Source of the DNA: Spirochaetaceae bacterium
Lineage (GTDB): Bacteria > Spirochaetota > Spirochaetia > B11-G9
Direction: 5' to 3'
Assembly (NCBI GenBank): GCA_015493635.1
Contig: WGCU01000083.1
Coordinates: forward strand, 1 to 64,000
Length of the DNA: 64,000 bases
This document shows, one piece after another, positions 1-64,000 of the stretch. Position numbers and translations under genes: made by a program. The notes below the pieces were generated by a model, which saw only the letters and a list, made by a program, of their open reading frames with translations, did no database searches and was not told the DNA's origin. How positions within the stretch are numbered: the first letter of the stretch is position 1; every line of letters starts with the position of its first letter.

Positions 1-1405
1 ATGCACCACTAAACAGGATCAACATAAGATAACATACAGCAGCAATTAACTTTCCGATAATATACACATATGGATCATCTACGAAATATTCTAATCCAAA
101 ATACAGAAGTATAAACAGTGCAATATATAAACCGAATAAAATAAAGCTTTTTACCGGATATGTAATATTATACATTTTTTGAGCAAAATAATACATAATT
201 ATAAACAATAACATATTTGCAATAACATTACTCAATACCGAACCATTAATTCCCATTACAGGAATTAAAAGATAGTTCAAGACAAGGCTTGCAATCCCGC
301 TAATCGCTACTACAATTGTGGAGTAATAAGTCTTCTCGGCAATATCAAGCTGAACACTTATAGCATAATAAATACCGTAAAAAATATGCCCAAGCGACAA
401 AGGCGCTATATATCTCCAACTCTCTAAATACGAAGAACTCGCAATAATTTCTACTAGTTCTTTGCTGAAATAGAGATATATTAAACCTATAGAGAATAAA
501 ATAATAACATAATATTTTATGATCTTTGCAAAAACAGTTTTGAAATCATCATTATTTGCAATTGACAAAGCATACGGTATTACAGCGATTGAAAAGGGCG
601 TAATTACAAGTATTTTTAATATTGCTGATATTTTAGAAGCAAACGAATATATCCCTACATCTGCAATTGTTATGAAATGATTAAGAAAAAATCTGTCAGA
701 AAGTGTCAACAAGTAAGAAAAAACATTAGCCAATAAAATTGGATATGAAAATACAAGAATCTTTTTTACTAACTTATAGTCGATTTTTAGAGTCACTTTA
801 CGCGCAAACAAAACTATCATTAAAATAAATGTAGCACCTGCAATATAAAACTTACTAAGAATAATACCTTCATATTTCATCCCTAAATAGCTAATCATAA
901 CTATATTCAAGATAATCATAAAAAAGATCCTTACAAACTGTAAAACAGTGAATTTCACAGTTTCTCTCAGTGCTCTTAAATATGCAAAAAGGAGTGAAAG
1001 CCCTGCATTAAAAATTGCAGTTATTACAACAATTCGTACAAGGTAAGTTAAAGATTCATCTTTTATAAAAACTACAGCTATCATCTTTGACAATATATAA
1101 AAGACAACACCTGTAGAAAGCATAAAAATAGATTGTATCATTATACTGCTATTTAATACTTTTTCTTTTTGACTTTCATTTCCTGCCATTAAATAATAAC
1201 GTAAGAAACCTGAATTAAAACCGAATACTGCAATTATTTCTATAATTGCCTGTATTGTTACAAGTAGATTCAAATAGCCATAATCGCTCGTATTAAGATG
1301 ATTCGTATAATAGGGAATAAGAAGAAAAGAGATCAAGTTGCCTATTGCACTACCGAGTCCATAAATAATAGTATCTTTTGAAAGAGTTTTCAAATGCGAA
1401 AGCAC
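1..1405 (-). CDS. Wzx-type polysaccharide flippase (3' end outside window)
   Basis: A multi-spanning membrane protein of the MATE/MOP polysaccharide-exporter type. It would flip lipid-linked repeat units from the cytoplasmic to the periplasmic face of the inner membrane. The frame is open from a GTG at 1405-1403 to the left edge (at least 468 codons), so only the last few residues are missing. The N-terminus has the usual look of the family, with TIIYGLGSAIGNLISFLLIP followed by YYTNHLNTSDYG, then alternating hydrophobic segments. The GTG shares one base with the TAG stop of the glycosyltransferase, so translation is coupled. It is the last visible gene of the wecB-wecC operon. The function is inferred from topology and context; I could not test the closest family (RfbX versus a general O-antigen flippase). 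Confidence 0.88.
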   Translation of the reverse strand, partial: MLSHLKTLSKDTIIYGLGSAIGNLISFLLIPYYTNHLNTSDYGYLNLLVTIQAIIEIIAVFGFNSGFLRYYLMAGNESQKEKVLNSSIMIQSIFMLSTGVVFYILSKMIAVVFIKDESLTYLVRIVVITAIFNAGLSLLFAYLRALRETVKFTVLQFVRIFFMIILNIVMISYLGMKYEGIILSKFYIAGATFILMIVLFARKVTLKIDYKLVKKILVFSYPILLANVFSYLLTLSDRFFLNHFITIADVGIYSFASKISAILKILVITPFSIAVIPYALSIANNDDFKTVFAKIIKYYVIILFSIGLIYLYFSKELVEIIASSSYLESWRYIAPLSLGHIFYGIYYAISVQLDIAEKTYYSTIVVAISGIASLVLNYLLIPVMGINGSVLSNVIANMLLFIIMYYFAQKMYNITYPVKSFILFGLYIALFILLYFGLEYFVDDPYVYIIGKLIAAVCYLMLILFSGA

Positions 1406-2637
1406 TATTCCCCTATTCCCCTTTTTTTACCAGATAGAGTAGCTAAGTTTTCAACTTGCTCAAAATAATAATCCCAGGTATATGTTGATAGCAGCAACTC
1501 TGCACTTTTTCTATGTTTTTGCTGTCGCATTATAGCTTGTTCCATTTTCAATGCATATTCATCCACTTCTGCTTTTGAATAAAAAACAACATTCTCATCA
1601 TCTATAACCTTCTCAAATTCGCATTGCTCTGGAACAACAACACATTTATCCAAAGCAAGAGCAACCACAACTGTAATATCATAATCAGTTATATCAGCTA
1701 AAAGGAAGACATCGGAAGCATTATAATAATCCAGCACTTCATTTTCTTTTACAAAGCCTAAAAATCTAACCTTTTCCTTTATACCCAGTTCATCTACCAA
1801 GTTCTCTAAAACCTCTTTCTCGGAACCAGTTCCTCCAATAAGTATGACGGCATCATTATCATTCTTTATATAGTGGCTAAAAGCTTTAATTATAAAATCA
1901 ATTCTCTTTTTAGGGACAAGCCTTGATATCGTAAAGAAAACAGTTTTATTAGTAAGGTTCTTATTCTTTTTAAAAGAAGCATCGCCCTTGTACTGTAAAA
2001 CATTTTTTGGTATTGCACCATGCAAAACACGAACATTTTTCTTATCAATAAGGTATTCAAGCTCATTCTTAGCCTTATTTGACAAAACAAAGATACACCT
2101 TGAATTTCTTAATCCATAATAATCCCAAAAACTACTTTTATTATTAACAAGTTTCTCTTTTATTCCTAAATTTATCTTTTCCGGGATTTCCTTCTTATAC
2201 ATTTCGTCATTCGACCAAATTTTATTAAATTTGTTTTTATACATAATCGAGTATTTAAGTTTATCATTCTTAAATTGAAAGAAAGACCCATGTACAAAAG
2301 TCACATAAGGCTTCTTTAGAAAACCAAAGACACGTGCTTTGTTTAATTCTGCGGCTATCCATCTATCGTTAGCAATCAAGATATCAGGATTGAAATTATT
2401 TATTAGCTCCATTTTCTTTCTTAAAGAAAGCTTTTTACTACTGTTTATCGGACCATAGAACTCCGGCGAATACTGGCCATCAAAGAAAGCTTTTTCATCC
2501 ACATCACCACCAGCGGTAAAGATTTTTGCATCATAACCCTTATTAATGTAATACTTTATCCCCTCAAGAAGGAGCCTTTCTCCGCCTCCAGAAAAGCACA
2601 ATCCACCCACATACCAAAGAATTTTTTTCTTACTCAT
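1405..2637 (-). CDS. Family-4 glycosyltransferase
   Basis: A GT-B fold retaining glycosyltransferase of the GT4 class, predicted to add a sugar to the polysaccharide repeat unit on the cytoplasmic side. The 410-residue length is normal. The C-terminal donor-binding half is clear: FFTISRLVPKKRIDFIIKAF is the typical start of that domain, followed by ILIGGTGSEKE and VRFLGFV. The usual E-x7-E motif region is divergent (ITDYDITVVVALALDKCVVV keeps no first Glu), so donor specificity cannot be guessed. The start at 2637 has an AGGGGA ribosome binding site six bases upstream. It lies 12 nt after the oxidoreductase and overlaps the flippase by one base. Confidence 0.9.
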   Translation of the reverse strand: MSKKKILWYVGGLCFSGGGERLLLEGIKYYINKGYDAKIFTAGGDVDEKAFFDGQYSPEFYGPINSSKKLSLRKKMELINNFNPDILIANDRWIAAELNKARVFGFLKKPYVTFVHGSFFQFKNDKLKYSIMYKNKFNKIWSNDEMYKKEIPEKINLGIKEKLVNNKSSFWDYYGLRNSRCIFVLSNKAKNELEYLIDKKNVRVLHGAIPKNVLQYKGDASFKKNKNLTNKTVFFTISRLVPKKRIDFIIKAFSHYIKNDNDAVILIGGTGSEKEVLENLVDELGIKEKVRFLGFVKENEVLDYYNASDVFLLADITDYDITVVVALALDKCVVVPEQCEFEKVIDDENVVFYSKAEVDEYALKMEQAIMRQQKHRKSAELLLSTYTWDYYFEQVENLATLSGKKRGIGE

Positions 2638-2649
2638 ATTTCCCCTAAA

Positions 2650-4788
2650 TCATGAACACTTAATACTTATTTCACTCGTTTCGAAAATACTCTGCAAAGA
2701 TATTGGAAGTATCCCGTCCCCCTTAAGGCTCCTATATACTGCTTTAAGCTGATCCTTTTGCCCTTTATCTTGATCTAAACCTTTTTCCGATTTTAAATTA
2801 AATCCATAATAACTAATACTTTTATAATCTTCCATTTCAATCGTTTTTTCATCAAAATGGACGGATAACCGTTCTTTTGGAAGATCTTTTGACCCAACTG
2901 TAAAATATTTAAGAACGCCAACTGATCCATCTGAATATTCAATTTGGATCACCTTATTGTCTGATGACAAGATATTACCACTAGATGAAGACAAAGAACC
3001 TACGCTGTATCCTACAACCGGCGATTCAACAAGGTACGAGAAAAGATCAAAAATATGACAGGCTTCCCCAATTATCCTACCGGCTCCTTCTTCTTTTTGG
3101 ACCCAGCTATCTTCACCAATATATGGTACATTCATTGTATAGTCTATTAATAGCGGGGTACTACTCTGAACCGTTTCATCTTTTATCCGCCTTATCAAAG
3201 GAGAAAATCTCCTATTAAACCCAACAGTTAACATTGGCTTTTTTTCGGTTGTAGTATCTGAAAAAAAGGCTTTTATTTTATTTAGATCTTCAATATTAGT
3301 ACCAAGCGGTTTTTCTACAAAAACATTCTTACCCCTATTAAGTGCTTCCAAAACAATTTGTGAATGTAAATTATGCCTTGTACAGATAAAAACCAAGTCT
3401 ATATCTTTATCATCAAGAATCTTTTTATAATCTGTAGTTACATATGCTACATTATACTTTTCAGCAAGCTCTTTTCCCTTCAAACCTGTTCTAGTACTAA
3501 TAGCCCTAATTCTATACTTATCAGAACATGCTTTAAGATTAGGCAGATGTACATTCGAGGCATACGCTCCTGCACCTATTACCCCTACTGAAATAAGTTT
3601 ATTATCCTTACCTAGATAATTATTAGAGACCACATAACTATTTTCAGTCGAAAGATCAAAGCTTTCCACAATTTTACTACCATAATCCAGAATAACAGAT
3701 ATAGGCCTAATAGAATTAGATAACGCTCTATATGCATCAACAACAGCTTCAATAGGGAAAGATTGAGCAAACAACGAAGAAAAATCCAACCTCCCAGATG
3801 CTAGAGCTTTATTAATTGCCTGCATATTTCTGTTTTCTGTCCATCTCACGTAAGCATAAGGGTAATCGACTCCATCCTCTTCATATAAACCATCATAACG
3901 CCCTGGACCATAAGAACAAGAAATTAAAAAATCAATTTCTTTTTTATACATATCATCCCTCAAAACCTTATCCCCCCAAACTCCAACCATAACTAAACGC
4001 CCTTTTCTTCTGAGAGTATTAAAGGCTTGAGAAAGTGCTTCAGATTGATTTGTTGATGCACAAAAAAGAACAGCGTCTGCGCCATGACGTTCTGACAGGA
4101 ATTCAACTACTTTTACTGGGTCTTCATCTGGTATTACAACCCCTTTATAAGCTCCATTTTTAATTGCCAGCTCAACACGATCCTTTATAACATCAACAAC
4201 AACAACCAAAGCTCCACTATTTACCAACAACTGTACAGCAATCTGACCGATAAGCCCAGCACCGTATACAACAATTATTTCTCCAAATTCCGGCTTAAGT
4301 CTCCTAACCCCTTGCAATGCAATCGAAGCAATCGTAATCATCGATGCAGATTTAAAGTCTACGTTATCCGATATCTTTACAACCAAATTCTCCGGAACTT
4401 CAACATATTCTGCATGATTAGCATAACCGGCACCAGCTACCGCTACACGGTCTCCAACTTTTAAGCGGCCCACTCCATCTCCAACAACATAAACAATCCC
4501 TGCTGCAGAATACCCTAGTGCCTTCCCGGGAAGTTCATCAGTATTAATTCTTTTATAAAGCTTTGAGAAACCCTCTTTTTTCAAAATATCCAATGCTTTT
4601 CTGATTTTTTCAGGGTGTTTTATTGCTTGCTTTACAATACTTTGCCTTCCAGCATTCAACGAAGCTGTTTCGGTTCCAGTTGATATACAGGAATTAACAA
4701 CCTTTACCACAACCCTTCCCTTAGAAACCGCAGGAACGGGAACATCATAAGAAAAAACTTTACCATTTTTTAAAACAGCTTGCTTCAT
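2650..4788 (-). CDS. Two-domain oxidoreductase (MDR alcohol-dehydrogenase fold + Gfo/Idh/MocA fold)
   Basis: A 712-residue fusion. Residues ~1-370 are a medium-chain dehydrogenase/reductase with the nucleotide-binding segment VVYGAGLIGQIAVQLLV. Residues ~395-712 are a Gfo/Idh/MocA dehydrogenase with VGVIGAGAYASNVHLPNL and the conserved EKP motif in KNVFVEKPLGTN. The MDR half lacks the GHE zinc signature (ALGYSAAG is in its place), so it is probably not a classical zinc enzyme. Fused proteins of this kind are known from bacterial polysaccharide clusters, but the sugar substrate is unknown. It overlaps wecC by four bases (ATGA), which indicates coupling in the operon. The role in modifying a nucleotide sugar or glycan is inferred from context only. 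Confidence 0.85.
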   Translation of the reverse strand: MKQAVLKNGKVFSYDVPVPAVSKGRVVVKVVNSCISTGTETASLNAGRQSIVKQAIKHPEKIRKALDILKKEGFSKLYKRINTDELPGKALGYSAAGIVYVVGDGVGRLKVGDRVAVAGAGYANHAEYVEVPENLVVKISDNVDFKSASMITIASIALQGVRRLKPEFGEIIVVYGAGLIGQIAVQLLVNSGALVVVVDVIKDRVELAIKNGAYKGVVIPDEDPVKVVEFLSERHGADAVLFCASTNQSEALSQAFNTLRRKGRLVMVGVWGDKVLRDDMYKKEIDFLISCSYGPGRYDGLYEEDGVDYPYAYVRWTENRNMQAINKALASGRLDFSSLFAQSFPIEAVVDAYRALSNSIRPISVILDYGSKIVESFDLSTENSYVVSNNYLGKDNKLISVGVIGAGAYASNVHLPNLKACSDKYRIRAISTRTGLKGKELAEKYNVAYVTTDYKKILDDKDIDLVFICTRHNLHSQIVLEALNRGKNVFVEKPLGTNIEDLNKIKAFFSDTTTEKKPMLTVGFNRRFSPLIRRIKDETVQSSTPLLIDYTMNVPYIGEDSWVQKEEGAGRIIGEACHIFDLFSYLVESPVVGYSVGSLSSSSGNILSSDNKVIQIEYSDGSVGVLKYFTVGSKDLPKERLSVHFDEKTIEMEDYKSISYYGFNLKSEKGLDQDKGQKDQLKAVYRSLKGDGILPISLQSIFETSEISIKCS

Positions 4789-6056
4789 ACGTTAACCCCA
4801 CAAAAATCAAGTACTATTTTTGCATGAATCTGCTGAATATTTAGCCTAAATTCTTTATGCCCAACCAGCATTACAAAAATATCAGCAAACTCAACAGCTT
4901 CATCAACAGAGATCAAGTCTATACCTTCAATAGACTCAATATTGGGTTCGCAGGCCTTCAACACGAAACCATCTTCTAACAATGCTTTCGTGATACTAAG
5001 CGCTGGCGATTCTCTCAAATCATCAATATCTGGCTTAAAAGCTAATCCCATACATACAACATTTGGATTTTCCCCATTTTTTATCTTAAATTCCAATATC
5101 GTATTTTTTGTTTTTTCTATTACCCATTCTGATTTATAATTATTTATATCTCGAGCCTTTTTAATAATCTGAGCTCTTGCAGGAACCTTATCCACAATAA
5201 ACCAAGGATCAACAGCTATACAGTGACCTCCAACTCCACACCCGGGATTTAAAATATTTACTCTTGGATGATGATTAGCAAGTCTAATAAGCTCCCAAAC
5301 ATTAATATCCAAATCATCACAAATCATAGACAATTCATTTGCAAAAGCTATTTGAACATCCCGGGAAGAATTCTCTACCAGTTTACACATCTCCGCAGTT
5401 TTAGAGTCTGTTGTAAGAACCTCTCCTACAACAAAAGTTTCATAAAACTTCTTGACCTTTTCCACTGATTCAACATTAATACCACCAACGATTCTATCAT
5501 TCTCAACAAGTTCAATCATCATATTCCCCGGAAGTACTCGTTCAGGACAATACGCAACGAAGATAGAATCAATATCAACTCCTTGTGCTTTTAGCTCTTT
5601 CGTTAAAATTTCTGTTGTCCCAACAGGCGATGTTGATTCAAGGATCACAATATTTCCTGATTTCACATATGGAGCAATTGATCTAACAGCCGAAATAACG
5701 TACTCAATATTCGGCTTAGGGATCTCACCTTCCTGTCCCTTATAAAATGGCGTTGGTACTGAAATAATAAAAACATCTGCTGCTGCCGGCTCAAGATAAG
5801 CTTGTAGCCTACCAGAATCTACCGCCGCCCTAACAAAAACGTCAAGATCCGGTTCTACAATATGGATCTCACCCTTGTTTATTACTTTAACGACACTCTC
5901 ATTTGTATCGACACCATAAACATTATACCCACGATTAGCCAAGATTGCTGCAGTTGGCAAACCGATATAACCCAACCCCATCACACAGACAGTATTTACT
6001 TCGATATCTTTTTTAGAATTTGAAAAATGATAGTGTTTATTTAATTTATCAAACAT
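4785..6056 (-). CDS. wecC: UDP-N-acetyl-D-mannosamine dehydrogenase-like nucleotide-sugar dehydrogenase
   Basis: An NAD-dependent UDP-sugar 6-dehydrogenase that oxidises UDP-ManNAc to UDP-ManNAcA in two steps. The N-terminal Rossmann motif is at residues ~26-35 (MGLGYIGLPT). The catalytic cysteine lies in the PGCGVGGHC motif, Cys about 279. The conserved VPTP and AYCPERVLPG segments are present. Length is 423 residues, typical for WecC/Ugd. It directly follows and overlaps (8 nt) the UDP-GlcNAc 2-epimerase that would supply UDP-ManNAc, which is why WecC is preferred over UDP-glucose dehydrogenase. A related UDP-GlcNAc or UDP-GalNAc 6-dehydrogenase is an alternative. Confidence 0.88.
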   Translation of the reverse strand: MFDKLNKHYHFSNSKKDIEVNTVCVMGLGYIGLPTAAILANRGYNVYGVDTNESVVKVINKGEIHIVEPDLDVFVRAAVDSGRLQAYLEPAAADVFIISVPTPFYKGQEGEIPKPNIEYVISAVRSIAPYVKSGNIVILESTSPVGTTEILTKELKAQGVDIDSIFVAYCPERVLPGNMMIELVENDRIVGGINVESVEKVKKFYETFVVGEVLTTDSKTAEMCKLVENSSRDVQIAFANELSMICDDLDINVWELIRLANHHPRVNILNPGCGVGGHCIAVDPWFIVDKVPARAQIIKKARDINNYKSEWVIEKTKNTILEFKIKNGENPNVVCMGLAFKPDIDDLRESPALSITKALLEDGFVLKACEPNIESIEGIDLISVDEAVEFADIFVMLVGHKEFRLNIQQIHAKIVLDFCGVNV

Positions 6057-7173
6057 TAAGCCCTTCCTTTAGTATATTTACAATTCTTATACTGGTAGTA
6101 CCATCCCCATAAGGGTTTATGGCATTCGCCATTTTTTTATACGCATTCCTATCTCCAAGGAGGTTGACAACTTCCCGAACTATTAAATCCCTGTTTGTTC
6201 CAACCAGTTTTGCAGTTCCGGCATCTATTCCTTCAGTTCTTTCAGTTACATCTCTCATAACCAAAACAGGTTTTCCAAGCGCCGGAGCTTCTTCTTGTAT
6301 TCCACCAGAATCTGTTAGGACTAAGTATGATTTATTCATCAACCAAAGCAAATACGGATAGCCAAGAGGCTCCAAAAGATGGATATTCTTAATCCCAGAA
6401 AGGATTTTGTTAACAACTTTTCTTATATTAGGATTCAGATGAACCGGAAAAACAATTTCTACATCTTCCATGTATTCTGAGATCTCTTTTAAAGCATAAC
6501 ATATATTTTCAAATGGTTTACCAAAACTTTCACGCCTATGGCTTGTTACAAGAATAATTTTTTTAGAGAAATCTATACTGTTGAAATACTTGACATACTC
6601 CTGTTCTCCATTCTCCTCAATAATTTTTAAACCCAAAGACAATGCATCGATTACAGTATTACCAACATTGTAAATATTTTTAATAATATTTTCACTATTA
6701 AGATTAGCAACAGCCTTTTTTGTAGGAGCAAAATGCCAATCTGCCATATGACCAGTCAATGTGCGATTAATCTCTTCAGGAAAAGGTGAATATTTTTCTC
6801 CAGAACGGAGTCCAGCTTCAACATGTGCTATTTTGATTTTTTGATAAAATGCTGCAAGTGCACCAGCAAATACCGTGGTAGTATCTCCTTGAACAAAAAC
6901 AATATCAGGTTTTTCCTTTTCAAGAATAGGAGTTAAATCACTAATAATATCCACTGTTAATTTCGCAAGAGTCTGGTTTTTTTTCATTAAAGAGAGATCA
7001 AAATCTGGTTTTATTTTGAAAAAAGCTAATACCTGATCTAACATTTCTCGATGCTGAGCAGTAACACAGATTCTTACCTTAAATAAATCAGGATGTTTCT
7101 GAAATTCTTTAATAAGGGGAGCCAGCTTAATGGCTTCCGGTCTTGTTCCAAAAATAAAAAAAATATTTTTCAA
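6049..7173 (-). CDS. wecB: UDP-N-acetylglucosamine 2-epimerase (non-hydrolysing)
   Basis: Interconverts UDP-GlcNAc and UDP-ManNAc in the cytoplasm, the first step towards ManNAcA for the polysaccharide. The sequence has the family landmarks: FGTRPEAIKLAPLI at the N-terminus, VQGDTTTVFAGALAAF, VEAGLRSGEKYSPFPEE, and the UDP-binding LTDSGGIQEEAPALGKPV. Length (374) is standard. The start is a TTG at 7173-7171 preceded by a good AGGAG site; no ATG fits better. It is the first gene of the visible minus-strand operon. About 110 bp of AT-rich sequence separate it from the transposase remnant, and no convincing promoter was seen there. Confidence 0.93.
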   Translation of the reverse strand: MKNIFFIFGTRPEAIKLAPLIKEFQKHPDLFKVRICVTAQHREMLDQVLAFFKIKPDFDLSLMKKNQTLAKLTVDIISDLTPILEKEKPDIVFVQGDTTTVFAGALAAFYQKIKIAHVEAGLRSGEKYSPFPEEINRTLTGHMADWHFAPTKKAVANLNSENIIKNIYNVGNTVIDALSLGLKIIEENGEQEYVKYFNSIDFSKKIILVTSHRRESFGKPFENICYALKEISEYMEDVEIVFPVHLNPNIRKVVNKILSGIKNIHLLEPLGYPYLLWLMNKSYLVLTDSGGIQEEAPALGKPVLVMRDVTERTEGIDAGTAKLVGTNRDLIVREVVNLLGDRNAYKKMANAINPYGDGTTSIRIVNILKEGLNV

Positions 7174-7283
7174 AAGCTTTCTCCTTTTTCAAATAAATAC
7201 CTGAATCCGTATCAAAAGAACCGTAAAAAACACAACCACCTAGGTTATAATGCTTTAACGACAAAACTAAAGACACCAAAGGG

Positions 7284-8040
7284 GTGAACATACTTTATGA
7301 GATAGATTCTTTCATAGAACAGGATCAAAACACAGGAGGAATTGCATTAGCAGCCAAAATTTCTGAAGAAAATTGGTCTGGATTTCTCAGATCCCGTATC
7401 AAAGTAGCAACTTGTTCATCTGAAAATAATCAGGGTTATATATGGCCTTTTCATCCAGGGAAAAGCAACTTCGAACAGTTCAAGCTTTTTAGACACGATC
7501 TATTCTTTAGAGATGCTTTTGGTTTAAATTATGTACCGGCTGCAGAGACTCTGCGCCTCTACCTCAAGAGAATATCTGAGATGCATCACCGTTGGATAAT
7601 TCCGGCAGCCACAAAGGAAGAGCAAACCGTACATACAAAAGGCATGACGGATATGTTCCCATATTCAGCTACATTGATGCAGAAAGCTATAAGCTTGATA
7701 CAGAGCTTCGTGAAGGCAAACAACATAGCCATAAGAATACACCGAAATAGCTTGCTCACAATATTGAAATAATAAACTCACTCAATCCGGGCCATTCGGT
7801 TTTATTACGTCTTGACAGCGGTACCAAAACCGCATCCACCATTAAAGTACTTTCCGAAAGCGAACATTTCTTTCTTGGTAAACGAAATCTCCGCAAGAAG
7901 TCCCGTGACTATTGACTCTCTATAGCCAAAGCAAAGGGTAAAATCACCTAACACAACGAAAGAAGAACCATTGACAGGAGTTCACACAGGAAGGACTCCT
8001 GCTTCGAAAAACACTCTTAACACCATGGATATTATTTTCA
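7284..8040 (+). pseudogene. IS1380-family transposase, decayed
   Basis: The remains of a DDE transposase. The first frame, from a GTG at 7284, reads through residues such as FRHDLFFRDAFGLNYVPAAE. After about 7595 the family sequence continues in another frame as LDNSGSHKGRANRTYKRHDG and then LDTELREGKQHSHKNTPK, which matches the IS1380 GKQH...TPEFL region. A further shift gives LLRLDSGTKTASTIKVLSES and FFLGKRNLRKKSRDY, ending in a TGA where Trp is expected. At least three disruptions are therefore visible, and the N-terminal and C-terminal ends are missing. I found no intact terminal inverted repeats. It marks the left edge of the accessory island and cannot be active. Confidence 0.8.
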
Positions 8041-8474
8041 AAGTTACAGATGATCTTATCGGGATAGCCGTCTTCAAGTGATCTGCTAAACTGCTTAGAT
8101 GACATTAAATCATCATAAATAGGGTAGCTTTGAATCAACGCAGAGAATATTTCTTCAAGTTTTCTTTGGCTCTTCAATCAAAATTGGGTTTTGGGTATAT
8201 TTATATACCCAACCTTTTTGATACAGATACAGATATCGCATTTGCTGTATGCCGGGACTTAATTTTTGAATCTATCGAAAAATACATACCAGAAACCGGA
8301 CTTTACCAAATATCAGGATCCCCTTTCCCGTGTCTTCCAAAACGGCATCCATTCTGCCTTTATAAGTAAATTTTTTCCATAACTATTCTCCCATAAAGGT
8401 AAATACCTAAATGTTATTATACTTCTCGATTAGAAATAAGGCAAACCTTTGATCTTCCGGGAAGCCTAATCTTT
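8041..8474. other. Degenerate, unassigned sequence beside the transposase remnant
   Basis: No intact gene is supported here. The minus strand has short open stretches (about 8177 down to 8045, beginning MKSQRKLEEIFSALIQSYPI) and, further upstream, MDAVLEDTGKGILIFGKVRF in another frame, interrupted by stops. This looks like one minus-strand gene broken by frameshifts and cut by the IS remnant, but I do not recognise the family. Nothing regulatory stood out. Confidence 0.35.
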
Positions 8475-8579
8475 CCGCGTGAGGGATCGAAGCGGTATCC
8501 TTTGAGCGGCAACTCAAAGATTCAAGCGGAGAGCCCGACCTGACCACTAAATTACTATTTAGGGGGCAGGGCACGCCCT
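8475..8579 (-). repeat. Structured cassette repeat, copy 1
   Basis: One of four related elements in the island, oriented with the minus-strand genes and placed 12 nt after the hepT stop. Read on the minus strand it starts GGGCGTGCCC and ends ATCCCTCACGCGG, so GCGTG and CACGC can pair as an outer stem. An AT hairpin (CTAAAT-agta-ATTTAG type) lies inside. In this copy the second, apical hairpin is ATCCTTTGAG/CTCAAAGAT-like, unlike the GTCTGCC/GGCAGAC stem of copies 3 and 4, although the flanks are conserved. Confidence 0.85.
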
Positions 8580-8590
8580 AATCTGCTGAT

Positions 8591-9010
8591 CTATACGGAA
8601 ATAGAAACGCCGAACTCGCTGCAAAAATCTATTAAAGAGGTATATTCTTTTATTGCTACTGCTTTAAGTACAGGGAGCTCCAGTTCCTGGTATTCGCGAA
8701 TGACTACGTTTCTAAACCCTGTCATACCTATCATTGCTTTGGCACTTTTCTTACTCAGCAACCCTGCTTTTTCCAAAAGCAGAAAGGCATCCGCACTTGT
8801 CTGCGGCATTCCTGCATGATGAACAGCAACAAGATGCTGTGCCATATCAATTGCTGCCTGACACGCACGTTCGATATTGAGAATCATTGCATCGACATGA
8901 GTATAATTATCAAGTGAAGGATTATTTTGGTACTCCTCTTTCATCCGGCGGAGGGACCTTTCAATTATTGCGGATTTATTAAGAACTACATTATCCGGCC
9001 CTGTAGGCAT
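8591..9010 (-). CDS. hepT: HepT-like HEPN toxin (DUF86)
   Basis: A small helical HEPN protein, the partner of the nucleotidyltransferase gene just upstream. In characterised MntA-HepT pairs the toxin is an RNase (or tRNA-acting HEPN) held in check by polyadenylation by MntA. I take the ATG at 9010 as the start because it has a strong AGGAGG site seven bases upstream; a longer frame exists but would run deep into mntA. The genes overlap by 20 nt. The HEPN motif is FRNVVIREY: the R-x4-H-x-Y signature has Arg in place of the catalytic His (CGC where CAC is expected, one base change). Activity is therefore doubtful. The gene ends 11 bases before repeat copy 1. Confidence 0.85.
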   Translation of the reverse strand: MPTGPDNVVLNKSAIIERSLRRMKEEYQNNPSLDNYTHVDAMILNIERACQAAIDMAQHLVAVHHAGMPQTSADAFLLLEKAGLLSKKSAKAMIGMTGFRNVVIREYQELELPVLKAVAIKEYTSLIDFCSEFGVSISV

Positions 9011-9383
9011 CAACAACCTCCTGTCTATCCATATTAAACTGGATATACATACCAAGCAGATTGGCACGGGCAAGGTTAAATCTTTCCTTGTCCCTTAAAT
9101 ACAACAGGATTCCTTTCAGGAGCGCTTCTCTGGCATAAACAAGATTTACGGAAGAAATCTCCCCGATATCCACACTTCGTCCCAGTTCATAAGCAAGATC
9201 ACCTGCAATGTCCATTTTTATTAATGGGTCCAGCTTTGTTCCCGGTTCCATCATTATTCCCAGGTCTATATCACTGTCTGATCTAAGCCGCTGAGTTACA
9301 GCACTTCCAAGCAGAAAAACAGCAAGTATTTCAGGCTCTATATCTACAAATTTCTGCACATATTTTTTTATTTTTGTAACCAC
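8991..9383 (-). CDS. mntA: MntA-like minimal nucleotidyltransferase antitoxin
   Basis: A 130-residue minimal nucleotidyltransferase. It carries the GS-x10-D-x-D signature (GSAVTQRLRSDSDIDLGI), which binds metal and nucleotide in the pol-beta superfamily. In MNT/HEPN modules this protein neutralises the HEPN toxin by AMPylating or oligo-adenylating the Tyr of its RX4HXY motif. It is encoded directly before hepT, with overlap, as usual. Length and domain are complete, so unlike the toxin it looks functional. It starts 12 nt downstream of the gene fragment at 9395-9477. Confidence 0.88.
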   Translation of the reverse strand: MVTKIKKYVQKFVDIEPEILAVFLLGSAVTQRLRSDSDIDLGIMMEPGTKLDPLIKMDIAGDLAYELGRSVDIGEISSVNLVYAREALLKGILLYLRDKERFNLARANLLGMYIQFNMDRQEVVDAYRAG

Positions 9384-9394
9384 TCTCTACCTCT

Positions 9395-9477
9395 CTATAT
9401 CAACAGTTCCTGCAGAAAAGCACTGCTCGAACCTTCCGACTCTTCTGTTTCCTCATTCGGGATATCGCTTTCCGAGT
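9395..9477 (-). pseudogene. Duplicated 3' end of the winged-helix gene
   Basis: This stretch repeats the last ~26 codons of the gene at 10880-11398: positions 9405-9477 match 10890-10962 at 68 of 73 bases. Both read to the C-terminal residues SSAFLQELLI and a stop. The reading frame continues upstream, but the protein it gives (through repeat copy 2) is not gene-like. I interpret it as the tail left when a second cassette of the same kind was lost or recombined. It is not followed by its own copy of the repeat. Confidence 0.65.
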
Positions 9478-9618
9478 GTGGCTGCTGCTCCCCATACCAT
9501 AGCGTACCAGAATAACATCTGCTATCTGTTGCCCAATATCTCCTTACAGGCTTAGAGCTAATAATTCTTCCCGAGACCGATCCCTGCTTCCGCTGTACTG
9601 CCGGGAAACTTTTTCTCC

Positions 9619-9690
9619 CCGCATAAGGGGTCGAAGGGGCATCGGAGACGGACTGCCGTAGGCAGTAGGAACCCCCGCAGGGCACACCCA
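9619..9690 (-). repeat. Structured cassette repeat, copy 2 (internally deleted)
   Basis: A shortened copy lying 3' of the RhuM-Fic gene. On the minus strand it begins GGGTGTGCCCT and ends with TCGACCCCTTATGCGGGG. It keeps the apical stem (ACTGCC-tac-GGCAGT). The ~40 bases that form the AT hairpin in the other copies are missing. The bases that follow on the minus strand share a GAGAAAA...GCAGYACAGCGG tract with copy 4. Confidence 0.75.
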
Positions 9691-9719
9691 AAGCTATCTT
9701 ATTTACTGCTATGGAAGTG

Positions 9720-10712
9720 CTAATTATTTTTATTGATCAGATTCACTATTATTTTCACCATTGTGTCTTTCTCTTCTGTTTTACTTACGGCAATCATCAA
9801 CGTTAAAGCTACCAATGCACTATCAGCAATTCTTTTTTCCCCTTCTTTAGTGAATAGCAATCCGTTTTTTTCAAGGAAATAGAGAAAAACAAACGCAGCT
9901 ATCCTTTTGTTTCCATCGATAAATGAATGATTTTTTACAATCAGATATAATAGATTTGCCGCTTTTTCTTCTATACTCGGATAAAGATCTTTGCCATCAT
10001 AGGTTTGATATATTGTTGATAGTGAACTCTTAAATGAATCATCTTTCTCATGTCCGAATAACTCACTATTACCGTAACTCTTTTTTACCAGTTTAATTTG
10101 CTTTATAGTTTCTTCGTATGTTAAACGGTAAATCTCCTTTTCCGTTGTATTTTCTATTTTTAATGTTTGATAATCATATTGATCAAGTATTTCAAGTGCA
10201 TACGAATAATCTGAAATTATTCTCAACAGGCCTTTACTTTCATCGTTTGTTAACTCTTTATAATCAAGAGCATTCCCCAGTATTTTTACGGTTTTTTTTA
10301 ATTCGTTGAACTGTTCTACCTGCTTTTCTAAACTCTGTTTATTTATAGCGTAGCCTTTTAGCAAGTAATCTTTTAATAATTGGGTTGCCCAAATTCTAAA
10401 TTCAGTTCCCCGTTTTGAATTTACTCTATATCCAACAGAAATGATAGCATCAAGGTTATAGAATTTTATTTGTCTTTTTACCCTTCTATTACCTTCTTGC
10501 CGAACTACCGAGTATTTCTCGGTAGTTGAAATCTCTTCCAACTCTCCTGATTTGTATATATTTTTTAAATGCAATCCTATAGTATCACTGTCTTTTTCAA
10601 ACAACTCCGCCATTTGTTTTTGAGATAACCATACAGTTTCTTTTTCAAGTTTTACCTCTAGTAAGGTTTTACCTTCTGCTGTTTTGTATATTTTTATTTC
10701 AGATTTTTCCAT
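9720..10712 (-). CDS. RhuM-domain / Fic-Doc family protein
   Basis: A 330-residue protein joining an N-terminal RhuM-type region (residues ~1-130, with VWLSQKQMAELF and FYNLDAIISVGYRVNSKRG) to a C-terminal Fic/Doc domain. The Fic core is HSFIDGNKRIAAFVFLYF. The catalytic His is present, and Lys stands where AMPylating Fic enzymes have Gly (HxFxxGNxR), as in Doc, which phosphorylates EF-Tu rather than AMPylating a target. That transfer of function is inference. No separate antitoxin gene is adjacent, so autoinhibition or a lost partner must be assumed. It is flanked by repeat copy 3 upstream and copy 2 downstream and has no clear ribosome binding site. Confidence 0.85.
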   Translation of the reverse strand: MEKSEIKIYKTAEGKTLLEVKLEKETVWLSQKQMAELFEKDSDTIGLHLKNIYKSGELEEISTTEKYSVVRQEGNRRVKRQIKFYNLDAIISVGYRVNSKRGTEFRIWATQLLKDYLLKGYAINKQSLEKQVEQFNELKKTVKILGNALDYKELTNDESKGLLRIISDYSYALEILDQYDYQTLKIENTTEKEIYRLTYEETIKQIKLVKKSYGNSELFGHEKDDSFKSSLSTIYQTYDGKDLYPSIEEKAANLLYLIVKNHSFIDGNKRIAAFVFLYFLEKNGLLFTKEGEKRIADSALVALTLMIAVSKTEEKDTMVKIIVNLINKNN

Positions 10713-10749
10713 TTACTAAAAACCAACTCATTTGTTTTGAAAATTATCC

Positions 10750-10860
10750 CCGCGTGAGGGATCGAAAGGGCGCCGGAGACGGTCTTGCCGCAGGCAGACG
10801 GAGCCCCCGCAGAACCCGACATGACCGCGAAATTACTATTTAGGGGGCAGGGCACGCCCA
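10750..10860 (-). repeat. Structured cassette repeat, copy 3
   Basis: A full-length copy located 19 nt beyond the stop of the winged-helix gene. On the minus strand it runs from GGGCGTGCCCTGCCCCC through the AT hairpin (AAATAGTAATTT) to the apical region GTCTGCC-tgc-GGCA(A)GAC and ends GATCCCTCACGCGG. It shares almost all of its AT-hairpin half with copy 1 and its apical half with copy 4, so it links the two versions. Confidence 0.85.
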
Positions 10861-10879
10861 AATCTTGATCTTAAAACCA

Positions 10880-11398
10880 CTATATCAAAAGTTCCTGCAG
10901 AAAAGCACTGCTCGGACCTTCCGACTCTTCTGTTCCCTCATCCGGGATATAGCTTTCGGAGTAAAGCACAAATATGTTACCCGGCGGGTTGTCTTCTTTT
11001 ACAAAAGGCAGCCCATGTCTCCGGCAGGCATACTCAACGATAAAGTCCAGGTCGCTTATTCCCTTTAAAAGCAGACCATCGTATCCTTTTTCTTTAACAC
11101 TTTCCACCAGCTCTTCTATGGCTTCCTTGTAGTAGACAACGTTCTTTATGGTCCGCTTGAAGTACCGGTAGCTTTTCCGGGTCATGGTCTCTATACCTGA
11201 CGGGGTAACTATGTAGTGTATATTCCGGTTGTTTACCCTTTTTATAGTCAATAGTCCCTTTACGGCAAGCCTTTTAAGGATGGTATTGGTCATCCCCAGG
11301 GAGAGTCCTGCAATCCTTGCAAGGTCCCGCTGGCTTACATTATGAGGATTTGAGTGTATGTGTGTTAATATGGTTATCTCTTTTTCAGATGAGTTCAT
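10880..11398 (-). CDS. Winged-helix (MarR-like) DNA-binding protein
   Basis: A 172-residue protein. Residues ~1-65 form a winged helix-turn-helix: NVSQRDLARIAGLSLGMTNT is the recognition region and LAVKGLLTIKRVNNRN the wing. The rest has no domain I recognise; it contains YDGLLLKGISDLDFIVEYAC, a segment that resembles a sensing or nucleotide-binding fold. Its start codon overlaps the stop of the AbiEii-like gene (ATGA), so it is translated with it and probably acts as the regulator or antitoxin of that group, by analogy with AbiEi. The last ~26 codons are duplicated at 9395-9477. Confidence 0.75.
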   Translation of the reverse strand: MNSSEKEITILTHIHSNPHNVSQRDLARIAGLSLGMTNTILKRLAVKGLLTIKRVNNRNIHYIVTPSGIETMTRKSYRYFKRTIKNVVYYKEAIEELVESVKEKGYDGLLLKGISDLDFIVEYACRRHGLPFVKEDNPPGNIFVLYSESYIPDEGTEESEGPSSAFLQELLI

Positions 11399-11739
11399 TT
11401 ATCTTCTTTTACAACGACACTTTTATACCGTTCTGATATGTCATTTACAAAATCAAGCGGCAGCAAACCATCTACTTTAAGACGGACAAACTGTTTCGTT
11501 TCTACTTCTACTTCCAGTAAAAAAGATTCTTTCAGAGCTTTTTTAATGTTTTTAACCGCAAAACTGTACCGCGGAGAGTTTTGAGCAAAGAAATCCAGAT
11601 CATCTGAGTACCGCTTTTCGTGATAAAACCGGTTCAAGCAGGTACCGCCTGTCAGATAGAACTCATTTTCAACAGAGAAAACAATGTCCATCACCCGGTC
11701 CTGCAGTTTGTATATTTCGGTATAATTTATATCTGCCAT
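11395..11739 (-). CDS. AbiEii-type nucleotidyltransferase, short form
   Basis: The N-terminal part of the AbiEii nucleotidyltransferase family (type IV toxin). The signature is plain: FYLTGGTCLNRFYHEKRYSD followed by DLDFF, equivalent to the GGT...LxR...SxDLDFF of the family. Full-length relatives are commonly about twice this size (roughly 200-300 residues); this one stops at residue 114 after ISERYKSVVVKEDK. The stop overlaps the next start as ATGA, so the truncation is tidy and the pair is coupled. It may be a cut-down, still regulated form or the result of a cassette deletion. It overlaps the preceding gene by 13 nt. Confidence 0.75.
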   Translation of the reverse strand: MADINYTEIYKLQDRVMDIVFSVENEFYLTGGTCLNRFYHEKRYSDDLDFFAQNSPRYSFAVKNIKKALKESFLLEVEVETKQFVRLKVDGLLPLDFVNDISERYKSVVVKEDK

Positions 11740-12044
11740 TTTAACTCATCTATTAGCAGCGGTTTATCGAAGAAAAAGACCTGAGCTATATTCTTTCTTC
11801 TAAAAAGGTAATCGTGGTTAAACTGTCCTGTTTTATAGTTTTCCAGCATCGTTTTCAGGGTATTTTTATCAAACAGCTGCAGATCCAACAGGAGTTTAGT
11901 ACTGTTTGCAAGAATCTTTTCAAAAAGGAATGTCCTGGAGCGGTGGTCCGAACCGGACAGAATGTTCCTGATATCTTCCGGGGAAATATTCAAATCCCAG
12001 AAGCATTCCTTGATTATTCTGTTAAAATCTGTCTCTTTTTTCAT
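11727..12044 (-). CDS. Small protein preceding AbiEii, DUF6922-like
   Basis: A 105-residue protein with KECFWDLNISPEDI near the N-terminus and a helical segment SRTFLFEKILANSTKLLLDL, followed by FDKNTLKTMLENY. This pattern (short 'FWD' start, helix, 'L..W/..Y' end) resembles small DUF6922-type proteins often encoded just before AbiEii-type nucleotidyltransferases. It overlaps the AbiEii gene by 13 nt and is the first gene of this three-gene group. Whether it serves as antitoxin or adaptor is not known. Confidence 0.6.
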   Translation of the reverse strand: MKKETDFNRIIKECFWDLNISPEDIRNILSGSDHRSRTFLFEKILANSTKLLLDLQLFDKNTLKTMLENYKTGQFNHDYLFRRKNIAQVFFFDKPLLIDELKWQI

Positions 12045-12276
12045 TTTTTTACGTCTATGGATACACCTCTGCCATTCCGCTTATCGGTAATTTTAGCGGA
12101 AACACGGTAAGGCTGTTCTTCTGCCGGCTGTGAGCATTGCCGCCGAAACAGGCTTATATTCACAAATTGCCACAGAATATGGAAAACAATGTTCAATTCC
12201 CGAACAATGTATCACGGCACTTAGAGTTTTTCAAGGATGAAATGGGGGTTTTGGAAAATTTATATTCTGCAGTTGG
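12045..12276. other. Intergenic stretch without a recognisable gene
   Basis: Between the three-gene AbiEii group and the RelE remnant. Short open stretches exist on the plus strand (for example ending FFKDEMGVLENLYSAVG before a TAA near 12280), but none has a start with a ribosome binding site or a family I recognise. It reads as decayed cassette sequence. Confidence 0.4.
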
Positions 12277-12490
12277 TTAAACTGATTTTTGATCAAGCCT
12301 CTTACCAATAATTCTATATATTTCTTCTTTATTTCGTTTTCCAATCCCCCAGATTTCAATAATTTCAATTTCTGATGGAGTAAGTAAACGGTAAGCAATT
12401 CTATAACTTTTTTTTTGCTACATAGATTTTAAAGAATCCAGTTAAATCGATATTGAAATTATTCTCAAACGAGTGAGTGGAGCGGGACAA
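12277..12490 (-). pseudogene. RelE/ParE-type toxin, frameshifted and truncated
   Basis: The C-terminal two thirds of a RelE-family toxin on the minus strand. Upstream of the break it reads FENNFNIDLTGFFKIYVAKK. After it, the family sequence continues as YRIAYRLLTPSEIEIIEIW and GIGKRNKEEIYRIIGKRL to a TAA at 12279-12277. The two halves join in frame if one A is removed from a run of nine A (plus-strand T9 at about 12408-12416), so the break is a homopolymer slip. The N-terminus is absent, replaced by unrelated sequence. It cannot make an intact toxin unless slippage restores the frame, and even then the start is lost. Confidence 0.75.
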
Positions 12491-12600
12491 CTTGTTGGTC
12501 CCGTTTCTTCCAGAGACAATCCGGTTATTTCCGCTATATCTTCTTCAGAAAAACCCTTTTGCTTCATCCAGATTTTCCTCATCTTTCTGTTTCTCAAGAT
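12491..12600 (-). pseudogene. Short remnant fused upstream of the RelE fragment
   Basis: A minus-strand stretch reading MRKIWMKQKGFSEEDIAEIT then GLSLEE. The 'xxIAEITGLSxEE' pattern is common at the C-terminal end of Rpn/PD-(D/E)XK nuclease-like proteins and also in helix-turn-helix antitoxins. It is too short to decide and runs straight into the RelE fragment, so it marks an old recombination joint. Confidence 0.35.
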
Positions 12601-12679
12601 AGATTATTGAAACTATACTCACCTTTAAGGTCTAAAACAAACTTTTGAAGCCGCTGTGCTGCTGAGGAGTCTTTTCTCT

Positions 12680-12790
12680 CCGCGTGAGGGATCGGAGGGG
12701 CGCCGGAGGCGGTCTGCCGCAGGCAGACGGAACCCCCCGCAGAGCCCAACCTTCTCACTAAATTACTATTTTGTGGGAAGGGCACGCCCA
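12680..12790 (-). repeat. Structured cassette repeat, copy 4
   Basis: A full-length copy 11 nt beyond the stop of the HEPN fragment. On the minus strand it starts TGGGCGTGCCCTTCCC and ends CGATCCCTCACGCGG. In its AT hairpin the lower stem is CCTTC paired with GAAGG, whereas copies 1 and 3 carry different bases there; most changes keep pairing. The apical hairpin GTCTGCC-tgc-GGCAGAC is perfect. Confidence 0.85.
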
Positions 12791-12801
12791 TATCTGTCAA
12801 T

Positions 12802-13005
12802 CTATATAATAATCGACACCCCGCATTCTCTGCAGAATTCTGTTAGGGTTTTATATTCGTTTTCAGCTATTGCTCTTAAAATTTCAATATCTAGCTCCTG
12901 ATATTCATGGACCTGTTCAACTTTTATTTTTTCATGGTAGTTTTCCAATTCTTCCCAACTGACATGTAATAGTTCATACGCCAAACTATAATCATCTGAT
13001 TTCAT
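12802..13005 (-). CDS. HEPN C-terminal fragment (hepT-like)
   Basis: A 67-residue frame whose second half, VHEYQELDIEILRAIAENEY and FCRECGVSIII, lines up with the end of the hepT at 8591-9010 (IREYQELELPVLKAVAIKEY, FCSEFGVSISV). Here the His of the HEPN motif is kept but the Arg five residues before it is Lys. The first ~28 residues are unrelated to the N-terminus of HepT, so this is a truncated or chimeric gene, and no nucleotidyltransferase gene precedes it. It is followed by repeat copy 4, and a perfect palindrome lies just upstream of its start. Whether it makes a stable protein is uncertain. Confidence 0.55.
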   Translation of the reverse strand: MKSDDYSLAYELLHVSWEELENYHEKIKVEQVHEYQELDIEILRAIAENEYKTLTEFCRECGVSIII

Positions 13006-13012
13006 AATAACT

Positions 13013-13028
13013 AGTGATTACAATCACT
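13013..13028. promoter_or_regulatory. Perfect 16-bp palindrome, candidate operator
   Basis: AGTGATT-AC-AATCACT, seven-base arms with a two-base centre, lies 8 bases upstream of the start codon of the HEPN fragment. A TATACT hexamer (minus strand, 13037-13032) lies just before it, so a bound protein would block early transcription. The opposite side faces the wzz promoter. Repressor identity is unknown. Confidence 0.5.
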
Positions 13029-13099
13029 TAAAGTATAGTAACAACAAATTAATTCGGCTACCCACCTGCTCCTTTTAGGACCTTAATCCGAAAGACATC

Positions 13100-13129
13100 T
13101 TTACACCGCTCCTGATTATAATCTATAAT
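13100..13129 (+). promoter_or_regulatory. Candidate sigma-70 promoter for wzz
   Basis: TTTACA (13100-13105), an 18-base spacer, and TATAAT (13124-13129). The predicted transcription start falls at about 13136-13137, which is the ATG of wzz, so the mRNA would have almost no leader. There is no ribosome binding site before either candidate ATG (13128 or 13137), which fits a leaderless message. Confidence 0.5.
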
Positions 13130-13136
13130 GCGTTCT

Positions 13137-14354
13137 ATGAATACACAGAATCAGATTCCGAGAGGAGAGGACGAGATCTCCATTATAGATCTACTTGCAG
13201 TCCTCCTTAAACATAAAAAGTTTATTATTATAACAACCATCCTCAGTTTTCTTGGCGTCCTCGGATTCTCCAGAGGTTCACTCCTTATGCCTAACGAAAG
13301 GAGCTACTACCCCAACTACTTTATTCCGAAGGCAATAGTAAAGATAAATTCCAATTCCGGCGGAGTTGATCTCGGCTCTGAAGCAGGAGGGCTTACCGCT
13401 CTTCTCGGAATGTCGGTTAAATCGGGAACAACCGTATTCGGAACGGCCAAAAAATACGTAGATTCCGATTCTTTTGTAGATAAAGTTATAGATAAACTCA
13501 ACTTGATAGAAGCGTATGGACTGACAGATTCAGGAAAACCGTCGCTCGGCGCCCGAGCAATATTCAAAGAAAATCTATCTTTAAGTGAAGATAGGAATTC
13601 CGGTACCATGGAGATTGGTTACAAGAGTATTAATGGAAAACTGGCGGCTGACATTGTTAATACGGTGGTTACCCTCTTGGATAACACGTTTAAGGAGATG
13701 AGTACCGATGAAAATGTTATTCAGAAAAAGCTCCTGGGAAAAGAGCTTGCGTCCACGGAAGTCAAGATAAACGATCTCGAGAACAAGCTGAAGGTTTTTA
13801 ATGAGAAATACGGTATTTATGATATTGAATCCTACGCGAAGGAGAAGGCATCCGCCCTTGGTTCGCTGCGCTCTCAGTACCTTAAAAAGGTCATGGAGAT
13901 TGAATCCTACAAGGCCTATTCCAGTATCGAGGATCCGGGATTAAGAAAACTGAAAATAGAGCGGGATAGTTTAAAGGCAAATATCGAGAAGCTTGAAAAG
14001 GGATACACCGTAGGAGGTATTATTGTTCCTTCGGAAAAAGAACTCCCGGAGCTTGTATCAAACTACAAAAAGATCTCTCTGGAGTATGAGCTTCAGGGAA
14101 AACTCTACGAATCCTTAGCCCAGCAGTACGAACTTGTAAAGCTCAAGACAAACAGCATTCCCCCGAAATTCATTGTTTACGAAAAAGCTACTCCCCCTCC
14201 GGTGAAGTCCGGTCCCAACAGACGCAAACTGATTAAAATTGTTACCATGGCCGTATTTTTCTTAAGTATTTTCGGAGCTTTTATTTTAGAGTTTATCGGA
14301 AAGATAAAACAGGACCCTGTTGAAATGGCCAAGCTTAAAGGACTGAAGAAATGA
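13137..14354 (+). CDS. wzz: Wzz/GumC-type polysaccharide chain-length regulator
   Basis: An inner-membrane polysaccharide co-polymerase that sets glycan chain length and contacts the outer-membrane exporter. It has an N-terminal membrane segment (FIIITTILSFLGVLGF), a long periplasmic coiled-coil region, the proline-rich stretch YEKATPPPVKSGPNRRK and a second membrane segment (MAVFFLSIFGAFILEFIG) near the C-terminus. There is no cytoplasmic tyrosine-kinase domain. I choose the ATG at 13137 because the other one (13128) overlaps the -10 box. It overlaps wza by four bases (ATGA). The strand and base composition differ from the wecB operon across the island. Confidence 0.85.
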   Translation: MNTQNQIPRGEDEISIIDLLAVLLKHKKFIIITTILSFLGVLGFSRGSLLMPNERSYYPNYFIPKAIVKINSNSGGVDLGSEAGGLTALLGMSVKSGTTVFGTAKKYVDSDSFVDKVIDKLNLIEAYGLTDSGKPSLGARAIFKENLSLSEDRNSGTMEIGYKSINGKLAADIVNTVVTLLDNTFKEMSTDENVIQKKLLGKELASTEVKINDLENKLKVFNEKYGIYDIESYAKEKASALGSLRSQYLKKVMEIESYKAYSSIEDPGLRKLKIERDSLKANIEKLEKGYTVGGIIVPSEKELPELVSNYKKISLEYELQGKLYESLAQQYELVKLKTNSIPPKFIVYEKATPPPVKSGPNRRKLIKIVTMAVFFLSIFGAFILEFIGKIKQDPVEMAKLKGLKK

Positions 14355-15853
14355 AAAAATACTTCCTCGTTTTCCTTATTTTTATCTTTGCCGGCTTCTC
14401 TGTATTCTCCGCGGACATGATTTCCGAAATCAAAACGTTACGAGGCTCTTCAACCGCTGCCCTGAAGGCGGTAAAACTTGATATACCGAATAAAACAGCC
14501 TTTGTCATGCTCCATCCCGGATATCCGGTAACACCGGGTGACACGTACCAGGTAAGCTATCTGTACAATCTCAAGCAGACGAGTCTTCCCTTCTTTATCG
14601 AAAGTGACGGAAGCACTGATCTTTCCTTTTTCGGCACCATTCAGACAAAGGGACTGACCTTCGGAGAGCTCAAGGTAAAGGTGGAAAACATTGTCCTTAA
14701 AGCGTATCCAAACTCCCTTCCGCGGTTAATTATTAAATCAACAGGGGCCTTCCCTGTTTTGATAAAGGGTGAAGTCAGCAGACCCGGTTTCGCCCAGGGA
14801 TGGGGATTTTCCCGTCTTTCCGATCTTATTGCTGACAGGCTTACAAAATATTCTTCCCTCCGGAATGTTGAGATTATACATGAAAACGGCAGTTCGCAGG
14901 CTTATGATCTTTTCCACGCGGCCCTGACGAGCGATCTGACAAAAAATCCGGTTGTGCGCCCCGGAGACACGATTGTTATTCACCCCTACGACAGAGAGGT
15001 ATACGTACAGGGGGAAGTTCGCAGACCTGGCGCGTTCCAGCTTCTGAAGGGGGAGACCCTGTCCGATCTTGTACATCTGTACTGTGACGGATTTACCAAG
15101 CTTGCCGACACGGAAAAACTCCATGTTATACGGCTTAATACTGTACAGGGAGGAACGGACACGCTCTACCTTTCGGGAAAACAGGACAGTCTTTCCTCTT
15201 TTATCCCCAAAGACATGGATCTGGTTGTCGTTCCCTCAAAGATAAGCAATCTTCCGGTTGTTTTTTTCGAAGGGGCTCTTGGTATGAAGGTCGGAACAAC
15301 ATCACCGGTATCTGCCCGGATTCCCTGGCCCATTACAAAGAATCAGCGTATTTCAACGGCCCTTGCGGGGCTGCCGAAGGGAACGATAACGCCTGTCAGT
15401 GATCTGGCACGCGCTTTTATTATCCGTAAAAATACAGACGAGTTTATTCCGGTAAACCTTAAAAAAATTGTGTACGAACATAACTACAGTGATGACCCCT
15501 CTCTTCAGGCGGGGGACCGGATTGTTATCCCCTTAAAGCTTTTTTCCGTCTATGTGGGAGGGGCCGTTTCAAGTCCCGGCGCCATGCCCTACGTTGCAGG
15601 GAAGACGTATCTTGAGTACGTTATGATGGCCGGGGGGTTCAACACCGAAGAGCATGTGGGAGACACGGTATATATTGTAGACCGGGACGGTCACCGGTAC
15701 GGCAAGGACCGTATTATTCAGCCGGAAGACAGAATATTTGCCCCGAAGAACTCCCCCATCTATATCTTTAATAATACAATCGGGCCCATTGTTACGACTA
15801 CAGCGGCGGTTATAAGCCTGACCCTTACCATTAAAGGGCTCTTTAGCAAGTAA
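14351..15853 (+). CDS. wza: Wza-like polysaccharide export protein with SLBB domains
   Basis: A periplasmic/outer-membrane export channel protein. It has an N-terminal signal peptide (MKKYFLVFLIFIFAGFSVFS, then ADM), a polysaccharide export domain at residues ~55-140 (VTPGDTYQVSYLYN; FFGTIQTKGLTFGELKVKVE), and several SLBB units, recognisable from VLIKGEVSRPGFAQG, VYVQGEVRRPGAFQLL and VYVGGAVSSPGAMPYV. A C-terminal hydrophobic segment (IVTTTAAVISLTLTIKG) could be the outer-membrane helix, as in E. coli Wza. No lipobox Cys is present, so anchoring would differ from E. coli Wza. It is coupled to wzz. Confidence 0.88.
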   Translation: MKKYFLVFLIFIFAGFSVFSADMISEIKTLRGSSTAALKAVKLDIPNKTAFVMLHPGYPVTPGDTYQVSYLYNLKQTSLPFFIESDGSTDLSFFGTIQTKGLTFGELKVKVENIVLKAYPNSLPRLIIKSTGAFPVLIKGEVSRPGFAQGWGFSRLSDLIADRLTKYSSLRNVEIIHENGSSQAYDLFHAALTSDLTKNPVVRPGDTIVIHPYDREVYVQGEVRRPGAFQLLKGETLSDLVHLYCDGFTKLADTEKLHVIRLNTVQGGTDTLYLSGKQDSLSSFIPKDMDLVVVPSKISNLPVVFFEGALGMKVGTTSPVSARIPWPITKNQRISTALAGLPKGTITPVSDLARAFIIRKNTDEFIPVNLKKIVYEHNYSDDPSLQAGDRIVIPLKLFSVYVGGAVSSPGAMPYVAGKTYLEYVMMAGGFNTEEHVGDTVYIVDRDGHRYGKDRIIQPEDRIFAPKNSPIYIFNNTIGPIVTTTAAVISLTLTIKGLFSK

Positions 15854-15875
15854 AGGGGTCAAGTAACGGCTTTTG

Positions 15876-15904
15876 TTGACAGAAAATGATGGAAATCCTA
15901 TACT
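15876..15904 (+). promoter_or_regulatory. Sigma-70 promoter for the wecA-like gene
   Basis: TTGACA (15876-15881), 17-base spacer, TATACT (15899-15904). The predicted start is near 15911, about 40 bases before the ATG at 15954. It allows wecA to be expressed independently of wzz-wza. Confidence 0.75.
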
Positions 15905-15953
15905 GTCCGGGATATAATTATTACGAAAAAGATTACGTTCTACAGAGAGATAT

Positions 15954-17027
15954 ATGAGTTATTCCTTGCAGTTTGTTATTGCAGCTTCCTCGGCCATGGC
16001 ATTAAACGCGGTTATTATTCCTCTCCTGATAAAACTTGCCGTTAAATTCGGCTGGTACGACAACGAGAATGAACGGAAAATCCATACGGGCAACATTCCC
16101 CGGATAGGCGGTGTCGGTATTGCCGTTTCTTTTTTCACCGTGATTCTGCTTTTTTTTCTTGTTAAAAGCTTTATCTGTAAAGATACCGGTATTATGCGTA
16201 CATTTTTACATGGCTACTGGGCATTCTTTGCGGGGGCTGCCGCTATTAATATTATCGGCCTGCTGGACGATTTCACTGACCTGCGGCCCCTGTACAAACT
16301 CTTCGGTCAGATGATTATGGCCCTCTTTATTATTCTTTCCGGTTACTATTTTAAAAGTTTCTACCTCCCGTTTTTTAATGTAACGGTTACCAATGTGCTT
16401 TTGGGGAAGCTTGTTACCTTTATCTGGATTGTAGGTGTTACCAATGCGGTTAACCTTATAGACGGGCTGGACGGTCTTTCCAGCGGCACCACCGGTATAG
16501 CGGCATTTTTTATCGGTCTTGCGGCCTTTGCCACAGGAAACGTAAATCAGGCTATTCTTGTTTTTATTCTTTTCGGGTCGGTGATGGGCTTTTTACTGTA
16601 CAACTTTCCGCCGGCAAAACTTTTTATGGGTGATTCGGGTTCGCTCTTTATCGGATTTGTCCTTTCGGTTCTACCTCTCTATGCTCTTAAGGGAACCATA
16701 ACCCCTTACACCCTGATCCTTTCAATTTCCTTTCTCTTTATTCCAATTCTGGACACCCTGGCGGCAATTATCCGAAGGAAGATAAAGGGGGTTCCATTCC
16801 ATTCCCCCGACAGGGAACATCTCCACCATAAGCTGCTTTCCCTCGGCTTCTCCAACCGCCGGGTACTATTAATTGTTTATTCAGTAACGTTTGTTCTTTC
16901 CCTTGCTGCCTATCTTTTTACCCTTACGGGAAACAGGGGCTATATCTCTGTTCTCATGGTGCTCTGGGTTCTTTTTACCGGTCTCTACATCCTGCTTGCG
17001 GTTAAAGTAAAAAACAACGCCCGGTAG
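15954..17027 (+). CDS. wecA: Undecaprenyl-phosphate N-acetylhexosaminyl-1-phosphate transferase (WecA family)
   Basis: A polytopic inner-membrane enzyme of the PNPT (MraY/WecA) superfamily. It starts the lipid-linked repeat unit by moving GlcNAc-1-P, or a related sugar phosphate, from UDP to undecaprenyl phosphate. Motifs seen: LLDDFTDLRPLYKLFGQ, the NLIDGLDGL motif, FMGDSGSLFIGF, and the WecA-type HSPDREHLHHKLL in the last cytoplasmic loop, which separates it from MraY. The length of 357 residues is typical. It has its own promoter upstream and belongs with wzz/wza in the plus-strand half of the polysaccharide locus. Confidence 0.9.
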   Translation: MSYSLQFVIAASSAMALNAVIIPLLIKLAVKFGWYDNENERKIHTGNIPRIGGVGIAVSFFTVILLFFLVKSFICKDTGIMRTFLHGYWAFFAGAAAINIIGLLDDFTDLRPLYKLFGQMIMALFIILSGYYFKSFYLPFFNVTVTNVLLGKLVTFIWIVGVTNAVNLIDGLDGLSSGTTGIAAFFIGLAAFATGNVNQAILVFILFGSVMGFLLYNFPPAKLFMGDSGSLFIGFVLSVLPLYALKGTITPYTLILSISFLFIPILDTLAAIIRRKIKGVPFHSPDREHLHHKLLSLGFSNRRVLLIVYSVTFVLSLAAYLFTLTGNRGYISVLMVLWVLFTGLYILLAVKVKNNAR

Positions 17028-17051
17028 AGGCAGATACCGGTTTGGCCTTTT
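17021..17051 (+). terminator. Weak hairpin at the end of the wecA-like gene
   Basis: CCGGTA (17021-17026) and TACCGG (17035-17040) form a six-base stem that overlaps the stop codon, followed by TTTGGCCTTTT. The stem is short and the T-run interrupted, so termination here is only possible. Confidence 0.3.
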
Positions 17052-17151
17052 ATAAAAACTTGAGCACACCCATAAAAACGGTTATAACACTGAAACCTGT
17101 TCCGATGGTCCACTACAGCCGGGAAAACCGTCTGTCCATGTAGTACTGCAT
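17050..17151 (-). pseudogene. Possible small membrane protein gene broken by an amber codon
   Basis: Directly after thyX on the same strand, an ATG at 17151 opens MQYYMDRRFSRL, then TAG, then WTIGTGFSVITVFMGVLKFL and TAA. The second half is a good single membrane helix. If the TAG was once TGG, the product would be a 33-residue membrane protein. I do not recognise a family; the frame may also be chance. Confidence 0.3.
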
Positions 17152-17167
17152 ATCTTCATTTTTTTAA

Positions 17168-17989
17168 TTATTTTAATTTTGCAAGGAAAATCTCTTTTGC
17201 CCTTCCTGAAAGAGAATTTTGTCCCCCTGCAAGCATTTCCTTCAGAGCATTTTTCTCTTCTGCCGAAAAGGTTACCCCTCCGAGCTTGTGTTTCTCGAAA
17301 GACCGGACTGCCATGGGGGTAATTTTCTTTATAATACCAAAGATAACCTCCGCGTAGTCCCTGATCTCTTTCTGGGCATGGGCATCCATCCGCAGTTTTA
17401 AAAAGTGAAAAAGGTTATGCAGATCCATCTGCCAGTACCATTCGGTATAGAGGCTTAGGGGGAGATTTATCCTTGCAATCTCCCGGGCTATTCCCCTTTC
17501 CAGCAGTTCGGTATAAGTTCCGTAGGCCCGTTGCTGATCCTCTTCCAGCAGCTGCCGGACCTCAAGCTGGATTTTTTCCGGTACCGGTTCATCCTGCCGT
17601 CCCTGTTTGTTATCCTCACTCTGAAAGGCGATGTCGCAGCCTGCGGGTATGTAGAACTCGTTTTTCATAACACTGTACCGGCCGGAAATCTCATTTACCT
17701 TGGCTGTCCGGTGCCGTATCCACTGCCGGGCAACAAAGATGGGCATTTTCAGATGAAAGGTAAAGCTTACCTGCTCGAAAGGAGAGGTATGATCGTTGCG
17801 GAGAAGATAATCGATAAGTCCCTGATCCTGACGGTAACTTTTTGTTCCCTCTCCATAGGAAACCCGCGCGGCCTGTACAATTCTGGAATCATCACCAAAA
17901 TAATCCACCAGGCGGACAAACCCTTTATCAAGAACCTTAAACTCTTTATCAAGCAGTGCTTCAGCTTCCGGAACAGTACAATGAGCCAT
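17168..17989 (-). CDS. thyX: Flavin-dependent thymidylate synthase
   Basis: Makes dTMP from dUMP with methylenetetrahydrofolate, FAD and NAD(P)H. The ThyX motif is RHRTAKVNEISGRYS at about residues 92-106. The family consensus is RHRxxSxNExSxR; Lys replaces the first Ser. The Arg, His, Asn, Glu and Tyr positions used for dUMP and FAD binding are kept. At 273 residues it is slightly longer than the ~220-250 of many family members. A GGAGATGAC site precedes the ATG. It is a single gene, convergent with wecA. Confidence 0.92.
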   Translation of the reverse strand: MAHCTVPEAEALLDKEFKVLDKGFVRLVDYFGDDSRIVQAARVSYGEGTKSYRQDQGLIDYLLRNDHTSPFEQVSFTFHLKMPIFVARQWIRHRTAKVNEISGRYSVMKNEFYIPAGCDIAFQSEDNKQGRQDEPVPEKIQLEVRQLLEEDQQRAYGTYTELLERGIAREIARINLPLSLYTEWYWQMDLHNLFHFLKLRMDAHAQKEIRDYAEVIFGIIKKITPMAVRSFEKHKLGGVTFSAEEKNALKEMLAGGQNSLSGRAKEIFLAKLK

Positions 17990-18057
17990 CTGTCATCTCC
18001 TTATTTTCTCCTTTGTTAGTAACAGTGTACCGGTTTTTCTTTGTTTCAACAACAACT

Positions 18058-18795
18058 TCAGATGCGGCCCATCCGGCCCAAAAGTACCGCGAGGCCTGCC
18101 GAACAGGCGGTTTCTGTTCTCAGTATCCGCTCACCAAGGCTTAAAGGGGTAAATCCCCGTTTGTTAAAAAGCTCCCGCTCCCTGTCCGACCAACCCCGCT
18201 CCGACCCTATTGCCAGAAGAACCGATGAACACGGAGGGGTGTATTCAGACATCCGTCCGCAGGGGTGCACATTATCAAGCACAACAAGATCCATCTCTGT
18301 GCCTGCCGTCTCCGTACCGGGGGGAACAGCTTCCAGAACAGACGCGACATCAGGGAAAAAAAGTACTCCGGGAACGGCGGTGGATCCCGACTGCTGGGCG
18401 CCGTCGGTAAGGTACTTTCTGTATTCACCGGTTTTCCACAGGTTACTCACACGGTAGGACCGCTCACCGGTATCGGTCCCGGTAAATATGATCCGCTCAA
18501 CACCAAGGCTTGCCGCTTCACGCAGGATCCGTTTTGAACTTATCGGCCGGGTGTAACCGACAAGAAGGGTTACCGGATAAAGCGCCTTTTTATCCGCGGT
18601 TTTTTCCCAGGAAAGAGAGACGGCTTCAGGGGTAATGCTCTCTATCCGGCAGATCCCCGAGGGGCCGTTTACAAGACCGCACCTGAAGATATCTCCTTCG
18701 GTAAGCTTGAGGATTTTTAGTATATGCCGGGCTCTTTCATCCTGCCGTGACAGTTCAGCAGGAATGGTTTCCCCTTCAAAAAGAATGATGTTCAA
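18058..18795 (-). CDS. rsmE: 16S rRNA m3U1498 methyltransferase
   Basis: A SPOUT-family enzyme that methylates N3 of U1498 in 16S rRNA using SAM. It has an N-terminal PUA-like segment (residues ~1-70, with RHILKILKLTEGDIFRC) and a C-terminal knot region with LLAIGSERGWSDRERELF and PLSLGERILRTETAC, the SAM-binding loop of RsmE. Its 245 residues are standard. The start has an AGGGGGA site. It is divergent from the ABC exporter genes, with 66 bp between the starts. Confidence 0.92.
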   Translation of the reverse strand: MNIILFEGETIPAELSRQDERARHILKILKLTEGDIFRCGLVNGPSGICRIESITPEAVSLSWEKTADKKALYPVTLLVGYTRPISSKRILREAASLGVERIIFTGTDTGERSYRVSNLWKTGEYRKYLTDGAQQSGSTAVPGVLFFPDVASVLEAVPPGTETAGTEMDLVVLDNVHPCGRMSEYTPPCSSVLLAIGSERGWSDRERELFNKRGFTPLSLGERILRTETACSAGLAVLLGRMGRI

Positions 18796-18861
18796 TGCCG
18801 TCCCCCTGACATACTTTACTATCTATTGATTGTACAATGCAATGATGCTAAGGTCTTTGGT

Positions 18862-20592
18862 ATGTTAAAAGAGTTCAGGACGCTCCTGCCTTTCGCGAAA
18901 AAATATACGTCCGCCTATCTTGCCGGCCTCATCTGCCTTCTTGTAACTGACGCCGGGGAGCTGTATATTCCCATGCTTATAAAAAAGGCAGTTGACACCA
19001 TAACCGGCGGCAGTTTTGAACCTTCCGCTCTGCTGCACCTTATGGGAATAATGCTTGCGGCAGCCGCGGGAATCGGCGCCGCACGGTTTGGATGGCGCTT
19101 TTTTATTATCGGGTCTTCCCGGCGGATTGAGAGAGACCTCAGGGAAAGGCTTTTCAGCCATCTTCTTACCCTGTCTCCCTCCTACTTCAGCACCATGAAA
19201 ACCGGCGACCTCATGGCCCGGGCAACGAACGATATGCGTGCTGTCCGCAGAGCATCAGGAATGGCCCTCGTAGCTTTTATCGACGGAACCTTTCTTTCAG
19301 TGGCAATTATCATTATCCTCTTTTCACGGTATGGGAAACTTGCTCTTATTACCATTTTACCCCTCCCCTTTATAACCCTTATCATTCTGTTTGCCGGAAA
19401 GCTTATCAGAAAATACTTTAAGGGTGTGCAGGAGGGGTTCTCTCTCCTTACCGAGGGAGTCCGGGAAACCTTTTCCGGTATCCGGGTCGTTAAAGCGTTT
19501 ACCAGAGAATCCTTTTTCAAAGACACATTTTATAAACTCAACGAAAACTATAAAGACCGGAACATGCGGCTTGTGCGGTTATGGGGGTTTTTCTTTCCCC
19601 TAATAACGTTCATCTCCGGCCTTTCCATCATGCTCCTTCTCGTGTTCGGGGGTATTGCCGTTATCCATAAAACAATTACCGCCGGCGATTTTACCGCGCT
19701 TATAAGCTACCTGACCATGCTCCGGTGGCCGGTTATGGGAATGGGATTTACCGTTAACATGCTGCAGCGGGGGGCGGCTTCCATGGCCCGCATAAACGAG
19801 ATTCTTGATGCAGAGCCCGGCATTACCTCTCCCCTGTCTCCGGTACCCGGAACCCCAAAGGGGAGTATTGAAATAAAGAATCTCCGGTTTACTTTCAGCG
19901 GTTCAAAAAAGGAGACGCTGTCCGGAATAAATCTTACGGTTCCCGAAGGGGAGACCCTTGGTATTCTCGGCAGAACAGGCGCCGGGAAATCGACACTGAT
20001 ACGGCTCCTTCCCCGGCTTATTGATCCTCCCCGGGGAACAATTTTCATCGGCGGAACCGATATTCTGGACTATGAGCTTTCCCCGCTGCGGTCGTCCATA
20101 GCGTTTGTTCCCCAGGATACCTTTCTCTTTTCCGCCTCGATCAAGGAAAATATCACGTTCAGCCGGCCAGAAGCGGACGAAAGAGAGGTTCAGAATCTTT
20201 TAAAGCTGACAACTCTGGACCGGGACCTGACGGATTTTCCCCGGGGATGGGATACGGAAGCCGGTGAGCGGGGAGTAACCCTCTCCGGAGGGCAGAAACA
20301 GCGGATTGCCCTGGCCCGGGCGCTTTTAGCCGAGTCACCGGTTATTATCCTTGATGATGCCTTCTCGGCAGTGGACACGGAAACTGAACAGAATATTCTG
20401 GAGGGTTTTTTCAGGTTGAGGGCCCGCAGAACAAACATTATAGTCTCCCACCGGGTATCGACCCTGCACCGCTGCAGCCGGATAGCGGTTCTTGAAAAGG
20501 GCACTATTATCCAGCACGGTACCCATGAAGAGCTTATGCGTACTCCGGGGCTCTACCGGGAGATAGCCATACTTCAGGGGGAAACGGATTGA
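18862..20592 (+). CDS. Heterodimeric ABC exporter subunit A (degenerate ATP site)
   Basis: An exporter half with six membrane helices (residues ~1-300) and an ATPase domain. I prefer the ATG at 18862 (MLKEFRTLLPF, with AAGG upstream) over one 36 bases earlier. Walker A is GRTGAGKST and the signature is the canonical LSGGQKQRIALARAL. The Walker B end is ILDDAFSAVD: Asp replaces the catalytic Glu. This matches the degenerate partner in TM287/288- or BmrCD-type heterodimers. The stop overlaps the next gene's TTG start (TTGA). Substrate unknown; these exporters carry drugs, lipids or peptides. Confidence 0.88.
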   Translation: MLKEFRTLLPFAKKYTSAYLAGLICLLVTDAGELYIPMLIKKAVDTITGGSFEPSALLHLMGIMLAAAAGIGAARFGWRFFIIGSSRRIERDLRERLFSHLLTLSPSYFSTMKTGDLMARATNDMRAVRRASGMALVAFIDGTFLSVAIIIILFSRYGKLALITILPLPFITLIILFAGKLIRKYFKGVQEGFSLLTEGVRETFSGIRVVKAFTRESFFKDTFYKLNENYKDRNMRLVRLWGFFFPLITFISGLSIMLLLVFGGIAVIHKTITAGDFTALISYLTMLRWPVMGMGFTVNMLQRGAASMARINEILDAEPGITSPLSPVPGTPKGSIEIKNLRFTFSGSKKETLSGINLTVPEGETLGILGRTGAGKSTLIRLLPRLIDPPRGTIFIGGTDILDYELSPLRSSIAFVPQDTFLFSASIKENITFSRPEADEREVQNLLKLTTLDRDLTDFPRGWDTEAGERGVTLSGGQKQRIALARALLAESPVIILDDAFSAVDTETEQNILEGFFRLRARRTNIIVSHRVSTLHRCSRIAVLEKGTIIQHGTHEELMRTPGLYREIAILQGETD

Positions 20593-22352
20593 AAGAAGAG
20601 GTTATTGTAAACAAAATAGATCTTGAGATTCTAAAGCGGCTGCTGGCATATACCCGTCCCTACCTGCTTCAGGTTATTACCGCGACCGCCGCGCTTCTTA
20701 TTGCAACAGGGGCGGAGCTTCTTATGCCGGTTATCATGCAGAAAGCAATTGACTCTGACATTCTTGTTTCTTCCCCCGATATCGCCGCCCTTAAGATAAA
20801 GGGCCTTCTCTATTTCTTTCTTCTTGCCGGGGGCCTTGTTTTTTCCTTCCTCCAGGTCTATCTGATGGCGTACACGGGCCAGGGAGTCATGGAGGATATC
20901 AGACTGAAACTCTACAATCATACGGTACGCCAGTCCTTAAGTTTTCTGGGGCAGACCCCTGTGGGCAGTCTTGTAAGCAGAATCACCAACGACGTAGAAA
21001 CCCTGAACGAATTTTTTACCTCTGTGGCGGCTTCGGTTTTAAAGGATGTGAGCCTTATTGCCGGTGTTCTTGTAACCATCTTCTTTCTTAATTCGAAGCT
21101 TGCCCTTATAACGGTTCTTACGGTACCTCCTGTCTTTATTGCCGCCAAGGTTTTCCGCCTCCAGGCACGGGAAGCGTACCGGAAAGTGAGAAGCTCCGTT
21201 TCAGCAGTTAACGCTTTCCTTTCAGAACACATTGCCGGAATGGATATTGTTCAGATGTTTGGAAAGGGAACCTCCGTCCGGCAGCTGTTTCAGAAGCAGA
21301 ACGGAAAACTTCTCAAAGCGAACCTTGCGGAGCTGTATGTCTTTGCGTTTTTCAGACCCCTCATGAACCTTTTTACCTCTGTTACATTGGGGATTGTCAT
21401 CTATTTCGGAGGAAACGGTGTCCTGCATCACTCCCTCTCTCTCGGTGTCCTTATTGCCTTTATCAGTCTTATTCAGAAGTTTTACCGCCCTATTCTCGAT
21501 TTCGCGGAGAAGTTCACCATACTGCAGTCTGCCATGGCGGGAGGAGAACGGGTTTTCACTCTTATGGATGAGAGTGATAGCATTGAAGATACGGGAGAGG
21601 AAACGCTGCTGCAGCCGGTAAAGGGAGAACTTGAATTCAGGGATGTTTCTTTTTCCTACCGAAAGGGGGAACCGGTACTGCGGAACCTCTCTTTCAAGGT
21701 TGCACCGGGGGAAACAGCGGCGCTTGCGGGGTATACGGGAGCGGGGAAAACAACAATTGCGAATCTGTTAACCCGGATGTGGGAGATTGATTCCGGAGAG
21801 ATCCTTCTCGACGGCAAGGATATCCGGTCGCTTCCCCTTGAAACCCTGCGCCGGACCATAATGCCGGTACAGCAGGATGTTTTCCTTTTCTCCGGTACCA
21901 TCAGGGGAAATATCGATATGGGTTCCGGACTGGATGACCGGGGAATTGAACATGCCGCGCGTCTTGCCCAGGCCCATTCCTTTATTGAAAAACTTCCCGG
22001 AGGCTACCTGTTCACATTGAATGAGGGAGCATCCAACATCTCCACCGGCCAGCGGCAGCTAATATCCTTTGCCAGGGCACTTGCCCGGAATCCCCGGGTT
22101 ATCATTCTGGATGAAGCAACGGGCAGCATAGATACCGAAACGGAGAAGCGTATCCAGAAAGCCATAGAAACCCTTATGGAGAACCGGACCTCTCTCGTTA
22201 TCGCCCACCGGCTCTCCACCATCCGCCACGCGGACAGAATACTGGTCCTCAGCAGAGGGATGCTTGTCGAGGAAGGAACACATGACGAACTTCTCCGGCA
22301 GGAAGGGCTTTACTACAACCTTTACAAGCTTCAGTATGATACCGAAAACTAA
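20589..22352 (+). CDS. Heterodimeric ABC exporter subunit B (canonical catalytic Glu)
   Basis: The partner of the preceding subunit. It starts at a TTG that overlaps the previous stop. It has six membrane helices, Walker A GYTGAGKTT and Walker B IILDEATGSID with the catalytic Glu, but a divergent signature, ISTGQRQLISFARAL, in place of LSGGQ. Signature and Walker B defects are thus complementary between the two subunits, leaving one competent ATP site and one degenerate site per dimer. This is direct support for an obligate heterodimer. Confidence 0.88.
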   Translation: MKEEVIVNKIDLEILKRLLAYTRPYLLQVITATAALLIATGAELLMPVIMQKAIDSDILVSSPDIAALKIKGLLYFFLLAGGLVFSFLQVYLMAYTGQGVMEDIRLKLYNHTVRQSLSFLGQTPVGSLVSRITNDVETLNEFFTSVAASVLKDVSLIAGVLVTIFFLNSKLALITVLTVPPVFIAAKVFRLQAREAYRKVRSSVSAVNAFLSEHIAGMDIVQMFGKGTSVRQLFQKQNGKLLKANLAELYVFAFFRPLMNLFTSVTLGIVIYFGGNGVLHHSLSLGVLIAFISLIQKFYRPILDFAEKFTILQSAMAGGERVFTLMDESDSIEDTGEETLLQPVKGELEFRDVSFSYRKGEPVLRNLSFKVAPGETAALAGYTGAGKTTIANLLTRMWEIDSGEILLDGKDIRSLPLETLRRTIMPVQQDVFLFSGTIRGNIDMGSGLDDRGIEHAARLAQAHSFIEKLPGGYLFTLNEGASNISTGQRQLISFARALARNPRVIILDEATGSIDTETEKRIQKAIETLMENRTSLVIAHRLSTIRHADRILVLSRGMLVEEGTHDELLRQEGLYYNLYKLQYDTEN

Positions 22353-22372
22353 AAATATTTTTGGTTTTCCCC

Positions 22373-22401
22373 TTGACAGTTGTGTGCAGATACAGTATAA
22401 C
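22373..22401 (+). promoter_or_regulatory. Sigma-70 promoter of trpB
   Basis: TTGACA (22373-22378), 17-base spacer, TATAAC (22396-22401). It lies 21 bases after the ABC exporter stop, so trpB is transcribed separately. Confidence 0.8.
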
Positions 22402-22402
22402 T

Positions 22403-22438
22403 GTTTCTACAAAGAGTAACGTTTCTACACAAAGAAAC
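22403..22438 (+). promoter_or_regulatory. Tandem 18-bp operator-like repeats in the trpB leader
   Basis: Two head-to-tail 18-mers directly after the -10 box: GTTTCTACAAAGAGTAAC (22403-22420) and GTTTCTACACAAAGAAAC (22421-22438). The second is an inverted repeat with arms GTTTCT/AGAAAC; the first keeps GTT/AAC ends. Their position over the transcription start fits a repressor site, possibly tryptophan-responsive. No regulator gene is nearby. Confidence 0.55.
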
Positions 22439-22458
22439 TTTCAGATAAGGAGACAATT

Positions 22459-23676
22459 ATGAGTACTGCGGAACTGGTTCACATCCCAAATAAAGAAGGA
22501 TACTTTGGCGAGTACGGAGGGAGCTTTCTTCCTCCGGAGCTCCAGAAGATAATGGCGGAGATAACAGAAGAATACAACGCCATCCACGAAAGCGCTGAGT
22601 TTCAGGATGAACTGAAGGACCTGTATCAGCATTACGTCGGCCGTCCAAGTCCGATTTTCCACGCGAAAAGCCTTTCGAAGGAAGCCGGAGGTGCCCAGAT
22701 CTATTTCAAACGGGAGGATCTGAACCATACCGGAGCCCACAAGATAAATCATTGTCTGGGAGAAGCACTTCTTGCAAAAAAGATGGGCAAGAAAAAGGTT
22801 ATTGCTGAAACCGGTGCGGGACAGCACGGGGTTGCCCTTGCAACAGCAGCGGCACTCCTCGGCCTTGAATGCGACATCTACATGGGTGAGGTTGATATTG
22901 TAAAGGAACATCCTAATGTTATCCGCATGCAGATTCTCGGCGCCCGGGTTATTCCTGTATCAAGCGGGTTGAAAACCCTGAAAGAAGCGGTTGATGAAGC
23001 ATTCACCGCGTATGTTCAGGATCCGGTGTCCCAGTTCTATGCTATCGGTTCGGTCGTCGGGCCTCACCCCTTCCCCATGATGGTGCGGGATTTCCAGAGT
23101 GTTGTCGGTATTGAGGCGCGGCAGCAGTTTCAGGAAATGACGGGAAAACTTCCCGAGCATCTTGTGGCATGTGTCGGCGGAGGTTCCAATGCCATCGGCC
23201 TCTTTACGGCGTTTCTCGAGGATGAAGATATTAAAATATACGGTGTTGAACCAGCAGGTCTCAGTTTCAAGGACGGGGAACATGCGGCGACACTTACCCT
23301 GGGAAAACCCGGTGTTATCCATGGTTTCAGGTGTTACCTTCTACAGGATAACGAAGGGAACCCCCTCCCTGTTTACTCTGTTGCCAGCGGCCTTGATTAT
23401 CCGGGTGTCGGTCCTGAACACAGTTATCTGAAAGATATAGGCAGAATCCAGTACGAAACAATCAACGACAAGGAAGCTATTGACGCCTTCTTTAAACTTT
23501 CACGGGTAGAGGGAATTATTCCCGCTCTGGAAAGCGCCCATGCTGTTGCCTATGCGGTAAAACTGGCAAAAACACTTCCAAAGAATGAATCGATTCTCGT
23601 TAATCTGTCCGGCAGAGGAGACAAGGATATCGATTACGTTACGGACAAGTACGGAAAGAATTACGGTATAGAATGA
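22459..23676 (+). CDS. trpB: Tryptophan synthase beta chain
   Basis: A PLP enzyme that condenses indole with serine to give tryptophan. The PLP lysine is K95 in the motif HTGAHKIN. The AETGAGQHG segment and the phosphate-binding [10 protein letters not shown] loop are present. Its length of 405 residues and its sequence fit the TrpB1 type that normally pairs with TrpA. No trpA or other trp gene is in the window, so either trpA is elsewhere or the enzyme salvages indole. It has a good AAGGAG site, its own promoter, operator-like repeats upstream and a strong terminator downstream. Confidence 0.95.
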
Positions 23677-23697
23677 TTTCTCCTTTAAAATAGTTTT

Positions 23698-23732
23698 GGA
23701 GCTGCCTGCAGGGAGGCAGCTCCTCCTTTTTT
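23698..23732 (+). terminator. Rho-independent terminator of trpB
   Basis: A perfect ten-base stem, GGAGCTGCCT (23698-23707) with AGGCAGCTCC (23714-23723), a six-base loop, then TCCTTTTTT. It ends the trpB transcript just before the convergent malQ. Confidence 0.92.
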
Positions 23733-23740
23733 CAGAAGTT

Positions 23741-25276
23741 TCATTCCAAACGGCCGTACATTGCCGCCATGGCCATGAACCGGGAGGCGGTAAAGCCGTT
23801 CATCCCTTCTTCCCCCATTTTCCAGGACCAGTTTGCATCCCCCACCGTGGAAGGAAGATTCATCCGGGCGCTGCTGTCAAGATCAAGAAGATCCTGCATG
23901 GGGAAAACAGCATAGAGGGCAACTGACCTCATCCCTTCCCGGATAAGATCCCAAACGATGTCATCATCGGGTCTTGCAAGGTACCGGCGCACAAGATCAC
24001 GTTCACCATCGGAGAGCGACCGGTACCATCCCCGGGTGGTATCATTATCATGGGTTCCGGTATACACCACGGCATTGCGGGTATAATGAAAGGGGAGGAA
24101 ACTGTTCGCTGTATTGAGCTTTCCCTTCCCGTCATATTCAAATGCAAACTGCAGAACTTTCATTCCGGGAAATCCGAACCGGTCTCGAAGCGCGTTTACC
24201 TCTTTTGTTATGACACCGAGATCCTCCGCGAGAATTGGAATATCTCCAAGCTGCTGCTGCACCGCTTCAAAGAGTTTTTCTCCGGGGGCCTTTACCCACC
24301 TGCCGTTTTCGGCAGTTTCCGCCCCGGCCGGTATTTCCCAGCAGGCTTCAAACCCTCTGAAATGGTCAATCCTGATAATGTCAACCATCTTCAGCAGGCC
24401 CTGTATCCTCCGTATCCACCATGAAAACCCGTCGGCTTCGTGAGCTTCCCACCGGTACAGGGGGTTCCCCCACAGCTGTCCGGTAGTACTGAAATAGTCC
24501 GGAGGAACACCGGAAACTACGGTAGGGATACCGTCACTGTCCGCATGGAACAATGACCGGTCCGCCCAGAGGTCTGCACTCTCCGGGGATACAAAAATGG
24601 GTATATCACCGATAATCCTGATATTTCTGTCATTAACATACTTCTTCAGATTCTGCCACTGCTGGAAAAAGAAAAACTGTTCAGCCTTGACAATCTCAAT
24701 CCTGCTGCCGTATTCCGATGTCCACCGCTTCACCGCTGCTTTCCGGCGCAGCGCAATATCTTTGTCCCAGTATCTGTTCCATCGGGAATCGCTTACTTTT
24801 TCCTGAACCGCCTTCCGGTCAAAATATTCTTTTACGACAGAAAAGAGCGCAAAATCTTCAAGCCACCAGCTGTTTTCACGGCAGAACGTCTCAAACTTCT
24901 CATTTTTTGATTTCCGCAGAAAGGCTTCGGCGGCCTTCCCTATCAGCGGCATCTTCCATGACCGGACCGCGGCATAGTTGACCCTTCCCGTTTTTTCACA
25001 GGGAGGATTCTGCAGCTGCGAATCAGAAAGAAGCCCATCCTGAACAAGCATTTCAAGGCTGATAAGGTATGGATTTCCCGCAAAGGTGGACAGAGAGGCA
25101 TAGGGAGATTCTCCGTAGCCTGTAGGGCCGAGAGGAAGGACCTGCCAGAGCCGTGCTCCCGCTTGGTTAAGAAAGTCTGCAAAACGGTATGCGGCCGGAC
25201 CCAAATCTCCGATGCAGTACGATGATGGAAGCGATGTGGGATGCATAAGAATCCCTGCGGAACGCTGAACAGTCAT
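23741..25276 (-). CDS. malQ: 4-alpha-glucanotransferase
   Basis: A GH77 amylomaltase that transfers maltosyl and longer glucan units between oligosaccharides and releases glucose. Motifs: RIDHFRGFEACWEIP (catalytic Asp nucleophile region), ILAEDLGVI (acid/base Glu) and GTHDNDTTRGW. The 511 residues are the normal bacterial length. It begins MTVQRSAGILMHPTSLPSSY, the typical GH77 start, with a GGAG site. It is transcribed away from carD; its end is convergent with trpB. Confidence 0.95.
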   Translation of the reverse strand: MTVQRSAGILMHPTSLPSSYCIGDLGPAAYRFADFLNQAGARLWQVLPLGPTGYGESPYASLSTFAGNPYLISLEMLVQDGLLSDSQLQNPPCEKTGRVNYAAVRSWKMPLIGKAAEAFLRKSKNEKFETFCRENSWWLEDFALFSVVKEYFDRKAVQEKVSDSRWNRYWDKDIALRRKAAVKRWTSEYGSRIEIVKAEQFFFFQQWQNLKKYVNDRNIRIIGDIPIFVSPESADLWADRSLFHADSDGIPTVVSGVPPDYFSTTGQLWGNPLYRWEAHEADGFSWWIRRIQGLLKMVDIIRIDHFRGFEACWEIPAGAETAENGRWVKAPGEKLFEAVQQQLGDIPILAEDLGVITKEVNALRDRFGFPGMKVLQFAFEYDGKGKLNTANSFLPFHYTRNAVVYTGTHDNDTTRGWYRSLSDGERDLVRRYLARPDDDIVWDLIREGMRSVALYAVFPMQDLLDLDSSARMNLPSTVGDANWSWKMGEEGMNGFTASRFMAMAAMYGRLE

Positions 25277-25299
25277 TTTATTCTCCAGAAGCTGACCCT

Positions 25300-25328
25300 T
25301 TGACTATAACCATGTTTTAGGTTATACT
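25300..25328 (+). promoter_or_regulatory. Sigma-70 promoter of carD, leaderless spacing
   Basis: TTGACT (25300-25305), 17-base spacer, TATACT (25323-25328). The ATG of carD is at 25335, seven bases after the -10 box, exactly where transcription should start. No ribosome binding site is present, so the mRNA is probably leaderless. Confidence 0.75.
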
Positions 25329-25334
25329 ACTACT

Positions 25335-25823
25335 ATGGATCCAGCATACAAAGTAAATCAGCACCTTGTCTATCCCCTGCAAGGTGTTGGTGAGATTACC
25401 TCTATTGAAAAGCGTACATTTAAAGGGGAAGAGGTTCTTTACTACATCATCTATCTTGACATATCAGACATGACTGTTATGGTTCCGGTGCATAAAACAG
25501 AAGAGCTGGGGATACGCCCCATTGTAACTGAAGAGGAATCATTCAAGGCCCTTGAACAGTTGACGCTGGAGTATGTACCCGTTACAGCTGACTGGAAAAT
25601 GCGCTATCAAATGAACCTTGATTTACTTAAAAGCGGCAGTGTGAATGACAACGCGGTGGTTGTACGGACACTTTACCACCGGAGCAAGATAAAAGAACTG
25701 CCTATCCAGGAACGGAAACTGTATGATAACGCGCTGAAGATTCTTTCCGACGAGCTTATCTACTCTCTTAACAAATCCCGAAGCGAAATAGAAGAACTCA
25801 TTTTCACCAAGCTGGAATCATAG
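25335..25823 (+). CDS. carD: CarD/CdnL-family RNA polymerase-binding regulator
   Basis: A 162-residue protein with an N-terminal CarD/TRCF RNA-polymerase-interaction domain (YPLQGVGEITSIEKRTFKGE) and a helical C-terminal domain. CarD proteins bind the RNA polymerase beta subunit and stabilise open complexes at rRNA and other promoters. The gene is followed four bases later by ispD and probably heads a carD-ispD-ispF-nth operon. Its start codon lies at the predicted transcription start. Confidence 0.92.
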   Translation: MDPAYKVNQHLVYPLQGVGEITSIEKRTFKGEEVLYYIIYLDISDMTVMVPVHKTEELGIRPIVTEEESFKALEQLTLEYVPVTADWKMRYQMNLDLLKSGSVNDNAVVVRTLYHRSKIKELPIQERKLYDNALKILSDELIYSLNKSRSEIEELIFTKLES

Positions 25824-25827
25824 ATAC

Positions 25828-26523
25828 ATGGTTCCGAAAGGGGCTGCCCTCATCATCGTTGCCGGCGGAATGAGCACAAGGATGGGAAGCGGTATTAAAA
25901 AGGAACTTGCTGACCTGAACGGAGAGCCTGTTCTCTGCAGAACCCTGCGGCCCTTTTTCGAATCGAAACTTTTTTCCCTGACCGTTATCGTTCTTCCTTC
26001 CTCCCGCATAGAGCAGACAAAAACTCTTGTAGCATCATGCTTTCCTTTTGTTAAGAAAGACACGGTTATCTATGTCTCCGGAGGGAAAACACGCCAGGAA
26101 TCGGTGTACAACGGCTTAAGGAAGCTGCCTTCTCATTTTCGCACTGTTCTCATCCACGACGGGGCACGTCCATGGATTACGAAGGAAGTTATCTTCCGGG
26201 TGTACGAAAAAGCGGTACAGACCGGTTCCGCTGTTCCTGTTGTTCCTTCGGTAAACGCGCTGAAAGAGATTGATTCCGGCGGACGGGTAATCCGGAATAT
26301 CAACCGCTCTACCGTTGTCGGAGCTCAGACCCCCCAGGGGTTTGCCTTTAAAGATATTTTTTCCGCTCACCGGAAAGCAGCCGGAGACGGCAGAGTATAT
26401 CCTGATGACGCCGAGGTATTCTCAGTCTATGCGGGAGAGGTCTTTACTGTCCCGGGAGATATCCGGAATAAAAAGATCACCTACAGGGAAGACCTGCAGC
26501 AAAGACATGGAGGACAGATATGA
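25828..26523 (+). CDS. ispD: 2-C-methyl-D-erythritol 4-phosphate cytidylyltransferase
   Basis: Third step of the MEP isoprenoid pathway: CTP plus MEP gives CDP-ME. The N-terminal nucleotide-binding loop is ALIIVAGGMSTRMGSGIKK, where the usual AAGxGxRM reads VAGGMSTRM. The HDGARPWI and NRSTVVGAQTPQGF motifs are present. It overlaps ispF by four bases (ATGA). The product of ispD reaches IspF through IspE, which is not in the window. Confidence 0.93.
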   Translation: MVPKGAALIIVAGGMSTRMGSGIKKELADLNGEPVLCRTLRPFFESKLFSLTVIVLPSSRIEQTKTLVASCFPFVKKDTVIYVSGGKTRQESVYNGLRKLPSHFRTVLIHDGARPWITKEVIFRVYEKAVQTGSAVPVVPSVNALKEIDSGGRVIRNINRSTVVGAQTPQGFAFKDIFSAHRKAAGDGRVYPDDAEVFSVYAGEVFTVPGDIRNKKITYREDLQQRHGGQI

Positions 26524-27011
26524 GGATAGGATCCGGCTGGGACATCCACCGCCTTACAGAAGGACGGAAGCTCGTCCTCGGCGGTATTGTTATTCCGTTC
26601 AGCAAGGGGGAAGAAGCCCACTCTGACGGTGATGTTCTTATCCATGCCGTTATAGATGCCCTGTTCGGCGCTCTGTCCATGGGAGATATCGGGACACACT
26701 TTCCCCCCGGAGATCCGGCATACAAAGACATTTCCAGTACGGTTCTTCTTGAGAAGGCAGTCTCCATGGTACATACCGAGGGCTTTTTTATCGGAAATAT
26801 CGATTCCACCATCATCCTGGAAAAACCGAAGTTGAAGAGGTACATTCCGGAGGTAGTACAGAAACTCAGCTCCATTCTGGGAGTTGATCCGGAAAATATT
26901 TCGGTTAAAGCAAAAACAGGAGAAGGGCTCGGTCCGGTCGGTGAAGGAAACGCGGTTGAAGCCCGGGCGGTGGTACTGCTTGAAGAGAAGGATGAATCCG
27001 TATGGGTATAG
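26520..27011 (+). CDS. ispF: 2-C-methyl-D-erythritol 2,4-cyclodiphosphate synthase
   Basis: Cyclises CDP-ME 2-phosphate in the MEP pathway. It opens with RIGSGWDIHRL, the zinc-binding DxH of the family, followed by HSDGDVLIHAVIDALFGA and GDIGTHFPPGD. It has 163 residues. It overlaps ispD (4 nt) and nth (10 nt), which makes this a tightly packed operon. Confidence 0.95.
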   Translation: MRIGSGWDIHRLTEGRKLVLGGIVIPFSKGEEAHSDGDVLIHAVIDALFGALSMGDIGTHFPPGDPAYKDISSTVLLEKAVSMVHTEGFFIGNIDSTIILEKPKLKRYIPEVVQKLSSILGVDPENISVKAKTGEGLGPVGEGNAVEARAVVLLEEKDESVWV

Positions 27012-27658
27012 AAAACCTGGACGTTATTATTTCCCGTCTGCGGGAACATAAAAAGGGGGCGGTTCTTCCGTCTGTTTCCGATATAGCTCTTATGAACGGC
27101 TCCCCGTTCAAGATTTTAATATCCACTGTTATTTCTTTGCGTACCCGGGATAAGGTAACCCTGGAAGCATCTCTCCGCCTTTTTGCAAAAGCATCGGATC
27201 CTTCCTCTCTGGCGGTTATGGACACTGCGGAAATTGAAAAACTCATCTACCCCGCTGGATTCTACAAGCGCAAAGCGGTCCAGATTAAGGAAATATCCCG
27301 TATTATTGCTGAGGACTACAACAGTATCGTTCCTGAAAGCGTGGAGCAGCTTACCGGACTTCCGGGTGTCGGACGGAAAACCGCGAACCTTACCATCGGT
27401 CTTGGATACGGTATTCCCGCCCTGTGTGTGGATACCCACGTGCACCGGATAGCAAACAGGATGGGATGGGTTACAACAAAAACCCCGGAAAAAACAGAAT
27501 ATGCCCTGACCGCGGTACTTCCGGAAAAATACTGGATCGAAATAAATGAACTGCTCGTCATCTACGGCCAGACAGTCTGCACTCCGCAGTCGCCCCGCTG
27601 CTCTTCCTGTGTATTTTCATCCTTCTGCCCCAAGAAAGGCGTTGGAAAATCCCGGTAG
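27002..27658 (+). CDS. nth: Endonuclease III (DNA glycosylase/AP lyase)
   Basis: A base-excision repair enzyme that removes oxidised pyrimidines. The helix-hairpin-helix LPGVGRKTANL carries the catalytic Lys, and the Asp lies in VDTHVHRIANRMG. The [4Fe-4S] ligands are present as C-x6-C-x2-C-x5-C at the C-terminus (CTPQSPRCSSCVFSSFC). Length 218, normal. Last gene of the carD-isp operon. Confidence 0.95.
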   Translation: MGIENLDVIISRLREHKKGAVLPSVSDIALMNGSPFKILISTVISLRTRDKVTLEASLRLFAKASDPSSLAVMDTAEIEKLIYPAGFYKRKAVQIKEISRIIAEDYNSIVPESVEQLTGLPGVGRKTANLTIGLGYGIPALCVDTHVHRIANRMGWVTTKTPEKTEYALTAVLPEKYWIEINELLVIYGQTVCTPQSPRCSSCVFSSFCPKKGVGKSR

Positions 27659-27675
27659 CTCCAGTCAATTTGCTC

Positions 27676-27705
27676 TTGACGCCGGTATTGTATCAATACT
27701 AGAAT
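27676..27705 (+). promoter_or_regulatory. Promoter of the B12-riboswitch/btuFCD unit
   Basis: TTGACG (27676-27681), 18-base spacer, TAGAAT (27700-27705). The predicted start is about 27712, at the first bases of the riboswitch aptamer. Confidence 0.6.
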
Positions 27706-27710
27706 ACGTA

Positions 27711-27882
27711 AGGTTCATACAGGTCCGCGTAACGCGGTTAATAGGGAAGCAGGTGCGATGCCTGCACGGTCCCGCCACTGTATCGGGGTTTTGTTTTCTG
27801 TTGTACCACTGTCTGGCTGTAAACTATCAGACGGGAAGGTGGAAACAATGAATCCCCGGAGTCAGGAGACCTGCCTGTGTGA
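27711..27882 (+). ncRNA. Cobalamin (adenosylcobalamin-type) riboswitch aptamer
   Basis: The conserved blocks occur in order: GGTTCATACAGGT, then TTAATAGGGAAGCAGGTGC, GTCCCGCCACTGTA, GGAAGGTGGAAACAATGA and the B12 box GAGTCAGGAGACCTGCCTG. This is the classic cobalamin aptamer, placed upstream of B12 transport genes. Binding of cobalamin is expected to lower expression of btuFCD. Confidence 0.95.
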
Positions 27883-27981
27883 AGTACCCGTAAGCGCCTG
27901 CGTGGGAACAGGTCAGGGTATGGATCCGCTCACCTGACTGGCTGACCATATCCTTAAAAAATCTTTATCAAGGTGGAGGAT
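27883..27981 (+). promoter_or_regulatory. Riboswitch expression platform
   Basis: Several mutually exclusive stems are possible: GTCAGG (27912-27917) with CCTGAC (27933-27938), or GGTCAG (27911-27916) with CTGACC (27942-27947), or GGTATGG with CCATATCC. The stems end in TCCTTAAAAAATC, so there is no good T-run after them; control at the level of translation or an imperfect terminator both remain possible. The GGTGGAGG ribosome binding site of btuF ends this stretch. Confidence 0.5.
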
Positions 27982-28854
27982 ATGAAGAAACTACCAATCA
28001 TTACCATGCTTCTTTTCATCGGATCTCTTCTTTTCGGAGGAGAAATCACCATTCACGGTTCATACGGAATGACAGTTACCCTTCCGGGTCCGGCAAAACG
28101 CATCGTTTCCGTTGCGCCGAATGTTACCGAAACAATCTTTGCTCTCGGCAAAGGTAATCTCCTCGTCGGAAGAACGGACTACGGAGATTATCCCGCAGCG
28201 GCTTCATCGGTTCAAAGTATAGGGAGTCTTATGGAACCGAACATTGAAAAAATAGTTGAGCTGAAACCTGACATTGTTATTGCTTCCAACCATTTTAAAA
28301 AGGAATCTGCCGATAAACTGGAAAAACTCTCCATCCACGTTCTTATCCTGACAGATGATAAAACCTTTAACGCAGTGTATACAACGATCCGTGATATTGC
28401 CAAAATAACCGGAGCGGAACAGCAGGGTGAAGCGGTTATAAAAAAAATGAAACGTACTGTAAACGAGGTGGAGAACGCGGTCAAAAACAAACCCCGGCCA
28501 AAGGTATACTATGTCATTGGATTCGGTGAGTACGGTGAATATACCGCCGGAGGCAATACCTTTATTGGGCAGATGATTTCCATGGCCGGCGGGAACAATA
28601 TTGCTTCAAACCTGAAAGGGTGGGCGTACAGCCTTGAAAAGATCGTTGCAGGAGATCCCGATATCATTATCTGTTCAAAATACTGGGACACAAAGAAAAA
28701 ACTGGTAAAGGCCAACGGATACAAGGATCTCCGTGCTGTCAAAGACGGAAAAGTGTATGAGATTGATAATAACCTTCTCGACCGGCAGGGTCCCCGGCTT
28801 GCTGAAGGGTTGAAAAAACTGGCTGCAATAATTCATCCTGAAGCCTTTAAATAG
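27982..28854 (+). CDS. btuF: Periplasmic cobalamin-binding protein (BtuF-like)
   Basis: An ABC substrate-binding protein of the BtuF/FhuD (cluster A-II) type that delivers B12 to the permease. It has a signal peptide (MKKLPIITMLLFIGSLLFGG) and the family segment RIVSVAPNVTETIFALG followed by KIVELKPDIVIA. No lipobox Cys is present. I use the ATG at 27982, seven bases behind a strong GGTGGAGG site; an in-frame GTG three codons earlier lies inside that site. The riboswitch upstream supports cobalamin rather than iron-siderophore as substrate. Confidence 0.88.
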   Translation: MKKLPIITMLLFIGSLLFGGEITIHGSYGMTVTLPGPAKRIVSVAPNVTETIFALGKGNLLVGRTDYGDYPAAASSVQSIGSLMEPNIEKIVELKPDIVIASNHFKKESADKLEKLSIHVLILTDDKTFNAVYTTIRDIAKITGAEQQGEAVIKKMKRTVNEVENAVKNKPRPKVYYVIGFGEYGEYTAGGNTFIGQMISMAGGNNIASNLKGWAYSLEKIVAGDPDIIICSKYWDTKKKLVKANGYKDLRAVKDGKVYEIDNNLLDRQGPRLAEGLKKLAAIIHPEAFK

Positions 28855-28857
28855 CTG

Positions 28858-29868
28858 ATGGAACCGGTGCGGCATCTGAAAATAGTATTTGCGCTTCTCA
28901 TACTGTTTCTGGCAGCGGCTGTCTTTCTGTCAGCCGCCATGGGAAGCGCGTCAATCCCTTTTTCCGATGTTATGAGAATGTTTACTTCTCCGGATAAGTC
29001 TTTCCCTTCTGCTTTCCGCATTATTATCTTTCAGATCCGTCTGCCCCGGATTATTCTCTCCGTTATAGTGGGTATGGGCCTTGCTGTAAGCGGTGCTGTT
29101 TTCCAGGGAATTTTTCAGAATCCCATGGCAAACCCCTATGTCCTCGGCGTCTCGTCCGGTGCCGCTTTTGGTGTGGCTGTCGGGATGGCCATGGGTTTTG
29201 AAGTTTCTTTTCTCGGCCTTGGAGCAATTTCCATTGCTGCTTTTACCGGCGGAATACTTACCGCTCTGTTTGTATACTTCATCTCCGGAAACGGCAGGTC
29301 TGTTTTTTCACTTCTTCTTTCCGGAATAGCCATGGGCTTTTTTCTGTCAGCGCTTATGTCCCTCATCATGTATCTGAACAGAAACCAGATAGAAAATATC
29401 GTGTACTGGTCCATGGGCAGTTTTAACACCGCAAGCTGGGATAAAATTGCTGTAGCGGGTCCCGTTATCATCCTTGGGTCCCTGTTTCTCATGGCTTTCT
29501 ACAGAGACCTTAACATCCTTGTCCTTGGAGATGATACAGCCCGCAGTCTCGGCGTTTCGGTACGGTCAAGGAGGCTGCTCTTTCTTCTTGTATCGACGGT
29601 TATCACCGCAAGTGCCGTGTCCGTAAGCGGTGTAATAGGGTTTGTCGGGCTTATTATTCCCCATATTCTGCGTATACTGACAGGCCCTGATCACAAAACC
29701 CTTATTCCCCTGAGTATGCTTTCAGGTGGTTTGTTCCTTCTCCTTGCGGATACCCTTTCCCGCACCATTCTATCCCCGACAGAACTTCCCGTGGGTATTG
29801 TTACCTCGCTTTTCGGTGCTCCCTTTTTTATCTATCTGCTGAGAAATCACCGGAAGGTTCTCCCATGA
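28858..29868 (+). CDS. btuC: Cobalamin ABC transporter permease
   Basis: A FecCD/BtuC-family permease of 336 residues with about ten membrane segments. Conserved family pieces include RLPRIILSVIVGMGLAVSG, FQNPMANPYVLGVSSGAAFG and GFVGLIIPHILR. It starts three bases after btuF and overlaps btuD by ATGA. Confidence 0.92.
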   Translation: MEPVRHLKIVFALLILFLAAAVFLSAAMGSASIPFSDVMRMFTSPDKSFPSAFRIIIFQIRLPRIILSVIVGMGLAVSGAVFQGIFQNPMANPYVLGVSSGAAFGVAVGMAMGFEVSFLGLGAISIAAFTGGILTALFVYFISGNGRSVFSLLLSGIAMGFFLSALMSLIMYLNRNQIENIVYWSMGSFNTASWDKIAVAGPVIILGSLFLMAFYRDLNILVLGDDTARSLGVSVRSRRLLFLLVSTVITASAVSVSGVIGFVGLIIPHILRILTGPDHKTLIPLSMLSGGLFLLLADTLSRTILSPTELPVGIVTSLFGAPFFIYLLRNHRKVLP

Positions 29869-30647
29869 ACAGAGGCGTACTGCGTATCAATAACCTCGAT
29901 TGGGGTTTTAACGGCAGAAATATTTTCAACTCAGTCAATATCAGCATTCCGGAAGGTTCCTTTACCGGTATTATCGGCCCCAATGGAGCAGGGAAAACAA
30001 CACTGCTTAAACTCATTCTCAAACTGCTCCCTCCGGACAGGAATAGCATCTTTCTGAATAATCGGGATATTACCGGCTTTACCCGGAAGGACATAGCCCG
30101 GAAAATGAGCTACGTTTCCCAGACTCCCGGTGTTGATTTCGGCTTCACGGTGGAACAGATGGTCGCCATGGGGCGCAACCCGCATCTTCGGTCCTTCAGT
30201 AGTGAAACATCCGAAGATAGAGCCATTGTCACCGATGCTTTAAGAGATACACAGATCGAATATCTCAGCAGCAAGGATATCAGTAAAATAAGCGGAGGAG
30301 AACTGCAGCGTGTTATCATAGCCCGGGCTCTGGCGCAGAAGCCGGCGATCCTTGCACTTGATGAACCGACAAATCATCTAGATCTTAACCACCAGATGAA
30401 AATTCTTTCATTAATCAGGGAGCTGAGTGCTGAAAAAGGAATAACCGTTATTGCCGTACTGCATGATTTCAATCACGCCCTTGAATACTGTGATAATCTC
30501 ATTCTAATGAATGGGGGGGCTGTGGTTGCTTCAGGACTTCCAGAGGATGTTATAACCCCTGATAACATGGATACCGTTTACCATCTTGAAATTGTAATGG
30601 AGAAAAATCCCTTTACAGGGAAACCCTACATGGTTGTACGGTCATAA
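29865..30647 (+). CDS. btuD: Cobalamin ABC transporter ATPase
   Basis: The 260-residue ATPase of the B12 importer. Walker A is GPNGAGKTT, the signature SGGELQRVIIARAL, and Walker B ILALDEPTNHLDL. FhuC/BtuD-type sequence. Together with btuF and btuC it forms a complete inner-membrane importer; an outer-membrane receptor (BtuB) is not in the window. Confidence 0.92.
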   Translation: MNRGVLRINNLDWGFNGRNIFNSVNISIPEGSFTGIIGPNGAGKTTLLKLILKLLPPDRNSIFLNNRDITGFTRKDIARKMSYVSQTPGVDFGFTVEQMVAMGRNPHLRSFSSETSEDRAIVTDALRDTQIEYLSSKDISKISGGELQRVIIARALAQKPAILALDEPTNHLDLNHQMKILSLIRELSAEKGITVIAVLHDFNHALEYCDNLILMNGGAVVASGLPEDVITPDNMDTVYHLEIVMEKNPFTGKPYMVVRS

Positions 30648-30680
30648 AAAAAACAGGCCGGCGCTTAACAGCAGCCGGCC
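30645..30680 (-). terminator. Terminator of the P-loop/EF-G unit
   Basis: On the minus strand, GGCCGGC (30680-30674) and GCCGGCC (30662-30656) form a seven-base GC stem followed by TGTTTTTTTT. On the plus strand the T-run is absent, so it mainly ends the minus-strand transcript, 22 bases after its last stop. Confidence 0.88.
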
Positions 30681-30702
30681 ATTCCAATATGAATCTTAAC
30701 CG

Positions 30703-31407
30703 TTAATCCCGGACAATAAGCATCGTCTTCGGTTCAAGTCTCAGGTTCATATCTTTTGTTTCAAGATTATCATGATCCTTTACAACCTGAAGACGAACAA
30801 AATCCCCTTCAAATTTCAGCGTAACAAGAACATCAATATCATCTATTCTTGACACAAGATCCTCCGGCACACCATTTTCCAGAAAGACGGGATCTTCCCC
30901 TTTCAAAGAAGAGCTGAACCATATTTCAAGACCCAGATCCCGGGCGAAGTTTTTCAGTTTTTGTACATCCACATCTTGTGCCGCGGAAATATCGTAACCA
31001 TCAAAAATAATTGAATTAGCGGTAAAATTACCATCCTGAATCATTGCCTTGAGGCTGGAAAGCAGCTGGTCAACGGTGATGCCGCCTTTGCTGAAATTCA
31101 TGATAACTCTGTTCTTGATAATTTCATCATGAACATCCACCGCATTTTCAAGATCCCGCTTTTTTGCTATCTCCTTAAAGATATCTTCATACCAAGTAAT
31201 GATATGATCCACCTTCTGGGAAAAGGAAACATGAATAACCCTGCGTCCCCTGAACAGCTTGTCAGTTGCAATATGAACAAGACACGCCGTTTTCCCGACA
31301 CCTTTTTTCGAAGCGATAACACCAATGTTACCCTTTCCTACTCCGCCATTGATAGTTTTCTCAAATACCCGCAGCGGACTTCTTTTATTTAATTCTGCTT
31401 TTACCAT
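30703..31407 (-). CDS. RecA-fold P-loop ATPase-like protein of unknown role
   Basis: A 234-residue soluble protein with a Walker A loop ASKKGVGKTACLVHIATDKL at residues ~32-51 and a Walker B-like strand NSIIFDGYD near residue 145. The overall order of elements resembles the RecA/KaiC/DnaB superfamily. There is no DNA-binding or oligomerisation motif I recognise. It follows fusA by 23 bases on the same strand and shares a terminator, so co-expression with EF-G is likely. I do not assign a function; a ribosome-linked or motility-linked regulator are both guesses. Confidence 0.6.
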   Translation of the reverse strand: MVKAELNKRSPLRVFEKTINGGVGKGNIGVIASKKGVGKTACLVHIATDKLFRGRRVIHVSFSQKVDHIITWYEDIFKEIAKKRDLENAVDVHDEIIKNRVIMNFSKGGITVDQLLSSLKAMIQDGNFTANSIIFDGYDISAAQDVDVQKLKNFARDLGLEIWFSSSLKGEDPVFLENGVPEDLVSRIDDIDVLVTLKFEGDFVRLQVVKDHDNLETKDMNLRLEPKTMLIVRD

Positions 31408-31430
31408 CTATAATCTCCATTAAAATATCT

Positions 31431-33515
31431 TTATGATTCTTTCTTTTTCTTATCCTGATATTCTTTAATGAGTTCTTCAGAAATACTCATGGGAACCTTG
31501 CCGTATTTGAGAAATTCCATAGTAAACTCCGCTTTACCCTGGGTTAAGGACCGCAGCGTTGTGGAGTACCCAAACATTTCACTTAACGGGACTTCCGCCT
31601 CAACGGTAGAGAACGCACCTTCATCAACAGAACTGATAATGATACCCCGGCGCTGATTTATACTTCCAAATACATTCCCCTGGAATTCAGTAGGCCCTTC
31701 AACAGAAACCTTCATAATAGGCTCCAGGATAACCGGTTTTGCTTTGGGATAGGCCTCTTTGAATGCACCGATTGCCGCATGCTGAAATGCCATATCAGAA
31801 GAATCCACAGGATGCGACTGACCGTCATTGATGGTGACTTTAATACCGACAATGGGAAATCCTATTAACGATCCCTTGGCCAGAGCTGATTTGAATCCTT
31901 TATCACAGGCAGGAATATATTCGGTAGGAATGGCTCCTCCCTTTATTGAATTGACAAATTCATACTCTCCCTCTGAAAGAGGTTCAATAAACCCGGCAAC
32001 CCGCCCGTACTGACCGGATCCACCTGTCTGCTTCTTGTGGGTATAGTTGAAATCGGCTCTCCTGCTTATTGCTTCCCGGTAGGCAACCTGAGGCCTGCCT
32101 ACTTCAACTTCCGCGTTGTACTCCCTCTTCATCCGTTCGATGTAAACATCAAGATGAAGTTCCCCCATACCCTGAACAATTGTCTGATTTGATTCAGGAT
32201 CAACAAAGGTGCGGAATGTTGGATCTTCTTTGGTAAATCTATTTAAGGCTTTACCCATATTATCCGCTGCTGTCTTATCTTTCGGGCTGATAGCCAGGCT
32301 TATAACGGGAGCAGGAACAAACATACTCGTCATGGAATAATTCAATCCGGGAGCGTTAAAAGTATCCCCCGACGCACAATCTATACCGAAAAGAGCTGTT
32401 ATATCTCCGCAGTTTGCTTCAGTTATATCTTCCATGTGGTCTGAATGCATCTTGATAAGTCTTCCGACTTTAAACTTCTTTCTGCTCCGGGTGTTGTACA
32501 GCTCATCCCCTTTTTTAATTTTCCCTTGATAGACTCGTATGTATGTCAACTGACCATACTGGCCGTCTTCAAGTTTAAATGCAAGAGCCACCGTCGGTTT
32601 TGTTTCATCCGCCTCAAGTTTCACTTCCTGCTCATCGTTATCAAGATCAAGCGCTATATTCTCTACTTCCGTCGGAGTAGGAAGATACTGTACAACCGCG
32701 TCCAGAAGTGACTGAACACCTTTATTCTTGTACGCTGAACCGATACATACCGGTGTCAATTCCTGAGTAAGTGTTCCTTTCCGGATTGCTTCATGGATGA
32801 GTTCTTCGGTAACTTCCCCCTCCATCATGGCTTCCATAAGCTCATCGGAAAACATGGAAACAGCATCGAGCATTACTTCCCTTTTTTCTTCAGCTTCATC
32901 CTTAAGATCATCAGGAATATCCGTTATCTCAATATCGTCTCCCTGGTCCCCCCGGAAGTAAACCGCTTTCATGGTAACAAGGTCAACAACACCTTCATGT
33001 TTATCTTCCAGCCCGATGGGGATCTGGATTAAAACAGCATTATGCCCCAGTTTTTCAATAAGTTGGTCTTTTACCTTGTAGGGGTTTGCCCCTGTCCTGT
33101 CACACTTGTTGATAAACGCGATCCTGGGAACATTGTAGCGTTTCATCTGGCGGTCAACAGTGATTGACTGGGACTGAACACCTGCTACTGAGCAGAGAAC
33201 AAGAACAGCACCGTCAAGTACCCTGAGAGCCCGTTCAACTTCTATAGTAAAATCAACATGTCCGGGAGTGTCTATGATATTAATATCATGCCCCTTCCAT
33301 GTAACGTTGGTTGCCGCTGACGCGATGGTTATTCCCCGCTCTTTCTCCAGTTCCATGGAGTCCATCGTTGCTCCGACACCGTCTTTTCCCCTGACTTCAT
33401 GAATTGCATGAATTTTTTTGCAGTAGTAAAGAATCCGTTCGGTGAGTGTTGTTTTACCGGAGTCAATGTGTGCACTGATACCAATATTCCGCATCAAGGA
33501 AATATCTGTCTTCAT
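31431..33515 (-). CDS. fusA: Elongation factor G, spirochaete 'spd' type
   Basis: A translational GTPase of 694 residues. The G motifs are AHIDSGKTT (where most EF-Gs have AHIDAGKTT), DTPGHVDF and NKCDRTGA. The switch region carries [20 protein letters not shown]. Complete EF-G domains II-V follow. The switch sequence resembles mitochondrial EF-G1 and the spdEFG1 group described in spirochaetes, planctomycetes and delta-proteobacteria. That assignment is from recall and needs a tree. It would act in translocation. A second EF-G is expected elsewhere in the genome. Confidence 0.85.
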
Positions 33516-33742
33516 AAACCCTTATACCTCTCATTATATAGTTAAGCCTTCAAAAATACTTGAAAACTCTTAATTCTCATGGTATTATTCGAATAGTTAT
33601 AGAAAAGCCATTGATATGGGAATCATCCCGTTACTATTCAGGGCAGTAGTCTAGTATATTTCCTCAATATATTCAATCCCCGGATTCCCTTTGGTACTGA
33701 GGACTTCATCTGTTTAATAAAAAGGAAACTGCCGGAGTGGAA

Positions 33743-34192
33743 ATGCATGGAATAACAGAAGCAGGTATAGCACTGGCAAACACATCCTCTCCCGCTGCTG
33801 CATTAAAACTGCTTCTCCATTACTGCTACAGCATACTGAAACCCGATCTTGCAGCCCTGTATCTGTTCCCCGTAAAAAAGCAGAGCGGCTCCTTAAAGCT
33901 TGACTCCTTCAAGGGATACGAACCTGAACAGAAAGTACTTTCCGCGGAGGAAGAGGGTATCAGGTTTATCCTGGATTCCCGTGAATCAACCTGCCTTCTG
34001 CAAAAAAAAGAGAGCCCCTTTTCCAGTCTTCTCCTTACTCCATCAATGCACAGTGCCATTGCGGCTCCTCTCACCACAGTCTCTGGAAGGAAAGGAATAC
34101 TTTTCCTTAACTATATGCATCCTTACCGATTCTCATTCCATCACATTGAACAGATGGAAAATTTGATAAAATTAACAGGAATGGAGGAATAA
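33743..34192 (+). CDS. Small GAF-domain protein
   Basis: About 149 residues forming a single GAF-like sensory domain: ALANTSSPAAALKLLLHYCY, then AALYLFPVKKQ and, near the end, AAPLTTVSGRKGILFLNY. There is no output domain. I choose the ATG at 33743 because CCGGAG stands at the right distance; an in-frame GTG two codons earlier overlaps it. It shares one base with the next gene and heads an operon of four genes of unknown role. Ligand unknown. Confidence 0.65.
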   Translation: MHGITEAGIALANTSSPAAALKLLLHYCYSILKPDLAALYLFPVKKQSGSLKLDSFKGYEPEQKVLSAEEEGIRFILDSRESTCLLQKKESPFSSLLLTPSMHSAIAAPLTTVSGRKGILFLNYMHPYRFSFHHIEQMENLIKLTGMEE

Positions 34193-36747
34193 TGCTCCAC
34201 TATCTGCCTCTGTGGCTCTATCTGCTGGATTTTGCAATACTCGCGGTACTTCTTGTGTTTCTCTTTCTTACCTTTGGCGTAAAACGCCGGATACACAGGA
34301 AGATTAAAACCGCATTTGAAAGAGGAGAAAGCATACCCCCTCTTTCAAAAAGAATGCTGCTGTTTTACTCTGATTACATGGAAAAGCTTTCAAGAACCTA
34401 CGGGCGCAACATTCCGCTACTAACAGGGCTGGATGAGCTGTGGCTTACTAAATTTAAAATTCGCCCCACCCGCAGGAACATGCTGCGGCTTCTGAAATAT
34501 GTTCCGGGAAAGTTTCTTTTTGATGTGCTGACAGGGGTTCTTGCACAGCCGCGGCTTACGAAGGAGTTCACCCGGTGGATTGAGACAAGCGGAGAGTTTA
34601 TGATCCTGAAAAGGATAGCACTTTCCGGAAACGGCAGACCCTTTGACGGGAAGAAGGCTGCCCGGTTCTTTAAGGATGATATGGATACACTCATCGAAAT
34701 GGCTGCTGATCCATTGTGGCAGTGCCGGTACTTTGCTTTCTCCATTCTGGTCCACGAACCGTCTTCCAGAGGGGATCAAGTCCTCAAGGACGCATTCCAC
34801 GATTCACATCGGGAAAACCGTCAAATACTCATTAATTCTTACCAGTCCGATGACAGAACCTTCGTATACCGTCAATTGCTTGACTGCTTCCTGAATGATC
34901 CGGTTTTTGAAGTGCGGAAACATGCAAAAATCCGTATTGACCGTGAGTTTCAGGACCTTTACACCGTACAGCCGGAAGATCTTTCCCCTGTACAGAAACT
35001 CCACCTTATAGAACTGCTGCACACCGGATCATCAAATGATGAAAATATAGGTATTTCTTTTCTCGAAAGCGGCAACAGAGAACTGGAATTATACGCATCC
35101 CGGTATCTTTCTAAAACAGGAACCCTGTCAAGACTTCTAAAAACTGCCGAGCCCGGGGATTCAGAAAACTTTAACCGATCCCACGCTCTCCTGAAAAACG
35201 CAGTTTTAGCAAACTGTACAAATTTCTTAAAGGAAATTACCCAGACAGAGAATCCCGGTTCCCTCCTGCTTGCTTCCCGGTTTCTACAGGATGCCGGCAG
35301 CAGACTCCTTATAACACCGCTCCTAGAAAAAGCGGTTATCCTCTATCGGGAAAATCATAATTCACCGGTTATCAGGGAGCTCTATACCAATGCTCTCCTC
35401 TGCGCCTGCCGGAGAGGCAATGATAAAGTACTCCTGGAGGTAAGCCGTGAACTGTCGGAACAGAAATATTCTCAGGAAGTTCAGTCTCTGCTCCTCCCGG
35501 AACTTCCGGAACGGGGAGATGCAATCTTTATACCTGTCCTTCTTGATTTTCTTAAAGATCCCGAATACTCCTCCGAGGAGGATCTTCATAACGCACTCAT
35601 ACGCTTTCCCGTTTCACCGTTAGTTCCGGAGATGCTTACCATGATCCAAAGCAGTTCCGGTACATACCCTGAGGCCATAAAAAAAAGAGCCCTCCGTATC
35701 CTCGGAGCACTGGATACGGGCTGCGGGTTACAGCATATCCTGGAAAACCTGCCCCTTCTTTCTCTGAAGGAAGCAAAAGAGTTTACCGGAATGTTTGCAC
35801 ATAACACACCTGAATCTTTTGATGAGCGGGCACTTCTGCTTCTTTCCTCCCGGGACGCTGCTATCCGTTCACGTCTTATTGCAGCACTACCGGAGGATCA
35901 CAAAAAACAGTTTGTTCCTGTACTTTTAGCCGCTCTTCAGGATAGTGATCCGGAGGTACGGAAAGCATGTGTCTGGGCATTATCTGATTATGGAGACAGT
36001 ACGGTACTTAAAAAATGCTCCCTTCTTCTCAATGATCCCGTTGAAGCGGTTAGAAAGGAAACGGCAACAGCACTCTGCCTTTCAGGAGGAGATTCCGGCA
36101 TCTCCCTTGTAGAGGCAGTACTCTTTGATACAACATCATCCGTCCCGGTTAAAAAGGCAATTATCTCCGGACTGGGGAAAGCGGGAACTCCAAAAGCGTT
36201 TACCCTTCTGACAAAAAAACTGATAAAGGAGTGTGAACTGCCGACGGAATTGGAAGCCGCTCTTGTCACATTCGATTCTGATACGCAGATCGGTATGCTG
36301 TTTAAACTTTTAGACAGTGCCCCCCTTCCCGTGCAACCCATACTGCAGGGGGTTCTGGAATCTCTCGGACCGAAAGCTGAAAAAGAAGCAGTTAAAATTC
36401 TTCAGCAGAAGACTACGGTACTCAGAAACCATGCTACAGAAGTACTGGAAAAGAGCGGCTTTATCAATCGAACGGTACGGCAGCTCGGGCACAGAGATCC
36501 CGCGGAACGGCTCGCGGCAGCACAGATGCTCTCCCTCATCGGAACGGAAAAAGCTTACCGGGGCCTTATCACTGCCGCGAAAGACCCTGTTGAAAAAATC
36601 AGAATTACTGTCATAAAGGCTGTTGAACATCTTAATACCCGGGAGGGTAAAGAACTGCTTGAAGAACTTAAAAATGATCCCAACAGAAATGTCAGGCGGT
36701 ACACCCTTTGGGCGCTGGAGCGGGCGGAAGCAAAGGAAATGGATTGA
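34192..36747 (+). CDS. Membrane-anchored HEAT-repeat protein
   Basis: An 851-residue protein with one N-terminal membrane helix (LYLLDFAILAVLLVFLFLTF) and then a basic stretch (GVKRRIHRK), so the rest lies in the cytoplasm. The body is helical, with clear HEAT/PBS-type repeats in the C-terminal half: ALQDSDPEVRKACVWALSDY, LLNDPVEAVRKETATALCLS and KNDPNRNVRRYTLWALERAE. Such scaffolds bind other proteins. No catalytic motif is seen. It is translationally coupled to the GAF gene and followed by two DUF4230-like genes. Confidence 0.75.
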   Translation: MLHYLPLWLYLLDFAILAVLLVFLFLTFGVKRRIHRKIKTAFERGESIPPLSKRMLLFYSDYMEKLSRTYGRNIPLLTGLDELWLTKFKIRPTRRNMLRLLKYVPGKFLFDVLTGVLAQPRLTKEFTRWIETSGEFMILKRIALSGNGRPFDGKKAARFFKDDMDTLIEMAADPLWQCRYFAFSILVHEPSSRGDQVLKDAFHDSHRENRQILINSYQSDDRTFVYRQLLDCFLNDPVFEVRKHAKIRIDREFQDLYTVQPEDLSPVQKLHLIELLHTGSSNDENIGISFLESGNRELELYASRYLSKTGTLSRLLKTAEPGDSENFNRSHALLKNAVLANCTNFLKEITQTENPGSLLLASRFLQDAGSRLLITPLLEKAVILYRENHNSPVIRELYTNALLCACRRGNDKVLLEVSRELSEQKYSQEVQSLLLPELPERGDAIFIPVLLDFLKDPEYSSEEDLHNALIRFPVSPLVPEMLTMIQSSSGTYPEAIKKRALRILGALDTGCGLQHILENLPLLSLKEAKEFTGMFAHNTPESFDERALLLLSSRDAAIRSRLIAALPEDHKKQFVPVLLAALQDSDPEVRKACVWALSDYGDSTVLKKCSLLLNDPVEAVRKETATALCLSGGDSGISLVEAVLFDTTSSVPVKKAIISGLGKAGTPKAFTLLTKKLIKECELPTELEAALVTFDSDTQIGMLFKLLDSAPLPVQPILQGVLESLGPKAEKEAVKILQQKTTVLRNHATEVLEKSGFINRTVRQLGHRDPAERLAAAQMLSLIGTEKAYRGLITAAKDPVEKIRITVIKAVEHLNTREGKELLEELKNDPNRNVRRYTLWALERAEAKEMD

Positions 36748-36758
36748 TAAAGGAACGT

Positions 36759-37337
36759 ATGAAAAAGTTAAAACCATTGGTTACGGTCCCTTTCATTTTC
36801 CTCCTTTTATTCATTTCCGGAAGCTGTACTCAAGGAACAAGATCTCTCTCAAAATCAGTTATTGAAAATCAGATTCGTACCATTCTTGAAGTCCCTGTAA
36901 CAGAATATGTGTACCGTGAAATCCTGTACATCGGTAAAGAGGCCCGGTTTCTCGGCATTAAACACATGGATAAACGGCTGCTCTTTTCTGTAAATATCAT
37001 TTTAGAAGCCGGTTTTGATCTGACAAAAGGACTGGAGATACGGAAAACCCTCCAGGGTATTCACATCATTCTGCCCGAACCGGAGATTCTGGAAACCGAT
37101 GTTGATGAAAACTCCATCCATCAGTATTTTGTAAAGGAATGGGGCGGTAAAATTACCCGGCTCGATTATTACGATGAACTGAACAAAAAGAAAGCAGCGA
37201 TCAAGATGGAGGCGGTACGTCGGGGTATTCTTGTAAAAGCACGGGAAAATGGAGAAAAAATGATAACAGGACTTTTTGAATCTCTGGGGATCCCGTCAGT
37301 TACCATAAGCTATAAAAAAGGAGTTTTTCTTCAATGA
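36759..37337 (+). CDS. DUF4230-like lipoprotein
   Basis: A 192-residue protein. The ATG at 36759 is preferred: it has an AAAGGAA site and gives a proper lipoprotein leader, VPFIFLLLFISGSC with the lipobox Cys. Downstream comes the DUF4230 pattern: TEYVYREILYIGKEARFLGI, a beta-rich middle with IHIILPEPEILETDVDE, and a C-terminal helix. The function of DUF4230 is unknown. It overlaps the paralogous next gene by ATGA. Confidence 0.7.
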   Translation: MKKLKPLVTVPFIFLLLFISGSCTQGTRSLSKSVIENQIRTILEVPVTEYVYREILYIGKEARFLGIKHMDKRLLFSVNIILEAGFDLTKGLEIRKTLQGIHIILPEPEILETDVDENSIHQYFVKEWGGKITRLDYYDELNKKKAAIKMEAVRRGILVKARENGEKMITGLFESLGIPSVTISYKKGVFLQ

Positions 37338-38041
37338 GCAGGAGAAAAAACAAAAAAAGCTTATCTCTCGTTCTGCTTGGTATCATTATCTTTGGAGGAA
37401 TCCTGTCCGCTGCATATGTTATTTCGGGATTTAAGCTTGATATTCATCTTTCATCAAAAAAATCTGTTTCAGAGTCAGAATCCATCCTTACCGATATCAG
37501 AAAAGTTTTTACATTTTCTACCGTGGAGTATGTGTATAAATCGGTATTCCCTTTTGATTTCTATGATGAGAAAACAGACTGGTACATGCTTCTGAATAAA
37601 AGAAGCAAGGGTGTAAATCTTACCTCTAAAGAAAAAGATTCCCTGGAACTCTATGATATTTGCAGCTCTGCAGGGATAAAACTGACAGGGAAAAACTACC
37701 AGTTTCTTGTTGTTACTTCACTCATTAAGGCAGGACTTCCATCTCCTCAGTCAATAACACAGGATAGTATTTTAATAGAAGGAAAAAATATTTCCATCCG
37801 GCTGCCGAAACCTGAAATAACTGAACTTATCATTGAAGATCCAGACAGCAGTACGTACCAGTATCCGGATATGGATATAGATCCCCTTCACTGGAAACAA
37901 ATTGCCCGATATGTACAGGCTCATATTGAAGAAAAAGTCCTGAACAAGGGTATTCTTAACAAAGCAGATTCCCGGCTCAGGAATTTTATTTCATCTTTTC
38001 TCCATGAAGCGGGTTTTCAATCGGTAACATTCATTCAGTAA
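37334..38041 (+). CDS. DUF4230-like membrane-anchored protein
   Basis: A 235-residue protein resembling the preceding lipoprotein: [17 protein letters not shown], then [20 protein letters not shown] and a C-terminal helix. It is held by an N-terminal membrane segment ([20 protein letters not shown]) rather than a lipid. The pair probably arose by duplication and may work together in the periplasm. The 3' end overlaps the convergent histidine kinase gene by 11 bases. Confidence 0.65.
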
Positions 38042-40382
38042 GCAGACCTTTCTGCCTGCAGTATTCGTAAAGTTCTGTATATGCTTCTTTTAACGGCGGC
38101 AGCAATAAAGACGCTTCGGGACTTTTCTCCGCCGCGGCATTCTCAAGCAGCGCAGCAGCTGCAGCAATCCGGTGCATTGACATATTCGCACAGCTGCCCT
38201 TAATGGAATGGGCTTCCGCTCTCAAATGGTCATAATCCTTCTGACCGGCATATTCTTCCATCTCGTCCAGTTGTCTCTTTATTCTTGGAAGCAGTTCATT
38301 GACCAATTTTAAAACCAGTTCTTTCTTCCCCATAAATACATCTACCGCCGCGTCAAGATCAAAAATTTCTTCATCAGCTTCAGGAAGGCTTTCAAGCTCC
38401 TCCACATCCTCCGGTTCATCCATTTCCAGATCTTCAACTTCCAGCCAACGCTCCAGAACCGGGAGGAGGTCCCGTTTTTTAAACGGTTTGGTAAGAAAAT
38501 CAGTCATTCCCGCGGCGAGACACTTTTCTTTTTCACCTTTAACAGCACTTGCTGTTACCGCGATAACCGGTGTGGAAACTTTACGTTTCCGTATCTCCAC
38601 CGTGGCCTCATATCCGTTCATCTCCGGCATTTGAACATCCATGAAAATGATGTCAAACTTCTTTTCTTTTACCGCCTCAACAGCTTCTTTACCGTTGGAC
38701 GCCAAGGTTACCGTATGGCCGAGATTCTCAAGAATGGTTTTAAACAGCATCTGATTCACTTTATGATCTTCAGCCACAAGTATCGATGCTCCGGCTATCT
38801 CTTCAGTTAATTCTTCCGGCTCTTCTTCCTGGACAACACCGGTTTCCAGCATCAGATCATCTTCCCTTCCGCAGACCTTTAAAATCTCCCCGAGGAGAAC
38901 ATACTTCTTAACCGGTTTATGAAGATATCCTGAAAACCAGTTTAGGAGTTTCATCTTCGCTTCCTCGCCGCTCTTTCCTGTCGGGCTGAGAAGAATCCGT
39001 TTTACCCCGTTGATACGTTCATCAGAATGGATCTCACTGGCAAGCTGCCATCCATCCATCCCCGGCATTACCAGATCGATTAGGCAAAGGTCCACAGCCG
39101 GAGCAGTGCTGTCCCGTAAAAAAGCCAGAGCTTCCATTCCATTCCCGGTTTCAAATACTTCGCATCCCCATGGTTCCAGATACTGCCGTAAAAAGGAACG
39201 CACCTGTCTGTTGTCATCAACAAGCAGAACACGGAGCCCAAGGGGACGTGCCAGATCTCCGGACAGAGATACAGCCTGTTTCTTCAGCACAACCGTAAAC
39301 CAAAATTTTGATCCTTTCCCCTCTTCACTTTCAACACCGATATGCCCTCCCATCATTTCGGAAAGGTTCTTTGAGATGGAAAGCCCCAGACCGGTTCCGC
39401 CGTATTTCCGGGTTGTTGTTGAATCCACCTGGGAAAAAACCCTGAACAGTTTATCTTTCTTGTCCTCCGGTATCCCGATACCGGTATCGGTAACACAGAA
39501 CCGCAGCCGTACGGTGTCAGGAAAGTCCTCCTCCTTTTTAACAGTAACAATAACCGAACCGCTGGAAGTAAACTTCACCGCGTTGTTAAAAAGATTAACA
39601 ATTATCTGCCGCAGACGGGTCGGGTCCCCTTTAACCTGGTGAGGAACATCATTTTCTACGAATATTGCTGTTTCAAGACCCTTTTTGTGGGCTTCAAGAG
39701 CAATCATGGAGACCGCATCCTCTGCTACTCCAAGCAGATTAAAATCAACCTCTTCAAGGGTCAGCTTCCCTGCTTCAATCTTGGAGAAATCCAGAATATC
39801 ATTGATCAGTCCCAGCAGAACGTCTGCTGAAAATTGTATCTGTCCGGAATACTCCTGCTGCTCAGGATCAAGTTTTGTATCCGCAAGAAGTTCTGACATA
39901 CCTATGATGGTATGAATCGGTGTCCGTATCTCATGGCTCATATTTGCCAGAAAATCTGATTTTGTCTGTGCTGCCTTTTCTGCTACTTCCTGTGCCTGTT
40001 CAGACAGTTTTTTTGCTTCCATCAGCTGCGATTCATATTTTTTCTGCTCGGTAATATCCTCTGCATAGGCAATGATGTACCTTTTGGAAAGCTCCACCAT
40101 AACACGCAGCCATCCCGGGGTCCCCTTCCTGTGCTTATACGTAAGGTCGAGGGAAAAAGAAGCTTCCTTACCCGTTACGAGATCGTTAAAGGAACGGTTA
40201 TACTTTTCAACCTCTCCAGGCTGAAGAATGGATGTAAAGACATTGTTTGTAAGCGGCGCAGCAGCTTCCGCAATATTTTTAAAAGAATTATTATACTGGA
40301 GGATCCGGCTTTCTTCTCCCAGGATAGCTATTCCTATGGGAGACTCTCTGAATATTGTCTCAAATATAAGTTTTCCCTCCAT
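38031..40382 (-). CDS. Hybrid sensor histidine kinase (PAS-HisKA-HATPase-REC-REC-HPt)
   Basis: A 783-residue soluble hybrid kinase with no membrane segment. Order: PAS-like domain (residues ~1-115), coiled linker, HisKA with [18 protein letters not shown] (His about 150), HATPase with [11 protein letters not shown] and GGTGLGLSI, a first receiver ([10 protein letters not shown]...[11 protein letters not shown]), a second receiver ([10 protein letters not shown]...[11 protein letters not shown]) and a C-terminal HPt domain with [11 protein letters not shown]. This is the BarA/ArcB layout, a full phosphorelay in one protein, with two receivers. It follows the response regulator by two bases on the same strand. 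The PAS ligand is unknown. Confidence 0.92.
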
Positions 40383-40384
40383 GA

Positions 40385-41644
40385 TCAGAAGGTACTGCTT
40401 AAGATTTCAATGGCTTTTTTTTGAAGTTTTTCAGGGACAAGCGGTTTAATCATGTAGCTTTTTATTCCAAAACTGATGGCTTTCTGAATGGTCTCTTTCT
40501 GCGAAAGAGCTGAAAAAACAATAACGGGCAGTTTCTTATTCTGTTTTTTAAGATACGCCAGGACCTGAAAACCATCAATCTCCGGCATAAGGAGATCAAG
40601 AAAGACAAGATCAAACTCGGTATCTTTCTCCGCAATAAGGAACTCCTTTCCATTCTGGAAGGTCCGCAGGTCCCAGGACGTTTCGGAGAACACGGTTTTT
40701 ACCAGCTCCCGTATAATCATGTCATCATCAACAACAGCAACAACAGCCTTGCTCTTGAAAATACTCTTAGATACATCATCTTCGGAAACATGTTCAGAAT
40801 CAAAACGCATCTGCACCGTTTCCTGCCCTTCCTTTTTCTGGCCTGTTGCACGCAGCAGTTTTTCCTCAACCACATCCTCATGCGCAAAGGTATCAGGTTT
40901 AATTCCCAGCAGGCTGTCCATGGCTGTTGCCAGATTATCCGCTATCTTGATACTTGTATACTCAGGAGATCTCTTCAGCTCCTTTTTTATCTCGTCAGAA
41001 CCGGTAAGGACCTGTATCATGTGTTTATTAGGCTGGGCATTCTCCGTTATAATATCAAGCATCCGGATAAACTTTCTTCCCGTATTTTCCTGCACCTCGA
41101 TACTGCTCATCATAATGAGAATACGGGGATTGTCCACATCATAAAGATTCAAAAGCTCTCTCAGTTTGTACCGCAGCAGTTCAATCTTCTCAGTGTTCAG
41201 TCCCTGTGCCGCTTCAATAAAGAGAATGTCCTCATTAAAATGGGCCTCAAGTATTGCGGGCGTCTGATCCATGGAAATTTCTTTCCCTGTCAGCTCCTCG
41301 ATACTTTTAAAGAGAACATCCATCTTGATCGGTTTTGAAAGAATCTTTTTAACATTTGAGCTCGCCATCTGTACAACGTGACGTTTATCAACTTTGGAAG
41401 CTATCATGATAACAGGAATCGGAGCAGTATTTCTATCGTTCTGTTTATCCACAAGAACATCCATACTGCTTTTCCGGGTAAGCATATGATCCATAATGAC
41501 AAGATCCGGAAGCTCCGTCCGCATCTTTGAACTGCCGTCCAGACCATTTAATGCGAACATAACTTCCAGCCCGAAGGACTGAAGCTTCGCGCCGAGATAC
41601 TCGCGGAATAAACCCGATTCACCGATAATCAGTACCTGTTTCAT
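40385..41644 (-). CDS. Response regulator with receivers at both ends
   Basis: About 419 residues. I use the ATG at 41644 ([11 protein letters not shown]), which has a GAGGA site; an upstream ATG lacks one. The N-terminal receiver has LVIMDHML with the phospho-Asp. Residues ~130-290 form a region I do not recognise, with [13 protein letters not shown] and long helices. The C-terminal receiver is canonical: [10 protein letters not shown]...[13 protein letters not shown]...KPL. It has no DNA-binding or enzymatic output, so it probably acts by protein contacts or as a phosphate relay for the adjoining kinase. Confidence 0.82.
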
Positions 41645-41702
41645 TACTTCCTCACTTTGACAACTATTATCTTGCAAACCCCGGTAAAAATCAACGTTTT
41701 TT

Positions 41703-42197
41703 TTACTGCTTCATTTTATATCCGATTGCCCGGAGCAGATTTTCCCGCTCTTTTTTATCCTGTACACCTTCGACTCCCTTTGGGCTGTATCCGTCAACAA
41801 CACCGATAATACCGCTTCCCTGGTCCGTCCTGGCAACAAGCACCTGAAGAGGATTTGCCGTTGCCGCAAAGATGCGGGCAACTTCCTGACAGTTTTTTAT
41901 CTGGTTAAGGACATTTACCGGATACGCATTCTTTATAATCAGAAAAAAGCTATGCCCTGCGCCGACCGCTTCAGCACAGGATGCCGCCTGGGAAACAAGG
42001 TCATTGTTGTTCCCTTCGGTCCTGACAAGGCAGGGGCCTGAAGCCTCATTAAAAGCAAGTCCGTATTCAATCCCCGGCACACTCGTAACAAGAATTTCAG
42101 GGATATCCTCTATTGTCTTAATAAAGTGAGCCTGCCCGACTATTATGTTGCACTCATCTTCCCAGTGCAGGGGTACGGCTTCAATGTTTATATCCAT
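41703..42197 (-). CDS. Adenosine-specific kinase-like protein (DUF355 family)
   Basis: A 164-residue protein close to the DUF355/adenosine-specific kinase family known from archaea and some bacteria: IIVGQAHFIKTIEDIPEIL, SVPGIEYGLAFNEASGP, AVGAGHSFFLIIKNAYPVNV, then IFAATANPLQVLVA and GIIGVVDGYSP. Family members have been reported to bind adenosine or AMP-like ligands; activity here is inferred only. It lies 12 bases after pheT on the same strand. With SAH hydrolase nearby as an adenosine source, a link to adenosine handling is plausible. Confidence 0.8.
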   Translation of the reverse strand: MDINIEAVPLHWEDECNIIVGQAHFIKTIEDIPEILVTSVPGIEYGLAFNEASGPCLVRTEGNNNDLVSQAASCAEAVGAGHSFFLIIKNAYPVNVLNQIKNCQEVARIFAATANPLQVLVARTDQGSGIIGVVDGYSPKGVEGVQDKKERENLLRAIGYKMKQ

Positions 42198-42208
42198 CTA
42201 ACCACTCC

Positions 42209-43915
42209 TTATGTTCCCTGCTGAAGCAGGATATCAAGATCTATTTCTACAAGGGATGAAGGCATCTGTATCCCCCAGTTTTCAAGAACACCGGGATGCA
42301 CCTCACCGAAAATACCAGCCCGCTTTCCGTTATAGTAAATCTCGGCGGAACGTCCTGCTATAAAACGGTGATCAGCCGTATCAGAAAGAGAGTATTCCCG
42401 GTTCAGATAGTAAAAAACCGCGGATACCATACTGCTGGCACTGTTAAATCCCTCGGTGCTGTCAGCCCGGAGGAATCCCAGATAGTTTTTTGTAACGGTA
42501 CCGGAATCATCTTTCGGATCCATGAAAGCCACCTTCCCTACTTCAAAAATTGCATGGGGATACACCGCGTTGGCAGAGACAGCTTCAGAGTTTAACAGGG
42601 AAGGCATAATACTCGGGCGGACGTATTCATAATTCTCCGTCATGGGATTTTCTATCTGGATGTACGTTTCCCCTGTTACATTCATTTTTTCTATGTAATC
42701 CTTTCCGGAACCGAGATAGTTGTACATCATCTCCTGAAACCCCAGCCCTATCATTATATCCTTTACTTTCCGGGCAAATTCCTCCTCCCGGCTCAGTCTT
42801 CCGACCGTGAACGATGAAGGCATCTCCGGTGAAAAGGTATCCATTCCCCGCCCCATCATTATGTCTTCAACAATATCAACAGAATGGAGGAAATCATTAC
42901 GATACCCGGGAACGGCCACGGTAAGAGAACCACCGCTATGCTCTGATTCAATTCCCATTCGGAAAAGAGCTTTTTCCATTTCTTCAGGGACAAGATCCGT
43001 ACCAAGAAGTTTATTCGCATACTCAGTGTCAACTGCTATGGGCTGCTGAAAATAGTAGGGGGTAACAATCTCTCTCCCCCATTCTGTATCATAGGGATAC
43101 ACGATCTTTACCGGAAGTATCTCAAACCCTGAATCGTACAGATCGCATGCTACTATGGAAGCTGATAACAGAAGAGAGGGAAAATCAGTCCCGGTAAGTT
43201 CAATAAACAGGTTTTCATCCCCCACCTGCACCGCTCCTATTTCCGAAGAGTTAATAACCGGAGGAAAACTTAAAACCTTATCCTCAGCATCGGTAATAAA
43301 GGGAAAAACAGGTTCACCAGCTACAATATGACCGTATTCCTGCCCCTTGGGGTGATCTGTGATAATCTGCCTGAGGTTCATTTTTTTATCACTCCCCAAG
43401 GGAATAAATGATGTACCTTCCGGGTCAGCACCCCGGTACTGTACCGGATAGGTAAAAAGATCACTCCGGTATACGCCCATGGCAATTGATTTACGCTTTC
43501 TCCCGTAATTCCAGCATAACTTTTCCTGTGTCTGAATGATGTCCTTCAGCCCTTCGTCAGTAATTCCCTTGCCCCGTACGGCAAAAGCGGCTATGTAGGG
43601 ACGAACCGCTTTGATGGAAGGGTCAACCTTGACAATTCTGTTTCCGTAGTCCTTTTTACTTTCCTTACTGGAAAAGAAGGGATATTCTTTCCGGTACAGA
43701 CCTTCGTACAGGCCGATCTGCCGGGCAAGTCCTGTTGTTGACCAGAGGTCCGGCCTGTTTGTATCATTCAGTTCTATCTTTAAAATTCCCTGCTCTTCAT
43801 CAACTCCGTCGAGTTCAGCTTTTGCACAGGGGAGAATTTCCTCAAGTTCACTGTCTGTATAGGATCTGCCTATGTAAGAAAACAGATCCTTTTTGTATAC
43901 TTCTATTTTAGGCAT
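42209..43915 (-). CDS. pheT: Phenylalanyl-tRNA synthetase beta chain, archaeal type
   Basis: The beta subunit of PheRS, ~568 residues, shorter than the ~800 of most bacteria and lacking the N-terminal tRNA-binding (EMAP-like) domain. That and the sequence (MPKIEVYKKDLFSYIGRSYT at the start; NRPDLWSTTGLARQIG) match the archaeal/eukaryotic form long known from spirochaetes. I use the ATG at 43915, which overlaps pheS by 8 bases; a longer frame would run further into pheS. Confidence 0.92.
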   Translation of the reverse strand: MPKIEVYKKDLFSYIGRSYTDSELEEILPCAKAELDGVDEEQGILKIELNDTNRPDLWSTTGLARQIGLYEGLYRKEYPFFSSKESKKDYGNRIVKVDPSIKAVRPYIAAFAVRGKGITDEGLKDIIQTQEKLCWNYGRKRKSIAMGVYRSDLFTYPVQYRGADPEGTSFIPLGSDKKMNLRQIITDHPKGQEYGHIVAGEPVFPFITDAEDKVLSFPPVINSSEIGAVQVGDENLFIELTGTDFPSLLLSASIVACDLYDSGFEILPVKIVYPYDTEWGREIVTPYYFQQPIAVDTEYANKLLGTDLVPEEMEKALFRMGIESEHSGGSLTVAVPGYRNDFLHSVDIVEDIMMGRGMDTFSPEMPSSFTVGRLSREEEFARKVKDIMIGLGFQEMMYNYLGSGKDYIEKMNVTGETYIQIENPMTENYEYVRPSIMPSLLNSEAVSANAVYPHAIFEVGKVAFMDPKDDSGTVTKNYLGFLRADSTEGFNSASSMVSAVFYYLNREYSLSDTADHRFIAGRSAEIYYNGKRAGIFGEVHPGVLENWGIQMPSSLVEIDLDILLQQGT

Positions 43916-45458
43916 TCTCGTTCTTCCTCCGTAATCGCACGCTTTCAATATCCGGTGTAAAAAGTTCTCTCAGGTCGTTCAGTCCCAGATGCATCAGAGC
44001 CATCCTGTCTATTCCGAGCCCCCATGCCAGCACGGGCACATCTATGCCCATGGCTTTTGTAACTTCCGGCCGGAATATTCCGCTCCCCCCCAGCTCAAAC
44101 CATCCAAGAACCGGATGCTTTATATGGACCTCTATGGAGGGTTCTGTAAAGGGGAAATAACCGGGCACATACTTCACTTCTTCAGCACCGGCAATCTCTT
44201 CCGCAAACATCTTTAACAGTCCCAGCAGCGTGCGGAGATTAACATCCTCTCCGAGCACAATACCTTCTGTCTGGTAAAAATCGGCACCGTGAGTCGCATC
44301 AACCTGATCATACCTGAAACACCGGGCAACACCGAAATACTTGCCGGGGACCTTTGCCTTATGCAGCTGTTTTGCTGAAAGGACCGTTCCCTGACTCCGC
44401 ATTACCTGCCTGCGGGTAAACTCATGATCAAAGGTATAGCCCCAGCCTCTGCTGCCGGTTTTCCAGCCGTTTTCATGGGTTGCCGCCACCTGGTCCAGGT
44501 AAGGCTGCTCAATCTTCTTTGTATGCGACGGGTTCTTTATGTAGTATACATCATGGATATCCCGGGCACTGTGGAATTGGGGCATAAAGAGGGCATCTCC
44601 GTTCCAGAACTCTGTTTCCACCAGGGGTCCGTCAAACTCTTCAAATCCCAGGGAAGAAAGTTTATCCTTAACCCATTGAAGATATTCACCGTAAGGATTC
44701 CGTCTGCCAAGAAGTACCCTGTTCGGAGGAGTGTTTATGTTGTATTCACGAAATGACTTCCCCTTCCAGCTTCCCGAAGCAAGCATTTCAGGAGTTACCG
44801 CTCCAATCTCTTCTCCAGTCACTCCCTGTTCCAGCAGATACTTCTTTACCGCTTTTCCTTCTTCAGTAAGAACGTACTGTACATCATCTCTCTCTATTAC
44901 TCTGAAAGGAGAAGCTGACGCACCTCTCTTTTTGCTGTTGTCTTTAAGAACCGCCCGTTCCGCTTCCGAAAGGAGATCATCGTCAAGAAACTTGTCCAGG
45001 GAGGCTTTCTCCAGAAGTCCGGTAAGAATAGCGGTCCGCTCAGGAAGTTTATCAGATACAACGGTAACATTCTTTTCAGTATCCATCTTGAGAACATTTT
45101 CTTTTGAGAGCTGTCCAAAGGCGGATCCGACATCCTTGTTCTGAAGTCCGAGAGCCGATGCAATTTCCGGCATCTTTTTCGGCCCGGCAGTTTTAAGGTA
45201 GTGTACAATCCGTGCTTCCGGTACACCTTTTTCCCGATACTCACTGCCTAACTCCGTTATCTCGTACAGTATTCTGGATATTCTCTTTGATTCTTTAAGA
45301 TATCCCTTGGCAGACAGCCAGCTGAACGCCTGGTTGCACTGACCAAGTTTGAATGACAGTTCTGTCATTATTCTGTCAGCAGTAATTTCATCCCCTTCAC
45401 CGGCATGGCGGAGCAGTTTTATCTCCAAAGGGTGCAGACTTTTAACATCAAATTCCAT
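43908..45458 (-). CDS. pheS: Phenylalanyl-tRNA synthetase alpha chain, archaeal type
   Basis: The catalytic alpha subunit, 516 residues, with N-terminal winged-helix domains (residues ~1-200) before the class II core. Core motifs: FDGPLVETEFWNGDALFMPQ, HSARDIHDVYY, RCFRYDQVDATHGADFYQTE and the motif 3 region LAWGLGIDRMALMHLG. The long N-terminal extension is a feature of the archaeal/eukaryotic type. An AGGAG site lies upstream. The pheS-pheT order with overlap is an operon. Confidence 0.94.
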   Translation of the reverse strand: MEFDVKSLHPLEIKLLRHAGEGDEITADRIMTELSFKLGQCNQAFSWLSAKGYLKESKRISRILYEITELGSEYREKGVPEARIVHYLKTAGPKKMPEIASALGLQNKDVGSAFGQLSKENVLKMDTEKNVTVVSDKLPERTAILTGLLEKASLDKFLDDDLLSEAERAVLKDNSKKRGASASPFRVIERDDVQYVLTEEGKAVKKYLLEQGVTGEEIGAVTPEMLASGSWKGKSFREYNINTPPNRVLLGRRNPYGEYLQWVKDKLSSLGFEEFDGPLVETEFWNGDALFMPQFHSARDIHDVYYIKNPSHTKKIEQPYLDQVAATHENGWKTGSRGWGYTFDHEFTRRQVMRSQGTVLSAKQLHKAKVPGKYFGVARCFRYDQVDATHGADFYQTEGIVLGEDVNLRTLLGLLKMFAEEIAGAEEVKYVPGYFPFTEPSIEVHIKHPVLGWFELGGSGIFRPEVTKAMGIDVPVLAWGLGIDRMALMHLGLNDLRELFTPDIESVRLRRKNENA

Positions 45459-45563
45459 GGATTCAATCTCCTTTGCAATGAAACAAAAGTAATTTTATTT
45501 TTTAAAATTGTAAAGGGTACAGAAAGGGATAAAATTGTGATAGTATTATTTTTTGGAGGAGTT

Positions 45564-46823
45564 ATGGGGATCATACTTAAAAATACCATTCTTAAGGGCA
45601 GCAGAACCGACATCAGGATTGATAAAGGGCTTTTTACTGAAGTTTCTCCACACATAGAGGAAACAGAAGAAGATGCCGTTATTGACGCTGAAGATAACAT
45701 TATCATTCCGTCCCTGAAAAACGGACATACTCATTCCGCCATGACATTACTCCGGGGGTGGGGAGATGATATGAAGCTGAAGCCATGGCTGGAAGAGAAG
45801 ATATGGCCCATGGAAGCTGAAATAATACGTGACCCGGAAGCTTCTTACTGGGGGACACGGTTCGCCTGCCTGGAAATGGTTAAAAGCGGCACTACCTTTG
45901 CCAATGATATGTACTTTAATCTACCGCAGAATATCCGGGCCTTCAGGGAATCAGGGATGAAAGCCGCTCTTGGAACCGCTCTTTTTGATTTTTTCGACAC
46001 TGAAAAAACAACAGAAATGAAAGCCCTCTGCGAAAAGGAGTTTAAAACCTTTGAACAGAACAGTATGATGCAATACACCGTAGCTCCCCATTCAGTGTAC
46101 ACTGTATCAAAAGAGCTTCTTTCCTGGGCAGGGGATTTCAGCAAAGCACATAATCTACCGGTACACATTCATCTGTGTGAAACCCGGGAAGAGGTAGATA
46201 AAAGCTTTTCCTCTTTTGGAAAGAGCCCCGTTGCCTATCTGAAAGACCTCGGTCTGTTAAGCCCCCATCTTATTGCCGCACACACAGTATGGCTCTCTGA
46301 TGATGATATACAGATGCTTGCGGATTACGGAGTCACGGTTGTCCATAATCCGGTTTCAAACATGAAGCTCAGCGTGGGGAATGTCTTTCCTTTTGATAAG
46401 ATGAAAACACTGCATATTCCCATAATGCTCGGAACAGACGGGGCAGCTTCCAATAATAACCTTGATATGTTTGAAGAGATGAAATTCGCCGCACTCCTGC
46501 AGAAACACCACACCGGGAACCCGGAACTAATGAAGGCAAAAGAGATCTTTGCCATTGCATCAGGATCCGAAAGCAGCATTTTCCCCCATATATCGGGGGA
46601 AATAAAACCCGGGAACCATGCAGATTGTCTGCTCCTTAATCCGGATCATTCCGGACTGAACCCTGATCACAATACGCTGTCAAATATCGTCTATGCCGCG
46701 GGAAGCAGCTGTATTGATACCGTTATTTCCGGCGGAGCCATACTCATGCGCCATGGAAAAATAGACGGAGAAGAACGCATACGTACCGGCTTTAGAAAAG
46801 CTGTAAAAAAACTCTTTTCATAA
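45564..46823 (+). CDS. mtaD: 5-methylthioadenosine/S-adenosylhomocysteine deaminase-type amidohydrolase
   Basis: A metal-dependent amidohydrolase of the TrzN/MtaD group. Metal ligands and motifs: NGHTHSAMTLLRGWGDDM, VHIHLCETREE, IAAHTVWL and LGTDGAASNNNLDMFEEM. Family members deaminate SAH, MTA or adenosine. I use the ATG at 45564, which has a GGAGGAG site; the open frame extends 53 codons further back into the pheS promoter region but without a start signal. It converges on ahcY, which handles the same substrate by hydrolysis. A guanine or other aminohydrolase activity is an alternative. Confidence 0.85.
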   Translation: MGIILKNTILKGSRTDIRIDKGLFTEVSPHIEETEEDAVIDAEDNIIIPSLKNGHTHSAMTLLRGWGDDMKLKPWLEEKIWPMEAEIIRDPEASYWGTRFACLEMVKSGTTFANDMYFNLPQNIRAFRESGMKAALGTALFDFFDTEKTTEMKALCEKEFKTFEQNSMMQYTVAPHSVYTVSKELLSWAGDFSKAHNLPVHIHLCETREEVDKSFSSFGKSPVAYLKDLGLLSPHLIAAHTVWLSDDDIQMLADYGVTVVHNPVSNMKLSVGNVFPFDKMKTLHIPIMLGTDGAASNNNLDMFEEMKFAALLQKHHTGNPELMKAKEIFAIASGSESSIFPHISGEIKPGNHADCLLLNPDHSGLNPDHNTLSNIVYAAGSSCIDTVISGGAILMRHGKIDGEERIRTGFRKAVKKLFS

Positions 46824-46837
46824 CCTTTCCCCTGCAG

Positions 46838-48088
46838 CTACCGCCTGAAACTCTCAAGATACCGGCGCTGCGCATCAGTCAGTGTATCGATAACAACCCC
46901 CATGCTTTGCAATTTCAGCCGTGCCACATCCATGTCAATATCATCGGGAACTTTCTTTACCGTTTTATCCAGAACTGTGTGGTTTTCAAGCAGATACTTT
47001 GCCGATAGTGCCTGAAGTGCAAAACTCATATCCATAATTTCTGCTGGATGGCCGTCTGCACAGGCAATGTTTACAATGTTTCCCATTCCAAGAATGTTTA
47101 CCCATTTACCGTCGGGGAAAAGAAAACCGAACACATTCTCACGGAGTTCTTCGGTATGTACCGCACGCTTTTTGAGACCATCCAGATCCATTTCAACGGG
47201 GAAATGCCCCGCGTTACAGGCTACCGCCCCGTCTTTCATCACTTCAAAATGATCAGCTGTTATTACATTCTTGTTTCCCGTAGCTGTTATAAAAATATCT
47301 CCCTTCCGTGCCGCTTCATCCATGGGCATTACACTGTAGCCTTCCATAACCGCTTCAAGAGCCTTTACCGGATTGACCTCTATTACTGTTACATGGGCGC
47401 CAAGCCCTTTCATTCTGGCAGCAATCCCCTTTCCGACCCATCCGAAACCGATGACAACAACATCTTTCCCTGTTACAAGAAGATTGGTCGTACGCATAAC
47501 AGCATCCAGCGTAGACTGCCCTGTACCGTACCGGTTATCAAACAGGTATTTGCACCAGGCGTCGTTTACCGCGACAACAGGGAATTCAAGCTTCCCTTCC
47601 TGCTGCCGGGCTCTGTTCCGGAGGACACCGGTAGTTGTTTCCTCACAGGCCCCATAAACACCGGGGAGCAGTTCTTTCCGCTCTTCGTGAAGCAGATTGA
47701 CAAGGTCCCCGCCGTCATCGATAACAATATTCGGCCCTAAATCCAGTGCGGCGTTCAGATGCCTGCGGTACTCATCTTCCGGTACCCCGTGCACGGCAAA
47801 GACATGAAGCCCCCTTTTATCCAGGGCAGCGACAATATCATCCTTGGTGGAGAAGGGATTACTCCCGGTAACCGAAACCTCCGCTCCGCCGGCAGCAAAC
47901 AAAAGGGCAAGAGCTGCTGTTTTTGCTTCCAGATGAACGCTGACAACAACCTTTATCCCCTTAAAAGGAAGGTTTTCTTCAAAGTCCTTTTCAAGAATAC
48001 GCAGCAACGGCATATTCTTTCTCACCCAGTTTATCTTTCTCTCCCCCTCAGCGGCAAGCGATCTGTCTTTCAGTATATTGTCTTTCAT
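46838..48088 (-). CDS. ahcY: S-adenosylhomocysteine hydrolase
   Basis: Splits SAH into adenosine and homocysteine with bound NAD. Seen: DDGGDLVNLLHEE, CEETTTGVLRNRARQ, NDAWCKYLFDNRYGTGQST and the NAD-binding VVIGFGWVGKGIAARMKGLG. At 416 residues it is the short, archaeal/Thermotoga-like form that lacks the ~40-residue insert of the human type. The ATG at 48088 follows the PNP stop by two bases with a GGGA site; an ATG four codons earlier lies inside PNP and has none. Confidence 0.93.
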   Translation of the reverse strand: MKDNILKDRSLAAEGERKINWVRKNMPLLRILEKDFEENLPFKGIKVVVSVHLEAKTAALALLFAAGGAEVSVTGSNPFSTKDDIVAALDKRGLHVFAVHGVPEDEYRRHLNAALDLGPNIVIDDGGDLVNLLHEERKELLPGVYGACEETTTGVLRNRARQQEGKLEFPVVAVNDAWCKYLFDNRYGTGQSTLDAVMRTTNLLVTGKDVVVIGFGWVGKGIAARMKGLGAHVTVIEVNPVKALEAVMEGYSVMPMDEAARKGDIFITATGNKNVITADHFEVMKDGAVACNAGHFPVEMDLDGLKKRAVHTEELRENVFGFLFPDGKWVNILGMGNIVNIACADGHPAEIMDMSFALQALSAKYLLENHTVLDKTVKKVPDDIDMDVARLKLQSMGVVIDTLTDAQRRYLESFRR

Positions 48089-48090
48089 GG

Positions 48091-48915
48091 TTAATCCCAT
48101 AGCGATATGATCTTCCGGACAACAGCGATAAAGTTTTCCCGGACCCGGGCGGCAGTGGCCATAACCTCTTCATGATTCAAAGGCTGGTCAAGAACACCGG
48201 CAGCCATATTGGTTATACAGGAAATACCGAGTACCCTCATCCCCGCATGTGCCGCAGCCAGGACTTCCGGAACCGTTGACATCCCTACAGCATCCGCACC
48301 AAGAGTACGAAGCATCCGGATCTCGGCAGGTGTTTCGTAGTTTGGCCCCCCCATAAGGGCGTACACCCCTTCTCTAAGAGGAATTCCCAGACTTTCTCCG
48401 GCTTTTTTTGCAAGAGACCGCAGAGATTTAGTATATCCGTCTGACATATCAGGGAAACGGGTCCCGAATTCGTCCAGGTTTGATCCCCGTAACGGGCTGT
48501 CTAGTCCAAGCTTGATATGGTCAGAAATAATCATAAGATCTCCCGGTTCAAATGAGGTATTTACCCCGCCGGAAGAATTGGTAACAAGAAAGTTCTTTAT
48601 TCCCAGAAGCTTCATGACCCGTACTGGAAAAACTACCGTATCCATCGAGTATCCTTCGTAAAAATGAAATCTTCCCTGCATAACAAGAACATTTTTCCCC
48701 TCAAGCTTCCCGATAACCATCTGTCCGGCGTGGCCTTCTACCGTTGACCGGGGAAAGAACGGAATATCCTCATACCTGATAATGAGGGGATTTTTCACCT
48801 CATCACCCAAAATCCCCAAACCGGAACCCAGAATCATTCCAATTTCCGGTATCTCATCTATCTTTGATGCGATAAAATCCGCCGCTTTGTGTAGCGGCTC
48901 TAAACGATTATCCAT
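48091..48915 (-). CDS. Purine nucleoside phosphorylase
   Basis: The trimeric PNP class (274 residues) that converts inosine or guanosine plus phosphate to base and ribose 1-phosphate. Seen: MILGSGLGILGDEVKNP, FHFYEGYSMDTVVFPVR, TNSSGGVN, MGGPNYETPAEIRMLRTLGA and GMSTVPEVLAA. It sits between ahcY and the nucleoside importer, so imported nucleosides feed straight into it. A GGAGAGG site precedes the start. The terminator hairpin upstream (48943-48971) would reduce its expression relative to the transporter. Confidence 0.93.
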   Translation of the reverse strand: MDNRLEPLHKAADFIASKIDEIPEIGMILGSGLGILGDEVKNPLIIRYEDIPFFPRSTVEGHAGQMVIGKLEGKNVLVMQGRFHFYEGYSMDTVVFPVRVMKLLGIKNFLVTNSSGGVNTSFEPGDLMIISDHIKLGLDSPLRGSNLDEFGTRFPDMSDGYTKSLRSLAKKAGESLGIPLREGVYALMGGPNYETPAEIRMLRTLGADAVGMSTVPEVLAAAHAGMRVLGISCITNMAAGVLDQPLNHEEVMATAARVRENFIAVVRKIISLWD

Positions 48916-48942
48916 ATTTGCACCTCTCCTGTAACAGCCGAT

Positions 48943-48971
48943 AAAAAAGACCAGGCATCCGCCTGGTCTTT
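48943..48971 (-). terminator. Hairpin between the nucleoside-binding protein and PNP genes
   Basis: On the minus strand AAAGACCAGGC (48971-48961) pairs with GCCTGGTCTTT (48956-48946) around a four-base loop, followed by TTTA. This is an eleven-base stem with a T-run. It lies after the BMP stop and before the PNP start, so it would end most transcripts of the transport genes or act as an attenuating or mRNA-stabilising hairpin. Confidence 0.85.
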
Positions 48972-48990
48972 ATACATAACAACCCCGGAC

Positions 48991-50067
48991 TTAGCCCTTG
49001 TAGCCTGCTTCTTTTCTTGTAGCAGGAGCAACAACTTTGCCAGATTTAAGATCGTCAATCGCTTTCTGTACGGCAGCTTTAACATCTCCAGGAACAATAC
49101 TGTCCCAGTTGTGAAAAGGAGAAATACCTGCAGCACCATCTTTTATGCCAAAGGTTCTGTCTCCACCACCCTGAAAATTTCCGGCAAGATCATCTTTGAT
49201 AGTCAGATAAACAGCCTTTGTAATACCCTTGATTGCTGATGTAATAACGGCATCGGGAGCAACATAATTCTGATCTACATCTACACCGATAGCAGCAACA
49301 CCGGCTTCGTTGGCCGCGTTAATTGCGCCAAGACCGGTAAGCCCGGCAATCTGAAAAATGATATCAGCGCCCTGGTTGATCATGGCAAGAGCAGCTTCCT
49401 TACCTTTTGCCTGATCGGTAAAGGTACCGGTAACAACACTCAAGACCTTACAGTCAGGATTGACAGATTTGACGCCTGCATAGAAACCAGCCTGGTAGCG
49501 TTCAACAGGAGGAATATCCATACCAAGAACCATACCGACAACGTTTTTATCATTCAGTCTGTCAGAAGCAGAAGCATATTTTTTTGTCATAAGACCGGCA
49601 ACAACTCCGGCAACATATCCTGACTGCTGTTCCTTGAAAAGAAGTCCTTCCGCATTTTTGGGTGCCTTTGAGGGATCCAGCCAGATATCAATACCGGCAA
49701 ACCGGGTATCAGGATTATTCTGAGCTGCTTCCAGAAGTGCATCATGCATCAGGAAACCAACTGCAAAAACAACCTGGGCACCATCACTGGCCAGACCTGA
49801 AAGGTTTGGTACATAGTCAGTCTGCTGCTTTGACTGAACCACCCGGGCATCAATACCAAAGTCTTTTTTTGCTTCAAGAAGCCCCTGATAAGAACCATCA
49901 TTAAATGATTTGTCTCCAAGACCTCCGACATCAGTAGCCATACTTATGATAACTTTTGATTTTTCAGCAGCAGGAGCTGCTTCTTTTTTGCCGTTTGCAA
50001 ATATTGTTCCTGCAAAAACCATTACCAGAACAAGCAGCACTACTGTAATTTTTGTCAATTTTGACAT
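48991..50067 (-). CDS. BMP-family nucleoside-binding protein (PnrA/TmpC-like)
   Basis: The periplasmic binding protein of an ABC importer, 358 residues. After the signal peptide (KITVVLLVLVMVFAGTIFAN) come SMATDVGGLGDKSFNDGSYQ and GIDIWLDPSK, typical of the BMP family, whose treponemal member PnrA (TmpC) binds purine nucleosides. The leader ends FANGKKE with no lipobox Cys, so it should be a soluble periplasmic protein rather than a lipoprotein as in T. pallidum. It is the last of four transporter genes. Confidence 0.9.
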   Translation of the reverse strand: MSKLTKITVVLLVLVMVFAGTIFANGKKEAAPAAEKSKVIISMATDVGGLGDKSFNDGSYQGLLEAKKDFGIDARVVQSKQQTDYVPNLSGLASDGAQVVFAVGFLMHDALLEAAQNNPDTRFAGIDIWLDPSKAPKNAEGLLFKEQQSGYVAGVVAGLMTKKYASASDRLNDKNVVGMVLGMDIPPVERYQAGFYAGVKSVNPDCKVLSVVTGTFTDQAKGKEAALAMINQGADIIFQIAGLTGLGAINAANEAGVAAIGVDVDQNYVAPDAVITSAIKGITKAVYLTIKDDLAGNFQGGGDRTFGIKDGAAGISPFHNWDSIVPGDVKAAVQKAIDDLKSGKVVAPATRKEAGYKG

Positions 50068-50140
50068 TTCGTTCCTCCTATAAAAATTTTCTAATGCAAT
50101 ATGTAAATGATTCTGCCTTCAGAATCATCATTACCTACTG

Positions 50141-51097
50141 TCAGTTTCCTTCCTTTTCAATCATAAAGTCAATACCGTCCGCCTTGGGTGGACGGGATTT
50201 TTTAACCAATCCCGCTACGGCAAGCACCGTTGCCACATAGGGGAAAATGATGAAAATCTCCGCTGGGATATTCAGCACCTTGAACACTTGCAACCTTACC
50301 TGAAAAGCATCCGCGAATCCGAAAAAGAGGGCGGCTATAAATGAACCGATCGCTGTCCAACCGCCGGATATCATGGCCGCAAGGGCAATAAATCCTCTCC
50401 CGTTTGTCATCCCTTCGGAAAAAGATACACTGTTTTCAATGGAAAGATACGCTCCCGCCAGTCCGGAAAGAAGTCCGGAGATAAATACACCAAGATAACG
50501 CATTTTGTAAACGGAAACACCGATGGTTTCAAGGGCAAGGGGATGCTCCCCGGCAGCCCGGAGATGGAGCCCGGTCTTTGTCTTTTTAAGAAAAATAAGA
50601 ACAGCAATAACAAGGACAAAGGACATATAGACAATCGGTGTCTGATTAAAAAATGCCGGTCCGATTACAGGGATTTTTGAAAGCCCGGGGATGGCATACT
50701 GGTACGACTGAAGTCCTACCGGAACGGTATCCGTTGTGCCCGGATGGCCGAAAATCATGACCATGAGATACCTTACAATACCAAAAGAAAGGATGTTCAT
50801 GACCGCACCGGACACAACGTGGTCCAGGTGGAAGGTGATAGTAGCTACCGCGTGGAGCAGTGAAAAGATCCCTCCCGCCGCTACTCCGGCAATAAGCCCG
50901 ATCCATGGGTTGCCGGTAAAGAGCGCAACAATAGCTGCAAAGAAAGCCCCTATGATCATGATCCCTTCCATTGCTATATTTACAATTCCGGAACGCTCAC
51001 ATACCGTGGCGCCGATGGCCGCAAGGGTAATAGGTGTTGAAAGACGGATCGTCGCTACAAGCAGATCAGTATTTATTATTGACGTTATTCCATTCAT
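50141..51097 (-). CDS. Nucleoside ABC transporter permease 2
   Basis: An inner-membrane permease of the branched-chain amino acid/ribose type (318 residues, eight or more membrane segments). Family pieces: LAAIGATVCERSGIVNIAME, GAVMNILSFGIV and the coupling helix LGVFISGLLSGLAGAYLSIE. It overlaps permease 1 by four bases (ATGA). 73 bases separate it from the binding-protein gene. Confidence 0.9.
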   Translation of the reverse strand: MNGITSIINTDLLVATIRLSTPITLAAIGATVCERSGIVNIAMEGIMIIGAFFAAIVALFTGNPWIGLIAGVAAGGIFSLLHAVATITFHLDHVVSGAVMNILSFGIVRYLMVMIFGHPGTTDTVPVGLQSYQYAIPGLSKIPVIGPAFFNQTPIVYMSFVLVIAVLIFLKKTKTGLHLRAAGEHPLALETIGVSVYKMRYLGVFISGLLSGLAGAYLSIENSVSFSEGMTNGRGFIALAAMISGGWTAIGSFIAALFFGFADAFQVRLQVFKVLNIPAEIFIIFPYVATVLAVAGLVKKSRPPKADGIDFMIEKEGN

Positions 51098-52338
51098 TTG
51101 ACAGCACCTCGTTTCCGGTTTTTCCAGTTCTTCAGCTTATGCCCGATATGGGTATAGATATACTTCGCGACAATAAGAAAAAGAATAATACCTTTGATAA
51201 TTTCTACAATTGAACGGGGCGTTTGTACTGTTCTCGACATATACTGCCCCCCTGAAGCAAGGACACCCCACAGAAGCGAGGTAAAAATAACTCCGATAGG
51301 ATTATTGGACGCCAGAAGGGCTACTGAAATACCGTCCCATCCGTATCCGGCATTGAGATTCTCGTACATCTTGTGATCCAGACCAAGTACCTGATTCACG
51401 CCGGACAGACCCGCGAGGAATCCTGAGACGAGGAGAGCATACAGGATTGTTCTCCCCACATTGATTCCCTGTCCTCTGGCAGCATCCTTGTTCTGCCCTA
51501 CCGCCCTGATTTCAAACCCGAACTTTGTCCGGACAAGAATATACTGTACAAGAAGCGCGACACCTATCGCAATAATAATCCCGACATGATCCCGGTAATT
51601 GGCCGTAGGGAAAAAGCTTTTCAGCCGCGGGAGCCAGTTGGATTTCAAAATTGAATCCGTTACGTAAGGGTGGGATCCCGCGTTGCTTCCTCCCATGGCA
51701 CGAATGGCTATGGAAGAAAGGTATCGTGCAATCTGGGCAAACATCATGGTTGTAATAACTTCATGAGCCCCCGTTTTAACCTTTAAAATAGCAGGAATAT
51801 AGTTGTAGGAAGCAGCAAGAAGCCCCGCAACAACAAAAATAATGATAATGGAGAATAACGGCGGAAGATGCAGATAGATTCCCAGCGCTGTTGCGACAAC
51901 AGCTCCAACGTAGTACTGCCCTTCAGCTCCAATATTAAAAAGGCCCGCTTTAAACGCAAAAGCTACCGACAATCCTGTGAAGATCAAGGGAGACGCATTA
52001 AGAACAGAAACAGACCAGTTTTTTACCAATCCGCCGTAAAAAAGTGCTTTGTAGGCAACAACAGGATTGTATCCTGAAGCAGCCATGGCAATACCACCGA
52101 TAAGAAGAGCGGCAGCAACTCCAATTACCGGAATAAGAAGACTGTTAAAGAGAGAGAATGCCGCCTGCTTTGAAGCATCTTTTCCCGCGGAATAACCGTA
52201 AAATATAAAGTACAGCACAACAGCCGCAAGAACGAGCAGCAGTCCGGAAAAAACAGACGCAAAATACATTACCGAACCGGCAAATCCCAAAAGTACGATA
52301 ACGGTATAAAACAAGGGTTTCGCTTTCGTTGTCTGCAT
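51094..52338 (-). CDS. Nucleoside ABC transporter permease 1
   Basis: A 414-residue permease of the same family, longer at its N-terminus. Seen: AFAFKAGLFNIGAEGQYYVG, HEVITTMMFAQIARYLSS and YALLVSGFLAGLSGVNQVLG. It shares one base with the ATPase stop (TAATG). The two permeases are probably a heterodimer. Confidence 0.9.
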   Translation of the reverse strand: MQTTKAKPLFYTVIVLLGFAGSVMYFASVFSGLLLVLAAVVLYFIFYGYSAGKDASKQAAFSLFNSLLIPVIGVAAALLIGGIAMAASGYNPVVAYKALFYGGLVKNWSVSVLNASPLIFTGLSVAFAFKAGLFNIGAEGQYYVGAVVATALGIYLHLPPLFSIIIIFVVAGLLAASYNYIPAILKVKTGAHEVITTMMFAQIARYLSSIAIRAMGGSNAGSHPYVTDSILKSNWLPRLKSFFPTANYRDHVGIIIAIGVALLVQYILVRTKFGFEIRAVGQNKDAARGQGINVGRTILYALLVSGFLAGLSGVNQVLGLDHKMYENLNAGYGWDGISVALLASNNPIGVIFTSLLWGVLASGGQYMSRTVQTPRSIVEIIKGIILFLIVAKYIYTHIGHKLKNWKNRKRGAVK

Positions 52339-53888
52339 TACATTACCCCCTCTTCCTCTGTTTTCTTTCCGCCGGTCATATAAAATCCGACTTCCTTATC
52401 TGATGTCTCCTGGGGAGCAAACTCTTTTACAATCTTCCCTTCATAGAGAACGAGAATACGGTCGGAAAGAGAAAAAATCTCTTCCAGCTCCAGAGAAATA
52501 AGAAGAATGGCAACATTTTTATCCCGCATTTTTAAAATTTGAGAGTGAATATACTCTATGGCACCAACATCAAGCCCTCGCGTCGGCTGTGCAATAAGAA
52601 GAAAATCAGGACCGCTTGATAACTCCCGGGCAAGAATAACCTTCTGCTGATTACCCCCTGAAAGGTTCCCGGCGGGAATATCCACCCCGGGAGTACGTAT
52701 GTCGTACTCCTTAACGAGATCCTGGGCATGAGTTTTTATTAACGGTAAATCCAGATTTATCCGTTTACTGAAAGGCTTTTCATCCTGAAACCCCAGAATG
52801 AGATTCTCTGAAATCGTCATGGGCAGAACAAGACCGAATTTTTGTCTATCTGCCGGGACATTCGCAACCTTCCGGTTCCGCCGCTCCTTGGTGGTAAGTT
52901 TTGCTATATCTTCGCCTTTAAAAAGGATCCGGCCGGATTCCACCTTCATAAGCCCCTTGATGGACTCTTCCAGCTCAGCCTGGCCGTTCCCGTCAACTCC
53001 CGCAATACCGACTATTTCCCCGGGGCGGACATTGAAAGAAATACCATTCAGTGCGTTGATACCTTTTATATTTTTAACAACAACATTCTCCAGCTGTATA
53101 ATCGGTTCACCGGAAATCTGTTTTGCATCCTTATGAACCGTAAGAACAACCTCTCTTCCAACCATCAAGTTGGCAAGTTCCTCTTTTGTTACCTTTTTTG
53201 TTTCCCGTTCGCCGACAATTTTCCCCCGTTTTAAGATGTACACCCTGTCGGAGATTGCCTCTACTTCTTCAAGTTTGTGGGTAATGATAATAATGGAAAC
53301 ACCATCCTCCCTGAGTCTTCCAATAACCTCAAAAAGTTCATCTACCTCCTGGGGAGTAAGAACTGCTGTCGGTTCGTCAAGAATAAGGATTCTGGCTTTA
53401 CGGTAAAGAGCTTTTAATATCTCTACACGCTGCTGAATACCAACAGAGAGGTTCTCAATAATTTCATCGGGGTCAACATGCAGATGGTACTTTTCAGAAA
53501 TGGCAACTACTTCCCGTCTGGACGTTTTGTAATCGATGAAATCATACTTCCCCGGTTCTGAACCAAGAATAATATTTTCTGTTACCGTAAGATTATCTAC
53601 CAGCATAAAGTGCTGATGCACCATCCCGAGTCCTTGATGTATTGCGTCCTTGGGAGAAGAAAACTCTACAGGCTTTCCGCCGAGGAGGATTTCACCGGAT
53701 GTTGGTTTATACAATCCGTACAAAACATTCATAAGAGTAGATTTCCCGGCACCGTTTTCCCCGAGAAGAGAAAGGATTTCCCCCTCATGAAGAACCATAT
53801 TGATGTCATCGTTTGCAAGAACCCTCGGGAACTGCTTTGAAACATGCTTTGTTTCCAGTACTACTCTTTCTTTTCCTTGTAAACTCAT
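52338..53888 (-). CDS. Nucleoside ABC transporter ATPase with two nucleotide-binding domains
   Basis: About 516 residues with tandem ATPase domains, like RbsA and NupA/YufO. The first domain has Walker A GENGAGKST, signature LSVGIQQRVEILKAL and Walker B ILILDEPTAVLT. The second has a degenerate Walker A (GVDGNGQAELEE, without the Lys) but a good signature, LSGGNQQKVILAREL, as is common in this group. I use the ATG at 53888 with its AAGGA site; an ATG 15 bases earlier has none. First gene of the importer operon. Confidence 0.92.
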   Translation of the reverse strand: MSLQGKERVVLETKHVSKQFPRVLANDDINMVLHEGEILSLLGENGAGKSTLMNVLYGLYKPTSGEILLGGKPVEFSSPKDAIHQGLGMVHQHFMLVDNLTVTENIILGSEPGKYDFIDYKTSRREVVAISEKYHLHVDPDEIIENLSVGIQQRVEILKALYRKARILILDEPTAVLTPQEVDELFEVIGRLREDGVSIIIITHKLEEVEAISDRVYILKRGKIVGERETKKVTKEELANLMVGREVVLTVHKDAKQISGEPIIQLENVVVKNIKGINALNGISFNVRPGEIVGIAGVDGNGQAELEESIKGLMKVESGRILFKGEDIAKLTTKERRNRKVANVPADRQKFGLVLPMTISENLILGFQDEKPFSKRINLDLPLIKTHAQDLVKEYDIRTPGVDIPAGNLSGGNQQKVILARELSSGPDFLLIAQPTRGLDVGAIEYIHSQILKMRDKNVAILLISLELEEIFSLSDRILVLYEGKIVKEFAPQETSDKEVGFYMTGGKKTEEEGVM

Positions 53889-53948
53889 TCGATATTCCTT
53901 CATTAGTCGGATAAAGTTGTCAATAGAAGAAGAAAAGCTATTGTTACA

Positions 53949-53977
53949 ACAATACCCTACCGGATTACAGTTGTCAA
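53949..53977 (-). promoter_or_regulatory. Promoter of the nucleoside importer operon
   Basis: On the minus strand TTGACA (53977-53972), 17-base spacer, TATTGT (53954-53949), about 60 bases before the first start codon. A second TTGACA lies nearer the gene but has no matching -10. Confidence 0.65.
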
Positions 53978-54025
53978 GAAAAGTTTAATCATTTAACAAA
54001 AGATTGTTAAAGTTTTAACATTACA

Positions 54026-54060
54026 AAGAACCCTCTCCGGCAAGAGAGGGTTCTTATTTT
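54026..54060. terminator. Strong hairpin after the SPNGDG-repeat gene
   Basis: A perfect 12-base stem, AAGAACCCTCTC (54026-54037) with GAGAGGGTTCTT (54044-54055), six-base loop. The minus-strand flank is TTTGTAATGTT and the plus-strand flank ATTTTTA. It ends the minus-strand gene at 54076 and would also stop plus-strand read-through. Confidence 0.85.
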
Positions 54061-54075
54061 TACGTTTTTTGAGTT

Positions 54076-56577
54076 CTAGTTTTTTGGAGGTACCATAACA
54101 AATTCAACCCTTCGGTTTTTCCACCAGATTCTCCGGTCATGCACAGAAACGATAGGATGAAGCCCTCCGTAAAACTCTATCTTGATTTTATTTCTATCCA
54201 TTCCTCTTTTTATAAGAGCCTTTTCCACTGTTTGTGCCCGATGCTGTGTCAGGGGGACAAGGATCTTCTCCTCCCGTGCCTGCCGTGGTGTTCCAAGATA
54301 TATATCCAAAGCGTGACCTTCAAGAATCAACCCGTAACGGGGATATTTTTTATAGATAGCTGCCACTTTGTCGAGGGATTCGTTGTTCCTGTTAAGGAAT
54401 TTAACCCCCGCGGACCCGAGAGCATATTTGTATGCTCCAAAAATAATATTGGGAACAGATATATACGTCTTTCCATTTTTCTCCACGAGCAGGATATCAA
54501 TGGTAACCTTCTTCTCATATACGGTCATGTTGTTCCCTTCATCAGTAACAGTTAATTTTAAAATAATATCATTTCCGGTACTTTCAGCTGCGTCAGCTGT
54601 TTTCTTGTCTGCCGCAACCTTCCAGGTTATATCACCAGAGGGGTTTCCCTCTCCCGCATAACTCCGCAGAACTTCTCCGCCGGCATCAAGGAGATCAACA
54701 CTCCAATGCTTGACCTCTGTATTATCTTTAACCTGCAGCGCAACAAAGACATCACCTTCCACCCCGCCGCTGGATGTTTTGGCAAAAGGATCCGGGACAG
54801 CATGCAGCGCAACAACCGGAGGAGTAATATCAAGTATGAAGGTATTGGATGTCTCTTTCTTTGTAACCCCCTTCTTGAAATACGCGGCAAGAACACCCTT
54901 ATAGGAGCCTTCCGGCGCGGTAATCTCTTTCCCTTCGCTATTTTTTATTTTTCCGTTCCATTCAACACTTTTCGGAAGAAAATCTTTCCCGGAAAACGTC
55001 TTCACACTGTTTCCTGCTTTATCAAAAATACCAAGGCTCCAGCTGCCGACATCATCATACTGACTTGCATCAATAACAAGCTTTTCAGTATCACCTTTTC
55101 CATCATTATTCGGAGAAAACCCCGTTCCCGCAGCAAGCACAAGGGATACCGGTTTTGTATCAACCTTCAAAACAAGAGGTTTAATACTCGTTGTATTCCC
55201 CGCCCTGTCGGTAAACGACGCAATGGCAGAATAGGTTCCATCCTTTACGGTAGTGCCCTTCATGTCTGTTCCATCCCATACAATGAGCGAGGTTGTCTGA
55301 TCCGATGTTTTCTTCAGTATTGTTTCCCCCGAAGCACTAACGATTGATCCTTTCCAGGTTACTATCTCATTCGATGTAAACTGTATATCCGTTACATCAT
55401 TCTTCCCGTTTCCATCCGGTGAGAAAACGGGATTACTATCCGTCACCCGAATCACAGGAGGCGTTACATCGATGTTAAAGGTCTCGGAAGCGGAAGGTTT
55501 GTTCCCGTTTAGATAGGTAACAACAAAATTCACCGTGTACATTCCTTCAGGCATTGGATTCCCTGATGAATCTGTTCCATCCAGAACAACAGAAACAGGG
55601 GGTTCACCGGCTCCCTGTTTCTCCATATATATCTTTCCATTATTATCTGCTATATTCCACCGCCACCCTGTAATACCGGTCTTTACAACCTCATCGAAAA
55701 AGACCTCGTCAGTATCCTTGACTCCGTCTCCGTTGGGCGAAAAATAGGGGTCTTTTACAACAATTGCAACCTTCGTATTAGTGTTATCAAGAACAATACC
55801 CTTCAGTTCAATAGGATCAGAGGTATTTCCGGCTTTATCTGTTGATTTCAGGGAATATGAATAGGTACCGGGAGAAACATCATTTCCGGAATCATCTTTT
55901 CCGTCCCACGCGACCGTTCCGGGGATACTGTCCTTCCAGGTATACGTACGGACTACCGTACCTGCAACATTCAGAATGGTTCCGGTCCAAAGGAGTTCTT
56001 TTGTAGCCTGAGTAACCTTAATAACAAAAGTATCGAGATTTCCATCCCCATTGGGCGAAAAAATCATTTCTCCGGGAGGAACAATAACCGCCGAAGGTTT
56101 TACCGTATCAACAACAAAATTATCTACATCTGTCTCTTTTTTATTACCGGAAGAATCTACAACAAAGAGTTTAACTCTGTACGTTCCATCAGGAACCTGT
56201 TTCCCTTCCAGATCCGTTCCATCCCAGGATATTTCCCGCTCAAGGGTAAACTCCTTATACCCCTGGAAGATTGAGGCAAACCAGCCGATATCTGATTTTT
56301 CCGTTTCCTTGACTTCTTTTAAAACTTTACCGGAAGTATCCAGTATCTGAATACCATATTCAGGGACATACCCCTTTTTACTTTTTACGTACACCTTAAC
56401 GGAAAACTTTAATACCGCACTATCCTGAACACCATCTCCATTTGGAGATATATACTGCGTCCCTGATGTTACCGGCGGTATGACAGGAACCTCCTTGTTT
56501 CCAAATGCGAATAGAACGCCTGAGAGTCCGACGAACAGGAGAACTGCCAGCAATACTGCTTTACTCAACTTTTCCAT
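54076..56577 (-). CDS. Secreted repeat protein with FlgD-like Ig modules and OmpA-like C-terminus
   Basis: An 833-residue exported protein. A signal peptide (AVLLAVLLFVGLSGVLFAFG) is followed by five modules that open with an Asp-rich 'SPNGDG' loop (ISPNGDGVQD, FSPNGDGNLD, FSPNGDGVKD, FSPDGNGKND, FSPNNDGKGD) and carry the FlgD-like 'WDGTD..G..v.dGtY' pattern (for example AWDGKDDSGNDVSPGTYSY). The last ~110 residues are OmpA-like: LILEGHALD, ALIKRGMDRNKIKIEFYGG and WWKNRRVEFVMV, so the end may bind peptidoglycan. The loops resemble calcium-binding sites. Likely a periplasmic or surface structural protein. No usual partner genes are adjacent. Confidence 0.75.
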   Translation of the reverse strand: MEKLSKAVLLAVLLFVGLSGVLFAFGNKEVPVIPPVTSGTQYISPNGDGVQDSAVLKFSVKVYVKSKKGYVPEYGIQILDTSGKVLKEVKETEKSDIGWFASIFQGYKEFTLEREISWDGTDLEGKQVPDGTYRVKLFVVDSSGNKKETDVDNFVVDTVKPSAVIVPPGEMIFSPNGDGNLDTFVIKVTQATKELLWTGTILNVAGTVVRTYTWKDSIPGTVAWDGKDDSGNDVSPGTYSYSLKSTDKAGNTSDPIELKGIVLDNTNTKVAIVVKDPYFSPNGDGVKDTDEVFFDEVVKTGITGWRWNIADNNGKIYMEKQGAGEPPVSVVLDGTDSSGNPMPEGMYTVNFVVTYLNGNKPSASETFNIDVTPPVIRVTDSNPVFSPDGNGKNDVTDIQFTSNEIVTWKGSIVSASGETILKKTSDQTTSLIVWDGTDMKGTTVKDGTYSAIASFTDRAGNTTSIKPLVLKVDTKPVSLVLAAGTGFSPNNDGKGDTEKLVIDASQYDDVGSWSLGIFDKAGNSVKTFSGKDFLPKSVEWNGKIKNSEGKEITAPEGSYKGVLAAYFKKGVTKKETSNTFILDITPPVVALHAVPDPFAKTSSGGVEGDVFVALQVKDNTEVKHWSVDLLDAGGEVLRSYAGEGNPSGDITWKVAADKKTADAAESTGNDIILKLTVTDEGNNMTVYEKKVTIDILLVEKNGKTYISVPNIIFGAYKYALGSAGVKFLNRNNESLDKVAAIYKKYPRYGLILEGHALDIYLGTPRQAREEKILVPLTQHRAQTVEKALIKRGMDRNKIKIEFYGGLHPIVSVHDRRIWWKNRRVEFVMVPPKN

Positions 56578-56592
56578 GGTTTACCTCACTTT

Positions 56593-57897
56593 TTACTGTA
56601 TCTCTTTGTATATTAGTTTTCTATCAATCCGCTGATCTTTACCAATTAAAATAGCTTTTTTGAATTTTTCGACTGCCTCATTATAATTTTTTGTATCATT
56701 AACATGAAAAACAGCCAGCGTTTCTCCCTTAACCACCGTATCTCCAAGTCTTTTTTTCAACCAGTATCCTACAGCAGGGTCGATGGAGTCACTCTTTTTT
56801 GTACGTCCTGCTCCCAATAAAAGGGCAGTCATACCCAGCTGTTCAGTATCCATTTCCGTAATAACTCCGGAAGATTCCGCTTTTACTTCCATGATTTTTT
56901 CTGCAGAGGGAAGAAGCGATATATCTTTTACCACAGCTGCATTACCTCCCTGCAGCTCTATCATCCGGCCGAAACGGTTAAGGGCTTCTCCTGATGCTAT
57001 GACTGCATTTACCTTTTCCCGTGCGTCATCTTCTGAAGTAAAAATTCCGCCGAGAACAAGCATCTTGCATGCAAGAGCAATCGAGAGATCTTTCAGATCC
57101 CCCTCGTGATCTCCCTGTAGAATCTCAATAGCTTCCTTCACTTCAAGGGCGTTACCAACAGCATTTCCCAGGGGCTCATTCATATCGGTAATAAACGCAT
57201 GGGTTTCCCGTCCTGCCAGATTTCCTATATCAACCATCATCCGTCCCAGAGCCGCTGCATCATCAACACTCTTCATAAACGCGCCGCTTCCCGTTTTAAC
57301 ATCAAGCACAATCTTATCACTTCCCGCGGCTATCTTCTTGCTCATAATGCTGCCGGCAATAAGAGAAAGGTTATCCACCGTACCGGTTACATCGCGTAAC
57401 GCATAGAGTTTTTTGTCAGCTGGTACCAGATTCCCCGTCTGGCCAATCACCGAAACACCGCATTCCTTTACGATGGAAGCAAAAGATTCCATACTCTGAG
57501 AAATGGAAAACCCGGGAATCGATTCAAGTTTGTCAAGGGTCCCTCCGGTATGCCCCAACCCCCGGCCGGACATCTTTGCCACCATTCCTCCTGCTGCCGC
57601 AACCAGCGGTCCGACGATAAGGGTTGTCGTATCCGCGACCCCTCCCGTACTATGCTTGTCAACCTTGATTCCCGGTATAATTGAAAGATCAATTCTATCA
57701 CCGGAATCCACCATGGAAAGTGTCAGATCAGTTGTTTCAGCTTTATCCATTCCGTTAAACCATATAGCCATTAAAAGAGCAGAAATCTGATAATCTGGAA
57801 TGGTACCTGCTACATACCCTTTTATAAAAAATGATATTTCTTCACCGGAGAGTTTCCCCCCGTATTTCTTCTTCTGTATTATATCTATTATCCTCAT
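56593..57897 (-). CDS. pdp: Pyrimidine-nucleoside (thymidine) phosphorylase
   Basis: A 434-residue enzyme that releases thymine or uracil from nucleosides with phosphate. Seen: DKHSTGGVADTTTLIVGPLV, MSGRGLGHTGGTLDKLESIP and LDVKTGSGAFM. I use the ATG at 57897 with GGAG nine bases upstream; a longer frame has no start signal. It could be deoA (thymidine-specific) or pdp (broad); sequence alone does not settle this. It complements the purine phosphorylase and nucleoside importer. Confidence 0.9.
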   Translation of the reverse strand: MRIIDIIQKKKYGGKLSGEEISFFIKGYVAGTIPDYQISALLMAIWFNGMDKAETTDLTLSMVDSGDRIDLSIIPGIKVDKHSTGGVADTTTLIVGPLVAAAGGMVAKMSGRGLGHTGGTLDKLESIPGFSISQSMESFASIVKECGVSVIGQTGNLVPADKKLYALRDVTGTVDNLSLIAGSIMSKKIAAGSDKIVLDVKTGSGAFMKSVDDAAALGRMMVDIGNLAGRETHAFITDMNEPLGNAVGNALEVKEAIEILQGDHEGDLKDLSIALACKMLVLGGIFTSEDDAREKVNAVIASGEALNRFGRMIELQGGNAAVVKDISLLPSAEKIMEVKAESSGVITEMDTEQLGMTALLLGAGRTKKSDSIDPAVGYWLKKRLGDTVVKGETLAVFHVNDTKNYNEAVEKFKKAILIGKDQRIDRKLIYKEIQ

Positions 57898-57982
57898 TAT
57901 TACGTACTCCTTGTATCCTGGATAATACCACATATAAAGAAATTCGACCAGCTATAGATTTTATCAGCATCCAAAAAATTGC

Positions 57983-58010
57983 TTGTAAAAACTCTAAAAA
58001 CTCTTATAAT
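57983..58010 (+). promoter_or_regulatory. Promoter of the methyltransferase gene
   Basis: TTGTAA (57983-57988), 16-base spacer, TATAAT (58005-58010). The start codon is at 58022, only about five bases after the predicted transcription start, and there is no ribosome binding site, so the mRNA would be leaderless or nearly so. Confidence 0.6.
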
Positions 58011-58021
58011 GTTAAAATTAT

Positions 58022-58825
58022 ATGAATACGTCATCTTACATAATGGAAAGCACCGATGAAATCTGCCGCCTGGAAATGAAAACTGATTTTAAAAGGCTGG
58101 AAGAACAGGCTCACTGGGCAGGGCTTCAAAAAGGAATGGATGTTCTTGATGTAGGCTGCGGGTCGGGAATTACCACATCATTTCTTTCCAGAATAACAGG
58201 CCCATCAGGAAAAGTGACCGGTATAGATGCTTCCAGAGACAGAATAATGCACGCACTACAGACATACACCGATGAGGGGATCCGGTTTATTCAGAAAGAT
58301 ATCTATTCGGATACTACTGATATCGGTACGTTTGATTTTATATGGGTCCGGTTTTTTCTTGAATACCACCGGTCTAAAAGCTCTGAAATTGTAAGAAACC
58401 TGACAAATCATCTGAATCCCGGGGGAATTCTCTGCCTCATTGATCTTGATTACAACACCCTGACACATTACGAACTTTCTCCCGCGCTGAATGATTCCAT
58501 TACGGGAATTATGAAGATACTCCAGGAAAAAAATGATTTTGATCCCTATGCTGGAAGAAAATTATACTCGTACCTGTATGACACAGGGATGAAAAATATC
58601 AAGGTAACCCTGCAGCCGCATCATCTTATCTACGGAGAACTCTCTAAAACTGACGCGTTTAACTGGTCTCAGAAAGTTATTGTTGCGGCTAAAAATTCCG
58701 GATATGCGTTCCCTCTCTACCATGACGGCTGGGACGGTTTTTACAAAGAGTTCCAGGACTTTTTTACCAGTCCCCGCAGATTCACCTACACCCCATTAAT
58801 TGCATGCAGGGGTATGAAAGGATGA
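58022..58825 (+). CDS. SAM-dependent methyltransferase, class I
   Basis: A 267-residue Rossmann-fold methyltransferase. SAM-binding motif I is VLDVGCGSGITTSFLSRITG. Motif II is VTGIDASRDRI. Post-I and motif III follow as HLNPGGILCLIDLDYN. The substrate is not evident from the sequence. It sits alone on the plus strand, converging on the HD-GYP gene with seven bases between the stops. Confidence 0.8.
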   Translation: MNTSSYIMESTDEICRLEMKTDFKRLEEQAHWAGLQKGMDVLDVGCGSGITTSFLSRITGPSGKVTGIDASRDRIMHALQTYTDEGIRFIQKDIYSDTTDIGTFDFIWVRFFLEYHRSKSSEIVRNLTNHLNPGGILCLIDLDYNTLTHYELSPALNDSITGIMKILQEKNDFDPYAGRKLYSYLYDTGMKNIKVTLQPHHLIYGELSKTDAFNWSQKVIVAAKNSGYAFPLYHDGWDGFYKEFQDFFTSPRRFTYTPLIACRGMKG

Positions 58826-58832
58826 AAGGCTT

Positions 58833-60785
58833 TTATGCAGAAATAATTCCTTCCAGCCGGGAACCGAAGGTATCTTCAATATAAGGAATAAAAACATCCA
58901 CAATCTTTTTGTCAAGATGATGTCCGCTCGCCTTCCGCAGCTCTGCAATGGCCTGCTGTATAACCATGGGATCACGGTAATGACGTTTGGCAGTAAGAGC
59001 TTCAAAATAATCGGCAACAGCAATAATCCGCGAGCCCAGGGGGATTGCCTCTCCCTTCAGCTTTCCCGGATACCCGTTGCCATCCATCTTTTCATGATGC
59101 GCTCCTGCTATCATGGGAACATCTTTGTATATTCCCTCAAAATATATCTGTTCCAGGATCTCTTTTGTCTTAACTGCATGGCTCTGAATGGTGATGTACT
59201 CATCTCCGGACAGAGGGCCTTCCTTCTTGAGAATGGAATCGGGAATACCTATTTTCCCATAATCATGAAAGAGTGCTGCCAGTCTGACTGTTTCTGTATA
59301 TTCTTTATCAAGATCGAGTAATCCACAGATAACAACAGCATACTCCGTAACTTTCTCTGAATGACCGGCGGTAAGAGGATCCCGTGCATCAATACTGGAA
59401 GCCAGAATCTGCAGTGTTGACTGAAACTGGCGTTCCTTGTCCTCAAAAAGCTCCGCTGTTTTAAGGGCCATACCAATGGCGGAAGCAATACCCATAAACA
59501 AACTTAAATCAGACTGATACAAAGCCCTTTTTGACCGGACATTATCCGCGACAATTACTCCAAGGGATTTGTTTTCATAGATTATCGGGCAGCAGATAAA
59601 AGCCTGGCTGCCCAGTCGTTTTGCAAATTCAAGACTCCGGGGTGAAAGATTCTCTTCAATACCGTTAACATCATTGATAAGAAACGGCCGTTTTTCACGA
59701 AAGGAAACAACAAAAATTCCTTTTGAATCAGGATTCCTCAGATGGAACCGGGTTTCTCTGAGAAGGTCTTTATCTCTTTCGAAATATCCATACCCGGCTT
59801 TAAATGCCAGAAACATCCCGCTGCTGTCAGCCAGGAATATAGCTCCCCGGTCATAGTCCAGGCGTTTTTCAGAAACATGCACAACACTTTCCAGTACATC
59901 GTTAATATTTGTATGATTGCTTATAATTTGTCCTATCTCATAATTCAAGAGGGTATTATTGTAGTTTAGTTCTATCTGCTCTATCCATTTTTCAGGAGAC
60001 CGGTTTGTGATACTTAAAATATCTTTAATTTCTTTCTTTTCCATTAAAAGACTTACTGTCTTCAAAAAAAGCATAACAACACTTGATCCTAAAGCAGCTA
60101 TCAAAGAATACTCCAAATCTTCATATCCGAACCAAAGTGCAATATTCCCGGCAGCAATGACCGGCGCACCAAGGCGCATGATCCTCCGGACAGAATTAGC
60201 CCGGGACTTACCCCAGGTAATGATATACCTGCATCTCTTATCACCGTTAAAAATACACTCAGGATGATCTATCTTCAGGGAAGTTGTATTATAGAGATCT
60301 GCAACAGCCTCGAACATTCCCATCCTGTTCTGACATTGATATTCTTTCTCATGTATACCTGAATGGAGTACTACAATAACCTCCACACTGTTTGTGCCAA
60401 GAATGTTAACTTCATAGTCGGATGATTTTGTTAAATTTTTGGATGCTTTTGTCACCATCTTATACGCGTTGGCAAGCCCCAGAAGTCCCAGGAAATAATA
60501 ACGGACTTCTCCCCCCGCTTTGGAAGAAGCCATAAAATGCCCTGCTTTTCTGGCAATTGATGCATCTCCCAGCAGTTCCTCTATCCTGTAGTAGAATTTA
60601 TCTACCTGTTCCTGGGTAAACCAGTGCCCGTGATCTTCAACCTCATATTCAGTAATACCCGCATAGTCCAGAATCCCTTTGATGTTTATATCCGGGTGAT
60701 TAATGGTTAGATACTTTCTGTACGCTTCAATAATTCTGCTGCTGTACAATTCCTTTTGTTTATCCGGCTCTGATTGTTCAGTCAT
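58833..60785 (-). CDS. HD-GYP c-di-GMP phosphodiesterase with V4R-like and GAF domains
   Basis: A 650-residue protein. Residues ~85-200 resemble a V4R/heme-NO-binding-like sensory domain, with the typical end HPECIFNGDKRCRYIITW. Two membrane helices follow (residues ~212-248), then a GAF domain (~290-440) and a C-terminal HD-GYP domain with LFHDYGKIGIP, the second metal-binding region IAGAHHEKMDGNGYPG, and IIAVADYFEALTA. HD-GYP enzymes hydrolyse c-di-GMP. The gene overlaps the upstream PilZ-GNAT gene by eight bases, so a c-di-GMP receptor and its hydrolase are made together. Confidence 0.88.
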   Translation of the reverse strand: MTEQSEPDKQKELYSSRIIEAYRKYLTINHPDINIKGILDYAGITEYEVEDHGHWFTQEQVDKFYYRIEELLGDASIARKAGHFMASSKAGGEVRYYFLGLLGLANAYKMVTKASKNLTKSSDYEVNILGTNSVEVIVVLHSGIHEKEYQCQNRMGMFEAVADLYNTTSLKIDHPECIFNGDKRCRYIITWGKSRANSVRRIMRLGAPVIAAGNIALWFGYEDLEYSLIAALGSSVVMLFLKTVSLLMEKKEIKDILSITNRSPEKWIEQIELNYNNTLLNYEIGQIISNHTNINDVLESVVHVSEKRLDYDRGAIFLADSSGMFLAFKAGYGYFERDKDLLRETRFHLRNPDSKGIFVVSFREKRPFLINDVNGIEENLSPRSLEFAKRLGSQAFICCPIIYENKSLGVIVADNVRSKRALYQSDLSLFMGIASAIGMALKTAELFEDKERQFQSTLQILASSIDARDPLTAGHSEKVTEYAVVICGLLDLDKEYTETVRLAALFHDYGKIGIPDSILKKEGPLSGDEYITIQSHAVKTKEILEQIYFEGIYKDVPMIAGAHHEKMDGNGYPGKLKGEAIPLGSRIIAVADYFEALTAKRHYRDPMVIQQAIAELRKASGHHLDKKIVDVFIPYIEDTFGSRLEGIISA

Positions 60786-62826
60786 TTGTTTTTTGCATCC
60801 TTAACAGTCTACGTATAAATTTGAAATACTTGTCGGTGAAATCAAAACCCGTAATCCACAACGTGTATTTTTTTTCATAAGGGAACCCCTGCTCATCAGC
60901 ATACGACACAGGATATATCAGCACACGGGCAGAGCCTTCATAGTATTTTCTTACCAACTCTTTTATAACATTTGACAACAGTTCTTTTGTTACTTCACGG
61001 GGAGTGACAATAAACACCTTGATACTATTTGCAAGTTCCGACATATTGATCCCGGTGTCAGCTCTATCGATTAGGAAAACAGCTAAAAGAGTATCCCCTT
61101 TTTTCAGGGAGATAATCTCAAAGTCCCTTCTTAAATTATCCCTTTTGTAAACTGAAGTGATGTCCTTGTTAAAAGATGAAGACGGAAGAATATCCATTGC
61201 CTTCAGCATCAGTCCGCCGGAAATACCACTATAAAACCCCTTAAGATCAACAAGATCCCGGGCAGTACTTTTAACAAGATGAGCACTATCCGTTTCATCA
61301 AAAAAACCGTCCCGGTCAGCTGTTATTTCCGTATAAGCAAAATCATCCTCTGAACAACCTTTCTTATTGCCTAATAATTTCCTGTAACCGCCGAAAACCC
61401 TCGCGGGGAATTTATTCTCCGGTCTGTAGTAGATCATGAGATAATCAAGATGAAGGGAAGGTATCCGATGGGCACTGTACGCATAATCAGCCATCGTGAC
61501 CATAACCGATACCCCGGCATTATGGTTGTGGACGCTGGATGAGGCATGATGATGCAGCAGCCAGGCCTTTTCATAAACTCTGAGCATGGCTATGTGTCCC
61601 AGAATTCTTCCCTTGTCCTGATAGGTGATGTACTTGTATACTTCAGGAGAATGTGAATATATTTTCCGGTACATTTTCCGGATTGCATCCTTGTTTTGGG
61701 ACAGATGAGAATATTTCTTCGGATAGATGAAGCCGGACTCAAAGATAAACTGCCAGAACGCTTCATTGTCGACCTCTCTGCCCAGATACAGATATTTATT
61801 CTGAGCCTGAAATACTATCGCCATCAGCCGGGCATGATCCCGGGGAGTCATATCCAGAAAACATATACCAATTTTTAATGCTGACTGTTTTTCCCTTTCC
61901 TTTGAAACAGCTCTGTAGATAATTTGAATCTTGCAGAGGATCTTTACATCTTCCGAAAAAACTATTTCAGCCGCAGGAATAATCATTCCCGGCAGCAGTG
62001 ATCCGTCGTGGAGTTCTTCTTCAACAGAAAACCCCGATCCTGATATATCAGAAATCAGTAAATTCTTAACCTGCCCTGTTAGAGGATGGGTAAACGATAA
62101 GTTTGGACCGGGTATAATAGCAATTCTGGTAAATCTCTCTTCCTGATGTTTGAACCGGTGTATATTGTCATACAGCGGCATCAGTATTATTTCCGCTGAT
62201 CCTTCGGTATCCGAATGTTTAAAAATTTTCATCTCTCCGGAAAAAACGATATGCTGGGAGTTGATAAATGTAACCGTCATGGATTCTTCCATGTTGAGAA
62301 ACGAAATATTCTGATTATAAAGAGAATCCATTTCCACTCTGACTGATTCTGTTGAAAAACTTTTCAAGCTGCCTTTATATATAATCCCATTCTGAATCAT
62401 CTGAGCCCGGATGTTTTTACAGGAATGTCTCCGAGCCCTCCTGGAAATAAGTTCCAGACCTGTTTCAGGAAGCATAATATTCAATCCATCATCATCAAGG
62501 GTATAGTTATCGCTTCCAAAAGAGATAGTACTCATTCCATCATCAAGCTGCAGATGGTCGAAAACAAAATTCCTCTGGTCAATTTCATCTTCAGGAAGAG
62601 TTATCCATGAACAATGGAGCATTTCCCCGTTGCAGGGACCGGGTCTTACCTTTATATTGATATGCTGGTTATACTGCCTGTGTTTAAAAACAGAAATAAT
62701 ATCCCTATCCTGGAAGTTCATATAATTTAGTCGATTAATAAGGTTTTTTCTGTTAATTGTCCGTGTATTTTTCTGGATAATCGGTTCCGGGGAACCGGTT
62801 CCTTCTATCTCCAGAAGTCTGTCCAT
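60778..62826 (-). CDS. PilZ-domain / GNAT-like acyltransferase protein
   Basis: A 682-residue soluble protein with no signal peptide. An N-terminal region of unknown fold comes first. A PilZ-like segment begins at RRARRHSCKNIRAQM and is followed by a second, RFTRIAIIPGP, ending ISDISGSGFSVEEEL, the R...D/NxSxxG pattern for c-di-GMP binding. Residues ~350-600 resemble a GNAT acyltransferase of the long-chain type (ILGHIAMLRVYEKAWLLHHH and SLHLDYLMIYYRPENKF). The combination suggests acyl transfer controlled by c-di-GMP. It overlaps the HD-GYP gene by eight bases. The domain calls are by eye; the GNAT part is the less certain. Confidence 0.65.
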   Translation of the reverse strand: MDRLLEIEGTGSPEPIIQKNTRTINRKNLINRLNYMNFQDRDIISVFKHRQYNQHINIKVRPGPCNGEMLHCSWITLPEDEIDQRNFVFDHLQLDDGMSTISFGSDNYTLDDDGLNIMLPETGLELISRRARRHSCKNIRAQMIQNGIIYKGSLKSFSTESVRVEMDSLYNQNISFLNMEESMTVTFINSQHIVFSGEMKIFKHSDTEGSAEIILMPLYDNIHRFKHQEERFTRIAIIPGPNLSFTHPLTGQVKNLLISDISGSGFSVEEELHDGSLLPGMIIPAAEIVFSEDVKILCKIQIIYRAVSKEREKQSALKIGICFLDMTPRDHARLMAIVFQAQNKYLYLGREVDNEAFWQFIFESGFIYPKKYSHLSQNKDAIRKMYRKIYSHSPEVYKYITYQDKGRILGHIAMLRVYEKAWLLHHHASSSVHNHNAGVSVMVTMADYAYSAHRIPSLHLDYLMIYYRPENKFPARVFGGYRKLLGNKKGCSEDDFAYTEITADRDGFFDETDSAHLVKSTARDLVDLKGFYSGISGGLMLKAMDILPSSSFNKDITSVYKRDNLRRDFEIISLKKGDTLLAVFLIDRADTGINMSELANSIKVFIVTPREVTKELLSNVIKELVRKYYEGSARVLIYPVSYADEQGFPYEKKYTLWITGFDFTDKYFKFIRRLLRMQKTND

Positions 62827-62912
62827 ATATCTCCCAAAAGATGTGTCCTTGAATTCTCTTACTTTTATATCGGACGGGGAGTAACAGAGGAATAGAGATA
62901 TTTATGAAATTT

Positions 62913-64000
62913 CTAGTAAATCCCGGTAAACATTTTCTGTGCCAGTTTTACGGGACGTTTATTATCAAGTAATGTTTTCTCCATGTAATGTCTGTCCAGA
63001 TCCAGATTCTCCACCAGGGAAAGCAGCAACTCCTCGGTAACAAGATTCTGTTCAACAAAAAGATAGATAAGGGCCTTTTCAGCTATAAACTTTACTTTCA
63101 AAGCGTTTAAATTTATTTTCTGTTCCGGATCATGGGCATACCGGTTATGCAGATGGTGGAATAACTGCGATTGTTCCATGGAATTCTTGATTGCCTGCAG
63201 TTCATCCTTTAACGGCATTATGTTCCCCTTCGAGGCTTCCTCTCCCAGAGGTTTTAACGTAAAATAGGTATACTCTTTTCCGGGAAGATAATGGTGCCGG
63301 TCGCAGCGGGTACAGTAATTGGGTTCCACCGACCCTTTTTTCTGCCGGTCTCCCCCAATAACTATAAGCGGATCAAAATACAGTGCGGGGCATTCAAGTC
63401 CGTCTATTTGATAGTAGCGGTATGTATAAAAGGAATCGTCTATACAGTCAGGATGCTCACAGTATGCAGTTAAGGGGAATACATCGGTTGCTGTTTCAAG
63501 AAGGAGACTGGCCGTTGAGTTAAATATATCTCTTCGAAAATTAAGAATAAGGGTAGGAAAAATAAAAAGAAGTCCCCTTTTTCTACTCTCGTTCCTCATG
63601 ACATACACAAGCCGTTCGTCATAAAACGAAGCTTCATCAATAATCCAGGTTCCGGTTTCAGGATGCTCCGAGATAATTTTCTCAAGCTCAAAAGAATCCT
63701 TTATATGCGCAATATTATCTCCACACCGCTCATATCCTCCGCGGTAGGCAAGAGCATCCTCCGGATAATCCGGAAATCTTCCGGCATCAAGAATTGACCG
63801 GATAAAAAAGACCTCCCGCCTGTCAGCACCCATGGTTGTTGTACTGTTTTTTATTCGTTCACTCTTTCCCATGGCGACTTTTGAATCACGCCATACCCCG
63901 GCTGAAAACTCGGTCTTCCCTGATCCCATGGGTCCGATAACCAGGATCCGTCTCGATGGGCGGGTAAAATCAAAGTGATTAAAAGAGTGATGAACCCGTA
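62913..64000 (-). CDS. Thymidine-kinase-like P-loop protein (5' end outside window)
   Basis: The frame is open to the right edge, so the start lies beyond 64000; 362 codons are visible. The N-terminal strand and P-loop read RRILVIGPMGSGKTEFSAGV, as in the thymidine kinase family. WIIDEASFYDERLVYVM corresponds to the Walker B/lid part of TK (DEAQFF). Cysteines at AYCEHPDC and YCTRC could hold zinc, as in TK. A helical C-terminal extension of ~110 residues is not part of TK, so either a fused regulatory domain or a different nucleotide-binding role is possible. I call it TK-like rather than tdk. Confidence 0.6.
   Translation of the reverse strand, partial: RVHHSFNHFDFTRPSRRILVIGPMGSGKTEFSAGVWRDSKVAMGKSERIKNSTTTMGADRREVFFIRSILDAGRFPDYPEDALAYRGGYERCGDNIAHIKDSFELEKIISEHPETGTWIIDEASFYDERLVYVMRNESRKRGLLFIFPTLILNFRRDIFNSTASLLLETATDVFPLTAYCEHPDCIDDSFYTYRYYQIDGLECPALYFDPLIVIGGDRQKKGSVEPNYCTRCDRHHYLPGKEYTYFTLKPLGEEASKGNIMPLKDELQAIKNSMEQSQLFHHLHNRYAHDPEQKINLNALKVKFIAEKALIYLFVEQNLVTEELLLSLVENLDLDRHYMEKTLLDNKRPVKLAQKMFTGIY

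Follow-up and report, generated by a model that had tools for sequence, protein, structure and literature searches.

Gene content and domain architecture

Three neighbouring genes were distinguished in the window, the whole stretch of 64,000 nucleotides that was analysed: gene A, predicted to encode a c-di-GMP receptor fused to a tandem GNAT acyltransferase, gene B, encoding the sensor S, and gene M, encoding a methyltransferase (Table 1). The open reading frames of A and B share eight bases (60778–60785), which agrees with the overlap reported in the earlier note on this DNA.

Table 1. Positions of the three genes and of the domains of A and S.
Feature	Position	Strand	Basis or remark
Gene M, class I SAM methyltransferase	58022..58825	+	267 aa, runs towards B and ends 7 bp short of it
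Gene B, sensor S (sensor domain, membrane hairpin, GAF, HD-GYP)	58833..60785	-	650 aa
S residues 14-192, V4R-like/H-NOX-fold sensor domain	60210..60746	-	3tfd match, conservation
S residues 203-250, two hydrophobic helices (membrane hairpin)	60036..60179	-	hydrophobic peaks
S residues 294-441, GAF	59463..59906	-	Pfam
S residues 461-640, HD-GYP	58866..59405	-	Pfam and ligand residues
Gene A, c-di-GMP-receptor/tandem-GNAT acyltransferase (predicted)	60778..62826	-	682 aa
A residues 21-118, YcgR N-domain-like barrel	62473..62766	-	structural match
A residues 126-219, PilZ1	62170..62451	-	8u0i Z 10.6 and motif conservation
A residues 227-344, PilZ2	61795..62148	-	4xrn Z 15.4 and motif conservation
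A residues 345-502, N-terminal GNAT	61321..61794	-	model, structural match, conservation
A residues 515-660, C-terminal GNAT	60847..61284	-	model, structural match, conservation

The AlphaFold2 model of A (pLDDT 84.5, pTM 0.74) includes the GNAT fold in tandem. Its residues 343–666 matched the tandem GNAT 9emp (Z 13.6, 4.1 Å, 263 aligned), and also the top Foldseek match (E 1.6e-9) was a tandem GNAT. Residues 16–221 matched YcgR with c-di-GMP (5y6f; Z 11.4, 3.9 Å, 190 aligned), and the PilZ2 barrel matched the c-di-GMP-bound PilZ structure 4xrn with an rmsd of 1.8 Å over 105 aligned residues. No meaningful match was found when A was compared with the PDB sequences by phmmer and profile searches. 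A BFVD search with A returned tandem-GNAT and N-myristoyltransferase folds, which are uninformative on function.

The Pfam PilZ family scored 17.8 bits on A itself (E 0.0044), below the cut-off of 22.5, and A was absent from the matches of a PilZ search of its own genome at E ≤ 0.001. Fifteen of the 24 aligned A-type sequences matched PilZ, with a lowest E of 2.2e-9. For gene B, Pfam identified HD_5 (E 7.9e-43) and GAF (E 1.3e-13). The V4R family (PF02830) did not reach its threshold there (11.9 bits against a cut-off of 31, E 0.24); it was matched by eight of the 24 aligned sensors at E ≤ 1 (best 0.00095), and its match to one further sensor (L138, E 2.9e-5) was likewise under the curated cut-off. 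The domain is therefore called only V4R-like. With this reservation, the domains that the earlier note had assigned were recovered in both proteins: PilZ and GNAT in A by the model and the structural matches, and V4R-like, GAF and HD-GYP in B.

Conserved residues of A and S

Across 91 sequences, the first motif of PilZ2 is RxxR instead of RxxxR, with R231 conserved in 100% and R234 in 99%, and R224 in 93%. The second motif, D/NxSxxG, is present (D260 96%, S262 98%, G265 99%). In PilZ1 the first motif, R129xxxR133, is conserved in 95 and 97% of the same number of sequences and the second is degenerate, ending in S and not in G (S156xS158xxS161 in gene A itself). The c-di-GMP ligands, the absence of which the earlier note had named in advance as grounds against its reading, were thus conserved, as the RxxR variant and D/NxSxxG in PilZ2 and as RxxxR in PilZ1.

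In the N-terminal GNAT, H411, R416, W422, H426, G438, R468, N471 and F473 are near-invariant, and N594, S596 and L598 are conserved in the C-terminal one. W422, H426 and N471 align to identical residues in a PilZ-less relative (P0001). The canonical acyl-CoA P-loop motif of GNATs is Q/RxxGxG/A, and no obvious instance of it was found in the stretch from strand 4 to helix 3 in either GNAT half; within residues 430–438, G438 alone reaches 90% conservation or more.

The sensor domain of S showed the H-NOX fold (3tfd; Z 17.0, 2.7 Å, 169 of 182 residues aligned, 11% identity). The proximal heme histidine of H-NOX would presumably fall near residues 95–118, where S has no histidine and the sensor alignment no conserved one, and heme sensing was dropped for this reason. 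C151, H174, C177 and C185 are invariant in the alignment of the sensor domain, and the spacing of the three cysteines (26 + 8 residues) equals that of the zinc cysteines in the phenol-binding domain of DmpR. The profile of the sensor domain matched the PDB at chance level only. The VIA list for B consisted mostly of GAF and HD-GYP domains, so that the absence of MopR and DmpR from it is uninformative. The sensing at the membrane that was proposed earlier is more aptly described as sensing by a cytosolic domain that is carried on a membrane hairpin, two hydrophobic peaks being present in 64 of 66 sensors.

The HD-GYP residues H475, H507/D508, K511, H536, H563/H564, GYP571–573 and D592 are all present in S. 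Seven of the eight metal ligands of PmGH are kept and L471 replaces E185; in PmGH the substitution E185A lowered the activity and did not abolish it. From these residues S is predicted to be a protein that would hydrolyse c-di-GMP. The messenger is probably used in this genome, since 16 GGDEF matches were found in it.

Linkage and co-occurrence across relatives

Relatives were collected from genome contigs with an alignment as the query, the best 80 of 402 being kept; a scan with the single A protein as the query gave none. Seven of the 103 loci were removed as duplicates (L037–L041, L065, L099), leaving 96. Thirty of the 95 A loci had less than 5 kb downstream and were left out, so that 65 were counted; one locus (L116) was excluded because its A frame was lost in longest-ORF gene picking.

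Both a sensor and M were present in 44 of the 65 loci, M only in 10, a sensor only in 10 and neither in one. The neighbourhood, for which the earlier note had asked for a check, is thus conserved, with S and/or M in 64 of 65 loci. In 55 of 56 cases among the relatives a sensor gene on the same strand starts within 60 bp of the stop of A or overlaps it, which shows that the arrangement of A and B is no chance event. M was opposite to A in 59 cases and in the same orientation in 12; being usually convergent, it is mostly outside the A operon. Apart from S and M, no neighbour was found in more than 16 of the 96 loci. A PP-loop ATPase, a biosynthesis-type gene, directly precedes M in three loci (L080, L117, L119).

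Among 192 genomes of the first class, A and M were found together in 46, A only in 17, M only in three and neither in 126 (p-value 2e-26, shared ancestry ignored). The corresponding numbers for A and S were 54, nine, 14 and 115 (p-value 5e-25, shared ancestry ignored). In the second class (195 genomes), A and M were found together in 76, A only in four, M only in one and neither in 114 (p-value 5e-48, again ignoring shared ancestry). Of the genomes that carry M, 46 of 49 in the first class and 76 of 77 in the second thus also have A. One genome (G635) holds both genes even though they are about 66 kb apart. In the first class, both partners were absent in six of 63 A genomes and A was absent in 14 of 68 S genomes. 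A lone GNAT was found with neither S nor M nearby (L137), S adjoined M with no A-like match nearby (L118), and many Desulfuromonadia have two copies of A and one of M.

One 643-aa protein (G630) is a natural fusion of the tandem GNAT and M; it includes no PilZ and its gene overlaps that of S. In hhalign comparisons its GNAT part matched the A alignment with a probability of 96.8% (E 2.5e-10) and its M part the M alignment with 99.8% (E 1.8e-30). In another genome (G608), M, a PilZ-less GNAT and S are consecutive. The output of the sensor alternates between HD-GYP and histidine kinase while the sensor half is unchanged, with at least four changes on the A tree, two of them forced by well-supported branches. 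The output swap and the PilZ-less GNATs show that acyltransferase, methyltransferase and sensor form the invariant core, and that control through PilZ and the hydrolysis of c-di-GMP vary. As the link to the sensor half survives both the kinase swap and the absence of PilZ, c-di-GMP alone is not the reason for the linkage. The two-gene closed circuit of the earlier note was therefore incomplete: it missed M, which is linked to A and co-occurs with it as strongly as the sensor does, and the constant tie is the sensor half of S and not the HD-GYP.

Interpretation of the gene set

The best explanation, tentative and at somewhat under an even chance, is that the three genes make and sense a small molecule, a hydrophobic, acylated and methylated metabolite produced by A and M and read by S. 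The tandem GNAT of A would transfer an acyl group, and methylation by M would yield the metabolite, which, or a precursor of which, the V4R-like domain of S may bind at the cytosolic face of the membrane. In this genome S would then hydrolyse c-di-GMP and so shift the PilZ occupancy on A, closing a feedback loop; in other lineages S would relay the signal as a histidine kinase. In favour of this reading are the linkage of S and M with A, the co-occurrence in two classes and in the genome with distant genes, the fusion and the row of three, the PP-loop neighbour, the output swap with the sensor half kept, and the DmpR-like cysteine spacing; the catalytic activities, their order, the product, its binding by S and the sign of the control by c-di-GMP are inferred. 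Synthase-like genes are here linked to and co-occur with a receptor-like gene, as in autoinducer systems. Against this count the lack of an obvious P-loop, the mostly convergent M, the genomes and loci with partners missing, the copy mismatch in Desulfuromonadia, and the probability of no more than 1.1% (E 0.047) with which the profile of the sensor domain matched XylR_N sensors.

A serious competitor, also with less than an even chance, stays close to the earlier note: S would sense an outside or redox cue instead of the product, lower c-di-GMP and so gate A, while A and M modify a lipid or other envelope component. The HD-GYP ligands of S, the conserved PilZ ligands of A and the probable use of c-di-GMP in the genome are consistent with it, and the three cysteines and one histidine that are invariant in the sensor may undergo redox chemistry or coordinate a metal; persistence of the sensor-half link with a kinase output and without PilZ argues against it.

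It is unlikely that the two enzymes modify a protein, A by acetylation and M by methylation, and so regulate motility or envelope behaviour in the manner of PixB (MXAN_2604) of Myxococcus xanthus. PixB, according to the accessible part of its description, likewise consists of two PilZ domains fused to GNAT, binds c-di-GMP, regulates motility and development and needs the GNAT for its function, its substrate being left undetermined by its authors (PMC8316039). The same source reports one acetyltransferase domain and RxxxR in both PilZ domains, whereas A has a tandem GNAT; furthermore, no other neighbour recurs widely, and the GNAT–M fusion and the PP-loop neighbour suit a biosynthetic pathway better. 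That A has no catalytic activity and serves S or M as a binding partner under c-di-GMP control, as the lack of an obvious P-loop might suggest, is very improbable given its many invariant polar residues (R416, W422, H426, R468, N471, N594), three of which (W422, H426, N471) are shared with the PilZ-less relative.

Returning to synthesis and sensing by one gene set, we regard as doubtful, if possible, the more specific version in which the product is a hydrophobic signal, e.g. an amino acid with an acyl and a methyl group. A dedicated V4R-like membrane receptor with either HD-GYP or kinase as its output would read this signal, and c-di-GMP would gate its synthesis through the fused PilZ, the whole being an undescribed system widespread in anaerobic bacteria. 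The gene set itself was found in several bacterial phyla. If this version is true, a second-messenger receptor sits directly on a signal synthase, in a system that both makes and reads a signal in sulfate- and metal-reducing bacteria, spirochaetes, planctomycetes and Nitrospira, from which few native signals are known to us. Through the module, the substrate of GNATs under c-di-GMP control becomes accessible to experiment, and the fusion offers one assayable protein.

Comparison with described systems

The gene set was undescribed in the literature searched, which mostly did not extend to subscription papers and preprints; PixB and HfsK came up there as known c-di-GMP-regulated GNATs, and PMC9756655 was listed for the combination of HD-GYP with V4R. 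HfsK of Caulobacter crescentus is, like A, a tandem-GNAT c-di-GMP effector; it differs in its holdfast role and in having FemX as the closest solved relative, and the accessible part of its description does not mention PilZ (PMC5362036). In Phc quorum sensing of Ralstonia, by a description available in part, the methyltransferase PhcB makes a fatty-acid methyl ester that the kinase PhcS reads. To our knowledge the Phc system has neither GNAT nor PilZ. In the DSF system RpfF/RpfC/RpfG, too, a signal synthase lies close to a sensor that acts through HD-GYP, but RpfF is a crotonase-fold enzyme and a separate response regulator carries the HD-GYP. The phenol sensors XylR, DmpR and MopR have a V4R-type domain, as S has a V4R-like one, and the same spacing of the three cysteines; unlike S they are sigma-54 regulators, and where the XylR_N set has a glutamate three residues before the second cysteine, S has the invariant His174.

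Linkage and co-occurrence of A, M and S

The all-against-all comparison of the neighbour genes of 96 A loci identified two recurrent neighbours, the B-type protein (sensor S) and the methyltransferase M, present at 71 loci each, with the next cluster at only 16. The reading frames of A and B lie where the earlier two-gene note had placed them, and their eight-base overlap was confirmed. M, the third recurrent gene in the window, shared 45-59% identity with 72 relatives; its best PDB match was 3mgg (E 7.2e-20), and the matches listed also included juvenile hormone acid methyltransferases. Of the 65 A loci whose downstream sequence reached 5 kb or more, 44 had both S and M, 10 M only, 10 S only and one, L033, which has a very long branch, neither. 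Same-strand sensors started at most 60 bp from the A stop, or overlapped it, in 55 of 56 cases, and 13 further sensors were on the opposite strand. M was opposite to A in 59 cases and on the same strand in 12.

In the phylum draw 3 of 296 genomes had A, and in the class draw 22 of 297, with the host genome counted in both. The class of Desulfosarcina widdelii was represented by 192 genomes, of which 63 had A, 49 M, 68 S and 43 all three; 57 of the 63 A genomes had M or S. For the class of Geobacter sp. AOG1, 195 genomes were compared: 80 had A, 77 M and 76 both. Fisher values for such co-occurrence assume independent genomes, and these genomes are related. Because of linkage and co-occurrence, it is nearly certain that A, M and S form one functional unit. 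In genome G635, A and M were separated by approximately 66 kb on the same contig. Many Desulfuromonadia genomes have two A copies, often approximately 100 kb apart, yet one M.

A PP-loop ATPase, possibly an additional biosynthetic step, immediately precedes the methyltransferase at three loci (L080:6038-6874, L117:6515-7348 and L119:6546-7415). Four Geomonas loci (L053, L058, L113 and L115) have, besides the downstream HD-GYP type, an extra sensor that lies upstream of A and is encoded on the other strand; it ends in a histidine kinase in the two scanned (L053 and L058).

Scanning genome contigs yielded 402 relatives of A, the best 80 including Spirochaetes, Desulfobacterota, Geobacter/Geomonas, Planctomycetota, Nitrospira and Brocadia, and also one 10-kb Methanoperedens contig, possibly contamination.

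Domain structure of A

The AlphaFold2 model of A, built from an alignment of 24 sequences, was confident (pLDDT 84.5). In VIA-align comparisons of this predicted model, residues 16-221 resembled YcgR bound to c-di-GMP (Z 11.4, 3.9 A, 190 aligned), residues 227-344 PilZ domains (Z 15.4, 1.8 A, 105 aligned) and residues 343-666 tandem GNATs (Z 13.6, 4.1 A, 263 aligned), the top match of the last being the histidine acetyltransferase 9emp, with 9emd and 9en3 within about 1 Z. The GNAT part has many near-invariant residues among 91 aligned sequences and no named family in Pfam or NCBIfam. In the same sequences, PilZ2 keeps R231xxR234, one residue shorter than the canonical RxxxR, and D260xS262xxG265; PilZ1 keeps R129xxxR133 and has lost the second-motif glycine. 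This conservation makes it likely that at least one predicted site binds c-di-GMP despite the shortened PilZ2 motif, and, since the ligands are conserved, c-di-GMP probably controls A. Precedents for c-di-GMP-regulated GNATs are, according to excerpts of the papers, PixB (PilZ-PilZ-GNAT; PMC8316039) and HfsK (tandem GNAT; PMC5362036). At L032:7714-9701, A appears to be divided into two ORFs, but a stretch of undetermined bases separates them, so the split may be an assembly artefact.

Sensor S and its variable output

The first 190 residues of B have an H-NOX fold in structure comparison (Z 17.0, 2.7 A, 169 aligned), lack the H-NOX heme histidine and show weak V4R similarity. C151, H174, C177 and C185 were invariant in 24 sequences; the cysteine spacing (26 + 8) is identical to that of XylR_N proteins, and the zinc ligands of DmpR are, in the excerpt available, Cys151, Glu172, Cys177 and Cys185. 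Comparing profiles of the sensor domain and XylR_N sensors gave a probability of just 1.1% (E 0.047). Two hydrophobic peaks follow the sensor domain in B and in 64 of 66 sensors, which should place this domain in the cytosol, on the side of the HD-GYP. The HD-GYP ligands of B are all present except for Leu471 at the position of Glu185 in the reference protein PmGH.

On the A tree (92 rows, 17 not scorable for partner-sensor output), the output was HD-GYP in 59 and histidine kinase in five, and 11 rows had no sensor within 5 kb downstream. The output label requires at least four changes on this tree, two being forced by well-supported branches for the kinase group. This swap and the loci with a PilZ-less GNAT show that HD-GYP and PilZ are variable, and that the constant parts are the GNAT, M and the sensor half.

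Loci departing from the common pattern

M without A was found in three genomes of the D. widdelii class. G608 has a row of PP-loop ATPase, M, a 375-aa PilZ-less GNAT matching A 350-631 (hhalign 97.3%, E 1.7e-11) and kinase-type S. In G679, M adjoins kinase-type S, and no A-like match was found in 18 kb; in G572, a PP-loop gene precedes M at a contig end. G630, also without A, has a GNAT-M fusion overlapped by a kinase-type S gene. A second PilZ-less GNAT (L136:10254-11354) lies downstream of this fusion and sensor, after a receiver-like gene.

A, M and S would act as a module for synthesis and sensing, the favoured though tentative reading, whose whole chain has somewhat less than an even chance of holding. 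In the Phc system, as excerpted, a signal produced by a methyltransferase is read by a kinase; no description of the A-M-S gene set was found in the literature searched. The main rival is that S detects an outside cue and, via c-di-GMP, gates envelope modification. Counting against synthesis and sensing are G674, with a PilZ-less GNAT alone, and the 14 of 68 S genomes of the D. widdelii class that lack A. At 11 S loci in 10 of these 14 (beyond G608, G630 and G679, with G649 left out), neither M nor GNAT was among the listed neighbours. The sensors of L138-L142 have neither A nor M nearby, and in these five genomes they share short regulator-like and/or AMP-ligase-like neighbours; these functions, guessed from sequence, suggest that such orphan sensors may serve another use.

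Other features of the window and host genome

Features of the window discussed in the text
Feature	Position	Strand	Description
Methyltransferase M	58022-58825	+	class I SAM methyltransferase
B (sensor S)	58833-60785	-	650 aa
A	60778-62826	-	682 aa
ORF upstream of A	62913-63929	-	338 aa; GSGKT P-loop near start, paired cysteines
833-aa protein	54076-56577	-	repeated FlgD/CHU_C-type Ig domains, then terminal OmpA-like domain
Cobalamin riboswitch	27704-27892	+	113.8 bits

The 338-aa ORF had no Pfam match and is, by eye, perhaps thymidine-kinase-like. The host genome (3.27 Mb, 101 contigs) has Spirochaetes MAGs as its nearest named relatives in the contig scan and contains 16 GGDEF matches.
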